Of a stretch of 64,000 bases of DNA, positions 1 through 64,000 are shown one piece after another (position 1 is the first letter of the stretch; each line of letters starts with the position of its first letter). The position numbers and the translations under genes are program-made. This DNA comes from Deuterostichococcus epilithicus (taxonomy: Eukaryota > Chlorophyta > Trebouxiophyceae > Prasiolales > Stichococcaceae): positions 1,922,001 to 1,986,000 of the forward strand of contig JAVTLE010000013.1 in assembly GCA_033439295.1 (NCBI GenBank). The letters are read 5' to 3'. Below the pieces are notes generated by a model that worked only from the letters and a program-made list of their open reading frames with translations, searched no databases and was not told where the DNA came from.

Positions 1-323
1 TACGAAATCCCTGATTTTCTTCTGATATTACAGGATGTTTTATGATATTTCTGACATCTCTGATATTTCAACAAGTCAGACCGTGTCCCCGGCTCCCCTC
101 CCACAGGCAGTGCCCAAGGGAAGGCAGGGTGGCGGCACCCCGGGGTGGTGCCTCCACGACTGCCGAGGCGGTCCAGCAGACCATGCCGGCACCCCCTGCT
201 GGGTGCAGCCCCACAGTACGCCGCACACACCCTCGGAACAAAGGTGCAACAACCAACCCCCCTGCCGGATGCAGCCCCACAGAGCGCACCGCACGCAGCC
301 CGGGAAAACAGCCACAGGCGCAC

Positions 324-4247
<3,924 letters not shown>

Positions 4248-4575
4248 GTCGCTGCCAGGAACGACACGTACCCATAGATAAAGCACGAAATGTTCACATG
4301 GGCGCAGCGGGGGCATGGTTGTCGTAAAATCTATAAACCCCTTCTTCGGATCGCAGAATGAGTGCTCAGCGTTCACACAATGCATTGTGGGGGATCGACA
4401 GGGTGTGCCACCGCTGGTTGCTTGCCCATCAGAGTGTTTGCCCATCAGATCGACCCGCGAGCCACCAGCCAGCGCAGCTCGGTCAGAAACATAAACACCC
4501 GGTTTGGGTGGCGTGGGTGTAGAAGCCCGGTCTTGGGCTGCAGCCACCCTCCTTGCGCGCACTCCACCGCACAGC
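4248..4575. promoter_or_regulatory. Shared divergent promoter between two aminotransferase genes
   Basis: These 328 bases separate the start codons of alanine aminotransferase (minus) and alanine/serine-glyoxylate aminotransferase (plus). A TATAAA lies at 4332-4337 on the plus strand. No open frame with coding character was seen, so the interval must hold both 5' leaders and both core promoters. Confidence 0.6.
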
Positions 4576-7500
4576 ATGTCGCGTCGGGCTGTTGCGTCGA
4601 GGCTGCTGAGCCAGGGCCAGTCATGCTGGCGATCGCTCAGCACCTCGGCCGCAGTCGAGATCTCAGGCCGACCGGGCGAGGTCATCCCCCCCATTAGCAA
4701 CACGCATCAGGAGGCGCTGAGCAGCAAGATGGTGGTACGTCGTAGAGCTTGATTGCTCGACTGCCGGCCTGCACGCCTAACCCGTCATGCAGGGTTCATC
4801 AATGCGGCAGTTGCACGCGCAGACGTGCAGCAGACCTTGACACAGCACCTCCTCGCTGGCGCAACGCTTCAGCCGTCGGATGTTCTGGTCGCAGGTGCCT
4901 GAGCGGCTGCTGATGGGGCCGGGGCCCAGCAATGCGCACCCGGCAGTGCTCGGGGCGCAGACGCTGCCGCTGCTCGGTGTGCGCCATGACAGGCGGACTG
5001 CACATGACAGCACAGATGCTGCTGCTGCTTGATGCGCACGGCAGCTCTTCAGCAGGCGCCCTGCTGTCGATCACGGCTCGGACTCCATGTGACACCATTT
5101 TCTTTTTTCATGTTTTCATCGCACCCTGCGGCAGGCCACCTCCACCCGCCATTCCTGAAGATCATGGACGACATCCAGGAGGGCCTGCGCTACGTCTTCC
5201 AGACGGACAGCCCGTACACACTGCTGGCGTCTGGCACTGGTGCGTCTTTCCGGGCATCCGGGCACCAGCCTGTACACAGTCGCGCAGCAGACGGCATGCT
5301 AGCTGCAAGAAGAGCTGAGACCAAATACACAGCGTGTGCAAGCTGATAGAATGGCACTTCGTACATGCTCACCTGAGCCTTCAGGGCAAGCTGATCAGAC
5401 AAGACACGCGACGTTCGAGTCCAGGTGCAGCACAGGTTCAGCGGGTCACAATTGCATCTTGCTTTGAGAGTCATGTGCCGAAATTTCCCATGCTCCCCTC
5501 AGGCCACGCGGGCATGGAGACGTGCATCAGCAACCTCCTGGAGCCGGGAGAGAAGATCGTCGTGGGCAACAACGGCATCTGGGGCTCCCGAGTCGCTGAC
5601 ATGGCGGGCCGCTACGGCGGTGAGCACTGCCTTCATTTGCAAGGCTCACATGGGCCTGGCCGGCTCTGCTCTCCCATTCGGTTTGTGTCCTTTCAAAAGC
5701 AGCTTGACCTGCACATCTGCGACCCAATCTTGAGCTGGTGTCTCCAACGCATGTGCAGCTGAGGTGGTCGACCTCAAGGTCGAGGGCGGCCGCGGCTACA
5801 CCCTCGAGGAGCTGAATACCGCCGTGGAGACGCACAAGCCCGCTGTCCTCTTCCTGTGCCAGGTCAGCACTGCCGCCACAGAGCACACACCTTACACAGC
5901 TTTGAACTCTACAAGCACTACTGCTCAAATGGGACCAGGCCTGCGCGCCAGCGAAACAGCGATAGCGACACTCCTGTGCATCGTCTTGCAGCTGCTGTCG
6001 TTCCTCGAGTTGGACTTGCGGGTGCTGCAAGGGGAGCAGGGGCAGCAGCAGCGCTCTGAGCCCAGCCACTCCAGCACCCTGTGGCCGGGAAATGCCACCG
6101 ACTTTTTGTGCCGGTGCCTGCGAGCAGGGCGAGTCCAGCACGGGCGTGCACCAGAACCTGGCGGGGGTGGGCGACCTGTGCAAACGCAACGGCACTCTGC
6201 TGCTGGTGGACACCGTCTGCTCCCTGGGCGGCGTCCCCCTCTACGCCGACGCCTGGGGCATTGACGCCATCTACTCCGGCTCACAAAAGGTCCTAGGCGC
6301 GCCGCCAGGTGTGCTTCCCCTCCCGGTCCGGTACTCCATAGACGCATGCTCTCGTCGTTGTGCCTGCCGCGTCATGTGGCCCGGTGATGCGAGGACTTTG
6401 GGAGGCAGCTCGGTGTGACGCCGGAATTGAATCCTGTTTGACATGACGGGCACGCCAGTGATGTGGGGTTCATGTGCGCGGCCTGTGCACATTGCCAAGC
6501 ATGCGAGCTGTCGGGGGCAGGCCCGCCCCACGTTGCCGCGGCCGCCGCCACAGCTGCCGCAGCAGCCGTCTGAGCTGGACGGCTCGTGACAGGGTGTGTC
6601 TGCTGCAGGCGCGGCGCCACTGTTCCTGAGCGAGCGGGCCCTGGAGAAGGTGCAGAATCGCAAGACGAAGCCCACCTCCTACTCCATGGACCTCAATCTG
6701 GTCGGGGACTACTGGGGTGCGCAGACTGTACATGGTTCAGAAGGCAATGTGTGTGCGGCGTTCCTGCATCACGTCGCTGTGCACGACAGGAATGAAATGG
6801 ATGCAAGCGCGTCGGAACACCTCCAACACCGTGTCTACTCTCAACTCGGCACCAAGCAAATATTGTTCTCGGATGCAGGCTGGTTCGGAAAGCGCTCGTA
6901 AGTACACGAGCCTCCTCGTTGCAGATCGATGCGACATCAATCTTCGTTTATGCGCTGCATTCATGCACACAGAAATCGGGCTAATAGCTGCGTGGGCGTG
7001 TCGCCAATCTGTGATCCTCATTTCACGTTCACTCTTGAGAACTCACTTTCCGTAACCCAACAGGTACCACGCGACGGGGACCACAAGCACGTGGTGAGCT
7101 GTGCCTCTCTTGCGGTGCTTCTTGCACATCATCAGCAGACGGCGCATATCAGCTGCTGCCGTCCTGCAGCATGCTCGGTAGCGCCAGGCGTGTCAGATCG
7201 TGTCAATGATCAGGCTCGATGAGTAGCTGCTGCAGTGTCTGCCCGGCGCTGCTCTCTGTTACGAGAGGGCTTCCCTCACGCGCGGCGCAGGTACGCGATG
7301 CGGGAGGCGCTGGCGATCACCACGCGGCAGGGGCTGGAGAAGCTGTGGGCCGAGCACCGCGCTTGCCACGAGCAGCTGTGGGAGGGGCTGTCCAAGATGG
7401 GCCTGGAGCCGTACGTGGACAACCCCGACGAGCGCCTCGTCACCGTCAACACTATCAAGGTGGGCGAAGTTGCATCCGTCTTTCTTACGAAGTGAAACTT

Positions 7501-8248
7501 TAACAAAGCTTTGAAACAAAACACACATTCTTATCACAAATCCACAAGGAAGGCGTAGTGGATATGCTCATGCGAAATTGTCGTTGAACCCAGCGAACCC
7601 AGCTACAAAATGTGTTGTCGCACAACAGTATAGATAAGGAAGCATCTGTCAAGGCGGCGACTCGTCTGAACAAATTGCCAATCCAATGTGTCCAGCGGTC
7701 CGCCGTCCGGCATCTGGTTCCGGGGTGCTGCAGGCGCTTTGCTGCACATGCGGGGTCGACAGCGATGAAAGCTGCAAAGCATAATTGTAAAGAGGCTTGG
7801 GCAGCATGCCATTCACGTGTTGACCCTCAGCGCCCTTCATTGTGAAGGAGGAATGTTCAAATACGTCAATCAACACCTCTGTACAAACTATAACACCTCT
7901 GCATGTTTGCGGCACAGGTGCCCGAGGGCGTGGACTTCATGGCCGTCATCCAGAACGCGATGGACGTGTACAACGTTGAGATCTCGGGCGGCCTGGGGCC
8001 CAGCGCCGGCAAGGTCTGGCGTGTCGGCATCATGGTGAGTCGCGCCGGCCGCCTGCATGCTGTGGCAGAGTGTGGGCTCGCACTCCCAGTCAGGGACTCG
8101 GTCACACTGTAAGGCTGCTTTGGAGGATTGTTGACTGGTGTTGAGGTTTGCCACCTTCCCACCACAGGGCCACAATGCGCGGCCGGCAAACATCGCGCTC
8201 GTGCTCGAGGCCTTCAAGGACGGTCTGCAGAAGCAGGGCAAGCTGTAG
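4576..8248 (+). CDS. Alanine/serine-glyoxylate aminotransferase, animal AGXT-like, predicted mitochondrial
   Basis: This PLP enzyme (class V fold) converts glyoxylate to glycine with alanine or serine as donor, a photorespiratory step. Thirteen exons keep frame: 4576-4734, 4895-4976, 5135-5239, 5503-5619, 5759-5862, 6128-6308, 6609-6716, 6879-6897, 7064-7093, 7291-7459, 7918-8034 and 8168-8248, the list containing twelve blocks of which 6879-6897 is a 19-nt microexon. Visible motifs: [60 protein letters not shown] (PLP lysine) and [15 protein letters not shown]. The WG..YHxT and FQT spacing follows animal AGXT more closely than land-plant serine-glyoxylate aminotransferase. The N-terminus [15 protein letters not shown] plus SLSTSA is a mitochondrial-type presequence. 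The C-terminus is GKL, at best a weak peroxisomal signal. A TGTAA lies 252 nt past the stop. Confidence 0.93.
6879..6897 (+). other. 19-nt microexon of the glyoxylate aminotransferase gene
   Basis: Flanked by TGCAG and GTAAGT. The neighbouring exons end in phase 1 (6716) and begin in phase 2 (7064), so a direct join would shift frame. Inserting these 19 nt restores it and supplies WFGKRS between DYWG and YHATG, the spacing seen between WG and YHHT in animal AGXT. Confidence 0.85.
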
Positions 8249-8600
8249 AGCGAGCGGCCATGCGTGCAGACGGCTCTGACAAAGCGGGGCATTCACGTTA
8301 TCATTGTCATCCAACGTCCGCTGCGCAGACAAACATGTATTAGGTACCTACGTTGGCTGAGTTCGTACTGAATTTTGAGTTGTCAGGCGGCGCATGCCAC
8401 AAGACTGCATGACTGCGCTTGTTGACCTTTTGTACCCTCAGTCGGCATCCATTCGTTTGACCACAAGAATTGGCCCGCTTATGGTGGCCGACCAGGCACT
8501 GTAAAATTCGCGGCAGTCCTGGCGCATCTGCATCACAGCGCCCTTGGACTTCCTGGCCAATCATCGAGAAAACCCTGTGCGGCTTTGGGCAAAACCCCTA
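8249..8600. other. Convergent 3' intergenic region
   Basis: This holds the 3' ends of the plus-strand aminotransferase and the minus-strand plastid protein. The only signal seen is TGTAA at 8500-8504, the usual green-algal poly(A) signal, on the plus strand. Confidence 0.5.
8500..8504 (+). terminator. Candidate TGTAA poly(A) signal
   Basis: Chlorophyte polyadenylation signal 252 nt downstream of the glyoxylate aminotransferase stop codon. Confidence 0.4.
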
Positions 8601-10861
8601 TCAAGCCTCGGTCCGCTTCTCTGTGGACTCCAGTGGCTTCTGGAACCTCTCCAGCTGCTGGATGATGAACTTTTCCAGCTTGACCGCATTCGCCATCATG
8701 CCGTCGTACCTGCGACGCAATACAGCCTTCGTCATCCGCCGGCGCAGCGACAACAGAATTGCAAGACCTCGGCAGCGGCACGTCCATCCTCATGAGATGC
8801 AGGATGGTCGATGCAGGGACCAGATCCGGCATCGAGGACGCACTTGGTGACTGCGAAGAAGAGCGCGAGGCCCAGGTCCACGGTGAGGAACAGCTGCACC
8901 AGGAACAGCGGTGGCCCATGGCGCTTAGCCAGCCGCTTGTCGACCTTGACAGGCGCTCCCTGGTCCTTCGCCTGCAGCTGGGCAGTATGCATTCTCCTCG
9001 CGATGTGCCAAGTCACTGGCGAGCGACATGCACTCAGAGCGCAGGAATGCTCACCCCAATCTCAGGTATTGCACTGGATACTAGCGGCAGCAGAACGGCG
9101 GTGCAGGGGTTTAGGCCGGCACCTGATCGGCGAGGCGCTCTTTCGTGTCCTTGGAGATGACGTCCTGCTTCTTCTCTGGCTCAACGGCGGCAATGGGATT
9201 CGTCTTCGGCTTTTCGGGCTCCTGCAGGCGCACAAGGGTCGCGGCTTGCCTCGTGAAAGCAGGTTTGTTCTTCGCTATTGCCTTGGCGAAATGGCGCGCT
9301 GACCCAGCAGGCTGCAGCCCGCGGCGCGGCCAGTGGGCTCCCTGCCATGGCTAGAGTATGGTGCGCCAGAGCATCCCACTTGCTGCCAGGCAAGCAGGTC
9401 AGCGCGCCTTGGCCTTGGAGAACTCGCCCCAGCTGAAGCCCTGGCTCGAGTTGGAGGCCGCGCCACCGCTGGCGGCGGGCGCGGCGGGCGCGGGCGCGGA
9501 CGCCGTCTGCGGCGCCGCCGGCGCCTGGAAGAAGGGCTTGGCGGGCTGCGGGGTCGGCACCGGCAGCGCAGGGGACTCCGTCTTGGGCACGTCCTTGGGC
9601 GCCGACAGGCTGGGGCCCGGCGGCGGCTGCACAGGCTTGCTGGGCATCGTGAACCTGCAGGTGTTGGCATCCCATTGTCACTTCATTGGGGTGGTTTCGA
9701 AAGTCATGCTTCCTGGTGCTGTGTGTCATCGCACCAGACAGTGAGCCAAGCACAAACTCATGCGCGATAGCGCCTGGGCGCCCGTGGGGCAGGGGGTTAC
9801 AAGACGGCTGCCGGCGAGCGAAGATGAGAGATATCAAAACGGAACCGAAGTCGCTGGGACTGCCAGTATGAACCAGCATACTCACTTGGGCTTGTCGGGC
9901 AGTGCTGACTTTGGCAGCTCCGGCGCAGGAAACTTTGGCAGCTCAGGCTTGCTGGCCTCAGGTGTCGGCGCATCCGAGGTCTTGAGCTGTGGCTTCTCCG
10001 GCTCAACGTTGAACAGCGGGGTGCTGCCGGCCTTCGGCTGATTGGCAGCCGGCTCGCCGCTGTCGGCGTCCGCCGGCGAGGCCTCCTGGCCGGCGAGCTC
10101 CCCCCGGTTCAGCGCGGTCTCCCGCCTGTGGGAGGATTTGGCAATGTTGACGGCATACGGAATGTGGCTGGGCAGGCTCTGCAATTCTCACATATATCCA
10201 GGGGCAGACGCTGCTGGCCGGGACTGGCTGCGGGCTACCCGTAGTATGAGTCGCGCGCAGGGACGCAGGCTTTGGTGCAGGCACTCACGCTTTCGCCAGA
10301 ATAGACCTCCGGCGCTCGTTGGCCGCTGACCGTCGCTGCGAGGGCGACATGTTCATCTGCGCCAGGAAGGTACGCACCGTACTCATTGCACAGATACAGA
10401 AGTCAATGCATGTGCTGTTGCCTGCAGTGTAATGCACTTTGCAGACGCGGTGGGAGGCTGCACGCTGCACGGGAGACAGATCTCCTCTCACCTCCTCATC
10501 CGCCTGCGCAGGCTGCAGCAGTGGCACACCGGGCGACGCAAAGCTCATGCCGGTTGACAGCACCGCCGCAATCAGCGCCGCCTTTCCGGCCTTTGAAACC
10601 GTGTCCTGGACGGCACGGTTGTAATCGTACAAGTTGTGAAGATGACACCGCTGTCTTCGTTCTGGACGTGCTCACACTTCAGCGGTCAGAAATGCTTCCA
10701 GCGCCGGCGCTGCGCACCTTCCATGCAGCTATCGGCTCTGGCAGGGCGGACACAACGTGCAGACGTCGCCCGCCGCAGGATCTTGCAGCTGCAGGCTTTC
10801 CCGACTTGAAGCATTGATGCCTTTGCAGGAGCGTCGAGCCTGACGCTGTGAGCTGAGCCAT
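8601..10861 (-). CDS. Plastid-targeted Pro/Ala-rich membrane protein of unknown function
   Basis: The family is not recognised. In-frame exons: 10861-10718, 10650-10492, 10356-10289, 10125-9886, 9654 to about 9300, about 9280-9130, about 8976-8840, and 8709-8601. The start gives MAQLTASGSTLLQRHQCF, a chloroplast-transit-like stretch, followed by a hydrophobic segment KAALIAAVLSTGMSF ending PAQADEE, like a thylakoid signal and cleavage site. Then come an Arg-rich patch (SPSQRRSAANERRRS), a long Pro/Lys/Ala-rich linker, one membrane segment (LFLVQLFLTVDLGLALFFAV), and a charged helical tail ending EKRTEA. The junction near 9300 is unresolved: the fifth exon can read to a stop (FSKAKAR) or splice on through a weak donor. 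Two genes are therefore possible, although the last three exons join each other cleanly. Confidence 0.6.
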
Positions 10862-11760
10862 GACTCTTGGCACTGCAGATCCGGCGGATCGCTAGGGCAA
10901 CCTCGACAAGATCAAGCTGCCTTGCACTACACTTGCAATTTTCTAGGTTTGTGTGGCAGCCTGCTGGTTCTCAAACTGTGCACATCGTGTGCAGGCTGAT
11001 CCTGCTCGCCCCCCTGTCGTTGGCGGGGGATGATAGTGGTTAATTGCAATGCAGCTATGCAGGTGACATCGCGTGCTGCGCACTCCCGGAAGTCCTGCCG
11101 GGCGGTGTGTGAGGTTCCACCCGCATTACCTTAGGTAGCCACAGGCAGACCGGTTGCAGGTCAGCCTGTAGATGTGAGTGAGCATGGCCTTTTAAATGAT
11201 CGGTGTGACCACACCGGTTCCTGAGCGGATGCAGCCGTGCGGCGGAGCTCGGTTGGCCATTGCTAGAGAGCCCATGTGCACTGGGTCTGACCAAGGGGTG
11301 GTCGCCTGCACGGCCTGGCGGTCCGGGCGCAGGCCGGCGACGACGCTGCACGCGGCCCGTGGCAGGTCTTGCCTGTGAAGGTGACTTGCGTCTGTCAATC
11401 GTGTTTCAGTCGTGATTCGCTTATAAGCCGTTCTTTGACTCTGCCTTTTGCAAGACTCGCCGCAGCGACTGTCGCCAGGAAGTTCACGCTGCGGATCAGT
11501 GCAACCCCCTGAAACCAGACAGGCTCCATGTTGTTGCAAGAGCAATTCGCTTGGTCCGGCAAACGTACGCAATGTGCAATTCATGTCCAAATTGACATAC
11601 GATCTCGCTGGTTGCGGATTTGAAGTGCAAACCCCAGTCACGCTGCGCCGCCAACATCGTGGTTTCAATGCTGCGCTTGTATGTGCCGCGATCGTGCAGC
11701 AACCAATAATGCGGCTCAGCTCCTAGTCGTCACCATCTAGCTTGTACATTCAGGTCCGAG
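10862..11760. promoter_or_regulatory. Divergent intergenic region
   Basis: 899 bases lie between the start of the minus-strand plastid protein and the start of the plus-strand HARE-HTH-like gene. No convincing coding exon was found, and no repeat or clear TATA element stood out. Confidence 0.45.
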
Positions 11761-14700
11761 ATGATGGGGGAGCAGCTGGATGCACCGCGGCAGGATGCAT
11801 CCCGTCGCAGCCCTGATGTGAGCCAGCCAGCAGAGGGCATCAACCCCCAGGCTCCTCCGAACCCGTTCTCGTTCCACCCCGTCGGCGCCCGGGACAGGTC
11901 GCAACCCGGCACCAAATACTGCCTGTGGGAGGTGAGTTCCTCTGATTTGCAGACATGATTGAAATTCCTTGCAGTGGCCCGCAACACACGGCGTCATTGT
12001 GTCAATTCGCATCCCGGGCAGGTTTTGAAGGACTATGCCCGGGGCCTACCGATCAGCGACATGCTACGAGAGATCATCAGTCGCGGCCTGCGGAATTTTG
12101 ACGGCAACAAGAACCCCCTGGGACAGGTACCGTTGACTGTTGAATGCGGTTGAGGCGCAAGATGTGGAGACTCCCTGTTCTTGCACCAGGCTGAGCCCCT
12201 GAACCCAGAAACGTTTCTTTGTAATGGGAAAAGTGCTCCGTTAAACTTCCTGGTTTGCCTGCAGATCGCTGGAGACCTGGTGCGGGACCGCGCACACTTC
12301 TACCACTATGTCGGCACAAACATCTGGTCTCTCAGGTGGGCCTGCTCTGCAGACCATCCTCAAGGCATAACTGTCCTTGTCTGCACGGTGCTGCACGTGC
12401 ATCATCTCGAATGTGTCTCTGCACGGACCCAATGAACTTGGACCAGGAACAGAATCCGTCCTTGCCCAGGTGTTTTGTGCCAAAGAAGCTGCTGGAGGAG
12501 AGCGGCGAGCCGGCGCCAGTGCCGCGCATTGCCAAGGAGGCTCGGCCGCGCCAGCGGCCAGCAGCCGATAGCAGCGGCGGCCCTGCAAAGAAGCCGGCGA
12601 CTGCGCGCACCAAGGCTGCTCGGCCCGCCGTCGGCAGGGGCTCGGCAGTGCCGACTCGGGCGGCGCCCCGGCGGGCGGCCTCGGCGGGGGTGGCCACCGC
12701 CATTCGCGCAGCCACGCATGGAACGCCAACGGAGGTGGACTTGCCACGCAGCGCCAGCCCGTCGCCAAGCGGCAGCCGGCCGGCGGCCGGCGCGGCGGCA
12801 GCGTCGCGCAGCCCGCAGCCGTCGAGCGGGCAGCAGCCCGTTGGCCAGGCCCTGTTCAGCGACCTGCACGCGCTGCTGGCGATGCAGCAGACGCCGCCCG
12901 GGGCGGCGGCGGTGGGGCCTGCCGACGCGCAGGGGGCAGAGGGGGACGGCGCGCCGCTGGTGCAGCTGCCGAGCAAAAAGGATCTTGTGCGCCTGCCCTG
13001 CAAGATCTGGTGCGCTGCGCGTGCGCTGCGCGTGCACCGTCAAGGGATGCTTTGGCCGGCCCAGCGCTCTGCTAATCCCGCGAAGCCGGCGCCGCGTGTG
13101 TTTGCCAAAGAGTTGAATTCGAATGTGTAGGTGGGAGCGGGAGGGGCAGTACAGGTCCGGCGAGATCGTAGGCTACGACCCCTCCAGCGACCTGCACCAG
13201 GTGTGCTGGCCAGTTGTCCATCGAGCTGTCTTCAAGCAGATCCATGCCTCAGCTGCTAGCGGTCCCCCTGCCGCGCTTCTCCTGCTCGCCCACCCAAATT
13301 CAGACAAACCGGATGCGTCCACCATGACAGTCAGAGGACCATCGTCAGAACCCGGGCGTCAGCACACAGCCATCAGTACAGGCATCACCATGCTGACGGC
13401 CCCTGATCATCGAGCACCCTATTCCCCACAGGTGTCGTACAGCCAGCCGGGGGACATGGATCTGGGCATCCGCTTCCTGGAGTACGGCCTGGTGGCAGCG
13501 GCCAGCGGCACCAGCAGCCAGGTGGTGCTGGTGCAGCGCCCGCTGATTGTGCCGCAGCTGTCGATGCGCGGCGGCCAGGCGCAGCTGCAGGCCACGCAGT
13601 CATCGCTGCTGCCGCCCGGCTCAAGCCCTGCGGTGCGCGCTAGGCTCGTTTCCATTCGTCCCCGATGTGCAGTCGTCTGGGGTGTCTCTGACGCCGTCGA
13701 GACTTCTGGGGCGGCAGATGCCGAGTTGGTCCTTGCCCCACGATTCCACTGGCTCCAACAAAGCCTCACACGGCAGCAGCGAGACCTGCGCAGCCCTTTT
13801 GAACCGTGAAGTGGCGTGCGCATCGGCAGGTGTGCACGCCACTGCCATCCATGCCGCCGCCGCCGCCACGGGTGCCGGAGGCTGGTCGCCCCAGGTCAGC
13901 AGCGGCAGGCGATGCGGTGACGCCGCCGGCCAGCGCCGAAGCCGCCATGCAGGTGGAACATGACTATTTCGATGGAGCTGTTGCTGGCATCAATGCCCTG
14001 TGGCACCGCAGCCCTGCCGAAGTGATGTGCTGCACGTGAGCGTGGCGTTCCGCAGACTTCCCCTCCAAGTCGACTGGATGGCGGCGCGTGTGCCATCACT
14101 CATGGCTGTGCATTCGTGCGGGCAGGCGCGTGACATCCACTGCAGCTGGCTGGCAACTGCGTGCGGCTCTGAGCTTTGGAGTGCCGGTGCTTATGTGCAG
14201 GCAGCGGTAGCAGCCATCCTGAAGGGGGACCGAGACGGCGGCGGACGGCCCATTCGGCCCATTGCACGCAGCTTCCTGTCGCCAAAGCAGGCCAGCCCGC
14301 TGGGTGGCGCCAGCTCGCCCTGGGGCAGCGCCATGCTCCAGGTGCACACGCAGGCACCCGGATTGTGAACGAATGTCTGCTCTTTGGAAGAGGGCGAACG
14401 CAGGCAGTGTATGTGCGAATGCTGTGCTCAGCAGCCAGGACGACATTCCTCAACCTCTTGACGCAAGATGGCAGCAACGCATGGTTGTGCTAGATTCGCT
14501 CCACAAGCGGGGTTTCCTTGTATCCAGGCTTCCAGCGGCAGCTCGCCATTCCCTCTGGGCTTCTTGCCCGGGGAGCTGGGCCGCCTCTCCTGGGGCGGCG
14601 GCGGCTGCGGCGGCGCAATGCAGTCGCCGCTGCCGCCGCTCGGCGCCTTCTCGCCCCCGAATCTGGACTCGCCCAGCGGCTGGTTTTCGCAGGCGCCAGC

Positions 14701-15687
14701 ATCGCAGCAGCTGGCCGCCGTCGAGGTGCGAGTTAGCTGCAGCCTGGAAAGTATGCATGGCAATGCGCAGGTCAGAGAATGCTGGATGTCGGCGCCAGCA
14801 TTCTGGCCTTGCTGAACAGCGCTGAGCGCGGCTTGCCTCCGCTGCATGATGGTGGGTTCGTCGCTATTGCTCCCACGAGCCTCTGAATGGTTCTCAACGC
14901 CTGCATTGTCATGCGAAGTCAGACGCGCCGCACTCTGCACACACCTGCCTGCACCGGCATACACCATGCGACTTCATGATTGCAGGCGGTTGCAGCCATG
15001 GCGGGCGAGTTGCCTCAGCTGGGCAATTGGCAGGGTGGCTGCAGCCCCGTGGGCGTCACCGGGGAGCCGTCTGCAGCCATCACGGCGGCCGCCCGCAGCC
15101 TCAGTGCTGCAAGCGCGCTGCTGATGGCCGACGGCCCAGCAGCCAATGTCTCAGCGGCTCCTGCCGCTGCTGCTGTGGCCTCCCATGCACCGACGCTTCA
15201 GGATGTGGTCCGCAATGGCTTTGCGGCGCCACTGACGCCGCCGGCTTCCCCGGTGGCACTGATGTCGCAGGCACAGATGCAGCCGCCGCGATCAGCGTCC
15301 ACAGGGGCAATGGCGGTGTTGGCAGCGCCAGCGCCCGGAGCAGCGTCTCCACACGCCACTGCATTGCAAGGCGCCTACTCGGGCGGCGATGCCGCCAATG
15401 GCGCAGCGGAACCGGGCGGCGGTGCCACAGACGGCGCTGCGAAACTGGGCGGCCTGGCCCACGACAGATCGCCAGCTGCGCAGCCTTCTATTGGCGTGCC
15501 ACCCGCGGAGATGGCTGCTGGGCAGCCTGACGGAGGCACCTGGTTGGCGCCCGGCTCACAGATCGCGCGCAGCCGGTCGCACAGCAGCAGAGTCCACAGC
15601 AGCGGTGGCGGCATACAGCAGGTTCGGAGCCCTTCGTCGACGGCTGATCGGGAGTGTGTGCGGCAACTTCTCAGCCTGGCTCAGTGA
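11761..15687 (+). CDS. Predicted chromatin protein with HARE-HTH-like and Tudor-like modules (796 aa)
   Basis: Ten exons close in frame: 11761-11931, 12022-12126, 12265-12335, 12470-13009, 13131-13200, 13432-13632, 13830-14021, 14201-14341, 14528-14725 and 14986-15687. Residues ~50-115 (KYCLWEVLKDYARGLPISDM, LREIISRGLRNFDGNKNPLG, HYVGTNIWSL) resemble the HARE-HTH winged helix of ASXL and plant chromatin proteins. After an Ala/Arg/Pro-rich linker, residues ~285-325 (KIWWEREGQYRSGEIVGYDP, DLHQVSYSQPGD) look like a Tudor/agenet barrel, a family that often binds methylated histones or DNA-associated proteins. The C-terminal ~300 residues are low-complexity Ala/Gly/Ser/Pro. Family calls are by eye; a role in chromatin or transcription is inference. 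A TGTAA lies about 320 nt downstream. Confidence 0.75.
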
Positions 15688-17212
15688 GACCTAAGCCGAC
15701 CACGACATGTCATGCAAGACTGAGGGCAGCCAAGCTGACACAGGTAGCACAATGGCTGCCACAATAACAAATCCTCGCGCGGCCGACTCGCGGTTCGCTT
15801 CCCTACTTTGGGCGTGCAGGACATTGATGATTGGGTCATCTCAGTGACGTTTGTGTACTCTGTTTTGACTGTATACTGTATGCTCATGGCCAATACATTC
15901 GGGCCTTTACCTGACTCGACATTTGACGTTCTACCTAGGTAGGGTTGAGGTGTGGTGGTATGGTCGAATTGCAGAGGTAATCGGTGGAATGTGTTGCGGG
16001 GACTCTGTAAATTTGTCAGTGCTGTGCAATGTGCATGAAGCGCACCAGTCTAGGTAGGTGTGCTCACCAAGGTTGCTGGGAACGTGGGTAGGCACGTGCT
16101 GTCCGCATCGAAATTGGCCGCCCTGTTGCACGTTTGCTGTCGTCACGTGAGGATCTAGCACGGGCTTGCCTCAAGGACGCTGAGCAGACAGGGACAGAAT
16201 TTGCTGGTCGGGCCCATAGATGCAATGCTTGGTAGTGAAATTGGCCCCAGAGGGAGTCCCCACCTGCCCAGCCTTGCTATCTGCAAGCTGCGTTTCTCAG
16301 GGTCAGGCCAGTAGTGAGACCCACTCGCAGCCCGACAGCCTGAGGTACGTTAAAATGCAGCCTTGCAATGCTTGCCAAACTGCAGATTGTCAAGAAATTT
16401 GACCCGGAGCCGAGTCTGGGACGCGGGACGCTTGTTGCAGAGTGTGGCGGGGTCTTCTCTGCATCGCCTCTCCGTCTCAATAACGATCAGCTGCTGGTTG
16501 CACAGGACAGAACAGACATGCGTGCGCATACATAGGCTGGAGGTCTGCTGTCACTCAGCTCTACGAGACCGCGAGCCTGCGGCGCCACCATGGCAGCGAA
16601 AGCTGGGAAGCTGAAGCAAATGAAACCGCAGCGCATCCAAAAGTGCGTCCACGTGCCTAGAAGCTAGCTCTGCATCCCGCCTGTGGGACGCCGCACAAGG
16701 CCAGAACCATATGCATAGCATGACGCAGAGCTGGCACCCTGTGCTCGCAGGCAATTTGGGCCAGAGATGTTCGAGAGTTTCGTGTCCCAGCGCCGTGATG
16801 ACTTGGCGCAGCACAGTGACGGCTTCCTGGAGTTGCAAATGAACTCTGGCGCAATCATGTTCAGATGCACCCACCCGGAGGCACTGCTTCGGCTCCTGAA
16901 CATGCCTGCAGGAGCCGCAATCCAAAACCAAATGCAGGCCAGGTGTGCTGCCACCGGTGGATTGTGCACACAGCACTGTGACCTGAGGATGACTCAAGCA
17001 CTCGATGCAGCTCAGCCAGGTGTGCTCATGGCCCGTGCAGCGTTCTGCCAGGCGAGGGCGAAAGACGGAGATTGTGACATCAGCACTGATGTCTGCACCT
17101 GATGTGCGGATCGCATAGGCCCTCCAAGGTTGTGGGATGACCGTCTGCAGAGTGCGGACCTCTGGGATGGCATGAAAGCGTCAAGTGACGCTGCTGCCAT
17201 GCATACAGGGAG
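15688..17212 (+). other. Intergenic region with possible 5' exons of the next gene
   Basis: The first ~500 bases fit the 3' end of the HARE-HTH-like gene. From 16220 on there are stretches with coding character bounded by acceptor-like sites. One is about 16394-16480 (IVKKFDPEPSLGRGTL follows CTGCAG); another is about 16767-16920 (MFESFVSQRRDDLAQHSDGF). No in-frame chain from these into 17213 could be fixed, so they may be upstream exons of the next gene, a separate small gene, or chance. Confidence 0.35.
16006..16010 (+). terminator. Candidate TGTAA poly(A) signal
   Basis: Lies 319 nt after the stop codon of the HARE-HTH-like gene, on its coding strand. Confidence 0.35.
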
Positions 17213-20200
17213 ATGATGGCTGCGGCGGCGGGGACCTCCGACTTCCGCTTCATCGAGACGCTGACCCAGCTGGCTGCGCTGTTGAAGAGGCCAGATCGGA
17301 AAGATGAAGAAGGCAGATCGGTCAACATCGTGGCAAGTGCCTTTGCAGCTATTAGCTGCGTAGTCGAGCGCGAGGGCCGGTGGAGCGGCGGAAGCAACCC
17401 AGCGGGAGCGGCGGCGCCCGGCGCCAGGGGGGCAGGCAAGCCGGCGGGCAGGCCGGCGGGGCATGCGGCGCCCAAAGCCGCAGGTGGCGGCGGCGCGCAG
17501 GCTGCCGCGTGCCGATTCGCCCACGCCGCCGCTGACCGGCCGGCACAGCCGCAGCTTCGGGCCGTCAGACCGCCGCCGGCACACGAGGACATCGCGCTCG
17601 TGGCAATGGCGCCCCGGCTGGCCGAGGCGCTGCGATGTGCCGACCTTCCCGGCTTGCTGGGCTCGCCCATGTGCCAGGCGCCGGGCGCCGCATTCTCGCT
17701 GGTGTCGGCGCTGCTGCGGGCCGCAGCGGCTGTCGACCGGCAGTTGGGCCCGCTGGCGCTCGAGGTCGCCGCGCAGGTGCTGCTGCGGTTCGTGCCGGCG
17801 ACTGCGGCGGTGTTGCCGGACACAGACGCCCGGCGCGGCGCCCTGGCGGCCTGCGGCCACCTGCTGGCGGAGCTGGTGCACGAGCACGAGGTGCCGGAGC
17901 TGTGGCAGCGCCTCGCCCGTGAGCCAGGCCGCCTGCGCGCGCTGCTGGCCCTGGCGGAGCGCTTTGGGGACACACTCGGCGACCCCTTCTTGCTCGAGAG
18001 CGACGGCGGCGGCAGCTCGAGCGGTGTCAGCGCCTCCGACGAGGCATTCCAGGCGGAGTTGGTGGCGGGTCTGGGTGCCAGCCTGGCAGCTGCGGAGGCG
18101 CTCAGCGGCGCGGGCGCGCCGCTGCAGCCGGCGGTGGCAGAAGGGGTGCTCCGACGGCTGGCGAAGGGTGGCCGGCAGGTCACAGACTTCCCGGGCATCG
18201 CTGGGGCGCTGCTGTCGGCGGGCGGGCTCGCCAAGGCGGCGGCCGCAGCCGCGCCGGCGGCGGCGGCAAACTTTGCCACGGGCGTCGCCGGCCAGCTGCG
18301 AGGGTGCTGCGACAGCGCGGTCGGCATGGGGCTGCTGCAGGCGCAGGCGGCCGCTGCGCGCATGGCGGCGCTGGCATCGCTGCTGTACGACGCTTGCGAG
18401 GGCGCGCCGGTGGGTGCCGGCAGCGTGGAGGCCAGCCGCCGCCAGCGACTGGCGGCGCCGGTGGCGGCGCTGCGGCAGTGCGGCGCCTGGTGAACCAGCT
18501 CAGCGCCACTTGCGGCATGTCTCTGCGCCACACTGTGCTATCATCAGCATCCACAGGCGCCACGGGGCAGCCGTTGACCGCAGTAGGGTTTCTCCGACCG
18601 TGCTGCTGCGCTCCCTGCTGCCCGCCTGCCAGCACTGGTGCTTCTGGACCTTCAACGTTCAGATCAATGGCTTCAGATCAACGGCTCGCAGCCAGCCGAA
18701 GATCGTGGCTGCTCGCCTGCGCAGGTTCGACGGCGATGCCCGTGTGCTGGACCTGCAGCCCAGTGTGCCACTGTGCGGCGCTGGCAACTGCCGACAAGAG
18801 ACGCTGCGGCTGCATGTGGCGCTGGCAGCGCACGAGGCGGCGGCCCTGGTGTCCAACACCTGCCTGCAGCTGCTCAACATGCATGCCGGCCTGCGGCTGC
18901 GAAGGTGCCTCCCCGCTGCGCTGCCTCTGCGTGCGAGCTGTTTTGGCTGGTGGCTGCAAGCTGGGGCCACTGCGCCTTACGAATTGGTGACCTGCAGCCT
19001 CCTGTCGTCCCATCTTGGAGGCATGTACAGGGCATCCATCAAGACACTCTCCATGCCTGTCCACACCGGCCGTGTCGAGACGCCGCGTACCTCTGATCTG
19101 TCGCGACCCTGCCTGCAGCGACCCTGGCGAGTACTTGGCAGCTCAGGGCGCTCTGGCAGCGCTTGGAGACTACCTGGGCTGGCGGCTGCGGGCAGAGGGC
19201 GAGCCGGTCGACCCCGACTTCGAGTATGCCACAGTGAACGCCGTCTTTGCCGCCGCGGGGTGGCTGGAGGGCTGGCCGCCCAGCCCGGCGCCGCCGCCGT
19301 CAGATGCGCTGGCCTCTGCGGTGGCGACGGCGTCCGCCGCAGCCCTGGCGTTTGCGGCGCTGCAGCNGCCNGCGGGCGGCCTGCCGGCCNGCGCGGCGGA
19401 GGCGGNGGCGGCGGCGGATCGGCGGCATCGGGCGCTCAGCGCCGCAACCAGCATCCTGTGCGGCATGCTGCTGGAGGGATGCGATGTGCCAGACGCTACT
19501 CTAGACGATGCAACCGAGGCAGACGCGCAGGGCAGCCCCGCGGCGGCCGGTTACAGCAGCCCCGCGACAGCAGCATCCCTGATCCGCAGGGCCGCTGTGC
19601 GGAGGGGCGCCGCAGCGGCGCTGGTGTCCGCGCTGCCAGCCGCCGCGGCGCTGCCGGCAGCCTTCAGGGATGTAGCCGTGCGGGAGACGTGTGAGGCGCT
19701 TGCATCCGTAGCGGGCGGCTGCCAGAGGGGGGACGCCGCCTGCCGGACGGCGCTGCAGGGCGCAGCCGCCGGGTGGCCGGCCGCCGCGTCTGCACTGGAG
19801 ACAGTGCCGCAGCAGCTGGCGGGCAGGGTGCAGCGGGACCTGGAGGCCGTCGCCGCCGCCATGAAGCCGATGCTGCCCAAGGTGCACAGGGCGGCCAGCG
19901 CTCGAGGAGCCGCGCCGCAGGCGGGCCCGGCGGCGGCCGGCGGCGCTGCCCGGCCGGACGACATCATGGCGGAGCTCATCAGGGTGGGTACTGTGCAGCA
20001 GCGGCTGCTGTGCCGCCCCGTGCATGATAGTGTCTTTCAATCGGGCTCGACCGCTTTTGATGCGCCGACATGCACCATCAGGTGGGAAGTCGTTCCAGAA
20101 CTGCTCGCAATCTGTTGCGGACGACGCTAAGCCACTCCGCCGCACGTGCAGGAAGAGGAGGAGGCGAGGCAGCAGCAGAAGGCAGCCAGGTCGGGCGGCG

Positions 20201-20247
20201 CACCCGGCACCGGGAAGAAGCGCAACGGGAAGAAGGCGGGCCGATAG
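17213..20247 (+). CDS. Large Ala-rich helical (ARM/HEAT-like) protein, function unknown (at least 828 aa)
   Basis: Five exons join with consistent phase: 17213-18477, 18557-18637, 18725-18904, 19119-19983 and 20152-20247. The product is strongly alpha-helical and Ala/Leu-rich, with repeated amphipathic helices (for example FIETLTQLAALLKR, AALVSNTCLQLLNMHAGLRL, GALAALGDYLGWRL) as in armadillo/HEAT-type solenoids. It ends in a Lys/Arg-rich tail (EEEEARQQQKAARS ... KKRNGKKAGR) that could be a nuclear or nucleolar signal. No family is recognised. The start is provisional because an acceptor-like CATACAG lies just upstream and exons may precede it. Four ambiguous bases (19367, 19371, 19390, 19406) fall in exon 4 inside an Ala-rich run, a likely assembly weak spot. 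Apparent long frames on the opposite strand are GC-rich shadows. Confidence 0.75.
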
Positions 20248-20820
20248 CAGTTGCAGCATGGCGACTGGATGAGAGGACGTGGCATGCCACCCTCGCCTGA
20301 TGAATCGATTCTTGTGCTTGGGCCCATTGCGCATGCCCAAGCAGATCCAGCCGAGCATTTCGGAACGAGCTTTCTGGCTGACCTATGATTGATCCCATAT
20401 ATGTACTGATACATATTGACAGGGTTACGTCACAGAGATGTTTGAATGTTGTACATGCGTGTTCCGAGCGAGCCCGAATGTAAGTATGAGGCCGTGCAGG
20501 CGAAAGTCAGAGCTACTCTGCGTGTCATGCAACAATGCAGACACAGCGCGTGCAAGTGCTCGACCGCTGTTGGAGCCCGCCACGAATGTGCAGACAAGAA
20601 CGGATCGGCATCATGTGTGCAGCAGTGCTGTTGCTGGGGCGGGCCACGCTACCTCGATCACTGCCTACGGCTTCGCTCCTTACAATGGCACCATCAATGG
20701 CACAACTTGACAAGACTGCGCGGGCAACAGCTCCACTGCCACAGCGAAACGCAGCCACAGAAACCAGGGCCTTGATGAGTTGCTAGTCGCCCCGCGACAG
20801 CCAGAAACCTCCTCGCCGCG
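20248..20820. other. Convergent 3' intergenic region
   Basis: Lies between the stop codons of the helical protein (plus) and GTF3C3 (minus). A TGTAA is present at 20479-20483 on the plus strand. Nothing else was recognised. Confidence 0.5.
20479..20483 (+). terminator. Candidate TGTAA poly(A) signal
   Basis: Lies 232 nt downstream of the stop codon of the Ala-rich helical protein. Confidence 0.4.
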
Positions 20821-23800
20821 TCACACGGTGAAGTGGGCTCGCAGCACGTTGCGGGCCAGCTGGTCCGCACCGCTCCTGCGGTAGATGAGCGCCAGATTGT
20901 GCGCCGCCTCCCGCCGCACACCGCCGCCCGGCGTCTCTGGCTCGGTCCTGCGGGATCACATCGTGCGGGATGCTGTGCATGCACGCGCTTCACGCCCCAC
21001 GCCCTGCGTGCCAACTTGCGGGTCCAGGCAGCAGGCGCTGTCTCGCAGACTGCCAGGCGACAGGTGAGCAGGGGTTGAGCCTTCGCGGCCACAGCGGTGT
21101 GCGAAACATCCAGGACTCAGCCTCGAGCACCGTGTGCGCAGACCGCCGCCGGGTGCTGCAGGGGTTGGCAGGCCGGATCAGGCGGGCATGCGGGAGGAGG
21201 TGCACGGGGGAGGCGCACGCGAGGACGCGCTCGTACAGCGGCACCGCCAGGTGCACGAGGCCCAGCTGGTGTGCCGCACGCCCCATGTTGTACGCCGCCT
21301 CCTGCAGCGCATGTGCAGGCGACCATATCAACGAGTGCGCCGCTGCACAATGGGCGCTCGTCACCGCCTGGTGCCTGTGCCATCAATTGGACCAGGCCAG
21401 CATGTCGGACCAGGCCAGCATGCCGCTGACCAGGTCTAAGTGCCGCAACGTCAATGTCCTCATCAGCATCAGGCACTAGGATGGTCAGCAGCGTGCTGCA
21501 TGGTACGGGCCGCAATGCAGGCGCCAGACGGCGGGCTGTGCACCTGGACGCAGCCGCGCAGGGCGCGCCGTACTCGCTTCCGGACACCTTCATCAGCATG
21601 CTGAGCGCACAATTATTGGCATCGCAACCCAGAGCAGGGCACCCCACCTGGGCGCAGCCGCGCAGGCCGCCATACTCACGCAGGAAGGCGAATGCCTGCA
21701 GCACCGCCCAGTGCCGGTCGGCCTGCCGCTTGTTCATGGCCTGCAGGCGAGCGAGACCAGGATCTGCTCAGCAGGCGCAGCCGGACACAACTTGCAGCAG
21801 CGCCATGAATTACGCCGTAACCACCAGCTTGAAAGTTTTCCCTTCCTACACCTTCCTAAAAAACCTTCAGCTCCCCTCCGCCTGTCCCCGGCCCATGCAA
21901 GGGGCGCACGTGGTTGGCAAAGGTGACGCCGAGGCACAGCAGCAGCAGCGGTTCGGTGGGCGCCTTGCGGTAGGCATGGAAGTACTGCCCCATCGCCTCG
22001 GCGTGCGATGCCTGCAGAAATTCAGAAACAGGTAGCAAACTTGAAAAGTCTGCGACCAGAACACGGGCATGCAGTCCTGCTTGGCATCAAGCTCGCTATC
22101 TCATCCAGCAGAAGATTGCCAGGCGCACTTGTGTCGCGGCAACTGCGGTGGGCCACATCAGACGAGCACCGTCCGAGGCGCACGAGTGACCAGCCTCCAG
22201 CAGCAGCAGCGTCCTCATCAGCAGAGGCGCACGGTGTTCTGCCACGTGTTTGCAGACTATCGTCAGCCGTGCACCAGGATGCAAGGTGGAGGCCGGCCGT
22301 GCCTGGGAGGAGAGGCAGTGGCCCAGCAGCATCATGAGCGGCACGGAGGTGGGATGCTTGTGCCTCTGCATCCGCAGGAACTTGCTGGTGTGGTAGATAG
22401 CACCCATCGCCCCCAGGATCCTGCGGTAACACGCACAGCACAACGAATGGTGCAGGAGGTGCAGATGCAAGCCATATCTGCCAGCATGGTCGCGGCAGGA
22501 GTTGGTAGTCTGGCATGTCCATCAGCACTGTGCCCGGGATCCTGCTGGCAGACGCAGCACAGCACGAAAGCACAGGCATGCGGGAACTCTGTCCTCAACA
22601 GGCAGACCAGGCTGCGTGTGATGTGACCACATGGACCCTTGCACCTGCGACGCTGCAAGTTGAGCACAGGGATGGGGCAGCAGATGGGGCAACATGGAAG
22701 GACACGCATGCTGGTCAGGCAGGCCGCCCGACAGCGGCGCCTGCTTTCGGAGAGCACCTGGAGAAGGCGGCCCACACGGTGGGAGAGTGCGGCCAGCGCT
22801 GCGCGACCGGCTTGACGTGCGCCAGCGCCGCAGCGGGGTCGCCGCCAGCCAGCGCCGCCTCCGCCGCCACCATGCGCACAGTATCCCTCCTGCTCTTGTC
22901 CGCCCATCGCCTGCGCATGTGGAGGAGCGTGTGAAGCTCAGCGAATACCGGGTGCAAGGCCACGACATGCTTGCGGTCGCTTGGCAGCCGCTGCTGCTGC
23001 CGGTGCCTCCCGCCTGGTGGCGCAGCGCCGGCGAGCGGCGAGACACGCTCGCGAAGCTCGAGTTGGCACCCGCTAGCATTGTGGACCAGGCAGCCCCCTC
23101 CTCTTCCGGGTCGATGGTCCTTTGTGTGGCACGGCTGCCGCTTCCACGAGGTGCAAGATCTGCAGTGGTGGACAGGTGGACGCGGGGCGCACTTGGCGAA
23201 GAGCGCGAGGCAGGCATCGCAGAGCGCGCGCGCCTCTGCGGTGTCCCCCTGCCGCACGAGCGCTCGCCCCGTGTTGACCAAGAGCTGGAATTGCTCCTCG
23301 TCCTTAATCACGTCGCCCAGGATGGCGGTGTCGTCCTCGCCTTCACCTATGTATTGGAGGCAAGCGCAGCTGAGATCACCCAAGAATAACAGCCGTCGCC
23401 GGGCGGCAGTAGCCTTTGCATTCGCGCCTGCCGAGCATCAGTTGGCAGACACAATTAACGCCACATGACCATTTCCTGTCGATGCCCTCAGAGCCAATCG
23501 CAGCAGCACATCATCGGCGTGTTCTTCCAAGCGACTTGTATGACCCACTTGCACCTCAGCCACAGCAACCCGAATGCAGCTCATCCAGAAGGCACACCCT
23601 CAGTTTCGGCGTCTGTGAGCTGGGCTGCGATGGCATCGGCTTCCTCGTCCGCCTTCACGACGTGCGGCTTCCGTCGGTCCCGCGTCGTGAAGCCCTGCGG
23701 CCCCGGGCAGCGGCCAGTTTGCAGACGCTGCCGAGTCAACCTGCAGAAGCTGTGTCAGGCGGCGGCCCGGCTCGCCCTTGTCCGTCCCCACATGCCAGCC

Positions 23801-26800
23801 AGGTCGCAGGAGAGTCCGTCGCTCCACACTGAGCATGCCAAGCGGTGTGGTGTCCCTGCAGCTGGGTGCAATGCATCTGCGCAATCCGAACACACACGGG
23901 CACTTGTGAACACACCTTGAAAACGGCGTTCTGCTCCCCGCCCGGCACGGGTCCAACCTGCTTCCGCGCCCGCCGCTTCAAAGCCTTCTGGACGGCAGGG
24001 TCTAGCTTCTCGTGCCCCGCCTGCCCCGCCTCGTAGTGCTTCACCGTCGCCGACACCATCGGCATGACGGCGTTGACGAAGGCGCCCTGGTGGCGAGGCC
24101 GCACCCAGGGACGTGAGGTCTTTGCAGGCAGTCGACTTCGTGGGGTGACAGGTGTGCAGGGGCGACAGCGAGCGCGCTGCAGTCAGCAGGGTGCAGCCCC
24201 AGGAGTCGTCCATGCTGTCGATGACCCGCCCTCGACCGCTCTGGTGAGATGCATTGGAAGAGACGCAAGGACGCACATCCTGGCCCAGCTCCAGCAGCAG
24301 CTGCGCGCGCCGCATCAGCAGCGGCAAGGGCTCCGGCCCAGTCTCCTGTCCATGCAGGCAGACTCTTTCAGTGCCAATGGACGCGCTTCCTCACAGCAGC
24401 ATCCTGCGGTTGTGTGCGGGCACGCAGCTCTGTTGGCGAGCTTGGGCCAGGCTGCAGCGGGCGACCGGCACAAAAAGCCTCGCCACAGGGCAGCCAGACC
24501 AGAAGTGCAGCATTCAAGACGCGCCTGCAGCACGTCCTCCCGCAGCAGCAGCCGCGTGGCGGCGTCTGCCGAGCCCACGGCGCACAGCAGGTCGGCCAGC
24601 GCCAACGTTGCCTCCATGAACTGCGCCGTCCCCTCCTCCAGGCCTGCGAGCGGCAAAGCGCCATGTTGTTGTCGCGGCGCTGCAGAACAAAGCACCGATG
24701 GCACACGCTTCAGGCTGCTGTTGCCGGCGGCAGGCCCCAGGGAGCCTGTAGCTGCTTGTGGGTGGCGTGTGCGCCTGGAAGAGGGGGAGAGGGCAGTGCC
24801 TGGCGGAGTCGCGCCTGCCGCAATACAAACTTGACGTGCAGAGCCAAGCGACCGTGCAGAAGAATGAGCAGAGGCGGCGCCTGAGCAGTTGGGCAGGTTC
24901 TCTCTGCGTAGAACCGAGAGAAACAGCCGCCGCCATCTGGCAACTGACCGGCAAGCACGTCCTGGTACATGGCGATGGCGCCATCGGTGTCGTCCACTGC
25001 CTGCAGGCAATCCGCCAGCTGCGTCCACACGGCCGGGCCGTCCAGCTCTGAGCCACCCTGCCGCACCGCCTGCGCTGATGACAAGGCCGCTTCGGTGATC
25101 CCTCCCTCAGAAGCGGCGCTGCTGCATTCTGTTGTTGGACTGTGGCTTGAAGGACGCCAGGTGCCTTGGGGAGCGACATATGCCATACATGGTGCAGCTG
25201 TGTGTCGCTGGTCGCACCACAGTCCTGCGCTGCAGTTTGCAGAGGTACGTCCTGCAAGCTGCTGCAAATTGCAGTCGGCCAACATATGCCCAAACGCCAT
25301 GTCACACACTGGTTTGGAGGCTCGAGCACCTCAGCATTGGAGGCGCCATCCGTGTTTCCACTCTGAAGGCTCAGTTCATTGTCCGATGAATGTTCCATGG
25401 GCGTGAGTCGTGGAACGAGAAATTTCACACGCCTGCAGGAGGGGCAGCGCATCAGCGGGCCGCTTCACGGACAGCCACAGCTGCGCCACCTCCAGCAGCA
25501 GATCCCCGTACTCGCCGGGGTCCAAATTCTGATCAAGCACCGCAAAGCACTGCTCCGCCGAGCCCGCGTCGCCGCGCCGCATTGCGCACACGCCCTTCTT
25601 CACCTGACGAAGGACCACACAAGGCCGAGGCAAGGTCAGCGTGCGGTCGCACTCGGCGTCTGGCTGTGTTCGGGCAGTCATGTCCTGCGAGCTGCTGCTT
25701 GGCCTGCAGTCGCGTCAGCAATTTGCTGCCCCGCCCTGCATTCTGGGCCTTGGACTGCACACTGCCTTGATCCAGTGCAAGCGCGGCGAGCAGAGCTGTG
25801 CAACAGCGCGCCACACGATGGCACACCTGCAGGTCGACCGGCAGGCCGCCGTCGGCGCACAGGTCGGTCGCCGTGGTGTCGATCAGCGCCGCGGCGGCGT
25901 CCCAGTCGTCGACCTCCATGTACAGCTCCGCCAGGATGTTGACGTGCGTCAAGTCCACCGCCTCAGGGTGGGCCGCCAGCAGCTGCTCCAGCACCTGCCG
26001 CGCCTTGGCCATGTCCTGTGCGCCGACATGGCGCCGCAGCAGGGTGTCAGCACGGTTGTGACGGACCCGAAAACCAGCATTGGCGGCCCGAGAGGCGGAG
26101 CGCTCGCATCTCGTCCTGCCTGGACGTGTACACTCGGGGCGCCAGGGGTGCTGTGGGACATCTCCAGTCAGTTCCCTGATATGGCCACACATGCAAGCGG
26201 TGTACGGCGGTCCGTGCCCGAGGTGTGTGTCGACATGGGATGCGCCCCGCCCTCTGCAGCCCTGCCACGTGTGTCGCAGCAGCACATGCTTGTCTGCGTG
26301 ACTAGCTCTGACTGCAAGTGTAGCGCGTATGACGTGTGTTCGCGTCTTTACGTCGTGCATGTAATTTTTAGACGCCTCCTAAGGGTTTCAGGCTCAGACT
26401 TGGCGGCATTGCACCTTGACACGGTAGTAGAGTCGCGACAGGACCTTGACCACCTCGCCGTCGCCGGGCCGCGCTCTCATGATGCTGTCAAACGCCTTGA
26501 TCGCCTGCAGACGATAGGAAGCGCGGTGGTTTCCGAATAGCACGACAGCTGCACGAGGCTGCGCTGTCCCCATGCCGCAACACCGACGCCTGTACCCACC
26601 AGGGACGGTCAGCTGCTTTAACGAGCAGTGCGCACACATGATCAGAACCGCGGAATGCTTGTGCAAGCAATCGCCGGCCAGCCTGCCGTAGCAGCCACGG
26701 GAAAAGGCAGCAGACGAGGCACCGAGCCCACCTTGCGCGGCTCGTTGACGTCGGAGTAGAGCACGGCGCGGTCCCACTGCGCGTGCAGGTCGCCCCGCTC

Positions 26801-29239
26801 CGCAAACAGCACCTTGTTCAGGCAGTAGATGGCCTGCCGCAGGAAGCCCTGCTCCGTGGACATGCTCGCCAGCCGCCGCCAAAGGTCCAGGTCCTGTGCG
26901 GTCGGGGTGGGCGGTCAACAAGGCTCATGCACTTTCTAAGGAGATTGTGCGCTTTGCAGCGCTGCCACCGGCGTGAGCGCCTTAGGGTCCAGGCCCTGTG
27001 GGGCCCAGGGCGGGCAGGCAGACTCTCCCACATGCACATATGTCCACAGGGGGCGCACACGCCTGCGGCAGCGCCTCATCGGACGCTCTGGCAGGTGCGG
27101 TGCCGCGGAGGCGGTGATAGCTGCGGAGGCAGGCAAGGCAGTGATTCAGGGCATGGGCTCCCAGTCCGCCCACCTTGGGTGGCAGGTGGGCGGCGATCAT
27201 GTAGAAGTCGAGCGCTTTGCGCGGGTTTCCCATGGCCTCCTGGATGGTGCCGATGGTGTGGTACGCATCGGCGGCGTTGGGCGCCAGCCGGATCACCTCC
27301 TGGCACAGCTCTATCGCCTCCCGGTTCCTGCGTCATTCACGGTGTCCACGATTAACAGAAATGATCCGCCCTGAGGCGCTGCTGCATCGGCAGCCGGCCA
27401 GGTGCCCCCCTGCCACAGCTCTGCCGCGTCCCTGCTGGTACATCACCTCAGACCGTGCTGCTGCATCAGCAGCATACACTTCCGCCTGGGAGGAAGTGCG
27501 GGCCACCGTGCTGGAGGCCTGGCCGAGGGGTCCAATGCCGGCGCCCTGGCGGACGTCACCGCTGTCCTCTGCCCAGCAACCCCAACCCCGCCAGCCCAGC
27601 GACCAAGCGAGCGTCAAAGCTATGCAGACTCGACGGTGCAAGGCAGCAGCGCATGGCAGGCTGATGTGAATCTGAGATCAGTGGTGTCGTGGCATGCAGC
27701 TGGAAAGTTTGGGTAAGGGGTTCAGGGAAAGAGCGCACTTGTTGGTGGCGTACAGCAGGTTGGCCTGCCCCAATAGGTCCTCAGCCTCCTTGGACATGAC
27801 CCGCTTGCGCTGCCCGCCAGGCGGCCTGCACTTGGCAGGGGACTGCGTCAACCATCCTCGTTCGGTTGTGGGTTGCGGGCATCCGCCGCCGAGTTCCACA
27901 CACAAGCGCATGGTGCGAGCCGTGCAGGCGGCAGTGTCAAATGTCAGGCGGGTTCTTTGGGAGCCGCATGCGCTGTGTACGATTGCACGCTGTCTGACAG
28001 GCGACAGGGCATCCTCGGAGCTGGGCAAGCAGGCATGCACAGATGGCAGGCAGTAGCAGCACTCGCTTCTTGGATCTACGCCGTCGGGCGCCCCCGTCCA
28101 TGCCGTCCATCGCGGCGATGTCATCCACATCGGCGCCATACACCGACGCCGCCCTCGGCTTGGTCGCCTTGACCGCCCTTGTGTTCTGCGCCAGCCGCCG
28201 CTCACGGTGTAGCATCAGTCATCCTTCAGCGTATCAAGACGATGTCGCAGCAGCTGGAGCGCAGGCGCTGGGACCGCCAATGAAGTCACACAGCAGGGCG
28301 CTGCGCTCAGCGTGCCCTGGCCTTGGGGGTTCAGGCCATCCGGGTGCACGCTCACCCGGGCCGGGTCCGCGCCGGCTGCGGCGCGGCGGCGTGAGGCCAG
28401 GACCTGGTACGGCTGGAGCTGCGCGCCGGCGCCACCGCTGTCCGCTTCGCCGCCGTCCATCTGCTGCAGGGCCGCCTGGTAGTCAAAACCCTCGTCAAAC
28501 AGGTCCGAGGCGCCGTCCGAGTCCACTCCGCCCTCCGCCTCCGTCTCGCCGGCTGCGGCAGAAATTGCAGACAAAACACTGGTCAGGAGACTCTGCCAGC
28601 TCCGGATCAGTCCCAAATGTCATGCGCAAAGCCCAGGGTGTTGCGGTGGGTGATGTGGACAACGGCCGCCGCCATTGCTGCTCACAGTGGACCGTGTCGC
28701 ACACCATGGCAGCAGCAGCAGCAGCTGCGCTGCGGCGAGCGGCAGACAGCGCGCACGGCCGCGCTGCTGCACCAGACGGCCGCGCGCACCCGAGGCGCCG
28801 GTGAGGAAGGCGGCCTCGTCGTCCAGGCGCTCATCCGGGACGATGCCGTCGGAACTGAGGGCGTCATCCTCCGGGCTGTTTTCCCCGGCGCCTGTTCAGC
28901 GGCATCACTCGTGCGCTCGCGACAATGATGATAATGGAAACTGCAGGGTGCCTGCGTTGGCTGCCAGTCGCCCGGCGCCTCGATGCAGGACAGCCCTGCT
29001 CCGCTCAAGATCGGCTCGCTGCGGCGGGGCTGCGTCGCTGCTGGGGCGAGTGCGCGCCGCCACGGAGCTGCACTGCGCGCGACGTCAGCCCCGAGCTTTC
29101 AAGGCAGTGTGAAGCTGCGAAGCCGGGTGGTTGCAGGCCAGCAGCGGCGCTTGCCTGGCTCATACTCGCTGATGGAGCTGTCGTCGCCGTCCGCATAGTC
29201 GTCGTGCTCCAGAATGGCAAACTCGTCGCCGCTGTCCAT
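20821..29239 (-). CDS. GTF3C3: TFIIIC TPR subunit (GTF3C3 / TFC4 / tau131 homologue)
   Basis: This subunit helps assemble TFIIIB on RNA polymerase III genes such as tRNA genes. The gene spreads over roughly 20 minus-strand exons. The first three are 29239-29155, 28891-28790 and 28552-28356, giving an acidic N-terminus (MDSGDEFAILEHDDYADGDD, DSDGASDLFDEGFDYQAAL) like the family's. Downstream exons encode TPR units: LLGQANLLYATNK near 27750, NAADAYHTIGTIQEAMGNPR near 27250, FLRQAIYCLNKVLFAERGDL near 26830, AKARQVLEQLLAAHPEAVDL near 25990, FQLLVNTGRALVRQGDTAEA near 23260, and YNMGRAAHQLGLVHLAVPLY near 21280. The order matches human and yeast homologues. The C-terminal exon ends AAHNLALIYRRSGADQLARN, then HFTV and a stop. 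Intron 1 has a GC donor. Not every exon edge was resolved. Confidence 0.88.
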
Positions 29240-30490
29240 CGCTGCTGGCACTGGATACTAGTGGTAGCGGAGACGGCGGCTGGACACCCTCAGATGATGT
29301 GCAGGCTGGTCAAGTGCCGCTAGTTGCGCACGAGCTACCACTGCCAGCTACTGAGCAGCAGACCGACGCTGACTTGCAGGTTTGCCACCCAGGTTAGAGA
29401 TAGATTATGGTGACGGTTGAATTGGAGTCAGATCTGGGATCTGAAGACCCCTTGCAAAAAGCGATGGCTCTGGTTCCGAAACAAAGTCTCGGAACCTGCG
29501 CTGGCAGCTGAACTCGAGTCGTGGCATCAATGTGGGACAGAATCGTCTGCGAGAGTCCCATGCACGCTGTCGAGGACGGTTTTGGGCAGAGGCAGCAGGC
29601 GCAGCACCGCAAAAAGGGGGCCCAGAGTGCTGTACAAGAGTGATCAAATTTGAATGGCGGGGTAGGTCACGGTGTCTCCCCTGCCCGAGGTAGCTATTGA
29701 AGTTTTCTACCACTTGGCAAGGCAACAACTGTGTTGAGCAAGTATATATTCAGCTAGTACTAGGAAGGGGGCAGTGTCAGTGAGGCACCACGAGTATCAT
29801 CTGCATGGGATTCGAGGGCGCGGCACTGAGGATTACAGAGCAGGTGTTTCCATGCGCAAAAGGACAGACCAAAAAGATTCATGTGGCTTTTAGGGCAGGT
29901 AACAAAAGCAGAAGCACGTCTGCACCTCTGCAAGACACTTGTCACTGAAGAAGTGTCTATCTCATCGAGCCGGGCTGCGGCTCCGGATTTCTTGTCGGCA
30001 CAAGCAAGTACAATTTCGTCAGCGGACTGCTATCCGGTCTGCGAAGGCCCGCCCAGAGCAAAATCGTTTGGTACAAAGTGGCCGAAACGCCCACGCGCCG
30101 GCAGGGTGCGGCCGCACATGAATGCTGACTTTGACATGGTACAATTTCTGATATAGGGATGCCGCGCCCCGCGGCGGCTCTGCTGTCTTCCCTGCCGCGG
30201 GGCGGCGGCGCTGCTCGAGTTTGAGGCAAGAGGTGGTCACACACGCACAAACACAAACAGGCACATGAACATGCAGAGGAGCAAGGACTCTTGGGGCCGG
30301 GCTGCCACCCCTATACGTGGCAGCGCCTCCCCCGCGCACCGGGAGGCGCCATCTAGCGAGATGGAACGCAGCTGGTTCGGATAACTTCTTGGGGGCAGCT
30401 GCCGCCCGCGCTGCGCGCTGCCGCTCGCCCCGCCGCCCGGGGGTCGAGCTGCAGGGGTCTCAGCGGCCACAGCTGCCAGGCGGGCAGCCT
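29240..30490. other. Intergenic region between ATG1 and GTF3C3
   Basis: 1251 bases on the same-strand boundary contain the 3' end of ATG1 and the promoter of GTF3C3. A TATATA lies around 29743-29748. A minus-strand TGTAA (TTACA on plus, about 29834) could end ATG1. No coding exon is supported. Confidence 0.45.
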
Positions 30491-33400
30491 TCATTGCGCG
30501 GCGCGGCGTCGCCCGGCCTCGCCGCCGCCCGCCGCCGGCTGCAGCTGCGACAGGTGGGTGGACACGGCGGCCTGGCGGTCGAGGATGGCGTCGGCATAAC
30601 GCTGCACACGCGCCAGCTGCGGTGCCGTCAGTGTCAGCGGCGGCTGCAGCGGCAGGCGGACCGCATCGCCGGCAATGAAGCGCATGATGGCGACAGCCTG
30701 CGGCCAAGGAAGAGGGTTGAGCATCTTTAGTTGCTCAGAGGCATGACGAAACGCAGAAGCCAGGTGGAATACTAGGCTTGGTGGGCCAGGAGCAGGACAC
30801 AGAATTGCGTGATGTCAGACGGGGGGTGCAGGACGGTTTTGTGTGTCCACGGCCGCAGACAGGCGCACCTTGGAGTAAGCGTGCGCCGCGGCGCCCCAGT
30901 TGCCGAGTAGCTCCTCGGCAGCGGCGGCCTGGCTGAGCTCCAGGCCGCCCTCGTAGGCCAGGTCCCAGGCGTCCGGCAGGTCGGCGTCGCCGCCGCCGCC
31001 GCCCTGCGCGAGCGCATTAGCATTGCGCTGCGCGGCGGCGGACACGGCGTGCACCGCCGCGGCGAGTCGCGCCGCGAGGGGCGATGACGGCTGCATGCCG
31101 CCTGCGCCTGCGGCGCTCGTCAGCAAGGCTGCGGGGCCAGCATCGCCGGGCGCGGGGCTGTGCTGAGACACAGCAACTGCTGCAGCAGGTGCCATTGCTG
31201 CCGCCACCGGGCCCGACGCCTGCTCGTGGTGCTGCTCGGCGACCAGCGCCAGCTGCAGCAGCTGCAGCGACAGCAGGCGCAGCGCCAGGCCCTTCGATGG
31301 GCGGTCCCGCCGCGTCGCCTGCGCCGCCAGCGCCTCCAGCGCACCCGCCACGTGCTCTAGGGCCTCCGCGTAGCTGCGCCGGTGCGGCGCCAGCTGCCCG
31401 GCGGCTGCCGTTGTGCTCACGAACACCGTGGCGTCAAGTGCCAAGGCAGCGGCGTCGGAGCAGTAGCGGTAGGTCGTCGCGGAGCTGTCGGCACTGCCGG
31501 CGGATCCCGCCCTGGCGGCGGCACCAGCGGCATGGCCCATGCCATCCGCCGAATGCTGCCGCCGCTGGCTGGTGGCCTCGAGCGAGGGCCACCGCACGCT
31601 CGGACCGTGTTGGGCATGTTGCTGCTGCTGCTGCTGCTGCTGGGGCGCGGGCGCCGTCGACCGCGGGCTGGGTGGAGGCCGCGGGGGCGGCACGCGCGGG
31701 CTGGGCGGCATTGGAGCCGACACCGGAGATGCCGACAGCGGGTGCCACATCGCCGGCAGGCCGCCAGACATGCGCCGCCGCAGCGCCGCCAGGCTGCAGC
31801 ACACGAAAGAAATACCATGAGACACACCTTCCGCGATTCGACTGCAGGCTCACATAGCACCTGATCTGACGGCAGCACGCCAAGTTGGCACAGAAGAGAG
31901 TGCCGAGACACTGTCAAGTTGCAGCCAGAAGATTCAGCAAGATTACTGCACCTGGAGGGGGACGCGGGCTGCTGCTGGTTCAGCGCTGCGACGGCGCGTG
32001 CGCCGATGGAGGAGCCGTCTATGATGACATAATCATCCTCGTCCATGTTGTCTGTGCCGGCAGAGCTGGCGGCAGCCCCGCCGAGCCGCCGTCCAGCGCC
32101 GCTGGTGCTGCTGCCACGGCTGCCGATGACCATGTGCGCCAGGTCTGCAGCACAGCCGTTGCATAGGTGAGCCATTCAGCATTGATGGCTGCCCTGACAG
32201 TCCTGACAAGTGACCCAAACCACACCCCAAAACCGGATTGCAAGCCGATGCTTGATGAAGCCATGTAGCCGGTTCGGGCATAGCTAGTGGGTGGGGCCCG
32301 ACAGGAGACGCACTGTCTGCGTTGCTGGGCGTGAGCGGCCCCATCAGCGCGTCCAGGCGTGAGCCCTGGTACAGCGGCGTGGCGCCTGCAACGGCGCCAC
32401 CGCCGCCGCCGCGGGCCCTGCCGACAGGCAGCACGTGAGAGGCGCCGGTGCTGCCGCCACCCTCCTCCCCCTCGATCATGAACGGCAGCGGCTCCTCGCC
32501 CAGGCCCGTGCCCGTGCTTGCGGCCGAGGAGCCTGCACGCCAGCAAGAGAAGGCGACATAAGGCTCAGGCAGTGGATTGTCCGGCCACCTTGGGCATGCC
32601 GTGTCTACCAGTGCGTTGCGCTCAGCAACCCACCTCGTGACCGAGCACAAGCACAAGGCGGGCTTCGCTGTGCTCTGTGCTGTGGCTGCAGCTGGCAAGA
32701 TGAGAATGCCGTCGTTGCCAGCGCCCTGGGTGCAGCGCGTGCCTCCCAAAACGCAATGGTACTGAATGCAGCCATCTCTCACACTGCCCTATGCCTCCCC
32801 TGCTCCCTATCAACATTTGCAAAGCAGGCAGACCTGCCGGGGCCGCGCGGGGGCTGGTGCCGGAGCCCGCAGAGCGCTCAACGCCAGCGTCTGTGGGGCC
32901 AAGTGCGGCGCTGGGGCTGCTGCCGGCCGCCGACAGCCAGGGGTGCTCGAAGAACTCCTCAAAGGAGAGGCGCTCCACCGGGTTGCGCTTGAGCAGGCCC
33001 GCCAGCAGGCGGCGGCAGGGGATGGACAGGTTCACATCCGTTGGGATGCGCGGCGCCTGGTGCTCGATGTTGTGCAGCAGCTGCACATGGTTGTCGCCTG
33101 CAGAGCTCACACAGTCTCGCATTTAGAATCCGGAGCGGTTTAGTCTTGTGGTATGCAGATGATCACCTGCAGATGCCAGCTTTTGCAAGCTGCAGGCACA
33201 GGGGGAAGCGGTGTGTGCCAGCATGCAGCCGCATGCGCAAGGCTCAGCTGAGGCTGTCAGCGCCCAGCCGATCTGAATGTTCTCTGGCGTTGGGTTGCAA
33301 GCCCAAACCCACCGTGGAACGGCGGCCGGCCGGTAAGCAGCTCGAACAGGATGGTGCCCACGCTCCACAGGTCCGCCTTGGCGTCGTACTTCTGGAAGCG

Positions 33401-35084
33401 CAGGATCTCCGGCGCCATGTACAATGGCGAGCCGCACAGCGTCTCCGCAAGCCCCTGTGCAGCCAGTGGTGTCTGCCTGTGTCATGCGGAACCGGTGCAA
33501 GGACGCATCTTGCTGCATGTGAATGCGGCCAGGGCGGGGCACTGCCAGCCTGGCTCCAGCTGCTGGTGCGTTGCGCTCGCCCCGCCATATTCCGCACTTT
33601 GAGAGGGGTGAACCAGACTGCAAAGACTCTGCAAGTGAGTCTGTTCACAGCGAATAGTGACTACACACATGTGGCCATCAGGTACACAGCTTTAATTCAA
33701 TCGGAAATGTTGGGGCGGCACCTGGGGCTGCAGGTCGCGGGCAAAGCCAAAGTCGGCGATCTTGAGTACCGCACTGGGCGTGGAGTCCGAAAGCAGCAGG
33801 TTCTGCGGCTTTAGGTCTCTCTGCAGGGCACAAATGTCTGTTTCGGCACATGTTTTTGCAGGGTGCCTAGCCGGGGCCTGCTGCAAGGAAACAAGCCTGC
33901 CTGTACAAGACAGTGTATCGTTGGCGTCTGCATTGCAGCCCCCATGCTGACCCTGCAGGGCTGGAAACAAGGATCCACCGCCTTCGGACAGATGGCACAC
34001 ACCATGCACAAACACATACTCACATGCACCAGGTGGTGTGCCGACATTTCCCGCAGCCCCGCGGCAAGCTGCAGCATGAGCCCCTGGGCGGCGGCCTCCG
34101 GCACGCGCTTGCAGCGGCGGATGTAGTGCGCCAGGTCGCCGCCCGAGCAGTACTCCATGATGAGGTACATTCGGTTGCGCTCCTGCGCAAGGTGCATCAG
34201 CGGATGGTCCACCACTAACATATAGAATCCAAGCACAGATGATGAAAGGTGGCGCATGGGCAGGCGCCCATCTAGTGACACCATCTGCACGGAACACGTG
34301 CCGCCAGCAGCCTCGCTCATCAGCCTGCCAATGAACAATATATTCACTACGCCTGACATGCAAAGGTCGCTGGTCCCATCACCTTGATTGACTGGGACGG
34401 AACTGAAGCGCACACAGTCAGCATGTCCAGCAGGAGTACAGTTTCAAACAGGTTGCCATGAATACCGAGCTCCAAGGTGCTTGTAACAAGACACACTCGG
34501 CTTTGTTGTGCGGTGACCGAGAGGGCAAGGAGGCCAAGGCCAAGTGAGCATGGTTGCCACGGGCTTTTGGGTGCCCAGCGCAGGAAATAGTGCAGTTGCA
34601 GCGGTAAACGCTGCAGCAGACGGTCTATGCCGCTGTACATGTAGTTTGCGCAGGAATCTGGAAGGGTGTGCCGCCAGCACAGGCGGCGACCTGGCTGTCA
34701 GACCAGCCACTGGTCGACACACGAAGTCCCAGTGCACGAACTTGGCTGGCGGTCTCGGGGCGCCGCACGCTGCCCACACGCATCTCAAGGCTTTGGCACA
34801 ACGCTCAGGAGTTGTTGGGTTGCCGCGAACTGCTCCTGGAGTCAAGAACGCACCTCGAGGGTTTCCTGCAGGCGCACGATGTTGCGGTGCACCACCTTCT
34901 TGAGGATGGAGATCTCGCACTCCAGGCTCTGCTTCAGCTTCGCATTCAGCTGGCTGGTGATAATCTCCTTCACCGCCACAGTGGCGCCCGTCTCGCAGTG
35001 CTGGCCCTTCCAGACCACCGCGAAACTGCCCCGCCCCAGCTGCGAGCCCAGCACCCACTTGCCAACTGTCTGGCGATCCCGCAT
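30491..35084 (-). CDS. ATG1: Autophagy kinase ATG1/ULK (812 aa)
   Basis: ATG1 is the Ser/Thr kinase that starts autophagosome formation. Nine exons close in frame: 35084-34854, 34182-34024, 33820-33722, 33454-33313, 33097-32834, 32532-32314, 32144-31952, 31793-30869 and 30697-30491. The N-terminal kinase domain is complete: GRGSFAVVW (P-loop), TVAVKEI (lysine), [26 protein letters not shown] (catalytic loop), [28 protein letters not shown], and [13 protein letters not shown] at ~residue 290. The long middle is Pro/Gly/Ser-rich with a polyglutamine run near 31630. The C-terminal ~250 residues are helical ([39 protein letters not shown]), fitting the MIT-type tail that binds ATG13. The start is the first Met before the kinase fold. 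A TATATATA-type element lies about 340 nt upstream. Confidence 0.93.
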
Positions 35085-35735
35085 GGTGGCTGTACGAGCC
35101 ACCGGCACCGCTGCGTCACCTGCGACCCCGCTGCATGCCTGACAGTCGGTCAGGCTGCCGCGTGCCGCGCAGTGACACAGCAACAAGGTTCCGACGCGCC
35201 CCGACAAGATGTTCGCTTCGGCCCTGTACCTGCTCCTGTCAGGCCTGTGAGCGCAATTGAATCATGCTGCTGTTTCAAACGACTTCAACTGCTGGGAAAC
35301 GCACTTTGATCAGCGCAAAGATCAGAACAGCTCGGACTAAACCCTTGTGCACGCCCGCCTCGATCCCAGGGACGGCACGGCGTAGTACGGCACCTACAAA
35401 GTATCGTGGCACAAGCATACTGTGTATATATAAGGAGCGCGCCATCTTTCCCACACGTCCATAACTTGGAGGCCTTCAGATTCACAACACCTGAAATCAG
35501 AACAAATTCAGGATGGGACTTGCGAATTAGAGGTCAGTCTCTGCGCTGGCCCAGCATGCACCTCCTCTCTGAAGCAGGTTCTGCCGAGGCAGACGACCAC
35601 TTGTATGCTAGCCGGGCCGCATGCCTGGTACGCCACCATCACAACAGTTTTCTGCTGGCCTCGATGTCCTATGACAGAAATATCTGTGGAATTCACCACT
35701 GGCAACGGCCTTGAGCCCTGCGAGGCTGCTCCATG
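35085..35735 (-). promoter_or_regulatory. Intergenic region: ATG1 promoter and 3' end of the TraB gene
   Basis: The run at 35425-35433 reads TATATATAA on plus and a TATA-like sequence on minus, about 340 nt upstream of the ATG1 start. No coding exon was recognised in the 651 bases. Confidence 0.45.
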
Positions 35736-38132
35736 TCAGCTTTGCGAGTGGCGTCGCCACCGCACGAACACGAAGCCCGACAGCGCCAGCCCGGAGGCCA
35801 GCAGCAGGTATGGCCGCACGGAGCGCCGCGGCGGCGGCATCTCGCTGATGGCCGCCACATCGATCTCCGACTCCCAGTTGGCGCGGATGCCCGGCAGGTG
35901 GCCCGCACCCACCACCGCCACAACCCTTGATGCGCTGTGTTTCGACACAGGTACCGAACTCAAGGTGCATGGCTACAGAGTCGAATCTGGAATGCACATG
36001 ATTCCTGTTGACACATCAGCTTGACGTGGTCTCAGGTCATCTCCACGGTTGCCATGAGCTGAGTGCGGGAATCACGCATGGAAGATGGACGAATGATGAT
36101 TTAACCTTCCACGGCAGCTCCGCGACTGACCTGCCGGCGAGCTGGCGCATGACAGCAACCATGTACTCGTCCCGCTCATAGATCAGCGGTGCCATCAGCG
36201 CCGGGAACTCACGCCCCAGCTCCTTGAATGCCTGCTGGAGGGGCAACGCGGAGCTTCGAGTCCAGAGAGGAGCACCAGAAAAGCACTTGTGCGGCCTGAG
36301 GATGCAGCTGCATCGGCCACAACACAGCCGCCAGACTGCACACACCACCGAATGGGCCAGCAAGCACTGCCTGCGTGGCTGTCGGGGCATCGTGCTGTCG
36401 CGCTACACGGAGAGCCAGAGTGATGAGCCCACACTCATCAACATGCATAGCACGATGGAGTCCTGTTGCTGCGAGCTGGACCCGCACTAGCGGACGACAC
36501 AGGTCATAGCGACGGCTTGGTCGAGACCCTCCACCATCCCTCGCCAGGACACGGTCCAGTTTTGTACATCCAAGGCTGTTGACCCTTGAGGCTTCTAGCA
36601 GGTCTCAGGAGCGCACCTCGGTCATGACGTCGGCCTCCTTGAGGCCCTCGATCATGTCCCTCATCTCCTCAGCGTCCGGCATGAACAGCCCGGTGCCCAG
36701 CACGCTCCACAGCAGCCGCATCCGCGACCACAGGCTCAGCGCTGCCCACACCCTTGCGAGCGTGACCTGCGCTTCCAGATGCAGAAGACTTCGCAAAGGC
36801 GCTCGATCCGCGGGCGCGTCTGCACTGCAGCCTCTCGCAGTATGCGTCATCGGCGGCACGCGGGGCAGGCTGAGGGAGGCACCTCGCCGAGTGGTGCACT
36901 TCAGCCGATCGAGGCAAATTCCCTCTAGGCTGTGATCGCACGACGACTTGCGCAACAGTCGAGCACCTGCACGGGGCGGTCGCCAAAGCAGATGCGGGCG
37001 CCGCAGGCGTGAGCCTCCTGCAGCGCCACCCGGAACTCCTCCCCGGGCATCACCTCCAGGTGCTCCGCTGCAGGCCAGCATCAGATTACTGCACCGACTT
37101 GAAACGTCTTGACACATGTGGCATGGCAACCAGCAGCTGTGCATGGTGCAGAGGGCAGTTGCTGCTGACACGCCGCAAGCGCGCCCGACTCCCTTCCCTC
37201 ACCCATTCGCGCCAAGAGCCAGGCGTAGGTGACCTGGAAGGCCGTCGCCTGGCCCTGACGCACCTGGGGCATCGAGGAGTGCAGTCCACTGTGAAGCAAG
37301 CGGCTTTGTGCAATGCATTGTATTATGATGTTGCTCACGATGCAATTACAAGCGATCCGGTGGCGGTTGTGCAGCAGTGGCACGCACATGCAGAACGATG
37401 CCAGAAGTCGGGGCATCACCTGGGACACCATCTCGCCCATGGTAGGCACCTGCGGCGCAACACGGCAAACGAGCAGGTCAGCGCTGTGACCGTCCAGGCC
37501 ACTGCAGCGAGCTGCGTGTCAGCGATCTTGACGCACAGGAGGCTGGCGTATAACCTGGCGCAGAGCCTCGCCTGCAGCTTGACCCGTGGCATATATGATC
37601 TGAACCTCACCTGCAGCTTTTGCAGTGTGAGGATGCCTTTCCGCGCCGGGCACAGCTCCAGCATGACAACTTGCGGCTTGACCGCCCGAATGAGTTGCCT
37701 GCGGATGCGGCAGAGCCTGGAATGAGGCTCGAAATTTTTATTGCCCTCGACAGAGACAATTCCGTGATTTATGGCATGCCCCAAACACAGGTGACAGGCC
37801 ATATGGTGCATCACAACAATTTCAGGGAGCGCTGCTGTGCAGTCGCATGGCCGTGCAGATGACTGATACAGAACATGTGCAGACATGCGGCCAGCTCGTC
37901 GGCGGCGGGTCAAAGATTTCTTGCTAACAAGCCTGCCTCTTGACGCTCACCTCACATCCTGAGATGACCGCGTGCTGACGTGCGCGGTGCCGCACACCCA
38001 GAATTTCTGCTCGCTGCCCAGCGGGTTGCCCGGCTGGTGCATGCGCAGCAGGCTGACCAGTTTGGGCAGCTCGGTCTCTGACGGCTCGTTGACTATCGCC
38101 TCCTCCGCTGTCGTCACCTCTGCCCGCAGCAT
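35736..38132 (-). CDS. TraB-family protein, tail-anchored (300 aa)
   Basis: Eight exons close in frame: 38132-37951, 37698-37611, 37449-37420 (30 nt), 37263-37203, 37067-36967, 36766-36617, 36231-36131 and 35925-35736. Motifs are those of the TraB/PrgY family: FWVCGTAHVS near the N-terminus, KPQVVMLELCPAR, GARICFGDRPVQVTLARVW, YERDEYMVAVMRQLAG and VVAVVGAGHLPGI. The end is a single hydrophobic segment (YLLLASGLALSGFVFV) followed by RWRRHSQS, a classic tail anchor for the mitochondrial outer membrane. Plant TraB proteins have been reported at ER-mitochondria contacts and in mitophagy; the same role here is inference. It lies just upstream of ATG1 on the same strand. The in-frame intron after 37420 has no stop, but its translation lacks family similarity. 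Confidence 0.88.
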
Positions 38133-38896
38133 GCTGCCACGCTGCCCAAGGCGCGGCGAGCTCGCGGGGTTAGGCTGCCAAGGGTTTGCGACGCAGCTTT
38201 GGCCACCGCTGAAGTACTCGTAGACGGATTTGCCTACTAAACCTTGGTGATAGGCATCCGCGTGCTGCAGTGGTGGGACAGGCGCCGTGACTCAGGGGCC
38301 AGCTTGTGAGCGAAGGCAGACCCAGTCGTCGCAACTACGAGTGCTGGAGTGCGGGCATGCTCCCAAAGGAAGTTCCTGGCGTCCGAACTGCCTGAATGCG
38401 CAGAGTGTTGCTGAGCAGAGTCTGATAGGTGACGGTGGGGTGCACTTCGCGACAGCAGCTGAGAGGCAGCGACAGACAGCAAGTTTATTGCGCTCGGAAC
38501 GGCAAGTCAAAGACCTGGAGAACTCACGACAACTGCACATGCACCTGTGCACAATGTAGGCAGGAGCGCTGAGGACTGTCGTTGTCACCCATGCAGTCCC
38601 TTGGCGGATGATGAGAGTCACTTCCAAGAATGGAGTCACAGCACAGCAGGTGCAGCACAGCAGCACACATGTGTTCCGCAATGCACTGCTAGATGAGTCG
38701 TCTGGATTCCTTGTGCTCACCTCTGCCAGGCCCTTTGCATCGGCTGCGAGAAGCCCACTGCGTTAGCATTGCCGTTGCTGTCACCATCTCGGCTGCGGTC
38801 GTGCTGCTGCCCAGCTGGTATTCAGTAAGCAGCAACAGAGCGAGCTCGTCGGCCTGGTCCGTACATAACCTCGTGCCAGACAGTGAGGCGTTCAAC
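38133..38896. promoter_or_regulatory. Divergent intergenic region
   Basis: Lies between the TraB start (minus) and the aldo/keto reductase start (plus). An open frame from 38693 runs into the reductase start in frame and would add a hydrophobic N-terminal segment, so the reductase 5' end could begin there. Nothing else was recognised. Confidence 0.45.
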
Positions 38897-40782
38897 ATGA
38901 GCGGCATTAACACCGTCATTCTGAACACCGGCGCCAAAATGCCGAGGTGAGTGGGTAACGGCCCGCCATGCACATCGTCCTGCCTGCTGCGCTCGCTGTG
39001 TGCATCACACTGAGCGGCGCGATGTGATGGCTTATATTCGTACTACATTCGAGCTGTAGCCTGGGGCTGGGAACGTATCTGGCGAGCGGCGGCGATGTGA
39101 GGAGGGGCGTGCGTGCCGCCCTGGGGGCGGGCATCAGAGCGATTGACACTGCTTCGCTCTATCGGGTGGGTTGCCTCCAAGCGCGTCACGACATCACAGC
39201 TGCAAGACACACCTACAGGCATAGTGAACAAACGTGGTACATGAGTTGGTGCCACGCAGAATGAGGCAGAGGTAGCCGCGGGCATCCGCGAGGCGGGGCT
39301 GAGGCGCGAGGACGTGTTCATCACCTCCAAGGTCGCGCCGTTCCAGGTGACCGTGTGCTGTCGTCAGGCGGGCTGCTCTTTATGGCCAACTTGCCCGCGG
39401 AGCCAATCCTGATGGGAACTGGTGACTGGGGTGTGTTTGAACATGTCTAAGACGCACGTCTCATGCCCTGCAAGCAAGGCACCGAGTGCTCCTCAAGAGA
39501 AAGCTCCGCAGCTGAGGCATCTCTGACCAGTGGACCGGTGGTGAAGCGGAGTGTCAAAATACGTGCTGCGCCCTGCAGCAAGGCACAGAGCGGGCGCGGG
39601 CAGCGGTGGAGGCCAGTCTGGCGGTCTTCGGTTTCCTGGACCTGATGCTCATCCACTGGCCTGGCGTGTCGGGCCTCAGCGCCTCGTCACCGGAGAATGC
39701 AGTCAAGCGCCTGGAGACCTGGCGTGTGCTCGAGTCGATGTACGAGCAGGGCAGGTGGGGGAAACCGCGAAGCCGCTGAAATGGTATGCCAGCCATGCAA
39801 AAGCCTCTCCAAATGCGTGGAGTTCAAGGAGCAGCTGCAGCTGCAGCTGCAAGGACTGGCGCGTCACAGGGTTTTGTGTTCCTGGGCGATTTGGCGCGGC
39901 AGCAACGGTGCCGCAAGCTCCTGGACCAAGCTGTCCTGGCGTCAACCTGCCTCTCTCTGGCGTGTCACTCGGATCATCGTTGCAGCACAGGTGCAAGGCC
40001 ATCGGGGTGTCCAATTTCGAGGAGCGCCACTTGACGCACCTCATCAGCAACTCCAAAGTGCGGCCTGCAGCCAACCAGGTGTGCAGCAGCCGGGCGACGC
40101 GGGCGGCGACGCACGCTGCATGCGTTTAAGCTTGCTGCCGTGTCGTGCGTCATCACTGCAGGTACACGCACCATGAAAGACTCACTCTGTCGTTCTCGCT
40201 GCAGATTGAGGTGCACCCGCGGCTGCCGCAGAACGAGCTGCGGGAGGCGTGCCGCCGCCTGGGCATCGCCGTGATCGCCTACAGCCCCTTTGGAGCCGAG
40301 GGTGCGCCTGTGTGTATCTCTCACTATGTCATTGCTGCTGCGTGGCGTGCTGACCCCTCGGACTGGCTGAGCTCAGCTGCGTGATCATAGCTCCGCAGGA
40401 GCAGAGCTGCTGCGGCACCCGACCGTCCTCGCGGTCGCTCAAGCGGCCAACAAGACCCCAGCGCAGGTGGTGCTTGCTTCACCGCTGTATGCTTGCAAGT
40501 TCTGCCTTCATCGGCGTTCTCCTTGCCGCATTCCAGACTAGCCAAACAGGAGCGAAGTTCAAATTGTGTCTGCCGGATGCCTATATGCCGCAGGTGTGTC
40601 TGAGATGGGCGCTCCAGCGAGGCGATATTGTCATCCCAAAGAGCGTCCAGGCCCGACATATCGTGGAGTGGGGCGTGGACCAAAAACAATGGAATCTGAC
40701 CGAGGCTGCGATGGAGGCACTGGCAGAGGTCGGCCGGAAAGAGAAGCACCGCTATTTGTGGGACCCAACAGATGTGGCATGA
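38897..40782 (+). CDS. Aldo/keto reductase (286 aa)
   Basis: This is an NADPH-dependent carbonyl reductase of the AKR superfamily; its substrate cannot be told from sequence. Eight exons close in frame: 38897-38946, 39060-39165, 39260-39346, 39579-39754, 39991-40078, 40205-40301, 40399-40466 and 40594-40782. The TIM-barrel signature and catalytic tetrad are all present: Asp and Tyr in AIDTASLY, Lys in ITSKVAPF, His in LIHWPG. Cofactor and loop motifs follow: AIGVSNFEERHL, EVHPRLPQNELREACRRLGI, AYSPFG and VIPKSVQARHIVEW. Length is slightly short of the usual ~310 but no block is missing. The start at MSGINTVILNTGAKMP fits family N-termini; an in-frame upstream Met (38693) would prepend a hydrophobic stretch. 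Confidence 0.92.
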
Positions 40783-41579
40783 GCACCGCCACCAAGGCTA
40801 CCTTGCATCATCAGGTTATCGTGTTGCATCAAGTCATTGATCGCACAGCCACGATCGCGCCATGTGCTTGCCTAGCTAGAGAGAATGCTGTCCTGCTGCG
40901 CTGCTACTGACATTCGATCCATCAGGCAGGAGCCCGACGCTGCAGCCAGGAGTAGCTGCGTACTCCTGCCTCAGTGATAAGGGTGCCACATTACCCACCT
41001 AGGCCACCTGCCCTGGAGCAGAGTGTCCAGAATCAGTCTTGAGCTGACACATTATGTACATGCAAAGAAACAAACCACGCTGAATCCACAAACCCGAACG
41101 CCGACAGGCGCCCCCCTGACTTCGCCATACTGCAGACTGTCTCGTTCTGCCCGTGCGCCACCGCGCCTCTGGCGCTCGCACCGAATGCTAATGGAGCGAC
41201 TCACGTGCTGCCGCGTCTGGCGGCCTTTTGCGGCGGAGACGGCGGGCCTGCGGCAGGTGGCGGCGTCAGCCACACGGGCACCGGTGCGATACCGTGTAGA
41301 TCACAGCACTGGCACCATGCACGCGCGGCTGTGATGCCCGCACTCCAACGAGCTGTGGGCCCATGCGCAGCAGGCAACAGAAAGCACGGAGCACGAGAGA
41401 AGCACCGTCGTTGTCGCTGACGGCTTGGCCCCACATCGACAGGCCGCGCGGGCCGCCGCCGCTCGCCGACCCCGACCGCAGCGTGGATTGCCCCTGCGCA
41501 TCATATGATGCTCAGACTTGTGCTCTGGATGAGGGGGTGCAATGCCCAGGCAATGCGCCTGCATTGATATTGCCTGCAA
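40783..41579. other. Convergent 3' intergenic region
   Basis: Lies between the stop codons of the aldo/keto reductase (plus) and the ARIADNE ligase (minus). Open frames on both strands are GC-rich and lack family similarity. No clear TGTAA was seen. Confidence 0.4.
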
Positions 41580-44500
41580 TCAGGAGCCCCACACTGGTGA
41601 TCGAAACCCAGTTATCGAGGTGCTGCCCACGCCGGCGCGGCCCTGTAAAACATGTGGGCGTATTAACTCGTCATCCCGAGGTGCAAACCAATAGTAAGCA
41701 TTGGAGGCCGAGGCACACCTTGTAGGGCGCGATGTAGTGCTGGCCACTGGAGACGCGAGAGAGGATGTCATTCTCCAGCAGGTCGTACAGCTTCGTCAGC
41801 CTCGCGTCGATGTTCACGGTGGAATTGATGATATCCAGGCGCAGGCTGCCGCTTGTGGCGCCAGGAGCGACAGCAGAGCCGCCTGCGGCGGCGAGTGCGG
41901 CGGCGGCGGCAGGGGAAACGGGTACAAGTGCGGCGGCAGCAGAAGCATTGGCGGGGGAAGCGGCGGCGGGCGCCGCGGCGGCGGATGCAACGGCGAAAGG
42001 TGAGGCGCTGCCAGTGCCCAGCTCCTCCGGCGGCGACTCTATCAGCTTCGACAGCCGCTCGACCTGTGGCCATGGCGCGGCGGCAACTTTGGGTTTCCAG
42101 ATTGCGCACAAACAGATGCACGCTGTACAATTTGAACTGCGCAGAAAGGAATCAGAGGCGCTAACGGAAGCAAAGAGAGATGCCACTCACAAGAGTGAGC
42201 GGCAGCTCGAGCTCTTCTGCAAGCTGCATGAGGACCCAGGACGGCATGCGCCACAGCATCCCACAAGCCGGCCCCGCCGCAGCCCCGCGGCAGGCGCCCG
42301 GGGGGGGAGGGAGGGGGCACGGACCAACAAGTCTGCGGCAGAAATCTGAAAAAGCACCGCACCTCCACCTCCAGCATCGCCTGTGCGTCCTCGAACAGGT
42401 TCTTCAGCAGGTCGGCCTGCCCAGGTGCAATATCCTCCGCGAATGTCTGGCCGTCGAACATGTAGAAGCAGGCGACATAGGAGTACCCCAGGATGCGGCG
42501 CGCCAGGAACAGCTGCTCCAGCGCCTGCATCGCCCAAGTTCCAGGATGCTGCAAACCGGCTGCAGGCAGCAGCTGTGGACACCCAGCGGACTCCTGCGGA
42601 CGCTTGCAGGCGCCCGGTGGAGGCCACTCACAGCGAGCCCGACGAAGCGCCCGTGATGGCATGTTCCGCGCACCCGGCCGCGTGTGTGCGGGCACTGACG
42701 AGGCTCCCGAGAAGCAGCTGCCACTTGTTCATTGAAGAGATGCAGCGGCACCTGCGTGAGCCATGTGAAGTCCTTGAGCGTGGGCGCCGCGGAGGCGCCG
42801 GGCCCCGGTTCGAGCGCCTCCAGCGCAGCGATCTTCTCGGAGATGACGCCGGTCTGCTCCGCCTCCAGCCGCTGGCTGGCCACGTGCGCCTCCCACCGCT
42901 CCAGGTAGTGGTGGTACCTCTTCAGGTTCCTGCGCGCGGCGTGTTCCGACACGTTGGACACCTTGACCCCATGTTGTGGCGTGACTGTGTCAATGCTCAA
43001 GGGCGCACACAGCGCCCTTGAGCATGTGATGTGATCCGGCCGAGCTGTAGGCAGTATCACAACAATTTACCGGACTGAGTCCTGGAGGTGCAAAGCCGTG
43101 GCCTAACTCGGTTTTGTTGTGATGTCGTTGCCCAAGTGTCAGTGGGCAGTCTCCTGGAATCAAATGCTCACCAGGCAGCGTTGACAACATGCTGGGTGCT
43201 GAATTTGAGAACTCAGGAACAGACCCAATTCTTGCGGAATGTCTATTTCGAGAAGAACGCTCACCGGGCAGCGTCGGCGATGCGCTGGTCCGACTCCTCC
43301 CTGTACCGGCCACAGGTGTGCTGCGCTATGGACGTCCAGGTGTGCGACAGCCCCGTCGCCACGCCGCACAGCCAGCAAAAGTGCTGCAGGGCCGCAAGGG
43401 GAGCGCGTTCAGGATGCGATTGCCGCGGCCTTTGTGGGTTACCCTCCGCACACACGCAAGGTGTACTCAGTGTGCTCCCCTGGGGTGTTCGGTGGAAGTG
43501 GGGGTGCATCTAGTGGTGTGCCAGCTCGCGCAAGCGGCGGCAGCAAAACTTGCGGGTGGCACCTGGCCGCAGCGGCAGGTGACGTGGTTGCAACCCGAGC
43601 TCTTCTCCACGGGGCTCTGGCACTTTGGGCACGGCTTCGTGTTGGCCGTCATCCACGTCTTGTTCTCGCTCTCGCCCGATGTCTTGTCCAACCACATCCG
43701 CCAGCTGGGTCGAAAGAAACCCCCCAATCAGCGGGTCAGCTGCCCCCAACACTGCAGCGCTGTGTAAGGCTGGCACGCATGCACCGGCACCACCGTGGCC
43801 AGGCAGCAAGCACAGGCAGGGTGCACTGTCGACCGGGGGGGCGCCAGACGCCAGCACATGCGCACTGTAAGAGGCTCGAAGAAAGGGGGCGCACATCTCG
43901 CAGGAGCAGGGGCTGTGCGGCGCGTTGCCGCAGGCGAAGCAGAACTGCAGCCCGCAGTCGCACGTCGGCTCGCAGTGCGGCTCGCTGTCGATCTGGACCG
44001 CCCGACCACAGTGCGGCGCGCTCGGGCACCTGCATCCAGAACCAACTCGTCATGTTACTCCTTCCGAGTCTGAGCATTGCCACCGTTGCCCGCGTTCTTA
44101 GCTGTGTCTCTCCAACCTCCATGAAAGTGGTATAAGAGCAGCTGGCACAGGCTCTCGAGTCGTCGTGGCAGAGTTCCATGGAGCTTTCCAAGTGGCACAG
44201 GCTCTCGACGCTGTGGAGAGTACAGAAGTAACAAAGGGGCACACCACTTGACGCGCTTGTTGTCGTCGATGTACGACTCCAGCAGGCTGCTCGAGTAGCG
44301 CTCTAGCAGCGCCGGCTCGTGCGCTATTAGCTTCTTCACCTGGGCCCGCACCAGGCACAAGTTTCGATCAGCTGCGCTGGACAAGTGTAGTGCAGGCGGG
44401 AAGCATGGCAACTGCAGGTCATAAACCAGCGCATGCTGGAAATACAACATCAATGATTGCAGTTTCAGAGCCTGCCCGGCGCTCAAGAGTGCCAATGTCC

Positions 44501-45830
44501 ATGGCAAAGCTCTGGTTGTCAGGGCATTGCAAGCCTCACCCGGCTTTCCTCGCAGATGGCGCCGCAGCCAACCGCCATGCAGCACAGCTGCTTCGAATTG
44601 CCCTCGCTGATCTGAATCCTGCAGTGCTGCTGCCAGCAGTCGTTGCAGAAGGCGTGCCCGCACTCCATGGATGTCGCCTCCTCGGACTTGACGTCGCAGA
44701 AGCAGGTGCCGCAGGTGACTTCCCCTGTCCCGGCGCCTGCACCCCAAGAAGCGGCGAGTTTGAGCACCAGTGGAACGCATCCTTGCAATGAGATGTAGAA
44801 GCATAACCAGAGCCGCGCGCTTTCGCTTGAGTATTGTCGCAGCAGTCAGCAGTCGAGCCCATGCTCCTGCCAAGCAATTGTCGTCATTGCCAGACAAAAG
44901 GGGGTGAAAGCGGTCAGGTTGCGTCGCATGTTGCATAAGCACTCACCACTGGGCTGGGCCGGCGTCTCGTCCGTCTTTGGCGTCACGCGAGCGAGGCGGT
45001 AGATGAACTCCATGCCCCGCTCAGCCATCGCGCCTGCATGTATGTCAATGTGTTCCAAGGGCTTCGGCAGCAATGGCACCGATCAACGCACACACATCAG
45101 TGCCCCTGACACAAGCAGTGCACGGGTGCCAACATGTTCGGCGAAGGCTCGCACAACCTGCGGCCAGCTATACTTTCTACTCCTCAAGGTGTCCGGATCC
45201 GGAGAGTGCTCACCGAAGAGCAGCTCCGTGTCCCACCGGAAGTGCATGAGCAGCAGCCGCGCCGTGGAGCAGCTGCAGCCCAGGATGTTTGTCACTGCCT
45301 CCAGTGCCTCCGCCTGAAGTCCGCACAAGGTCTTCTCTTGCCAATACGCACAGTCGCTGCCAGCAGTGTCGTTTTCGTGATTTGACAAGGGCTGGTGCAT
45401 GCAGGGCACAGGTGGTAATCAGGCAGGGTCATGCAGGCATGCACGTGTTGCCTCAGAGATATTGGCATGCAGCGCATGCATGTATTCGCACGAGCGCCAC
45501 TTGCAGACTGCCGACCTGCATCTTCTCCAGCAAAGGCCGGTCGAGGACGGTCCAGCCGTGCTGTGGCGCCGCCGACGCGGATGCCGAGGCGGGCTCCGCC
45601 AGCAGCGCGCTGTCGTCATCTTCGTCGTCGTCCTCCGCATCGTCCAGCCACTCGTCCTCCTGCTGGCTGTCCGACGGCGCCTGCGTCGAATGCGGTGATC
45701 AGAGGAGCGCCACCTCACAGACCTCTGGACGCCACCTCACAGACGCTCTGGACTGTGTATGTTATCTCAATCTCGCCTCGTAGTCGGAGCGCAGATCGTC
45801 GCTGTCGCAGCCGTAGTCCTCGTCCTCCAT
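41580..45830 (-). CDS. ARI: ARIADNE-type RBR E3 ubiquitin ligase (624 aa)
   Basis: RBR ligases take ubiquitin from an E2 onto their own RING2 cysteine, then to substrate. Fourteen exons close in frame: 45830-45777, 45680-45516, 45313-45214, 45033-44947, 44736-44540, 44339-44245, 44029-43895, 43704-43563, 43383-43265, 42929-42752, 42524-42363, 42223-42191, 42063-41719 and 41642-41580. In order: acidic N-terminus (MEDEDYGCDSDDLRSDYE), UBA-like segment, RING1 (CGTCFCDVKSEEATSMECGH), IBR (CDCGLQFCFACGNAPHSPC), RING2 (PCPKCQSPVEKSSGCNHVTC, with the catalytic Cys in SSGCNH), and the Ariadne helical domain (NLKRYHHYLERWEAH, SYVACFYMFDGQTF, LYDLLENDIL). An Ala/Pro/Ser-rich insert of ~60 residues interrupts the Ariadne domain. 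The first intron has a GC donor; exon 1 contains no GT before the in-frame stop. Confidence 0.95.
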
Positions 45831-46544
45831 GCTGCCGCTGCGGAGCAGCCTTACCCGCTTCCTGCTGCGTCCCGACAGCGTGTCGCTGTGCTTTTGATTC
45901 TATGCCCGACGGCTATTCTGCGTCTCAAATGGATTTTGTGTAGAACACTTGATCAGCTGTCTCAGGCAGCCTCAGAGGCCATTGGCGCCATCGGCCAGGT
46001 CCGAGGAACGGGCCAGGATTAGGCCAGACCCCTGTCCAGCGCAAATGAGCCCTGGGCCCAGCTAACCAGCGTTGAGCCTAAGGAACGGCAGAGGAGGGAA
46101 GGAAGCACGATTCAAACTCGCAAGCGGCGTGTATCATGTCGGCTTGCGTAGGTGGAGCCTATCAAAAACCGGTCTCGGAAATTTTCAGCCCGGTCAAGTG
46201 AGAAGACTAGCGCTTGACGCCGGGCAATTGCCACAGCGAATCGAGCAATCTTTGATCAAGGCTTGGCAAAGCGCACAGTATTCTTAGAAAGAAGAATCAT
46301 GATGAACCAGGAGCAAAGCATGACTCGCTGATCTGGACCGATCGTATGGCGACAAGTCGTCACCGCGGTTCACGTGCAGCTCGGTGGCTCCGTGCGCAAT
46401 CTGGGATGCAGAGTTGCTCCTGCAGACAAATGTCATCATTGCAAATACGCGCGCCGAGCTGCTAGACGCTGCTGCCCACAAGCGCTCGTTGCGTTGCTGG
46501 GTGACATAGCCACCGTCATCAAGACCGAGCAAACATAGAGCGGA
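45831..46544. promoter_or_regulatory. Divergent intergenic region
   Basis: 714 bases lie between the ARIADNE start (minus) and the mS26-like start (plus). No supported exon, repeat or clear core-promoter element was seen. Confidence 0.45.
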
Positions 46545-47821
46545 ATGCTGCAGTGTCTCAGCCGATCGCTGAGGCGACGCTCGCTGCAGGAGCTATGCGC
46601 GTGTGCAGCCCGCCTGGCTCAAAGTGACGCGTTGCGGGACGTGTGCCAGCCATCAGTGCATCCAGGTTTCGCAACGGCAGCAGCACCAGAACCAGGTGAG
46701 CTGCCGGATCGGTTCTGGGGTGTGACGTGCGTGTACACAACAACAAGACTTATCAAGACCAGCCTCAGTGTTGCTCGCTGTGTGCAGACACGTCAGCCAA
46801 CACCGATGGCTCTACAGCAGCAGACCCATCAGCGCACAAGCGGCTGCTGAGCCAGAAGCTACAGTACAGAGCGGCCCTCAGCAAGCTGCGCAAGCAATGG
46901 ACGGTGGAGCAGGCCGTCGTGGCAGAGCGGCGCAGGAAGGCGCAGGAGGCCCGGGCCGCCGCGACGGCAGAGGCAAAGGCAGCCCGCGACAGGCGGCGGC
47001 AGGAGAAGCAGCAGGCAGAGGCCAAGGAGGAGCAGCTCCACCTGCAGGAGGAGGCTCAGCAGCGGGTACGCCCTTCCTCCCCCGTGCAGAGCGCAGCGAG
47101 CAAGCATCGTCATTCGGCATTCCAGCATGCCTGGTGACTCGGACGATGGGAGTTCTGACATCACCTACTTTGCTGCGAGCTGTAATTGAATCTGGCTTGT
47201 TGTCCTGCCTCCTTCAGGAAGTGATGCGGGCTGAGGCGGCGGAGCGACGCCGTGCTAGAGATCTCGTCTATGACATGTACCGCGAGGACAAGTGAGCTGG
47301 ACATCTCTGTTTCTGGCGACTCTGTCGGAATGCACTTGATACACTAAGTGTTGCCGCGCCCACTTGACTAAAGCGCCAAATGCGGCCTCCAAGAACTGGA
47401 TGCATGTGAGCTGCTTAACCCACGGTTGTGCATCCTCTGCTGCACAGGGTGCAGTGGCTGGCAGAGCAAAGCCGCAACTGGATCGCGGCGGACCAGCTGG
47501 ATGCACGCATTGACTGGGCGCTGGCCAACCCCCAGGTGCCACTGGCATTTCTCATGCCGCTTCACCTCTTCGGTGGAAGGCTTGCATGAGGCCGCTGACG
47601 GAGACACAGCCAAGGGCCAGTGTTTCTGCAGTATATAATATTGCATCTGCAACGGTGCATGGTCTCCTGCCGTGGAAGCCTTGAGGCGCTGATAATGTGA
47701 CCTCGACATGCAGCCGCTGGGCGCTACGGCCAAGACTCTCTTTGCGGAGCAGCAGCGGCAGCAGCACGAGGAGCAGCAGGCGCGGGAAGCTCAGCGTGCA
47801 GCGCAGCAGCAGCGGCAGTAG
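46545..47821 (+). CDS. Mitochondrial ribosomal protein mS26-like, coiled coil (232 aa)
   Basis: Five exons close in frame: 46545-46695, 46788-47065, 47218-47291, 47448-47535 and 47714-47821. The N-terminus MLQCLSRSLRRRSLQELC is Arg-rich and acid-poor, a mitochondrial presequence. The middle is a long charged helix rich in Arg, Glu, Ala and Gln (KLQYRAALSKLRKQWTVEQA, AERRRKAQEARAAA). Near the C-terminus VQWLAEQSRNWIAADQLDAR followed by IDWALANPQ resembles the (E)xxNFIT.ENLEARI..AL block that closes mS26 (MRPS26). The tail is Gln-rich. The family call rests mainly on that block, overall length and charge pattern; another mitochondrial coiled-coil protein is possible. Confidence 0.6.
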
Positions 47822-48271
47822 GCATTCAGTGGCACACCCACAGCTGTGGCGCCGTGGAGCGCAGCACCACCCTGCGTCGCACGGCTTGAGGATCGGCCAC
47901 CAAAGGCGACAATCTTTGCCATTGCGCAGCACATGCCTGGCGTGCCCTGAGGCTGGAGCTTAGGTTAGTGCGATTGAGTGTCATGCTTCCTGAGTTTGAT
48001 CAACATCTCCGGGTTGCAACCGTTCTGTTCCAAAGGCCGTTTTCCTCATCAAGAAGCAAAGCAATATCGGCCAATCAGCGAGGTCCTAACACAACCCAGG
48101 GTGCATGTGTACATGCGTAAGGGGCCTACGGAAGACTGGCGAGCTGTGTGTGTCGCTGCCTGCTTTGCAGTCACATGTGCGCGGCAGGCAAGTCCGAGCG
48201 AAGGGCAGATGGAGCAGGCTGCCAGCCAGTGGCGCCGACGAACTGGCACTGCAGCGCAGCTGCCCCTACTC
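47822..48271. other. Convergent 3' intergenic region
   Basis: Lies between the stops of the mS26-like gene (plus) and the DUF6816-like gene (minus). Nothing coding was recognised. Confidence 0.4.
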
Positions 48272-50276
48272 CTAGCTGCATTGCGTGAAGCCCTTTGGCG
48301 TCAGCACGCAGGCGGAGGCATTACCGGCGTCCGGCGGCGGCGGCGCCCGCTGCATAACCAAGTCGTACTCGAACACTGCCTCCGGCTCCCGCTCGCTGAA
48401 CAGGCCCAGCGCGCCGCGCGACTCGCCAAAGTACACCTCTCGCTGCCGCGCCCGCACGTGGCCCGCCGAGATGCGGGTGTAGGTGGTCCGGAATTCGTAG
48501 TCCGAGGTCAGCCCCCCCTGGTCCTGCACGATGCAGGGCAGCGGTTTCACTTTGGCACTTGACCTCAGCGATCGATGCACACAGGTGGCACGATGCAAGA
48601 CGACATGCACCGAAGGCCAGCAGCCAGCTGGAGGCAGAGGACGAGCTCGACAGCCCTGACAGAAACCCAGGACGACGCCTTGCCGTGCTGGGTTGGACCT
48701 TGCCTGGCTGTACGCTTCAACGGTGCAGAAGCGGTCCGCAGCGCCGGCATCTGCCTCGCTGCTCAGGCTGGTCATGGTCAGGTCCACAACCTGGAGTGCA
48801 CACAAGCGCGCTTCAAGATTGAGCCACGAGCGCACTTCTAAGCCAGAGCCGCACCACATGCCTGCGGAGTCGGCCCTAGAGATGCATCCGCAGTTGAGGA
48901 TTGGCCAGTCCATATGTTGGCGCTCTCTGCACCTGCGGCATGCCGCCTGCCGGCCCATTGAAGAGCATCCGCTGCCTGCCTGGTGCGTCTCGTGGGTCAT
49001 ACACAGATTCTGTCACGATCTCGTACCTGCAGGTGGGGACAAGGAGGAGGGTTGCGCCACATGAATTTCCGAGGCACCCATCATCGAAGTGCCCGCGAGT
49101 GCTCCCAGGAGGCAGGTGCATGAGCACAGTTGCTGCACAACTGGTTCCAGTGAGAATACGTAGCCTGCAATGGCAGTCAGCTGATGTTGTGTGCACATGC
49201 TTTCAGAGATCGTAGCACCATGGAGCAGCCAAGCGGAACCAAGTGTTCTACTTACCCACCATGGGCATTGGCTGCCTGGGCCACATTAAAAGCGCGGTCG
49301 GAAACGATAGCATCCGCCGGCAGCTGGCCGATGTTCACCTTGAACTGGTTCCCGAAGGTATCTGGCAGTGTTGAGTACCAGCGCTGGGTAAAACTTGCGG
49401 TGTCGCCCGGCTGCACCAACCGCCCCGACGCCTGCAGCGCATCAAAGCGGGATATGACATGGCAGATAGAGAGCGCAAGTCATCAAGCTGTTTCTGTCTG
49501 GGCAGACGCCTCCAGACTCCTGCGAAGATGCGACTGCGTCTCTATACGTCTTGGCGGCAACTGATTGTGTATCTCGAGCTAAAAATGTCTCGGTGCTTTG
49601 GCTCAGTTTGCGTCTCAGGAGCATGACCCGAGCAACATGCAGGAATCCGCTGCAGTAAGAACACCCGTCCGGCTGTCTCTTAAGGGTGCCAACAGCATCT
49701 CTGAGACCTGAATCAAGGGGCTCGGCCAACCACTGCAAATATCAAAATTTGATCTTTCAGAGGCGGCATGTCAGGAGCCGACCAATCAGAAGAAGTTCTT
49801 GCCTGCATGCTGTGAATGGCAAGCACCGGAGCACCGGCCATGAACGGGTTGCCTGCATACGTCTCCGTGACCTGCCACTCGCCAAAAAGCCACACCGGGT
49901 ACTCTATGACGGGCAGCTTGCCCAGCCGCGGGGCGCCGCGCCGCTGCCGCAGCGTCGCCGCTAGGGCACTGGCCTGCTCGCAGACCGCCTCCGCCGCCGC
50001 AGGTGCCGCCCGGAGCGCCAGGTCGAAAGGCATGGCCGCAAGGGCCGCCGCGGTGGCGGCGATGACCCGGCGGCGTCCCGGCTGCAGCGCGTCGGACGCT
50101 GCCGGTCCGGCCTGCTCAGCCGTTGGCCGCATGCTGCCGTGAGCTGCAAATCTGCGGTGGCAGCGTGCGTGCGACTGCCGGCGCACAGGCAGGGCCGAAC
50201 AGCGCCTACCGGCCCATGCGCCCCTGCCTGGCAGCTGGTGCTGCCGGCAGGGCAGCGCTGGTAGGCAAACCTGCAT
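48272..50276 (-). CDS. DUF6816-like thylakoid lumen protein with Tat-type signal
   Basis: The product begins with a long basic transit-like region (MQVCLPALPCRQHQLPGRGA) and then a twin-arginine signal: GRRRVIAATAAALAAMPFDL followed by an AAPAAAEA cleavage site. This predicts import into the plastid and Tat export to the thylakoid lumen. The mature part reads YPVWLFGEWQVTETYAGNPF, SFTQRWYSTLPDTFGNQFKV, SDRAFNVAQAANA, YEIVTESVYDPRDAPGRQRM, TSDYEFRTTYTRIS and EPEAVFEYDLVMQR, the spacing of the cyanobacterial/plastid DUF6816 family of beta-rich lumenal proteins, whose role is unknown. Exons include 50276 to about 49806, about 49437-49262, about 49026-48900, about 48800-48700, and about 48560-48272. 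The first donor is either CCG|GTGCTT or a GC donor CAG|GCAAGA. It lies only 56 nt below the stop of the gene upstream. Confidence 0.72.
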
Positions 50277-50332
50277 ACTGGCACAGCGGCGCTGCTGGTC
50301 GAGGCAGCCTCTGCCTGCGCCGCTGCTGCAGA

Positions 50333-50917
50333 TCACTTCGCCTCCCGCTGCTGCGCCTTCCAGTTGGCAAGTGCGCGCTGCACGGTGAGCTCCGCCTGCT
50401 GCAGTTTCTTCTCGTCCCAGCGTTTGGCGCCCTGTCCGTCAGTTAGCATTGACTTAGCCATTGGGCAGCCCAGTCTTTCACCAGCAAAAACGGTTACTCT
50501 TCCGTGTAGAAAACGAATTGTTGACTAAGCAACCGCCGAGTGGCCTCTGGACTGGGCATCACGCTTGGCTCACTGAGCTCATTCACCTGCAGCGCGCCCG
50601 GCGAGATCACCTCCACCACCCTCTGCACTCCTTCCTCAAAGCTTCTGCCGAGTGCACGCGTGAGATGTCAATCTAGATCCGAGATCGAATCTCACGTTGC
50701 AAAGATTTAGCAAGTCGTGCGCACGCCCACAACATCCGCTGCACCCCAGCGCCTCCGCCAGCGCCTCCGCACCTGGCTTGGTGCGCCACTCGTCGCAACG
50801 CAAGACCTGCTGGGCGGCATCACAATGACATCAAGCTTTAGAAACCGGCCTTGCACCTGGCTATAGCATACGCACGAGCGATCGCATACCTGCAAGTGCC
50901 TTAATCTCAGACGCCAT
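50333..50917 (-). CDS. Small basic/helical protein of unknown function (72 aa, four exons)
   Basis: Exons 50917-50890, 50806-50773, 50644-50587 and 50431-50333 join with matching phases (28, 34, 58 and 99 nt). They give MASEIKALAGLALRRVAHQA, then RSFEEGVQRVVEVISPGALQ, then GAKRWDEKKLQQAEL and WKAQQREAK. The product is a single amphipathic helical protein with no signal peptide or membrane segment. No family is recognised. All internal edges carry GT or AG and every frame alternative is broken, which argues for a real gene despite its size. It is in tandem with the DUF6816-like gene, 56 nt apart on the same strand. Confidence 0.68.
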
Positions 50918-51454
50918 CCGCGATGGGCATTAAAATGTTATGGGTTTCAGACAGCCTTGTGAGCCTGGATCGATGCTGCAACACCCGAAATAGCTTTGAC
51001 GCCTATCGATGAGCTCGCAACGGCAGATTGCGCATAATTAGCGCATTATCGTGGCGCTTTGCCGATACAGCACACGTTGTCGTCACTTGTCGTCGATTGA
51101 GCCTCCCTCCGAACATGCAGTCTATGCTTGCATGTCGCTATACTGTGGTACGCTCATGTGGTCATGCTATATAACAGGGCGAAATATTGATAACACCTGC
51201 CGTTGCCGTTTGTCACAACACGACAGTTAAATCTCAAGTGGGCCAGAAGCAGCGCCGTGGCGGCAATGCAGATGCCGTCTGCAAGTTCTGAGTAGAGTAC
51301 ACGGTGCTTGTGCTGGTGTCCGCACTGTGAGCGTTCGAAACTACCCAGGGAACGTAGCTCGACGGCCGTTGAGATGTCACGTGGACCGGCCCCCACCAAA
51401 TCCAGGCGACGGGCCGACTCTATCAACAGCAACCAACCAGGACCAATGCAAGCC
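50918..51454 (-). promoter_or_regulatory. Intergenic region upstream of the 72-aa gene
   Basis: This is lower in GC than its surroundings and contains TATATAA at about 51168-51174. It also holds the 3' end of the bTHX gene. No coding exon was found. Confidence 0.45.
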
Positions 51455-52163
51455 TCATGCAGTTTGCTCTGCGAGCTCCGGCGGTCGTTGCTCTTGCGGC
51501 AGCTCCGGCACTCGCTCCGTACGCTTTGATGGTGGCGGGTGTGGGATCAGCAGCTCCTTTGGCGGCAGCCCCAGCTGAGCTTCAGACCATTCCTTCCAGT
51601 CCACTTTCTTCTTCGGTCGAGCCTGCAAGAGGACGTGACGTACTCACGCAGGGAAGCACAAGTCGCACATGGGCGCGGTATGATGAGGCCAACTGGGCCG
51701 CACGTCTGGTCGTCTGCAGGCACTGCCACATAAGGCGGGAGAGTAGCATAGCGACACACGTTGCCGGAGGACCCCCTGAAGATCTGCGAGGCATTCACGT
51801 GGAATGAGCACATCAATGGCACATCTGAAAGCACGACACTGCACGACGACAAGCATGCCGCATTGCCCGCAGCCAGCACGCAACATCAAAGGCTGCTATG
51901 AACCTCACCTTGCCCTTTTTAGTCCTCGGGTCACCCCTGCCCATCATCAGCCTCGAATCTGCTGCATCTGTTGCAGCGGCCTCGGGCAGCACTGCTGTGC
52001 TAGTCAATGCTGGCTGCTGATACCACAAAGACGACAACGCTGCTGCTGTTGGTGACTGGCCTGCACTGTTCCACTGCAGCACGCCGCCGCTGACTACTCC
52101 TGCAGCAATCGGTAGGATGGCATCCCAGAGGTACACATGCCCATTTCTGAGCAGATGCAGCAT
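51455..52163 (-). CDS. Organellar small-subunit ribosomal protein bTHX (S31) (148 aa)
   Basis: bTHX is a tiny basic protein of the small ribosomal subunit head, found in some bacteria, plastids and plant mitochondria. Three exons join in phase 0: 52163-51909, 51783-51760 (24 nt) and 51622-51455. Together they give MMGRGDPRTKKGK, IFRGSSGN and ARPKKKVDWKEW, the complete Thx signature (bacterial form MGKGDRRT.RGKI.RGTYGK.RP.K). The N-terminal ~75 residues are an organelle-targeting extension (MLHLLRNGHVYLWDAILPIA...), too atypical to say plastid or mitochondrion. A Pro/Glu-rich tail of ~40 residues follows the core and is not part of the family. The apparent plus-strand frame starting at 51457 is a shadow. 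Confidence 0.88.
51760..51783 (-). other. 24-nt microexon in the bTHX gene
   Basis: Bounded by TCGCAG and GTGTGT, phase 0 on both sides. It encodes eight residues (IFRGSSGN) that complete the RNA-contacting Thx core. Skipping it keeps frame but deletes the core. Confidence 0.85.
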
Positions 52164-52738
52164 TGTAATGGCTGTGTACTGAGGAGGATTGCTAGCGCCA
52201 CGTCTGCTGGCCTTGAGACTGGGCGGATCCGCGCAGCTCAATCTCACGCCTCGAACCTTGTTTTGCAACACCAGCAAGCCTGCAAAGTTCCACGAATGCC
52301 TGTAGTTGCACCGGTTTCATTCTGTGAAACCGCGGCAAGTTCTGGGATTCCTCCCGCGGGATAGTTGCGCACGTGAGTCCCCTTTTCCGAGAACGGCTTC
52401 AGAACAGCTTTACAGGAGTTCAGCGAAATTTCTAGCCCTCTGAAACCTCGAGCAGGGTACTTGAATGCAGACCGCCAGGTGCAGTCCGTCTGCCGATGAT
52501 GCCAGGCCGGATCTGAGAACTGCTGCAGCATAAAGCGCCTGCATTGGGCGCAGACCCGTTGCCCGCATTTGCCATCATCCATATGACCCAGGACGCAGCC
52601 CAGTCTTGCAGCAGGCGCCCCGTGCGCCTGATCTCCGCTGCATTTGGTTGGCAATATACAGCGAAGCTCGTCGCCCAGCCACATAGCCCACGGACGCTTG
52701 CTTGTCCGAGGACGGCCCGTAGGCAAGGACTAGGTATA
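52164..52738. other. Intergenic region between two same-strand genes
   Basis: It contains the promoter of bTHX and the 3' end of the presequence-bearing gene. Open frames exist on the minus strand but do not join any neighbour and match nothing recognised. Confidence 0.4.
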
Positions 52739-55700
52739 TCAACCTCGCGCGATGTCGCGCAGCATGCCGCTGACAAACTTCTGCTTCTGCGCCGCCGGCC
52801 AGAAGGGGTTGCGCTTGACCACCTCTAGGCTGTTGGCCACGTGCGACGCCATCGGGTGGTCTGGCGGCAATGCCGCCGCCACCATCTCATCCAGGCTCTG
52901 CTCTTCCATCTGCGAGGCGAGTGAGACTCGATATCACGCTCCAGCGATAACAGCTTTGGCGGTGCAAGCTTCCACCTGCAGTCCCGTCGCTGGCTCGACT
53001 ATGGCGACCTGGAGGCGGGTCCGAAGCAGCTCGACCAGGCCATGACTTGTCCTGCAATGAGTGCTGCTCTACGACACGCAACTTCCCGCGAGCGGAGCCG
53101 ATACACCGCAAAGGCTCGGCAGCGCAGCTGGCCGGCGCTGCGGACAAAGCGAAATGCATAGCAGCATTCAAAGCGCAACGTACCTGGGAGTTGCGGCCCT
53201 CCAGGAGGGCGCGCACATCGTCAAAACCGTCGAGGGCGGTCACAGCATGCGCCTCCCACTCCGCCTCGCTCTCGATGCCCAGCCGCGCCATCAGCGCCGG
53301 CTTGAACGCGTCCAGCACCTGCGCATTGTTTTCGTGTTTCTCATCATATCAGTCCGTGGTCGCATTGTGTTCCGTCCAAACGGAACCGGCCCGCCCGGCC
53401 CGCGCCGGCCACCAGGACGATGGTGGGCTTGCACCAGCGGCGATGTATTCAGGTTGCTGTGACGGTGCAAAGCGCTTGACGCAAGTCCAGGACGGTGCGG
53501 ACTTTACTGAGGGGGGAAATCCGGGCATGCGACTGCTGGCCGGTGAAGCAGGGACCCTATGGCCCGTCGCCTCCGCCTGCGCGAACAGCCTTGCAGGCCA
53601 GGGAAGGAGGTAGGCTGTTGGGATTGTAAATGTGGGCTGTTGGGCTAGCAAAGAGGGACGCGTCCTCCGCACCTTAGCCGGGTCGCGCTCCTCGGGCGTC
53701 GGGCGGCGAGGCGTGGTGCCGATAGAGAAGTTGTACTCCTGCTCATAGTCCATCTGCGGTCCAGCGAATTTGTTGGACTGGAAGTGCATCCGTTGAGCAA
53801 TTGACCAAATCTGACAAAGCTTCTAAACCTATATTCGATCCAGCACGCAAGGGCATCCGCCGCTGCAGGCCCGCCTGCTGAGCCGGGCAAGGAAGAGCAC
53901 TCTATGCTGGAGCTGTCCAGAGCAGAGGCACGTGTGAGGCGCTGTGGAGCCTCCTGCACATTTCATGCGGTGGCCGTTGTCCTTCAAGCATGCTGCATGT
54001 CGCGGCACCTGCCGCACACTGTTGTTCGCATATGCCGTGGAGCGAAGCGGAGCTCAAGGGTCGGCGAGGGGCACCTCCATGGCGCGGTGGAAGTCGCGGA
54101 TCTCCTCCTTGTCCCACCGCCAGTCGGTGACCTCGCGCGGGTCCGGCGGCGGCTGGTCCTCATCCGCCAGCAGCGCCTCCATCCGCGCAATCTGCGGCGC
54201 AGCGGCGGCCAGGCTCGCGAGACAGGTCCCCGACCCGGCTTGTGGAGCAGCAGGACTCGAACCCGATGTGCCGACAGCAGCAAAGGAAATGTGCTAAAAC
54301 CGTCTGCAGCGCAGCACCCCGGACAGAGCATGGGCCGCTTGCAAGGCTTTGGGCATGGACGTGGTTGACAGGCTGCCTGGTACTGGAGCCGCCTGTTCTG
54401 CGAATCTCGACAACTTCTTGCGTGCGCTCAGATATCCGCATGCCCAAGCATCTGCAGCCTCGTGCCTTGGGCTCCAGTGCGACGCCGTGCGCCCAATGGA
54501 GGTCAGGCCGGATGAGAAGAGTTGGCAACTGGAGAGCTGCACACCCGGCTGTTTGGAGGAGGCAACCATGCCGGCCGCCTGCGGCGTCGCCAGAAATAGA
54601 AGAACCACAAGCCAGAGTCTGGAGGCTGCTTGGGGGAGGCGATGCCCGCCGCGTTGCCAGCGCCGCCGAACAGAGAACAACAGGCCAGGTCCTCGAGGAG
54701 GGCTTGGGGAGACGACAATGTCGGCTGCCTCCAGCGAGCTGGGTGTGACCAAAAGCTCGCCTGCTTGGGGGAGGCAACCATGCCCGCTGCCTCCAGCTCC
54801 GCCAGCTGCGCGTCCACTTCCTTCAGCTGCGCCCAGTCGTCCTCGGTGAGTGCCTCGATCGTCTCGGGCGTCACGTCGATGGAGTCCCACAACGCCTGCC
54901 CATCTGCCGCCTCCTGCTGCGCCTGCCGCCGCGCGGCAAAGGCCTGTTCGAAGGTGAGATAAACGTATCAGCACCTGGCATAGTGACACCTGGCACCGCA
55001 GAATCCCTGCAGAGAGAGGCCGTGCAACCCGGGCTGTGCTGGATGGGGTGGCCTTGATCCTCCACCAACGGCGCCTCCCCAGTCAGGGTTTCCATAAGCA
55101 GGAGGCCCCGCGCTCCAATGGTCTATAGCAGGGCGTAAGATCACAGCAAACCACCAAGTCGGCTGGCAGACGGCTGGTCGGCAGACGAACAGCAGAGGAA
55201 CACTTTTACAGCATAAGCGCATCACCTCGTTCAGGGGGCCCGTTGTTAAAAGACTGCATAGCACGCACAAGGCGGCAAACAGAGTTTGCAGGGCAGATGA
55301 CGGCTACATAAGCACCTCGTTCAGGGGGTCGTTGCTGGGGAACTGCATGTAATCGGCGCGACGTGCAACGAGCTCCGCCTCTGACGGCTCATCGTCATCG
55401 TCAAAGCGGGAGGAGCGCCGTGGCGGCGGCCTGCCCTCTGCCCCATCAAAGCGCCTGCAGATAGGTGCGCTCATTGGCCAGCTCCGGTTTTAAGCAGAGT
55501 GGACTGCCTGCAAACAGCGCCTGGAGGCAGTTTTGCTGCAGTGCCTGCGCGCTTCAAGTCATGTGAGCAGTCTTGACAAGTTCTCAGCCGGAACTGCAGC
55601 AGCATGACCGTGCACTGCATGGATGGTCTGCAGTGCTTCAGCTGGGCCATATTGTCACACAGACTGCCTCACCGCTGCATCTGGCCCTGCTGACCGCCCA

Positions 55701-56995
55701 TGGGCGGCCGCGGCGGGCCGCGCTGCTGCGGGAAGCGGCGCTGTGGGGGCGGCCGCTCGGCGGAGCGGGTTGCATCGTCTCGCTGCCCGCTGCGCCTCCG
55801 CTCGGAGCCCCCTGCACCCCGCTGCTGCTCCTGCGGGGCAAACTGCTGCTGCGGCTGCTGGCCCTGCGGCCGCTGGCCCTGCTGCCGGGACGGCGGCGCT
55901 CCGAGGGACGGCGGGCCGCCGCGGTCGCGGCCAGGATTACCGCCGCGGCCGCCGGCAGGGCCGCTGCCGCGGCCGCGCTGCATCCGCAGCTGCGGCGGTC
56001 CGCCGCTGGGCCCCCGGTGCGGCAGGGGCCGCCGCTGCTGCTGCGGAGGCTCGCCTCCACTGCCCTGCTGCACTGCCGACGGCGCCATGCTCGCCTCCTT
56101 CAAGCCTGCACAGGACGGAGATTGTGCCTGCTGGAGATCCGTTGGCGGTTTGCAGCCACATATTCCTGAGCATCTCGACATCCTCGAACTCAGCGCGCAA
56201 TGCGGAAGCTGTGTGCTGAGGTGAGGACGTGGTGGAACCATCGCCTGTAATTCTGGCACCAGAATCGCAGCAGCAGCACCTAGGTTGTCCGCCAGCCTGC
56301 TAGCAACACGGCCGCGACCGGCCTCCGGCTGCCGCCGCGCACGATCCGAGCCTGGCCCAGGCCCCGCGTCCTGCCGCTGCGGCCCCGGCTGCGGGGGCGC
56401 TCCAGGCGCGGGCGCATGCTGCTGTTGTCCTACAAAGCGCGGCGGCTGCTGGCCTCCGCGTCCACGGCCGGCGCCTGATGCGTGACGGCGCAGCAGGTTG
56501 GCACACGTAGGGTGCAGCGCGTCATCACGGCAGAGACTTTCGGGCATTCTTATCCTTGGGCAGCAAAGTACAAGAGGAGCATGCCAACTCGCTGCCCGCT
56601 GATCGGCTGCTTGGTGTGTGCGACGGCGACATGCAAAAACATTGCCTTGCATGTCCCAAAGTCGGCCTCGAAGCGGAGCGAGGCTCCAATGCAGCAGTCA
56701 ATTATGCTGCGATTGTGGCTGTAGATGCAGTCGTACTGTTCTGCACCGAGATCAAGACGCGCGCCGCATGCCACAATCCTGAAATATACAGGGCACATAT
56801 GGGTGAACTGCTACTGAAGCGTCGTGCACCTGCTGCGGCGGGTTGAACTGATGCAGGCGCCTTGGCGCTACCAGACGCGTCATCTTCTGTCGCAAAGCGG
56901 GCAACCTGCAGCGTTTGACAGGCGGGATTGCTGGCCCATGCCGTCCGTGATATCACGCTGTGACCCTGGCTGGCCAAACCCAAAGCCCTCCTCAT
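52739..56995 (-). CDS. Predicted mitochondrial Pro/Gln-rich protein with a conserved-looking C-terminal domain, function unknown
   Basis: The start at 56995 gives MRRALGLASQGHSVISRTAW ... RFAT, a mitochondrial-type presequence; an in-frame Met at 57142 would lengthen it. The next exons (about 56477-56290 and 56109-55670) encode low-complexity Gly/Pro/Gln/Arg tracts. The folded-looking part is C-terminal: FDDDDEPSEAELVARRADYM (near 55390), LWDSIDVTPETIEALTEDDW (exon 54943-54779), PPPDPREVTDWRWDKEEIRD (54191-54075), FQSNKFAGPQMDYEQEYNFS (53810 to about 53674), FKPALMARLGIESEAEWEAH (near 53290), and MEEQSLDEMVAAALPPDHPM with RNPFWPAAQKQKFVSGMLRD near the stop at 52739. The style resembles mitoribosomal or organelle RNA-associated proteins, but no family is recognised. 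The intron below 54779 carries exon-derived repeats. Confidence 0.65.
54550..54800 (-). repeat. Tandem exon/donor-derived repeat inside an intron
   Basis: Four imperfect units start near 54552, 54633, 54702 and 54765, at a spacing of about 65-80 nt. Each contains a version of TTGGGGGAGGCAACCATGCC followed by GCTGCCTCC (plus strand). The unit at 54765-54800 overlaps the end of the coding exon (LEAAGMVASPKQ on minus); the others lie in the intron. They look like repeated copies of the exon end plus its donor. Confidence 0.65.
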
Positions 56996-57340
56996 TGTAG
57001 GCTGTGACTGATGCAGGTTTGTGATCTGGGTTTGGCGATTTGCAGTGCTCTTTGCGGTGCACCTTGCTGCTGCTGCCAGCGCAGGAAGCGGCTGTTTTCC
57101 TGTTGTTTTCCGTAACGGCTGAGCGGCTGGCAAACGCGACATATATCAAAGTGCGTGTTACTTGACGACGTTCAAGACACTATCCTGACACCGCACCAGC
57201 TTTGAGTTGCCATCTTAGCCACCGAACTCTCAATCCAACCTGAGGCACCGTTGCGCGCAAGAAGTCCTCCGTAGTCGGCTGAACTCGAGTTGGCTGAACT
57301 CCATTCCGCCGCCGGGCATCTCTCGAAAAGCAGCACGTCT
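56996..57340. promoter_or_regulatory. Short divergent intergenic region
   Basis: 345 bases separate the presequence-bearing gene (minus) from the FYV7-like gene (plus). If the minus gene starts at 57142, only 198 bases are shared. An AT-rich CATATATC lies near 57140. Confidence 0.45.
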
Positions 57341-58401
57341 ATGCCAAAGCCCGCTGGACACGGCGGTGCCCACAAGAAGGGCGGCAGACCGAAGCCTAGC
57401 CTCAGCGCGCTCAGCGGCTTTGCCTCAGCAAAGGCGTCCACGTACGACAAGCAGGCTCGGAAGCAGAAGGAGCGGGCGCTCAACAGTAAGGTCGTCAACA
57501 AGTACCGAAAGCTCAAAGCGCGGCTGCAGGCGCCGGGCGGCACAGCATTCAAGGTCCGCGGGGTGCTGGGGACCCTCTTGAAACTCGAAGACTTGACAGC
57601 TTTGCACGCTTGTGATCCCTCAGCCACACCCAATGCATGTCCAGGTCGTCAGACGGAATGAAGCACTGCCAAGCTGACACGTCGAGACGGCTGAGGTCAC
57701 GAAAATTCGATGCTTGCAGGCGGATGCCGCATCGCTGCAGCACACCGAGCGCATGAGCAATGAGGTGCAACAACGGCCGTCGCAACTGCAGCAGGAGGGT
57801 GCCGCAGCCAGCCCTGCAGGTGGGCCTCATCTTTGCCATCTGCAAGGCCATGCTGGCGCCTGGGCAGGCATAGTTGTCAGCACTGCACGCCAGGCGAACT
57901 GGAGGTGACTGATCCAACAGGCTCGCACGCAGGTGATGGTGACGAGCGCGAAGCACGCCCGGGCAAGCGGCTGAAGCATGGCGGCAAGCAGAAGCGGGTC
58001 CCGCACCTGCAGCGGATAGCCCAGGAGAAGGAGGCCGAGCGGGTGACGCTTCCAGTCCATGTCCAAGTGCTCGCGTCGTAACAGACGGGTGTCAAGATAC
58101 GGTCCATGATGCTGTGGTGAGCATACACCGGCCAACATCGTGGCTTCGGAGATTCCGAACCTGCGCCGAGCTTGCCTGCCTCTCAAAATCCAGTAGCTTG
58201 CATCACTGCCTGCGACAGGCGGAGGTGCAGCGGGAGAAGGAGGAGCGGCGGCGGGCGGCGGATGCGCGGCGGGAAGCTGCCGCCAAGGTGCAGCAGCGGC
58301 GCAAGCAGCAGTCGGCGTTGTTCCGCAAGAAGACGCGCACGGGGCAGCCGGTCATGAAGTACCGCATCGGTAAGGTGCTAGAGCAGCTGCAGAAGGCTTA
58401 G
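57341..58401 (+). CDS. FYV7-like rRNA-processing protein (198 aa)
   Basis: FYV7 acts in 18S rRNA maturation in the nucleolus. Four exons close in frame: 57341-57553, 57720-57798, 57921-58042 (or from 57933) and 58219-58401. The protein is very basic: MPKPAGHGGAHKKGGRPKPS, STYDKQARKQKERALN, KVVNKYRKLKARLQ, EARPGKRLKHGGKQKR and REKEERRRAADARREAA. It ends with KKTRTGQPVMKYRIGKVLEQ and LQKA, close to the (R)T.(R/K)GQP.M..RI..LLE.I end of the FYV7 family. The N-terminal Lys/Gly patch would serve as nuclear/nucleolar signal. The short, compositionally biased family makes the name less than certain. Confidence 0.75.
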
Positions 58402-58812
58402 GCTTGAGGACGTTCAGGGGGCTGGTGTCGCAAGCGGGGGCGGCAAAGGGCAGCGGGGTGCAGCAGCCTGGCATGGGCTGCAGACAATTTGTGCTCGATC
58501 TGACAGTGAATCCCGAAGTCGTCATTGCACGTGAAGCAGAGTGTGGGTGTGGCAACGATCCAGGGTTGGAGCTTCGAGTCTCCAAATCTTCGAAGACTCC
58601 AGGACCTTCCACTGCAGATCCTTGTGACTCATACCCAGTGCTCTTCACGTCGCGGACTGCACTCTGCTACCTCCGCATTCGCTCACCAAAGAAAAGTTTT
58701 GGTCGAGGTGAAACCAATCTATTGGCTTCAAGCTGCCGAAGGCAACATTGCCACACCCTAGCTTCACTGCAGCTCCGTAGCACTGCATATTATTGGACGT
58801 GCAGTAGCCACC
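58402..58812 (+). other. Intergenic region upstream of the tandem small-protein array
   Basis: It holds the 3' end of the FYV7-like gene and the promoter of copy A. Nothing coding was recognised. Confidence 0.4.
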
Positions 58813-60133
58813 ATGGCTCAGCTTCGTGGAGCCTTCTTGCGGCTCACAAGCCTCTCAAACTTCGCTGCTTCTTCGTCAGAGGTGACATCAACGAAGCTCC
58901 GATTCGCCACCTCCATCAGGTGGAACCCACTCCCGATGACAGAAACACCTCTTGTGATGCAGCTCAACGCGTAGAAATCTGAAACATGAAAACCGGTTCG
59001 AAACAGGGTGACGCTGGCATTGTCAGGCTCTGCACTCCGCGCAGAGCTGCGGCATTGCACCGGAAAAGGAAATGGCCTGCGTTTCCTGGCTGGTGAGCAT
59101 GGTGAATTTCAAATACAGGACCTTCGGTGCTGGCAGCCACTCTTCGGACAATGACCCAGAGGTGAGCTTCTGCTTCGGAGGGATCGGTGCATAGGCGGTA
59201 CTAGCCAGGCCCAGTTGCATGCAACTTCGAACGATCCAGCTGTTTGGCTCCGGAGTTGCTATGCTTTGGAGCTCGATTGAGCACATCGCTGCGCACTGCT
59301 ATCATATTCCGACCATGACAGGCCATGAGCCACACACACCGGGCAGTTTGCCTTGGAAGTACTCGCCACACACATCTGGCAGTTGCTCTTTAAGGTGGTT
59401 CATGTGTCTGGTCCAGGTCCTTGAGAAAGAGAAGCAGAAGAACCTGCGCGGGTGCGATTCTCTTATTGCGCACCCTCTCTTGGACTGCAGATCGGGTTTC
59501 GATGCTTCTATTTGAGAATCATGTGCATCACGAATGGTGGCAGAACATGATTCTGCAGGGAGCAGTCGTCGCCACACGTGGAAGGCTGGAACGAGGACCT
59601 GGCAAGCGACTCCGAGGCTGCGGTACGTCTCCTCTTGTTGATGTTTGCGCCAGCTCTCTGGCACCACATCATAGAACCTGTCGAAGTTTTTCAAAGTGCG
59701 ATGCAGCATTCGCCCATTTTCAGGTGAAGGCCGACCGACACGTGGCTGACGAAGACCACGATAAGCACATTGAGGATCTTCAGGACCTCTCTGAAAAGGC
59801 ACACGCAGAGGACCATGGGAAGCAGTAGCTCTGGTATGGTCACGCTTTCAAATCGGACAACAGCCAATGTCCAGCATCATTGCCACCTGCAGCTATGCAG
59901 GTAGCAGCCACCATGGACCTGCCCTGGACCTGCTCATCACGTTCATTGTATCACCACCAGGTCTTGATGTAGTCTGCTGCATATGTGTGCAGATCAAGGC
60001 GGACCGGCATGCGGACAGCCATGATGTGGAGGCGTTGATGGATCACACCGTCAAAAAAGTCTCAGAGATCCACGAGGAGAATGGCACAGTGACAACGACC
60101 AGCAAGGTTACGGAGACCTTCAAGACGGGGTGA
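58813..60133 (+). CDS. Small presequence-bearing protein, tandem family copy A (117 or 129 aa by alternative last exon)
   Basis: Exons 58813-58919, 59119-59161, 59417-59451 and 59559-59622 are followed by either 59724-59828 (exon 5a) or 59993-60133 (exon 5b); both are phase 0 with stop codons. The start sits in ACCATGG context. The N-terminus MAQLRGAFLRLTSLSNFAAS ... RFATSIR is a mitochondrial-type presequence. The mature part reads TFGAGSHSSDNDPE, VLEKEKQKNLRG, GWNEDLASDSEAA, then 5a (VKADRHVADEDHDKHIEDLQ) or 5b (IKADRHADSHDVEALMDHTV). Exon 5b resembles the last exon of copies B and C more than 5a does and gives a length (129) close to copy B. The family is not recognised; the mature protein is small, charged and probably helical. 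Function unknown. Confidence 0.78.
59724..59828 (+). other. Proximal last exon 5a of copy A
   Basis: Follows TTTTCAG, phase 0, 34 codons plus TAG. It encodes VKADRHVADEDHDKHIEDLQ and a short acidic end, and lacks the HTVK motif of the other copies. Confidence 0.7.
59993..60133 (+). other. Distal last exon 5b of copy A
   Basis: Follows GTGTGCAG, phase 0, 46 codons plus TGA. It encodes IKADRHADSHDVEALMDHTV KKVSEIHEEN and so on, aligned with the last exons of copies B and C. No exons 1-4 of its own lie in the 164 bases before it. Confidence 0.75.
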
Positions 60134-60778
60134 CGGACGCGAGCTTCCCGAACTGCAGTCCTGAGGAGGAGGTGCCTGATACGGCCGCCTGTCCCAGTTT
60201 GCTGACGGCCTCACGGCCGTCACAGTTTGCTCTCGGCTTGAGTCGGCATAAGTATCATCCCGTTTGATGGTGTCTTGGATCTTGTCGCTTGTGAACTTCC
60301 GCACCACTTGGTCATTATCGTAGTTTCTAGGCATTTCGAGATTGTCGCACCAGCATTCAGGAAGTGCAGCAAAACTGCGGCGGTGATGCATGAGTGTGTG
60401 CGGCGTTGTAGGTAACTCACGGATGTCTTTCCATGCATCCAGTATTTAGATGGCTGCAAGTTAGCCAATCGAGACCGACTGTGCGTAGATTGCTTCCCAC
60501 TTTCTTCAAAGAGGTGCGAAAGCACGTCCCCTCGGAAAGACCCAGAAATAGCATCTTTCTCGGCAGCTTCTCGCGGACTGATACAATAATGCTGCATAAA
60601 CAGGAGTGCAGAACAGATTCTGCTTGCACAACAGCTTGCTGACTCTCTCAAGAAAGCCTGTGTGCTGCGAGCTTGTCTGGGCTTCTCCCTGAGGTGCTCG
60701 TCCAGCTGTCAGCGAGACATCGGCAGATTGTTGCGTTTTGGCACAACCTTCGGCAACGTTCAAACAGCAGGTTCAACT
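60134..60778. other. Intergenic region between copies A and B
   Basis: 645 bases without a supported exon; presumably the 3' end of copy A and the promoter of copy B. No remnant of a further copy was recognised. Confidence 0.4.
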
Positions 60779-61784
60779 ATGCTGCGGGGCAGTATGATGC
60801 GGCTAAACCAGTTTACAGCGCCACTGGGCGGGTATCAGCCCGCCCCACGTCCGCTCGTGAGGTGTGCGCATGTGCGCAGATTGACTGACGGACGGCGCCG
60901 TGCAAGCCAGCGGTCTCATTGGCGCATTGCGCACATGCAGCAGCTTCGAGCGCCTTCTGGACGCATCTGAAGGACGTATGCTAGAGTGGAGAGCTCTCTA
61001 ACCTACCCATGTGGTTGTGCGCAGAACCTTTGGGTTTGGGAGCCATGCCGCGGACAATGACCCTGAGGTGAAATCCTGGTCTGCTCGATCAGGATTCAGC
61101 CAGCAAATGGGCTCAACTCAGAAGCTGACTAGACTCTGACACGTGATGCAGCCACAGAATTTTTCGAAAAGTCAGCACATTGCTGTCCACCGCCGCGATG
61201 GTTGCACTGCCCTCATGTCGGCTTTTCGTGTCCCACACCTGGCAGCAGCAACAGCACACAATCTTTGTGGCTGTCCAGATTCTCGAAAAGGAGAAGCAGA
61301 AGAACCTGAAAGGTAAGGGAGCACGAAACTTATCTCCTTTTCCTACTTGCTGACTGCTGACGCATCACCAGCGGCCAAATGGCGTCTTGCTCCGTTTCTG
61401 CAGGAGAACAGGTGTCGTCGATCAAGTCGGCGCCGGGCTGGAATGAGGCCCTGGCATCCGACAGCGAGGCTGCGGTGAGTCGCATGCGCACTTCGCAGGC
61501 TAGCTCTGCGCATGTCACTTTATAGGCACGAGGGCTGGTCGGCATTTGCGCATGGAGAGAACACAGAACAGCGTGCGAAACAGCCTACTGTGTTGACGGC
61601 GGCCTGCTGACGCCGGGCGCAGGTCAAGGCGGAGCGGCATGCCGACGACGTCGAGAGCATTGAATCGCTACAGGAGCACACGGTAAAGACGGTGCAGGAA
61701 TTGCACAACGGGCCAGACGGCGCCAAGGTTTCGAGCAGTGTCGAGGCGGAGGTCAAATCCGGGGCCGGCAGCAGCAATGCCTGA
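60779..61784 (+). CDS. Small presequence-bearing protein, tandem family copy B (130 aa)
   Basis: Five exons close in frame with the same layout as copy A: 60779-60861, 61025-61067, 61279-61312, 61404-61474 and 61623-61784. The protein begins MLRGSMMRLNQFTAPLGGYQ, a mitochondrial-type presequence. It continues TFGFGSHAADNDPE, ILEKEKQKNLKG, EQVSSIKSAPGWNEALASDS, EAAVKAERHADDVESIESLQ and EHTVKTVQELHN, ending in a Ser/Gly-rich tail. Exon 2 is exactly 43 nt in both A and B. No membrane segment or catalytic motif was seen. The GW.E.LASDSEA..KA(D/E)R core is the likely functional element; similar short motifs occur, from memory, in some plant and fungal mitochondrial proteins of unknown function. 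Confidence 0.82.
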
Positions 61785-62320
61785 TGGCCTTGCCGCTGCA
61801 TGCCGCGTGATCAGCTGCTCCATGCATGTGTGCACAGCCAATGTCTGTGGGCAGTACCGGCCGAGACATAGCGCCCGTTGATTGGCTGTCATGCGCTGCA
61901 TGCCCTAGCAGTAAGGCACGGTGGCGGGTTGCATCGGCTGTTGTTTGCCTAGGCCATTAGGGCGGGCTAAGCGTAGCTCTTAGCGGTAAACTCAGGAGCT
62001 ACCCCTTGCACTTACTAGAGGGAACGACACCCTACATGTGTGGAAGCCCTCCCCTCCTGATTGGGCTAGGTTGAAATCCAGCTTCATGAATCTACATCTA
62101 GATGCAACACGTGACACACGCGTTCATGTTCCGAAAGCAAGAATGCTCTCAGCAAGAAGAAGGTGGTGCAGTCCGTCGTGCAGACTCCGCAGTAAAGCTC
62201 CTGCAATACGCTACTGCTCGAGCCCTTCGTCCTTGCTACGAACACACCACTGCCGAGCACCCCATGAACAAGTGCCGAATGCGCCAGTAACCGAGCGCAG
62301 ACCCGCTGAGTGTTTGCAGC
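61785..62320. other. Intergenic region between copies B and C
   Basis: 536 bases with no supported exon and no visible remnant of another family member. Confidence 0.4.
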
Positions 62321-63418
62321 ATGATGGCAGGCAGTCTTCGGGGCAGTCTCATGCGCCTGTCAACCGCGGAATTTCCGGCGGTAGTATGTGCAACCCAGAT
62401 GCCATTTCAGCCGTTCAGATCTTTCGGGTTCGGCAGCCATTGCTCGGACAACAACCCAGGTCCGCGCTACTCCAGCAATCCCTTGATTCTAGGGTAGATC
62501 TGCAAGCGAGCGAGCCTTTCCGCAGCGCCTTTGTCACTGGCTCGTTGGTGCACAGCGCTGACGACCCTCTTCAGAGAAGCTCCCAACCCTGGGTACTTGC
62601 TTGAGCGCATGTAAGGCTCTTTGTCTGCCTGGCTTCACCCTGTGCCTTGATGTGTAGCCACAGTGTCTTGTGGCTGGGTGTACAGACATCATATCTCGGG
62701 AGAAGGAGCGGAACCTGCGGGGTGCGTCCTACTTCGATGAGCATCTCAATGATCAAGACCATCAGCACAGAAGGAGCAGTCATTTCTCGTGCATATGTTT
62801 TGTATGATGACATCGATCCTTTAGTATAGCTCACCCGCAGCTGCACCTTGTGAAGTTTGTGCTGCTGGTAGATTGGTGCAACGAACCCAGCCTGAGTCAA
62901 CTTTGAACTATCCAAATGCGAAGGAATTGACAAACAGTACTCAACCATCATCCCTGGCTGGTCCGAGCTGCTGGCGTCCGATTCGGAGGCTGCGGTGAGT
63001 CTTGTGAGCAGCAGGTGCTGCAGCGGCAGCCGATGCCACGAGTGTAATGGCGGCACACTGAATGACAATCATGACGGATGCAGGCTTCCAGATTGTAGTG
63101 CAACTGGTTGGTTGCAGCTTCTGTCCATATGTCTGTGAGGCATACAGGATGCCGGCTGACATGAGCAGCCCACCGCAATCATACGAATGTGCGCAGGTCA
63201 AGGCGGAGCGCTTTGTCACCGACGCCACAACCATGGAGTCGCTGCAGAAATTCACGATGCAGCTCATCCACGAGATGTACCACCAGCCAGGCGGCTCAGT
63301 GGTCAAGGTGACGCGCGTGTTCGAGCAGCAACAGCAGCAGCAGGCCGTCCGCCCGCCGCACTTTGCACCTCGCAGCAAGACCTGGGCCGCGTTCAAGATG
63401 CGAGTCATGCCGCGCTAG
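62321..63418 (+). CDS. Small presequence-bearing protein, tandem family copy C (155 aa, diverged)
   Basis: Four exons close in frame: 62321-62459, 62686-62721, 62924-62994 and 63197-63418. The first combines what are exons 1 and 2 in copies A and B, with no intron: MMAGSLRGSLMRLSTAEFPA ... FRSFGFGSHCSDNNP. Then come DIISREKERNLRG, GIDKQYSTIIPGWSELLASD, SEAAVKAERFVTDATTMESL and QKFTMQLIHEMYHQPGG. The tail is unique: a polyglutamine run (VFEQQQQQQ) and a basic end KTWAAFKMRVMPR. The distance from the Gly before the variable stretch to PGW matches copy B. The exon 3 acceptor and donor have shifted phase relative to copy A, compensated at the junctions. It is more diverged than A from B but has no break in frame. 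Confidence 0.75.
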
Positions 63419-63686
63419 CCGCTGTGCAAGGTATGACGGTGGGGTGTGGCACCTGGCGATTACGCGTGCCAACAAGGGCGCTTCGCACCTACCTGACTCG
63501 TATGCAGTATGCTGAAGATACATTGTGCCTAGGCTGCCGAATGGTCATGCGGCAGTTTGGCAAATTTGGACGTTCATGTTGCAACTGTCACAGTCCCATC
63601 TACCAAGCGCAGCCATGGGTTTACGGTGGGCAATGCCAATCCGCGGTTTGTTCAATCATCATGGGACCCCCCTCAGGATACGAACC
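63419..63686. other. Convergent 3' intergenic region
   Basis: 268 bases lie between the stops of copy C (plus) and the right-edge gene (minus); nothing coding was recognised. Confidence 0.4.
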
Positions 63687-64000
63687 TCAGAATACGATCG
63701 TGATCTCCTTCTTCTCCCTGCTCATCTCGAAGACCTGCATGCAGCAGGTGATGTTAGCACGCGAAGAAAGCAGCGTCGCAGCATCGGCGAACCGGGAAGT
63801 TGAAAGCGACAGGCTGGCAGTCTGTGTGCAAGTTCGTCAATACAATTTGGGATTAGGCCAGGCGCGCACCATGTCGAGGGCCTCCTGCAGCGCGACCTGC
63901 CCAAAGCGCGTCAGCCGGTTGGAGCTGATCTTCAGCTCCTTGGGTGCGCCATCCGGGTTGGCCTTCAGTGCCTGCGCGCCGTCAGTGCAGCGGCAATCAC
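63687..64000 (-). CDS. Partial gene entering from the right edge (C-terminal end, LRR-like)
   Basis: Two minus-strand exons, 63971-63870 and 63734-63687, join in phase 0. They read ALKANPDGAPKELKISSNRL, TRFGQVALQEALDM and VFEMSREKKEITIVF, then a stop. LKISSNRLTRFGQVALQEAL has the pattern of a ribonuclease-inhibitor/RanGAP-type leucine-rich repeat, but one unit is not enough for a family call. An intron begins just right of 63971, and the rest of the gene lies outside the window. Confidence 0.6.

Follow-up and report, generated by a model that had tools for sequence, protein, structure and literature searches.

In the 64,000-nt stretch of Deuterostichococcus epilithicus DNA that we analyzed (the window), our comparisons support the reading of three genes, A, B and C, as diverged, spliced paralogues in a tandem array, and they revealed two candidate last exons in gene A that are probably duplicated and alternative, unless the upstream candidate is not a real exon. 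An earlier note on this DNA had claimed three same-strand genes in 4.6 kb, and we could model all three across 58813–63418 (+), from the first base of the gene A ATG to the last base of the gene C stop codon. The copies are adjacent, lie on the same strand and are related in sequence beyond chance. The in-frame splice joins of the note were recovered as well, with 12/12 modelled introns being GT-AG and in frame, and the acceptor of gene C exon 3 (CGAAG) was picked by frame and by length match to B (Table). The claim of a common exon layout held only in part: A and B have five exons and C has four, the intron that follows C's missing intron 1 is in phase 1 in C versus phase 0 in A and B, and the intron downstream of EKxxNLxG is in phase 2 in A versus phase 1 in B and C.

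Table. Exons of the three modelled genes, in window positions.
Feature	Position	Strand	Content	Basis or remark
Gene A exon 1	58813..58919	+	ATG; LRGAFLRL presequence	donor CAG/GTGGAA
Gene A exon 2	59119..59161	+	TFGAGSHSSDNDPE	gene model; DNA match with B exon 2
Gene A exon 3	59417..59451	+	VLEKEKQKNLRG	gene model; DNA match with B exon 3
Gene A exon 4	59559..59622	+	EQSSPHVEGWNEDLASDSEAA	gene model; genome-wide core pattern
Gene A candidate terminal exon 5	59724..59828	+	VKADRHVADEDHDKHIEDLQDLSEKAHAEDHGKQ, stop	in-phase acceptor; A = 117 aa with exon 5
Gene A second candidate terminal exon 5b	59993..60133	+	IKADRHADSHDVEALMDHTVKKVSEIHEENGTVTTTSKVTETFKTG, stop	in-phase acceptor; A = 129 aa with 5b
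Gene B exon 1	60779..60861	+		gene model
Gene B exon 2	61025..61067	+		gene model
Gene B exon 3	61279..61312	+		gene model
Gene B exon 4	61404..61474	+		gene model; genome-wide core pattern
Gene B exon 5, terminal	61623..61784	+	predicted helix, then unstructured tail	B = 130 aa
Gene C exon 1	62321..62459	+	presequence and FGFGSHCSDNNP in a single exon; intron 1 absent	gene model
Gene C exon 2	62686..62721	+	IISREKERNLRG	gene model
Gene C exon 3	62924..62994	+	IDKQYSTIIPGWSELLASDSEAA	gene model; genome-wide core pattern
Gene C exon 4, terminal	63197..63418	+	Gln run and basic tail	C = 155 aa

Translation of the models returned the motifs that had been described for the family, namely LRGxxxRL, FGxGSHxxDN(D/N)P, EKxxNL(R/K)G and GWxExLASDSEAA, the last in the form PGW in B and C and EGW in A, together with a KA(D/E)R encoded by the terminal exon, each in 3/3 models. 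When the B protein was compared with the A region, collinear exon matches of 38.9, 32.7, 30.4 and 26.6 bits were obtained, and 200 Markov controls had top matches averaging 17.6 bits with a maximum of 26.9, a value that the exon-3 match (26.6 bits) does not reach. Against the C region, the exon matches were 37.4, 35.8, 30.8 and 20.8 bits (controls: mean 16.9, maximum 23.1), with exon 3 again inside the control range. For most exons, the inter-copy matches are above the chance controls, and every same-strand blastn block between copies at E < 0.01 (11/11) overlaps modelled exon sequence and runs no more than 14 bases into an intron.

Conservation among the copies is strongest in the core, where identities are 39/51 (A-B), 32/51 (A-C) and 35/51 (B-C), and a search of the whole 46.8 Mb genome for the exon-4 core pattern, with two mismatches allowed, located it three times, always within the array. 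Third codon positions of the core are the least conserved in 3/3 pairs (0.57, 0.51 and 0.59 versus 0.69–0.80 at positions 1 and 2), the pattern seen under selection on the protein. Between the terminal exons of B and C, and of 5b and C, third positions are more alike than first (0.62 vs 0.51 and 0.52 vs 0.39, respectively), so that selection there is not clear. The Rfam scan of the window gave no match, and neither did a bacterial promoter scan upstream of gene A, as expected in a eukaryote. TGTAA is the usual green-algal poly(A) signal; none follows the terminal exons of A, B or C, and both same-strand occurrences sit in introns of C.

The family had been called unrecognised, and indeed no family rose above cut-off in the collections searched (Pfam, NCBIfam, PHROGs and PDB sequences); these collections held no eukaryote proteome, so “unrecognised” does not equal “new.” We lean slightly toward a well-known eukaryotic family with its members outside these collections, which would make the array an ordinary lineage-specific duplication. 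This fits both the make-up of the collections and the probable existence, in fungi and plants, of small proteins whose core resembles GW..LAS.SE..KA(D/E), although Pfam contained nothing above its cut-offs for A, B or C and nothing matched among the PDB sequences at E ≤ 10. The nearest candidate, DUF7458 (PF24257), matched gene A with 5b weakly over ASDSEAAIKADR and the helix after it, but scored only 14.5 bits (E 0.045), and 13.6 bits (E 0.088) in a second scan, under a cut-off of 27 bits; B, C and A with exon 5 were unmatched in the same scans. A DUF7458 search of the alga's own genome was without a match, and its search controls were equally silent. We also rejected, as below cut-off or at chance level, a glucokinase model for C (11 bits vs a cut-off of 500) and phrog_34970 (E 0.088), the latter from a PHROGs scan with B.

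Within the same genome, searches with A and with C yielded four matches each, all inside the array, and a search with B at E up to 10 yielded eight, seven of them in the array; we hold the remaining one (L012, contig C10, E 0.029) to be chance, its frames lacking GWxExLASDSEA. The pattern GW-N-E-D was uninformative, with five places, one in the array, versus four for a control pattern, and at L001, the one of the four outside places that we read, the frames lack the family motif. Stretches with the peptide pattern were found in viral_contigs (126) and genome_contigs (237), of which 0 were confirmed in either set, and nothing matched in plasmids at E ≤ 1; these three sets are mostly virus and prokaryote, so absence there says little. 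On the terms searched, we found no literature on DUF7458, on algal mitochondrial proteomes or on duplicated terminal exons, and for the family motif strings none of the papers listed was related by title.

The earlier account of gene A evidently ended with exon 5, the terminal exon that resembles the other family members less, and exon 5b was missing from it; the corrected model has 5b as the family-typical ending. Of all the exons of gene A, 5b matches B most closely (38.9 bits; score 93 to B exon 5, shuffle maximum 49), whereas exon 5 matches B at 21.2 bits, inside the control range (maximum 26.9). From these two values, we concluded that the terminal exon of gene A has probably been duplicated to give two alternatives, unless exon 5 is not real. 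Both candidates would be served by a common donor at 59622, and the acceptors before 59724 and 59993 are both in phase 0, as alternative last exons would be. It is possible, though rather unlikely, that 5b is the one working terminal exon, that 59724–59828 is either a duplicate in decay or open merely by chance, and that no alternative splicing takes place; the far closer match of 5b to B would agree with this, as would the terminal-exon DNA matches to B and C, 2/2 of which fall on 5b. Against it stand the in-phase acceptor of exon 5 and its VKADRH start, its scores to 5b (54, shuffle maximum 50) and to B exon 5 (47, shuffle maximum 46), each reached by 0/1000 shuffles, and its strongly uneven G+C over the codon positions (0.79, 0.21, 0.66).

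Mitochondrial targeting, which had been proposed from the N-termini, is plausible for A, B and C. The presequences are Arg-rich and acid-poor as described (Arg/Lys 5, 4 and 3; Asp/Glu 1, 0 and 1), but their hydrophobic moment is no better than that of shuffles, being reached by 1544 (A), 678 (B) and 811 (C) of 2000, and none of them displays an amphipathic helix beyond its composition. R-x-F/Y is a mitochondrial-type cleavage context, and it is present in 3/3 copies, as R-T-F-G, R-T-F-G and R-S-F-G, ahead of the core. Among mitochondrial accessory proteins, small soluble ones bearing R-3 type presequences form a general class, which A, B and C resemble in being short and hydrophilic with an Arg-rich, acid-poor N-terminus ending R-x-F, but they have no sequence relation to any named member in the libraries searched. 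We regard it as unlikely that the chloroplast stroma is the destination and that the proteins act there as small accessory factors. The 39 exon matches to light-harvesting protein genes in the genome indicate that a plastid is present, green-algal transit peptides resemble mitochondrial presequences, and N-termini without above-chance amphipathicity fit a mitochondrial presequence more poorly; the R-[TS]-F-G just ahead of the core in every copy argues against a plastid destination.

No membrane-type hydrophobic stretch was found in A, B or C (top 19-residue hydropathy 0.47), and a simple charge-hydropathy test classed A and B, but not C, as disordered. The fold model of the B terminal exon (pTM 0.39, based on three sequences and covering one exon) predicts a helix at residues 2–29 (block pLDDT 69, 89 and 84), followed by a region of low confidence.

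Returning to the last exons of gene A, mutually exclusive exons that arose by duplication and lie next to each other are described for the green alga Volvox in the gene cyn23 (PMC4378016). Gene A likewise has neighbouring duplicated exons in its sequence; the cyn23 exons are internal, of equal length and verified by RT-PCR, whereas the gene A candidates are terminal, of unequal length and modelled from sequence. Exon 5b is very unlikely to be all that is left of a fourth copy whose other exons were lost, for while it sits between A and B and is closer to B than to exon 5, its splice phase fits A exon 4, and a window-wide search (E up to 10) found no exon-like match in 59828–60779 beyond 5b except 60767–60823, a weak exon-1-like match of C (E 6.1) corresponding to the exon 1 region of B itself.

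With alternative last exons in gene A as our preferred reading, we tentatively propose, with a little less than even confidence, that the array encodes a small soluble presequence-bearing organelle accessory protein that docks via its conserved segment and was tandemly duplicated with its tail varied. A small nuclear gene for such a protein would have been duplicated in tandem twice in this green alga, with the mitochondrial matrix a more likely destination than the chloroplast. Cleavage near the F-G bond of R-[TS]-F-G would leave a largely flexible mature protein of ~80–120 residues that carries the charged stretch EKEKxKNL(K/R)G as well as the conserved segment GWxExLASDSEAAxKA(D/E)R, which runs on into a C-terminal helix. 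The conserved segment may dock on a protein partner, which would suit an accessory or assembly-type factor and not an enzyme. The paralogues and the two duplicated terminal exons of gene A might then vary the helix and tail behind a constant docking segment, and the copies may have come to differ in function, perhaps by condition. We consider it doubtful that this is an organelle family outside all curated libraries that kept its docking segment, varied its C-terminal helix by both gene duplication and a duplicated terminal exon, and so makes at least four isoforms from 4.6 kb.

The array looks like a real, uncharacterised family, with nothing so far extraordinary about it. If it is transcribed as modelled, it would be a compact case of an organelle protein diversified both by tandem duplication and by doubling of a last exon; for Volvox, a member of the same clade, the alternative splicing described is mostly intron retention (46.5%, versus 9.5% exon skipping; PMC4378016). 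Apart from that, the array adds another small family to the uncharacterised genes of algae.

The matches among the three paralogous copies (A, B and C) are not chance. When the B protein was compared with the A region, four exons matched in collinear order, with 38.9, 32.7, 30.4 and 26.6 bits; the best hits in 200 Markov control sequences averaged 17.6 bits and reached 26.9 at most. Comparison with the C region gave 37.4, 35.8, 30.8 and 20.8 bits (controls: mean 16.9, maximum 23.1). The tiny exon 3 scored inside the control range against both regions, and its assignment rests on position and frame. All 11 between-copy DNA blocks with E below 0.01 overlapped exons, extending into introns by at most 14 bases. 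We also searched the whole genome (46.8 Mb in 21 contigs, the window being bases 1922001-1986000 of contig C11) on both strands, allowing up to two mismatches, for the 35-base pattern encoding GWxExLASDSEA, and found it at three places, namely in exon 4 of both A and B and in exon 3 of C, against one place for the reversed control pattern. Within the core, which includes this motif, 39/51 residues were identical between A and B, 32/51 between A and C, and 35/51 between B and C, and third codon positions were the least conserved in all three pairs.

Joining the exons by script gave proteins of 117 or 129 aa for A, 130 aa for B and 155 aa for C, in which every motif listed in the earlier note was present. 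All 12 modelled introns, counting both endings of A, were GT...AG and kept the frame, which indicates consistency rather than proof, since splice sites were picked with frame and paralogues in view. The exon layout, which had been described as shared, is so only in part: C lacks intron 1, so that its presequence and FGFGSH block lie in one exon, and intron phases slide between the first intron of C and the second of A and B, and, after EKxxNLxG, between A and the other two. The last exon of C carries a glutamine run and basic tail (QQQQQQ...KTWAAFKMRVMPR) that A and B lack.

The earlier account of A evidently ended at its first terminal exon and did not include a second in-phase terminal exon, 5b, further downstream. 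Exon 5b scored 93 against the last exon of B and 59 against that of C (maximum of 1000 shuffles, 49 in each case), while the first exon 5 scored 47 against B (shuffle maximum 46) and 31 against C, a value reached by 6 of 1000 shuffles; in the regional test it matched B with only 21.2 bits, inside the control range. The two exons scored 54 against each other (shuffle maximum 50), and the terminal-exon DNA blocks that A shares with B and with C both fell on 5b. G+C was uneven over codon positions 1, 2 and 3 in both frames (0.79, 0.21, 0.66 in the first; 0.52, 0.39, 0.74 in 5b), but not in the sequence that follows 5b (0.54, 0.51, 0.53). Read plainly, these sequences point to a duplication of the last exon of A, after which 5b apparently retained the family-typical ending and the first copy diverged and shortened. 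Both are candidate endings, and the gene model of A is to be corrected accordingly. TGTAA, the usual algal poly(A) word, was found 3′ of neither terminal exon of A, and the final exons of B and C are likewise not followed by it, so it gives no help here. Just 3′ of the stop in the first terminal exon lies a donor-like GT-ATGG; were it spliced to 5b, 5b would be untranslated.

Features of the array and its flanks
Feature	Position	Strand	Pfam
rRNA_processing gene, 3′ part	57943-58401	+	PF08524, E 6.9e-10
A, first terminal exon (exon 5)	59724-59828	+	
Donor-like site	59834-59839	+	
A, second terminal exon (5b)	59993-60133	+	
C, glutamine run and basic tail	63315-63418	+	
Open frame running off window end (LKISSNRLTRFGQVALQEALDMVRAWPNPKLY)	63837-63998	-	no match

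Up to R-[TS]-F, basic residues number 5, 4 and 3 in the N-termini of A, B and C, and acidic residues 1, 0 and 1. The hydrophobic moments of these segments are what their composition would lead one to expect (reached by 1544, 678 and 811 of 2000 shuffles, respectively), which argues against a classical mitochondrial presequence, or at the least lends it no support; the mitochondrial targeting proposed earlier is unproven. The mature parts contain no membrane-type hydrophobic stretch (19-residue mean, maximum 0.47) and few candidate catalytic residues, with Trp occurring once or twice and Cys at most once. A charge-hydropathy rule classes B and both versions of A as disordered, but not C. For the last exon of B, AlphaFold predicted a helix at residues 2-29 (block pLDDT 69, 89, 84) followed by a low-confidence tail, a weak prediction because the input held only three sequences, this exon and two paralogous exons.

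No model in Pfam, NCBIfam or PHROGs (the last with B only) reached its cut-off or a convincing E-value, and PDB sequences gave nothing at E up to 10, whether by sequence (B) or by profile (core of A, B and C). The nearest model, DUF7458, was rejected, as A carrying 5b scored 14.5 bits where 27 are needed. Light-harvesting chlorophyll-binding domains matched at 39 places genome-wide, and one such locus matched, with E no higher than 1e-20, 98 distinct PDB sequences; the best 60 of these were all light-harvesting proteins, including Lhcbm, siphonaxanthin Bry-Lhcb and plant Lhcb. These matches identify the source as an alga of the green lineage. Since small fungal and plant proteins presumably have a similar core, and the negatives are those of Pfam, NCBIfam, PHROGs and PDB, the family is probably already catalogued but uncharacterised.

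Upstream of A, on the same strand, the PF08524 gene ends 411 bases before the ATG. A further ten large open frames, chosen among the 90 in the window with a length of 180 aa or more, yielded nothing in Pfam at E up to 0.001, an expected outcome given short exons and the many frames on the wrong strand.

The array is real and modestly interesting, and sub-functions of its three copies, as suggested earlier, are unproven. Conservation is highest in a short acidic-basic stretch and in a segment with Trp that leads into the helix. Given the few candidate catalytic residues and the lack of any enzyme family match in the libraries searched, the simplest reading is that these proteins may serve in docking or assembly inside an organelle, where the duplicated C-termini would vary the cargo of the docked protein or its dwell time when bound.
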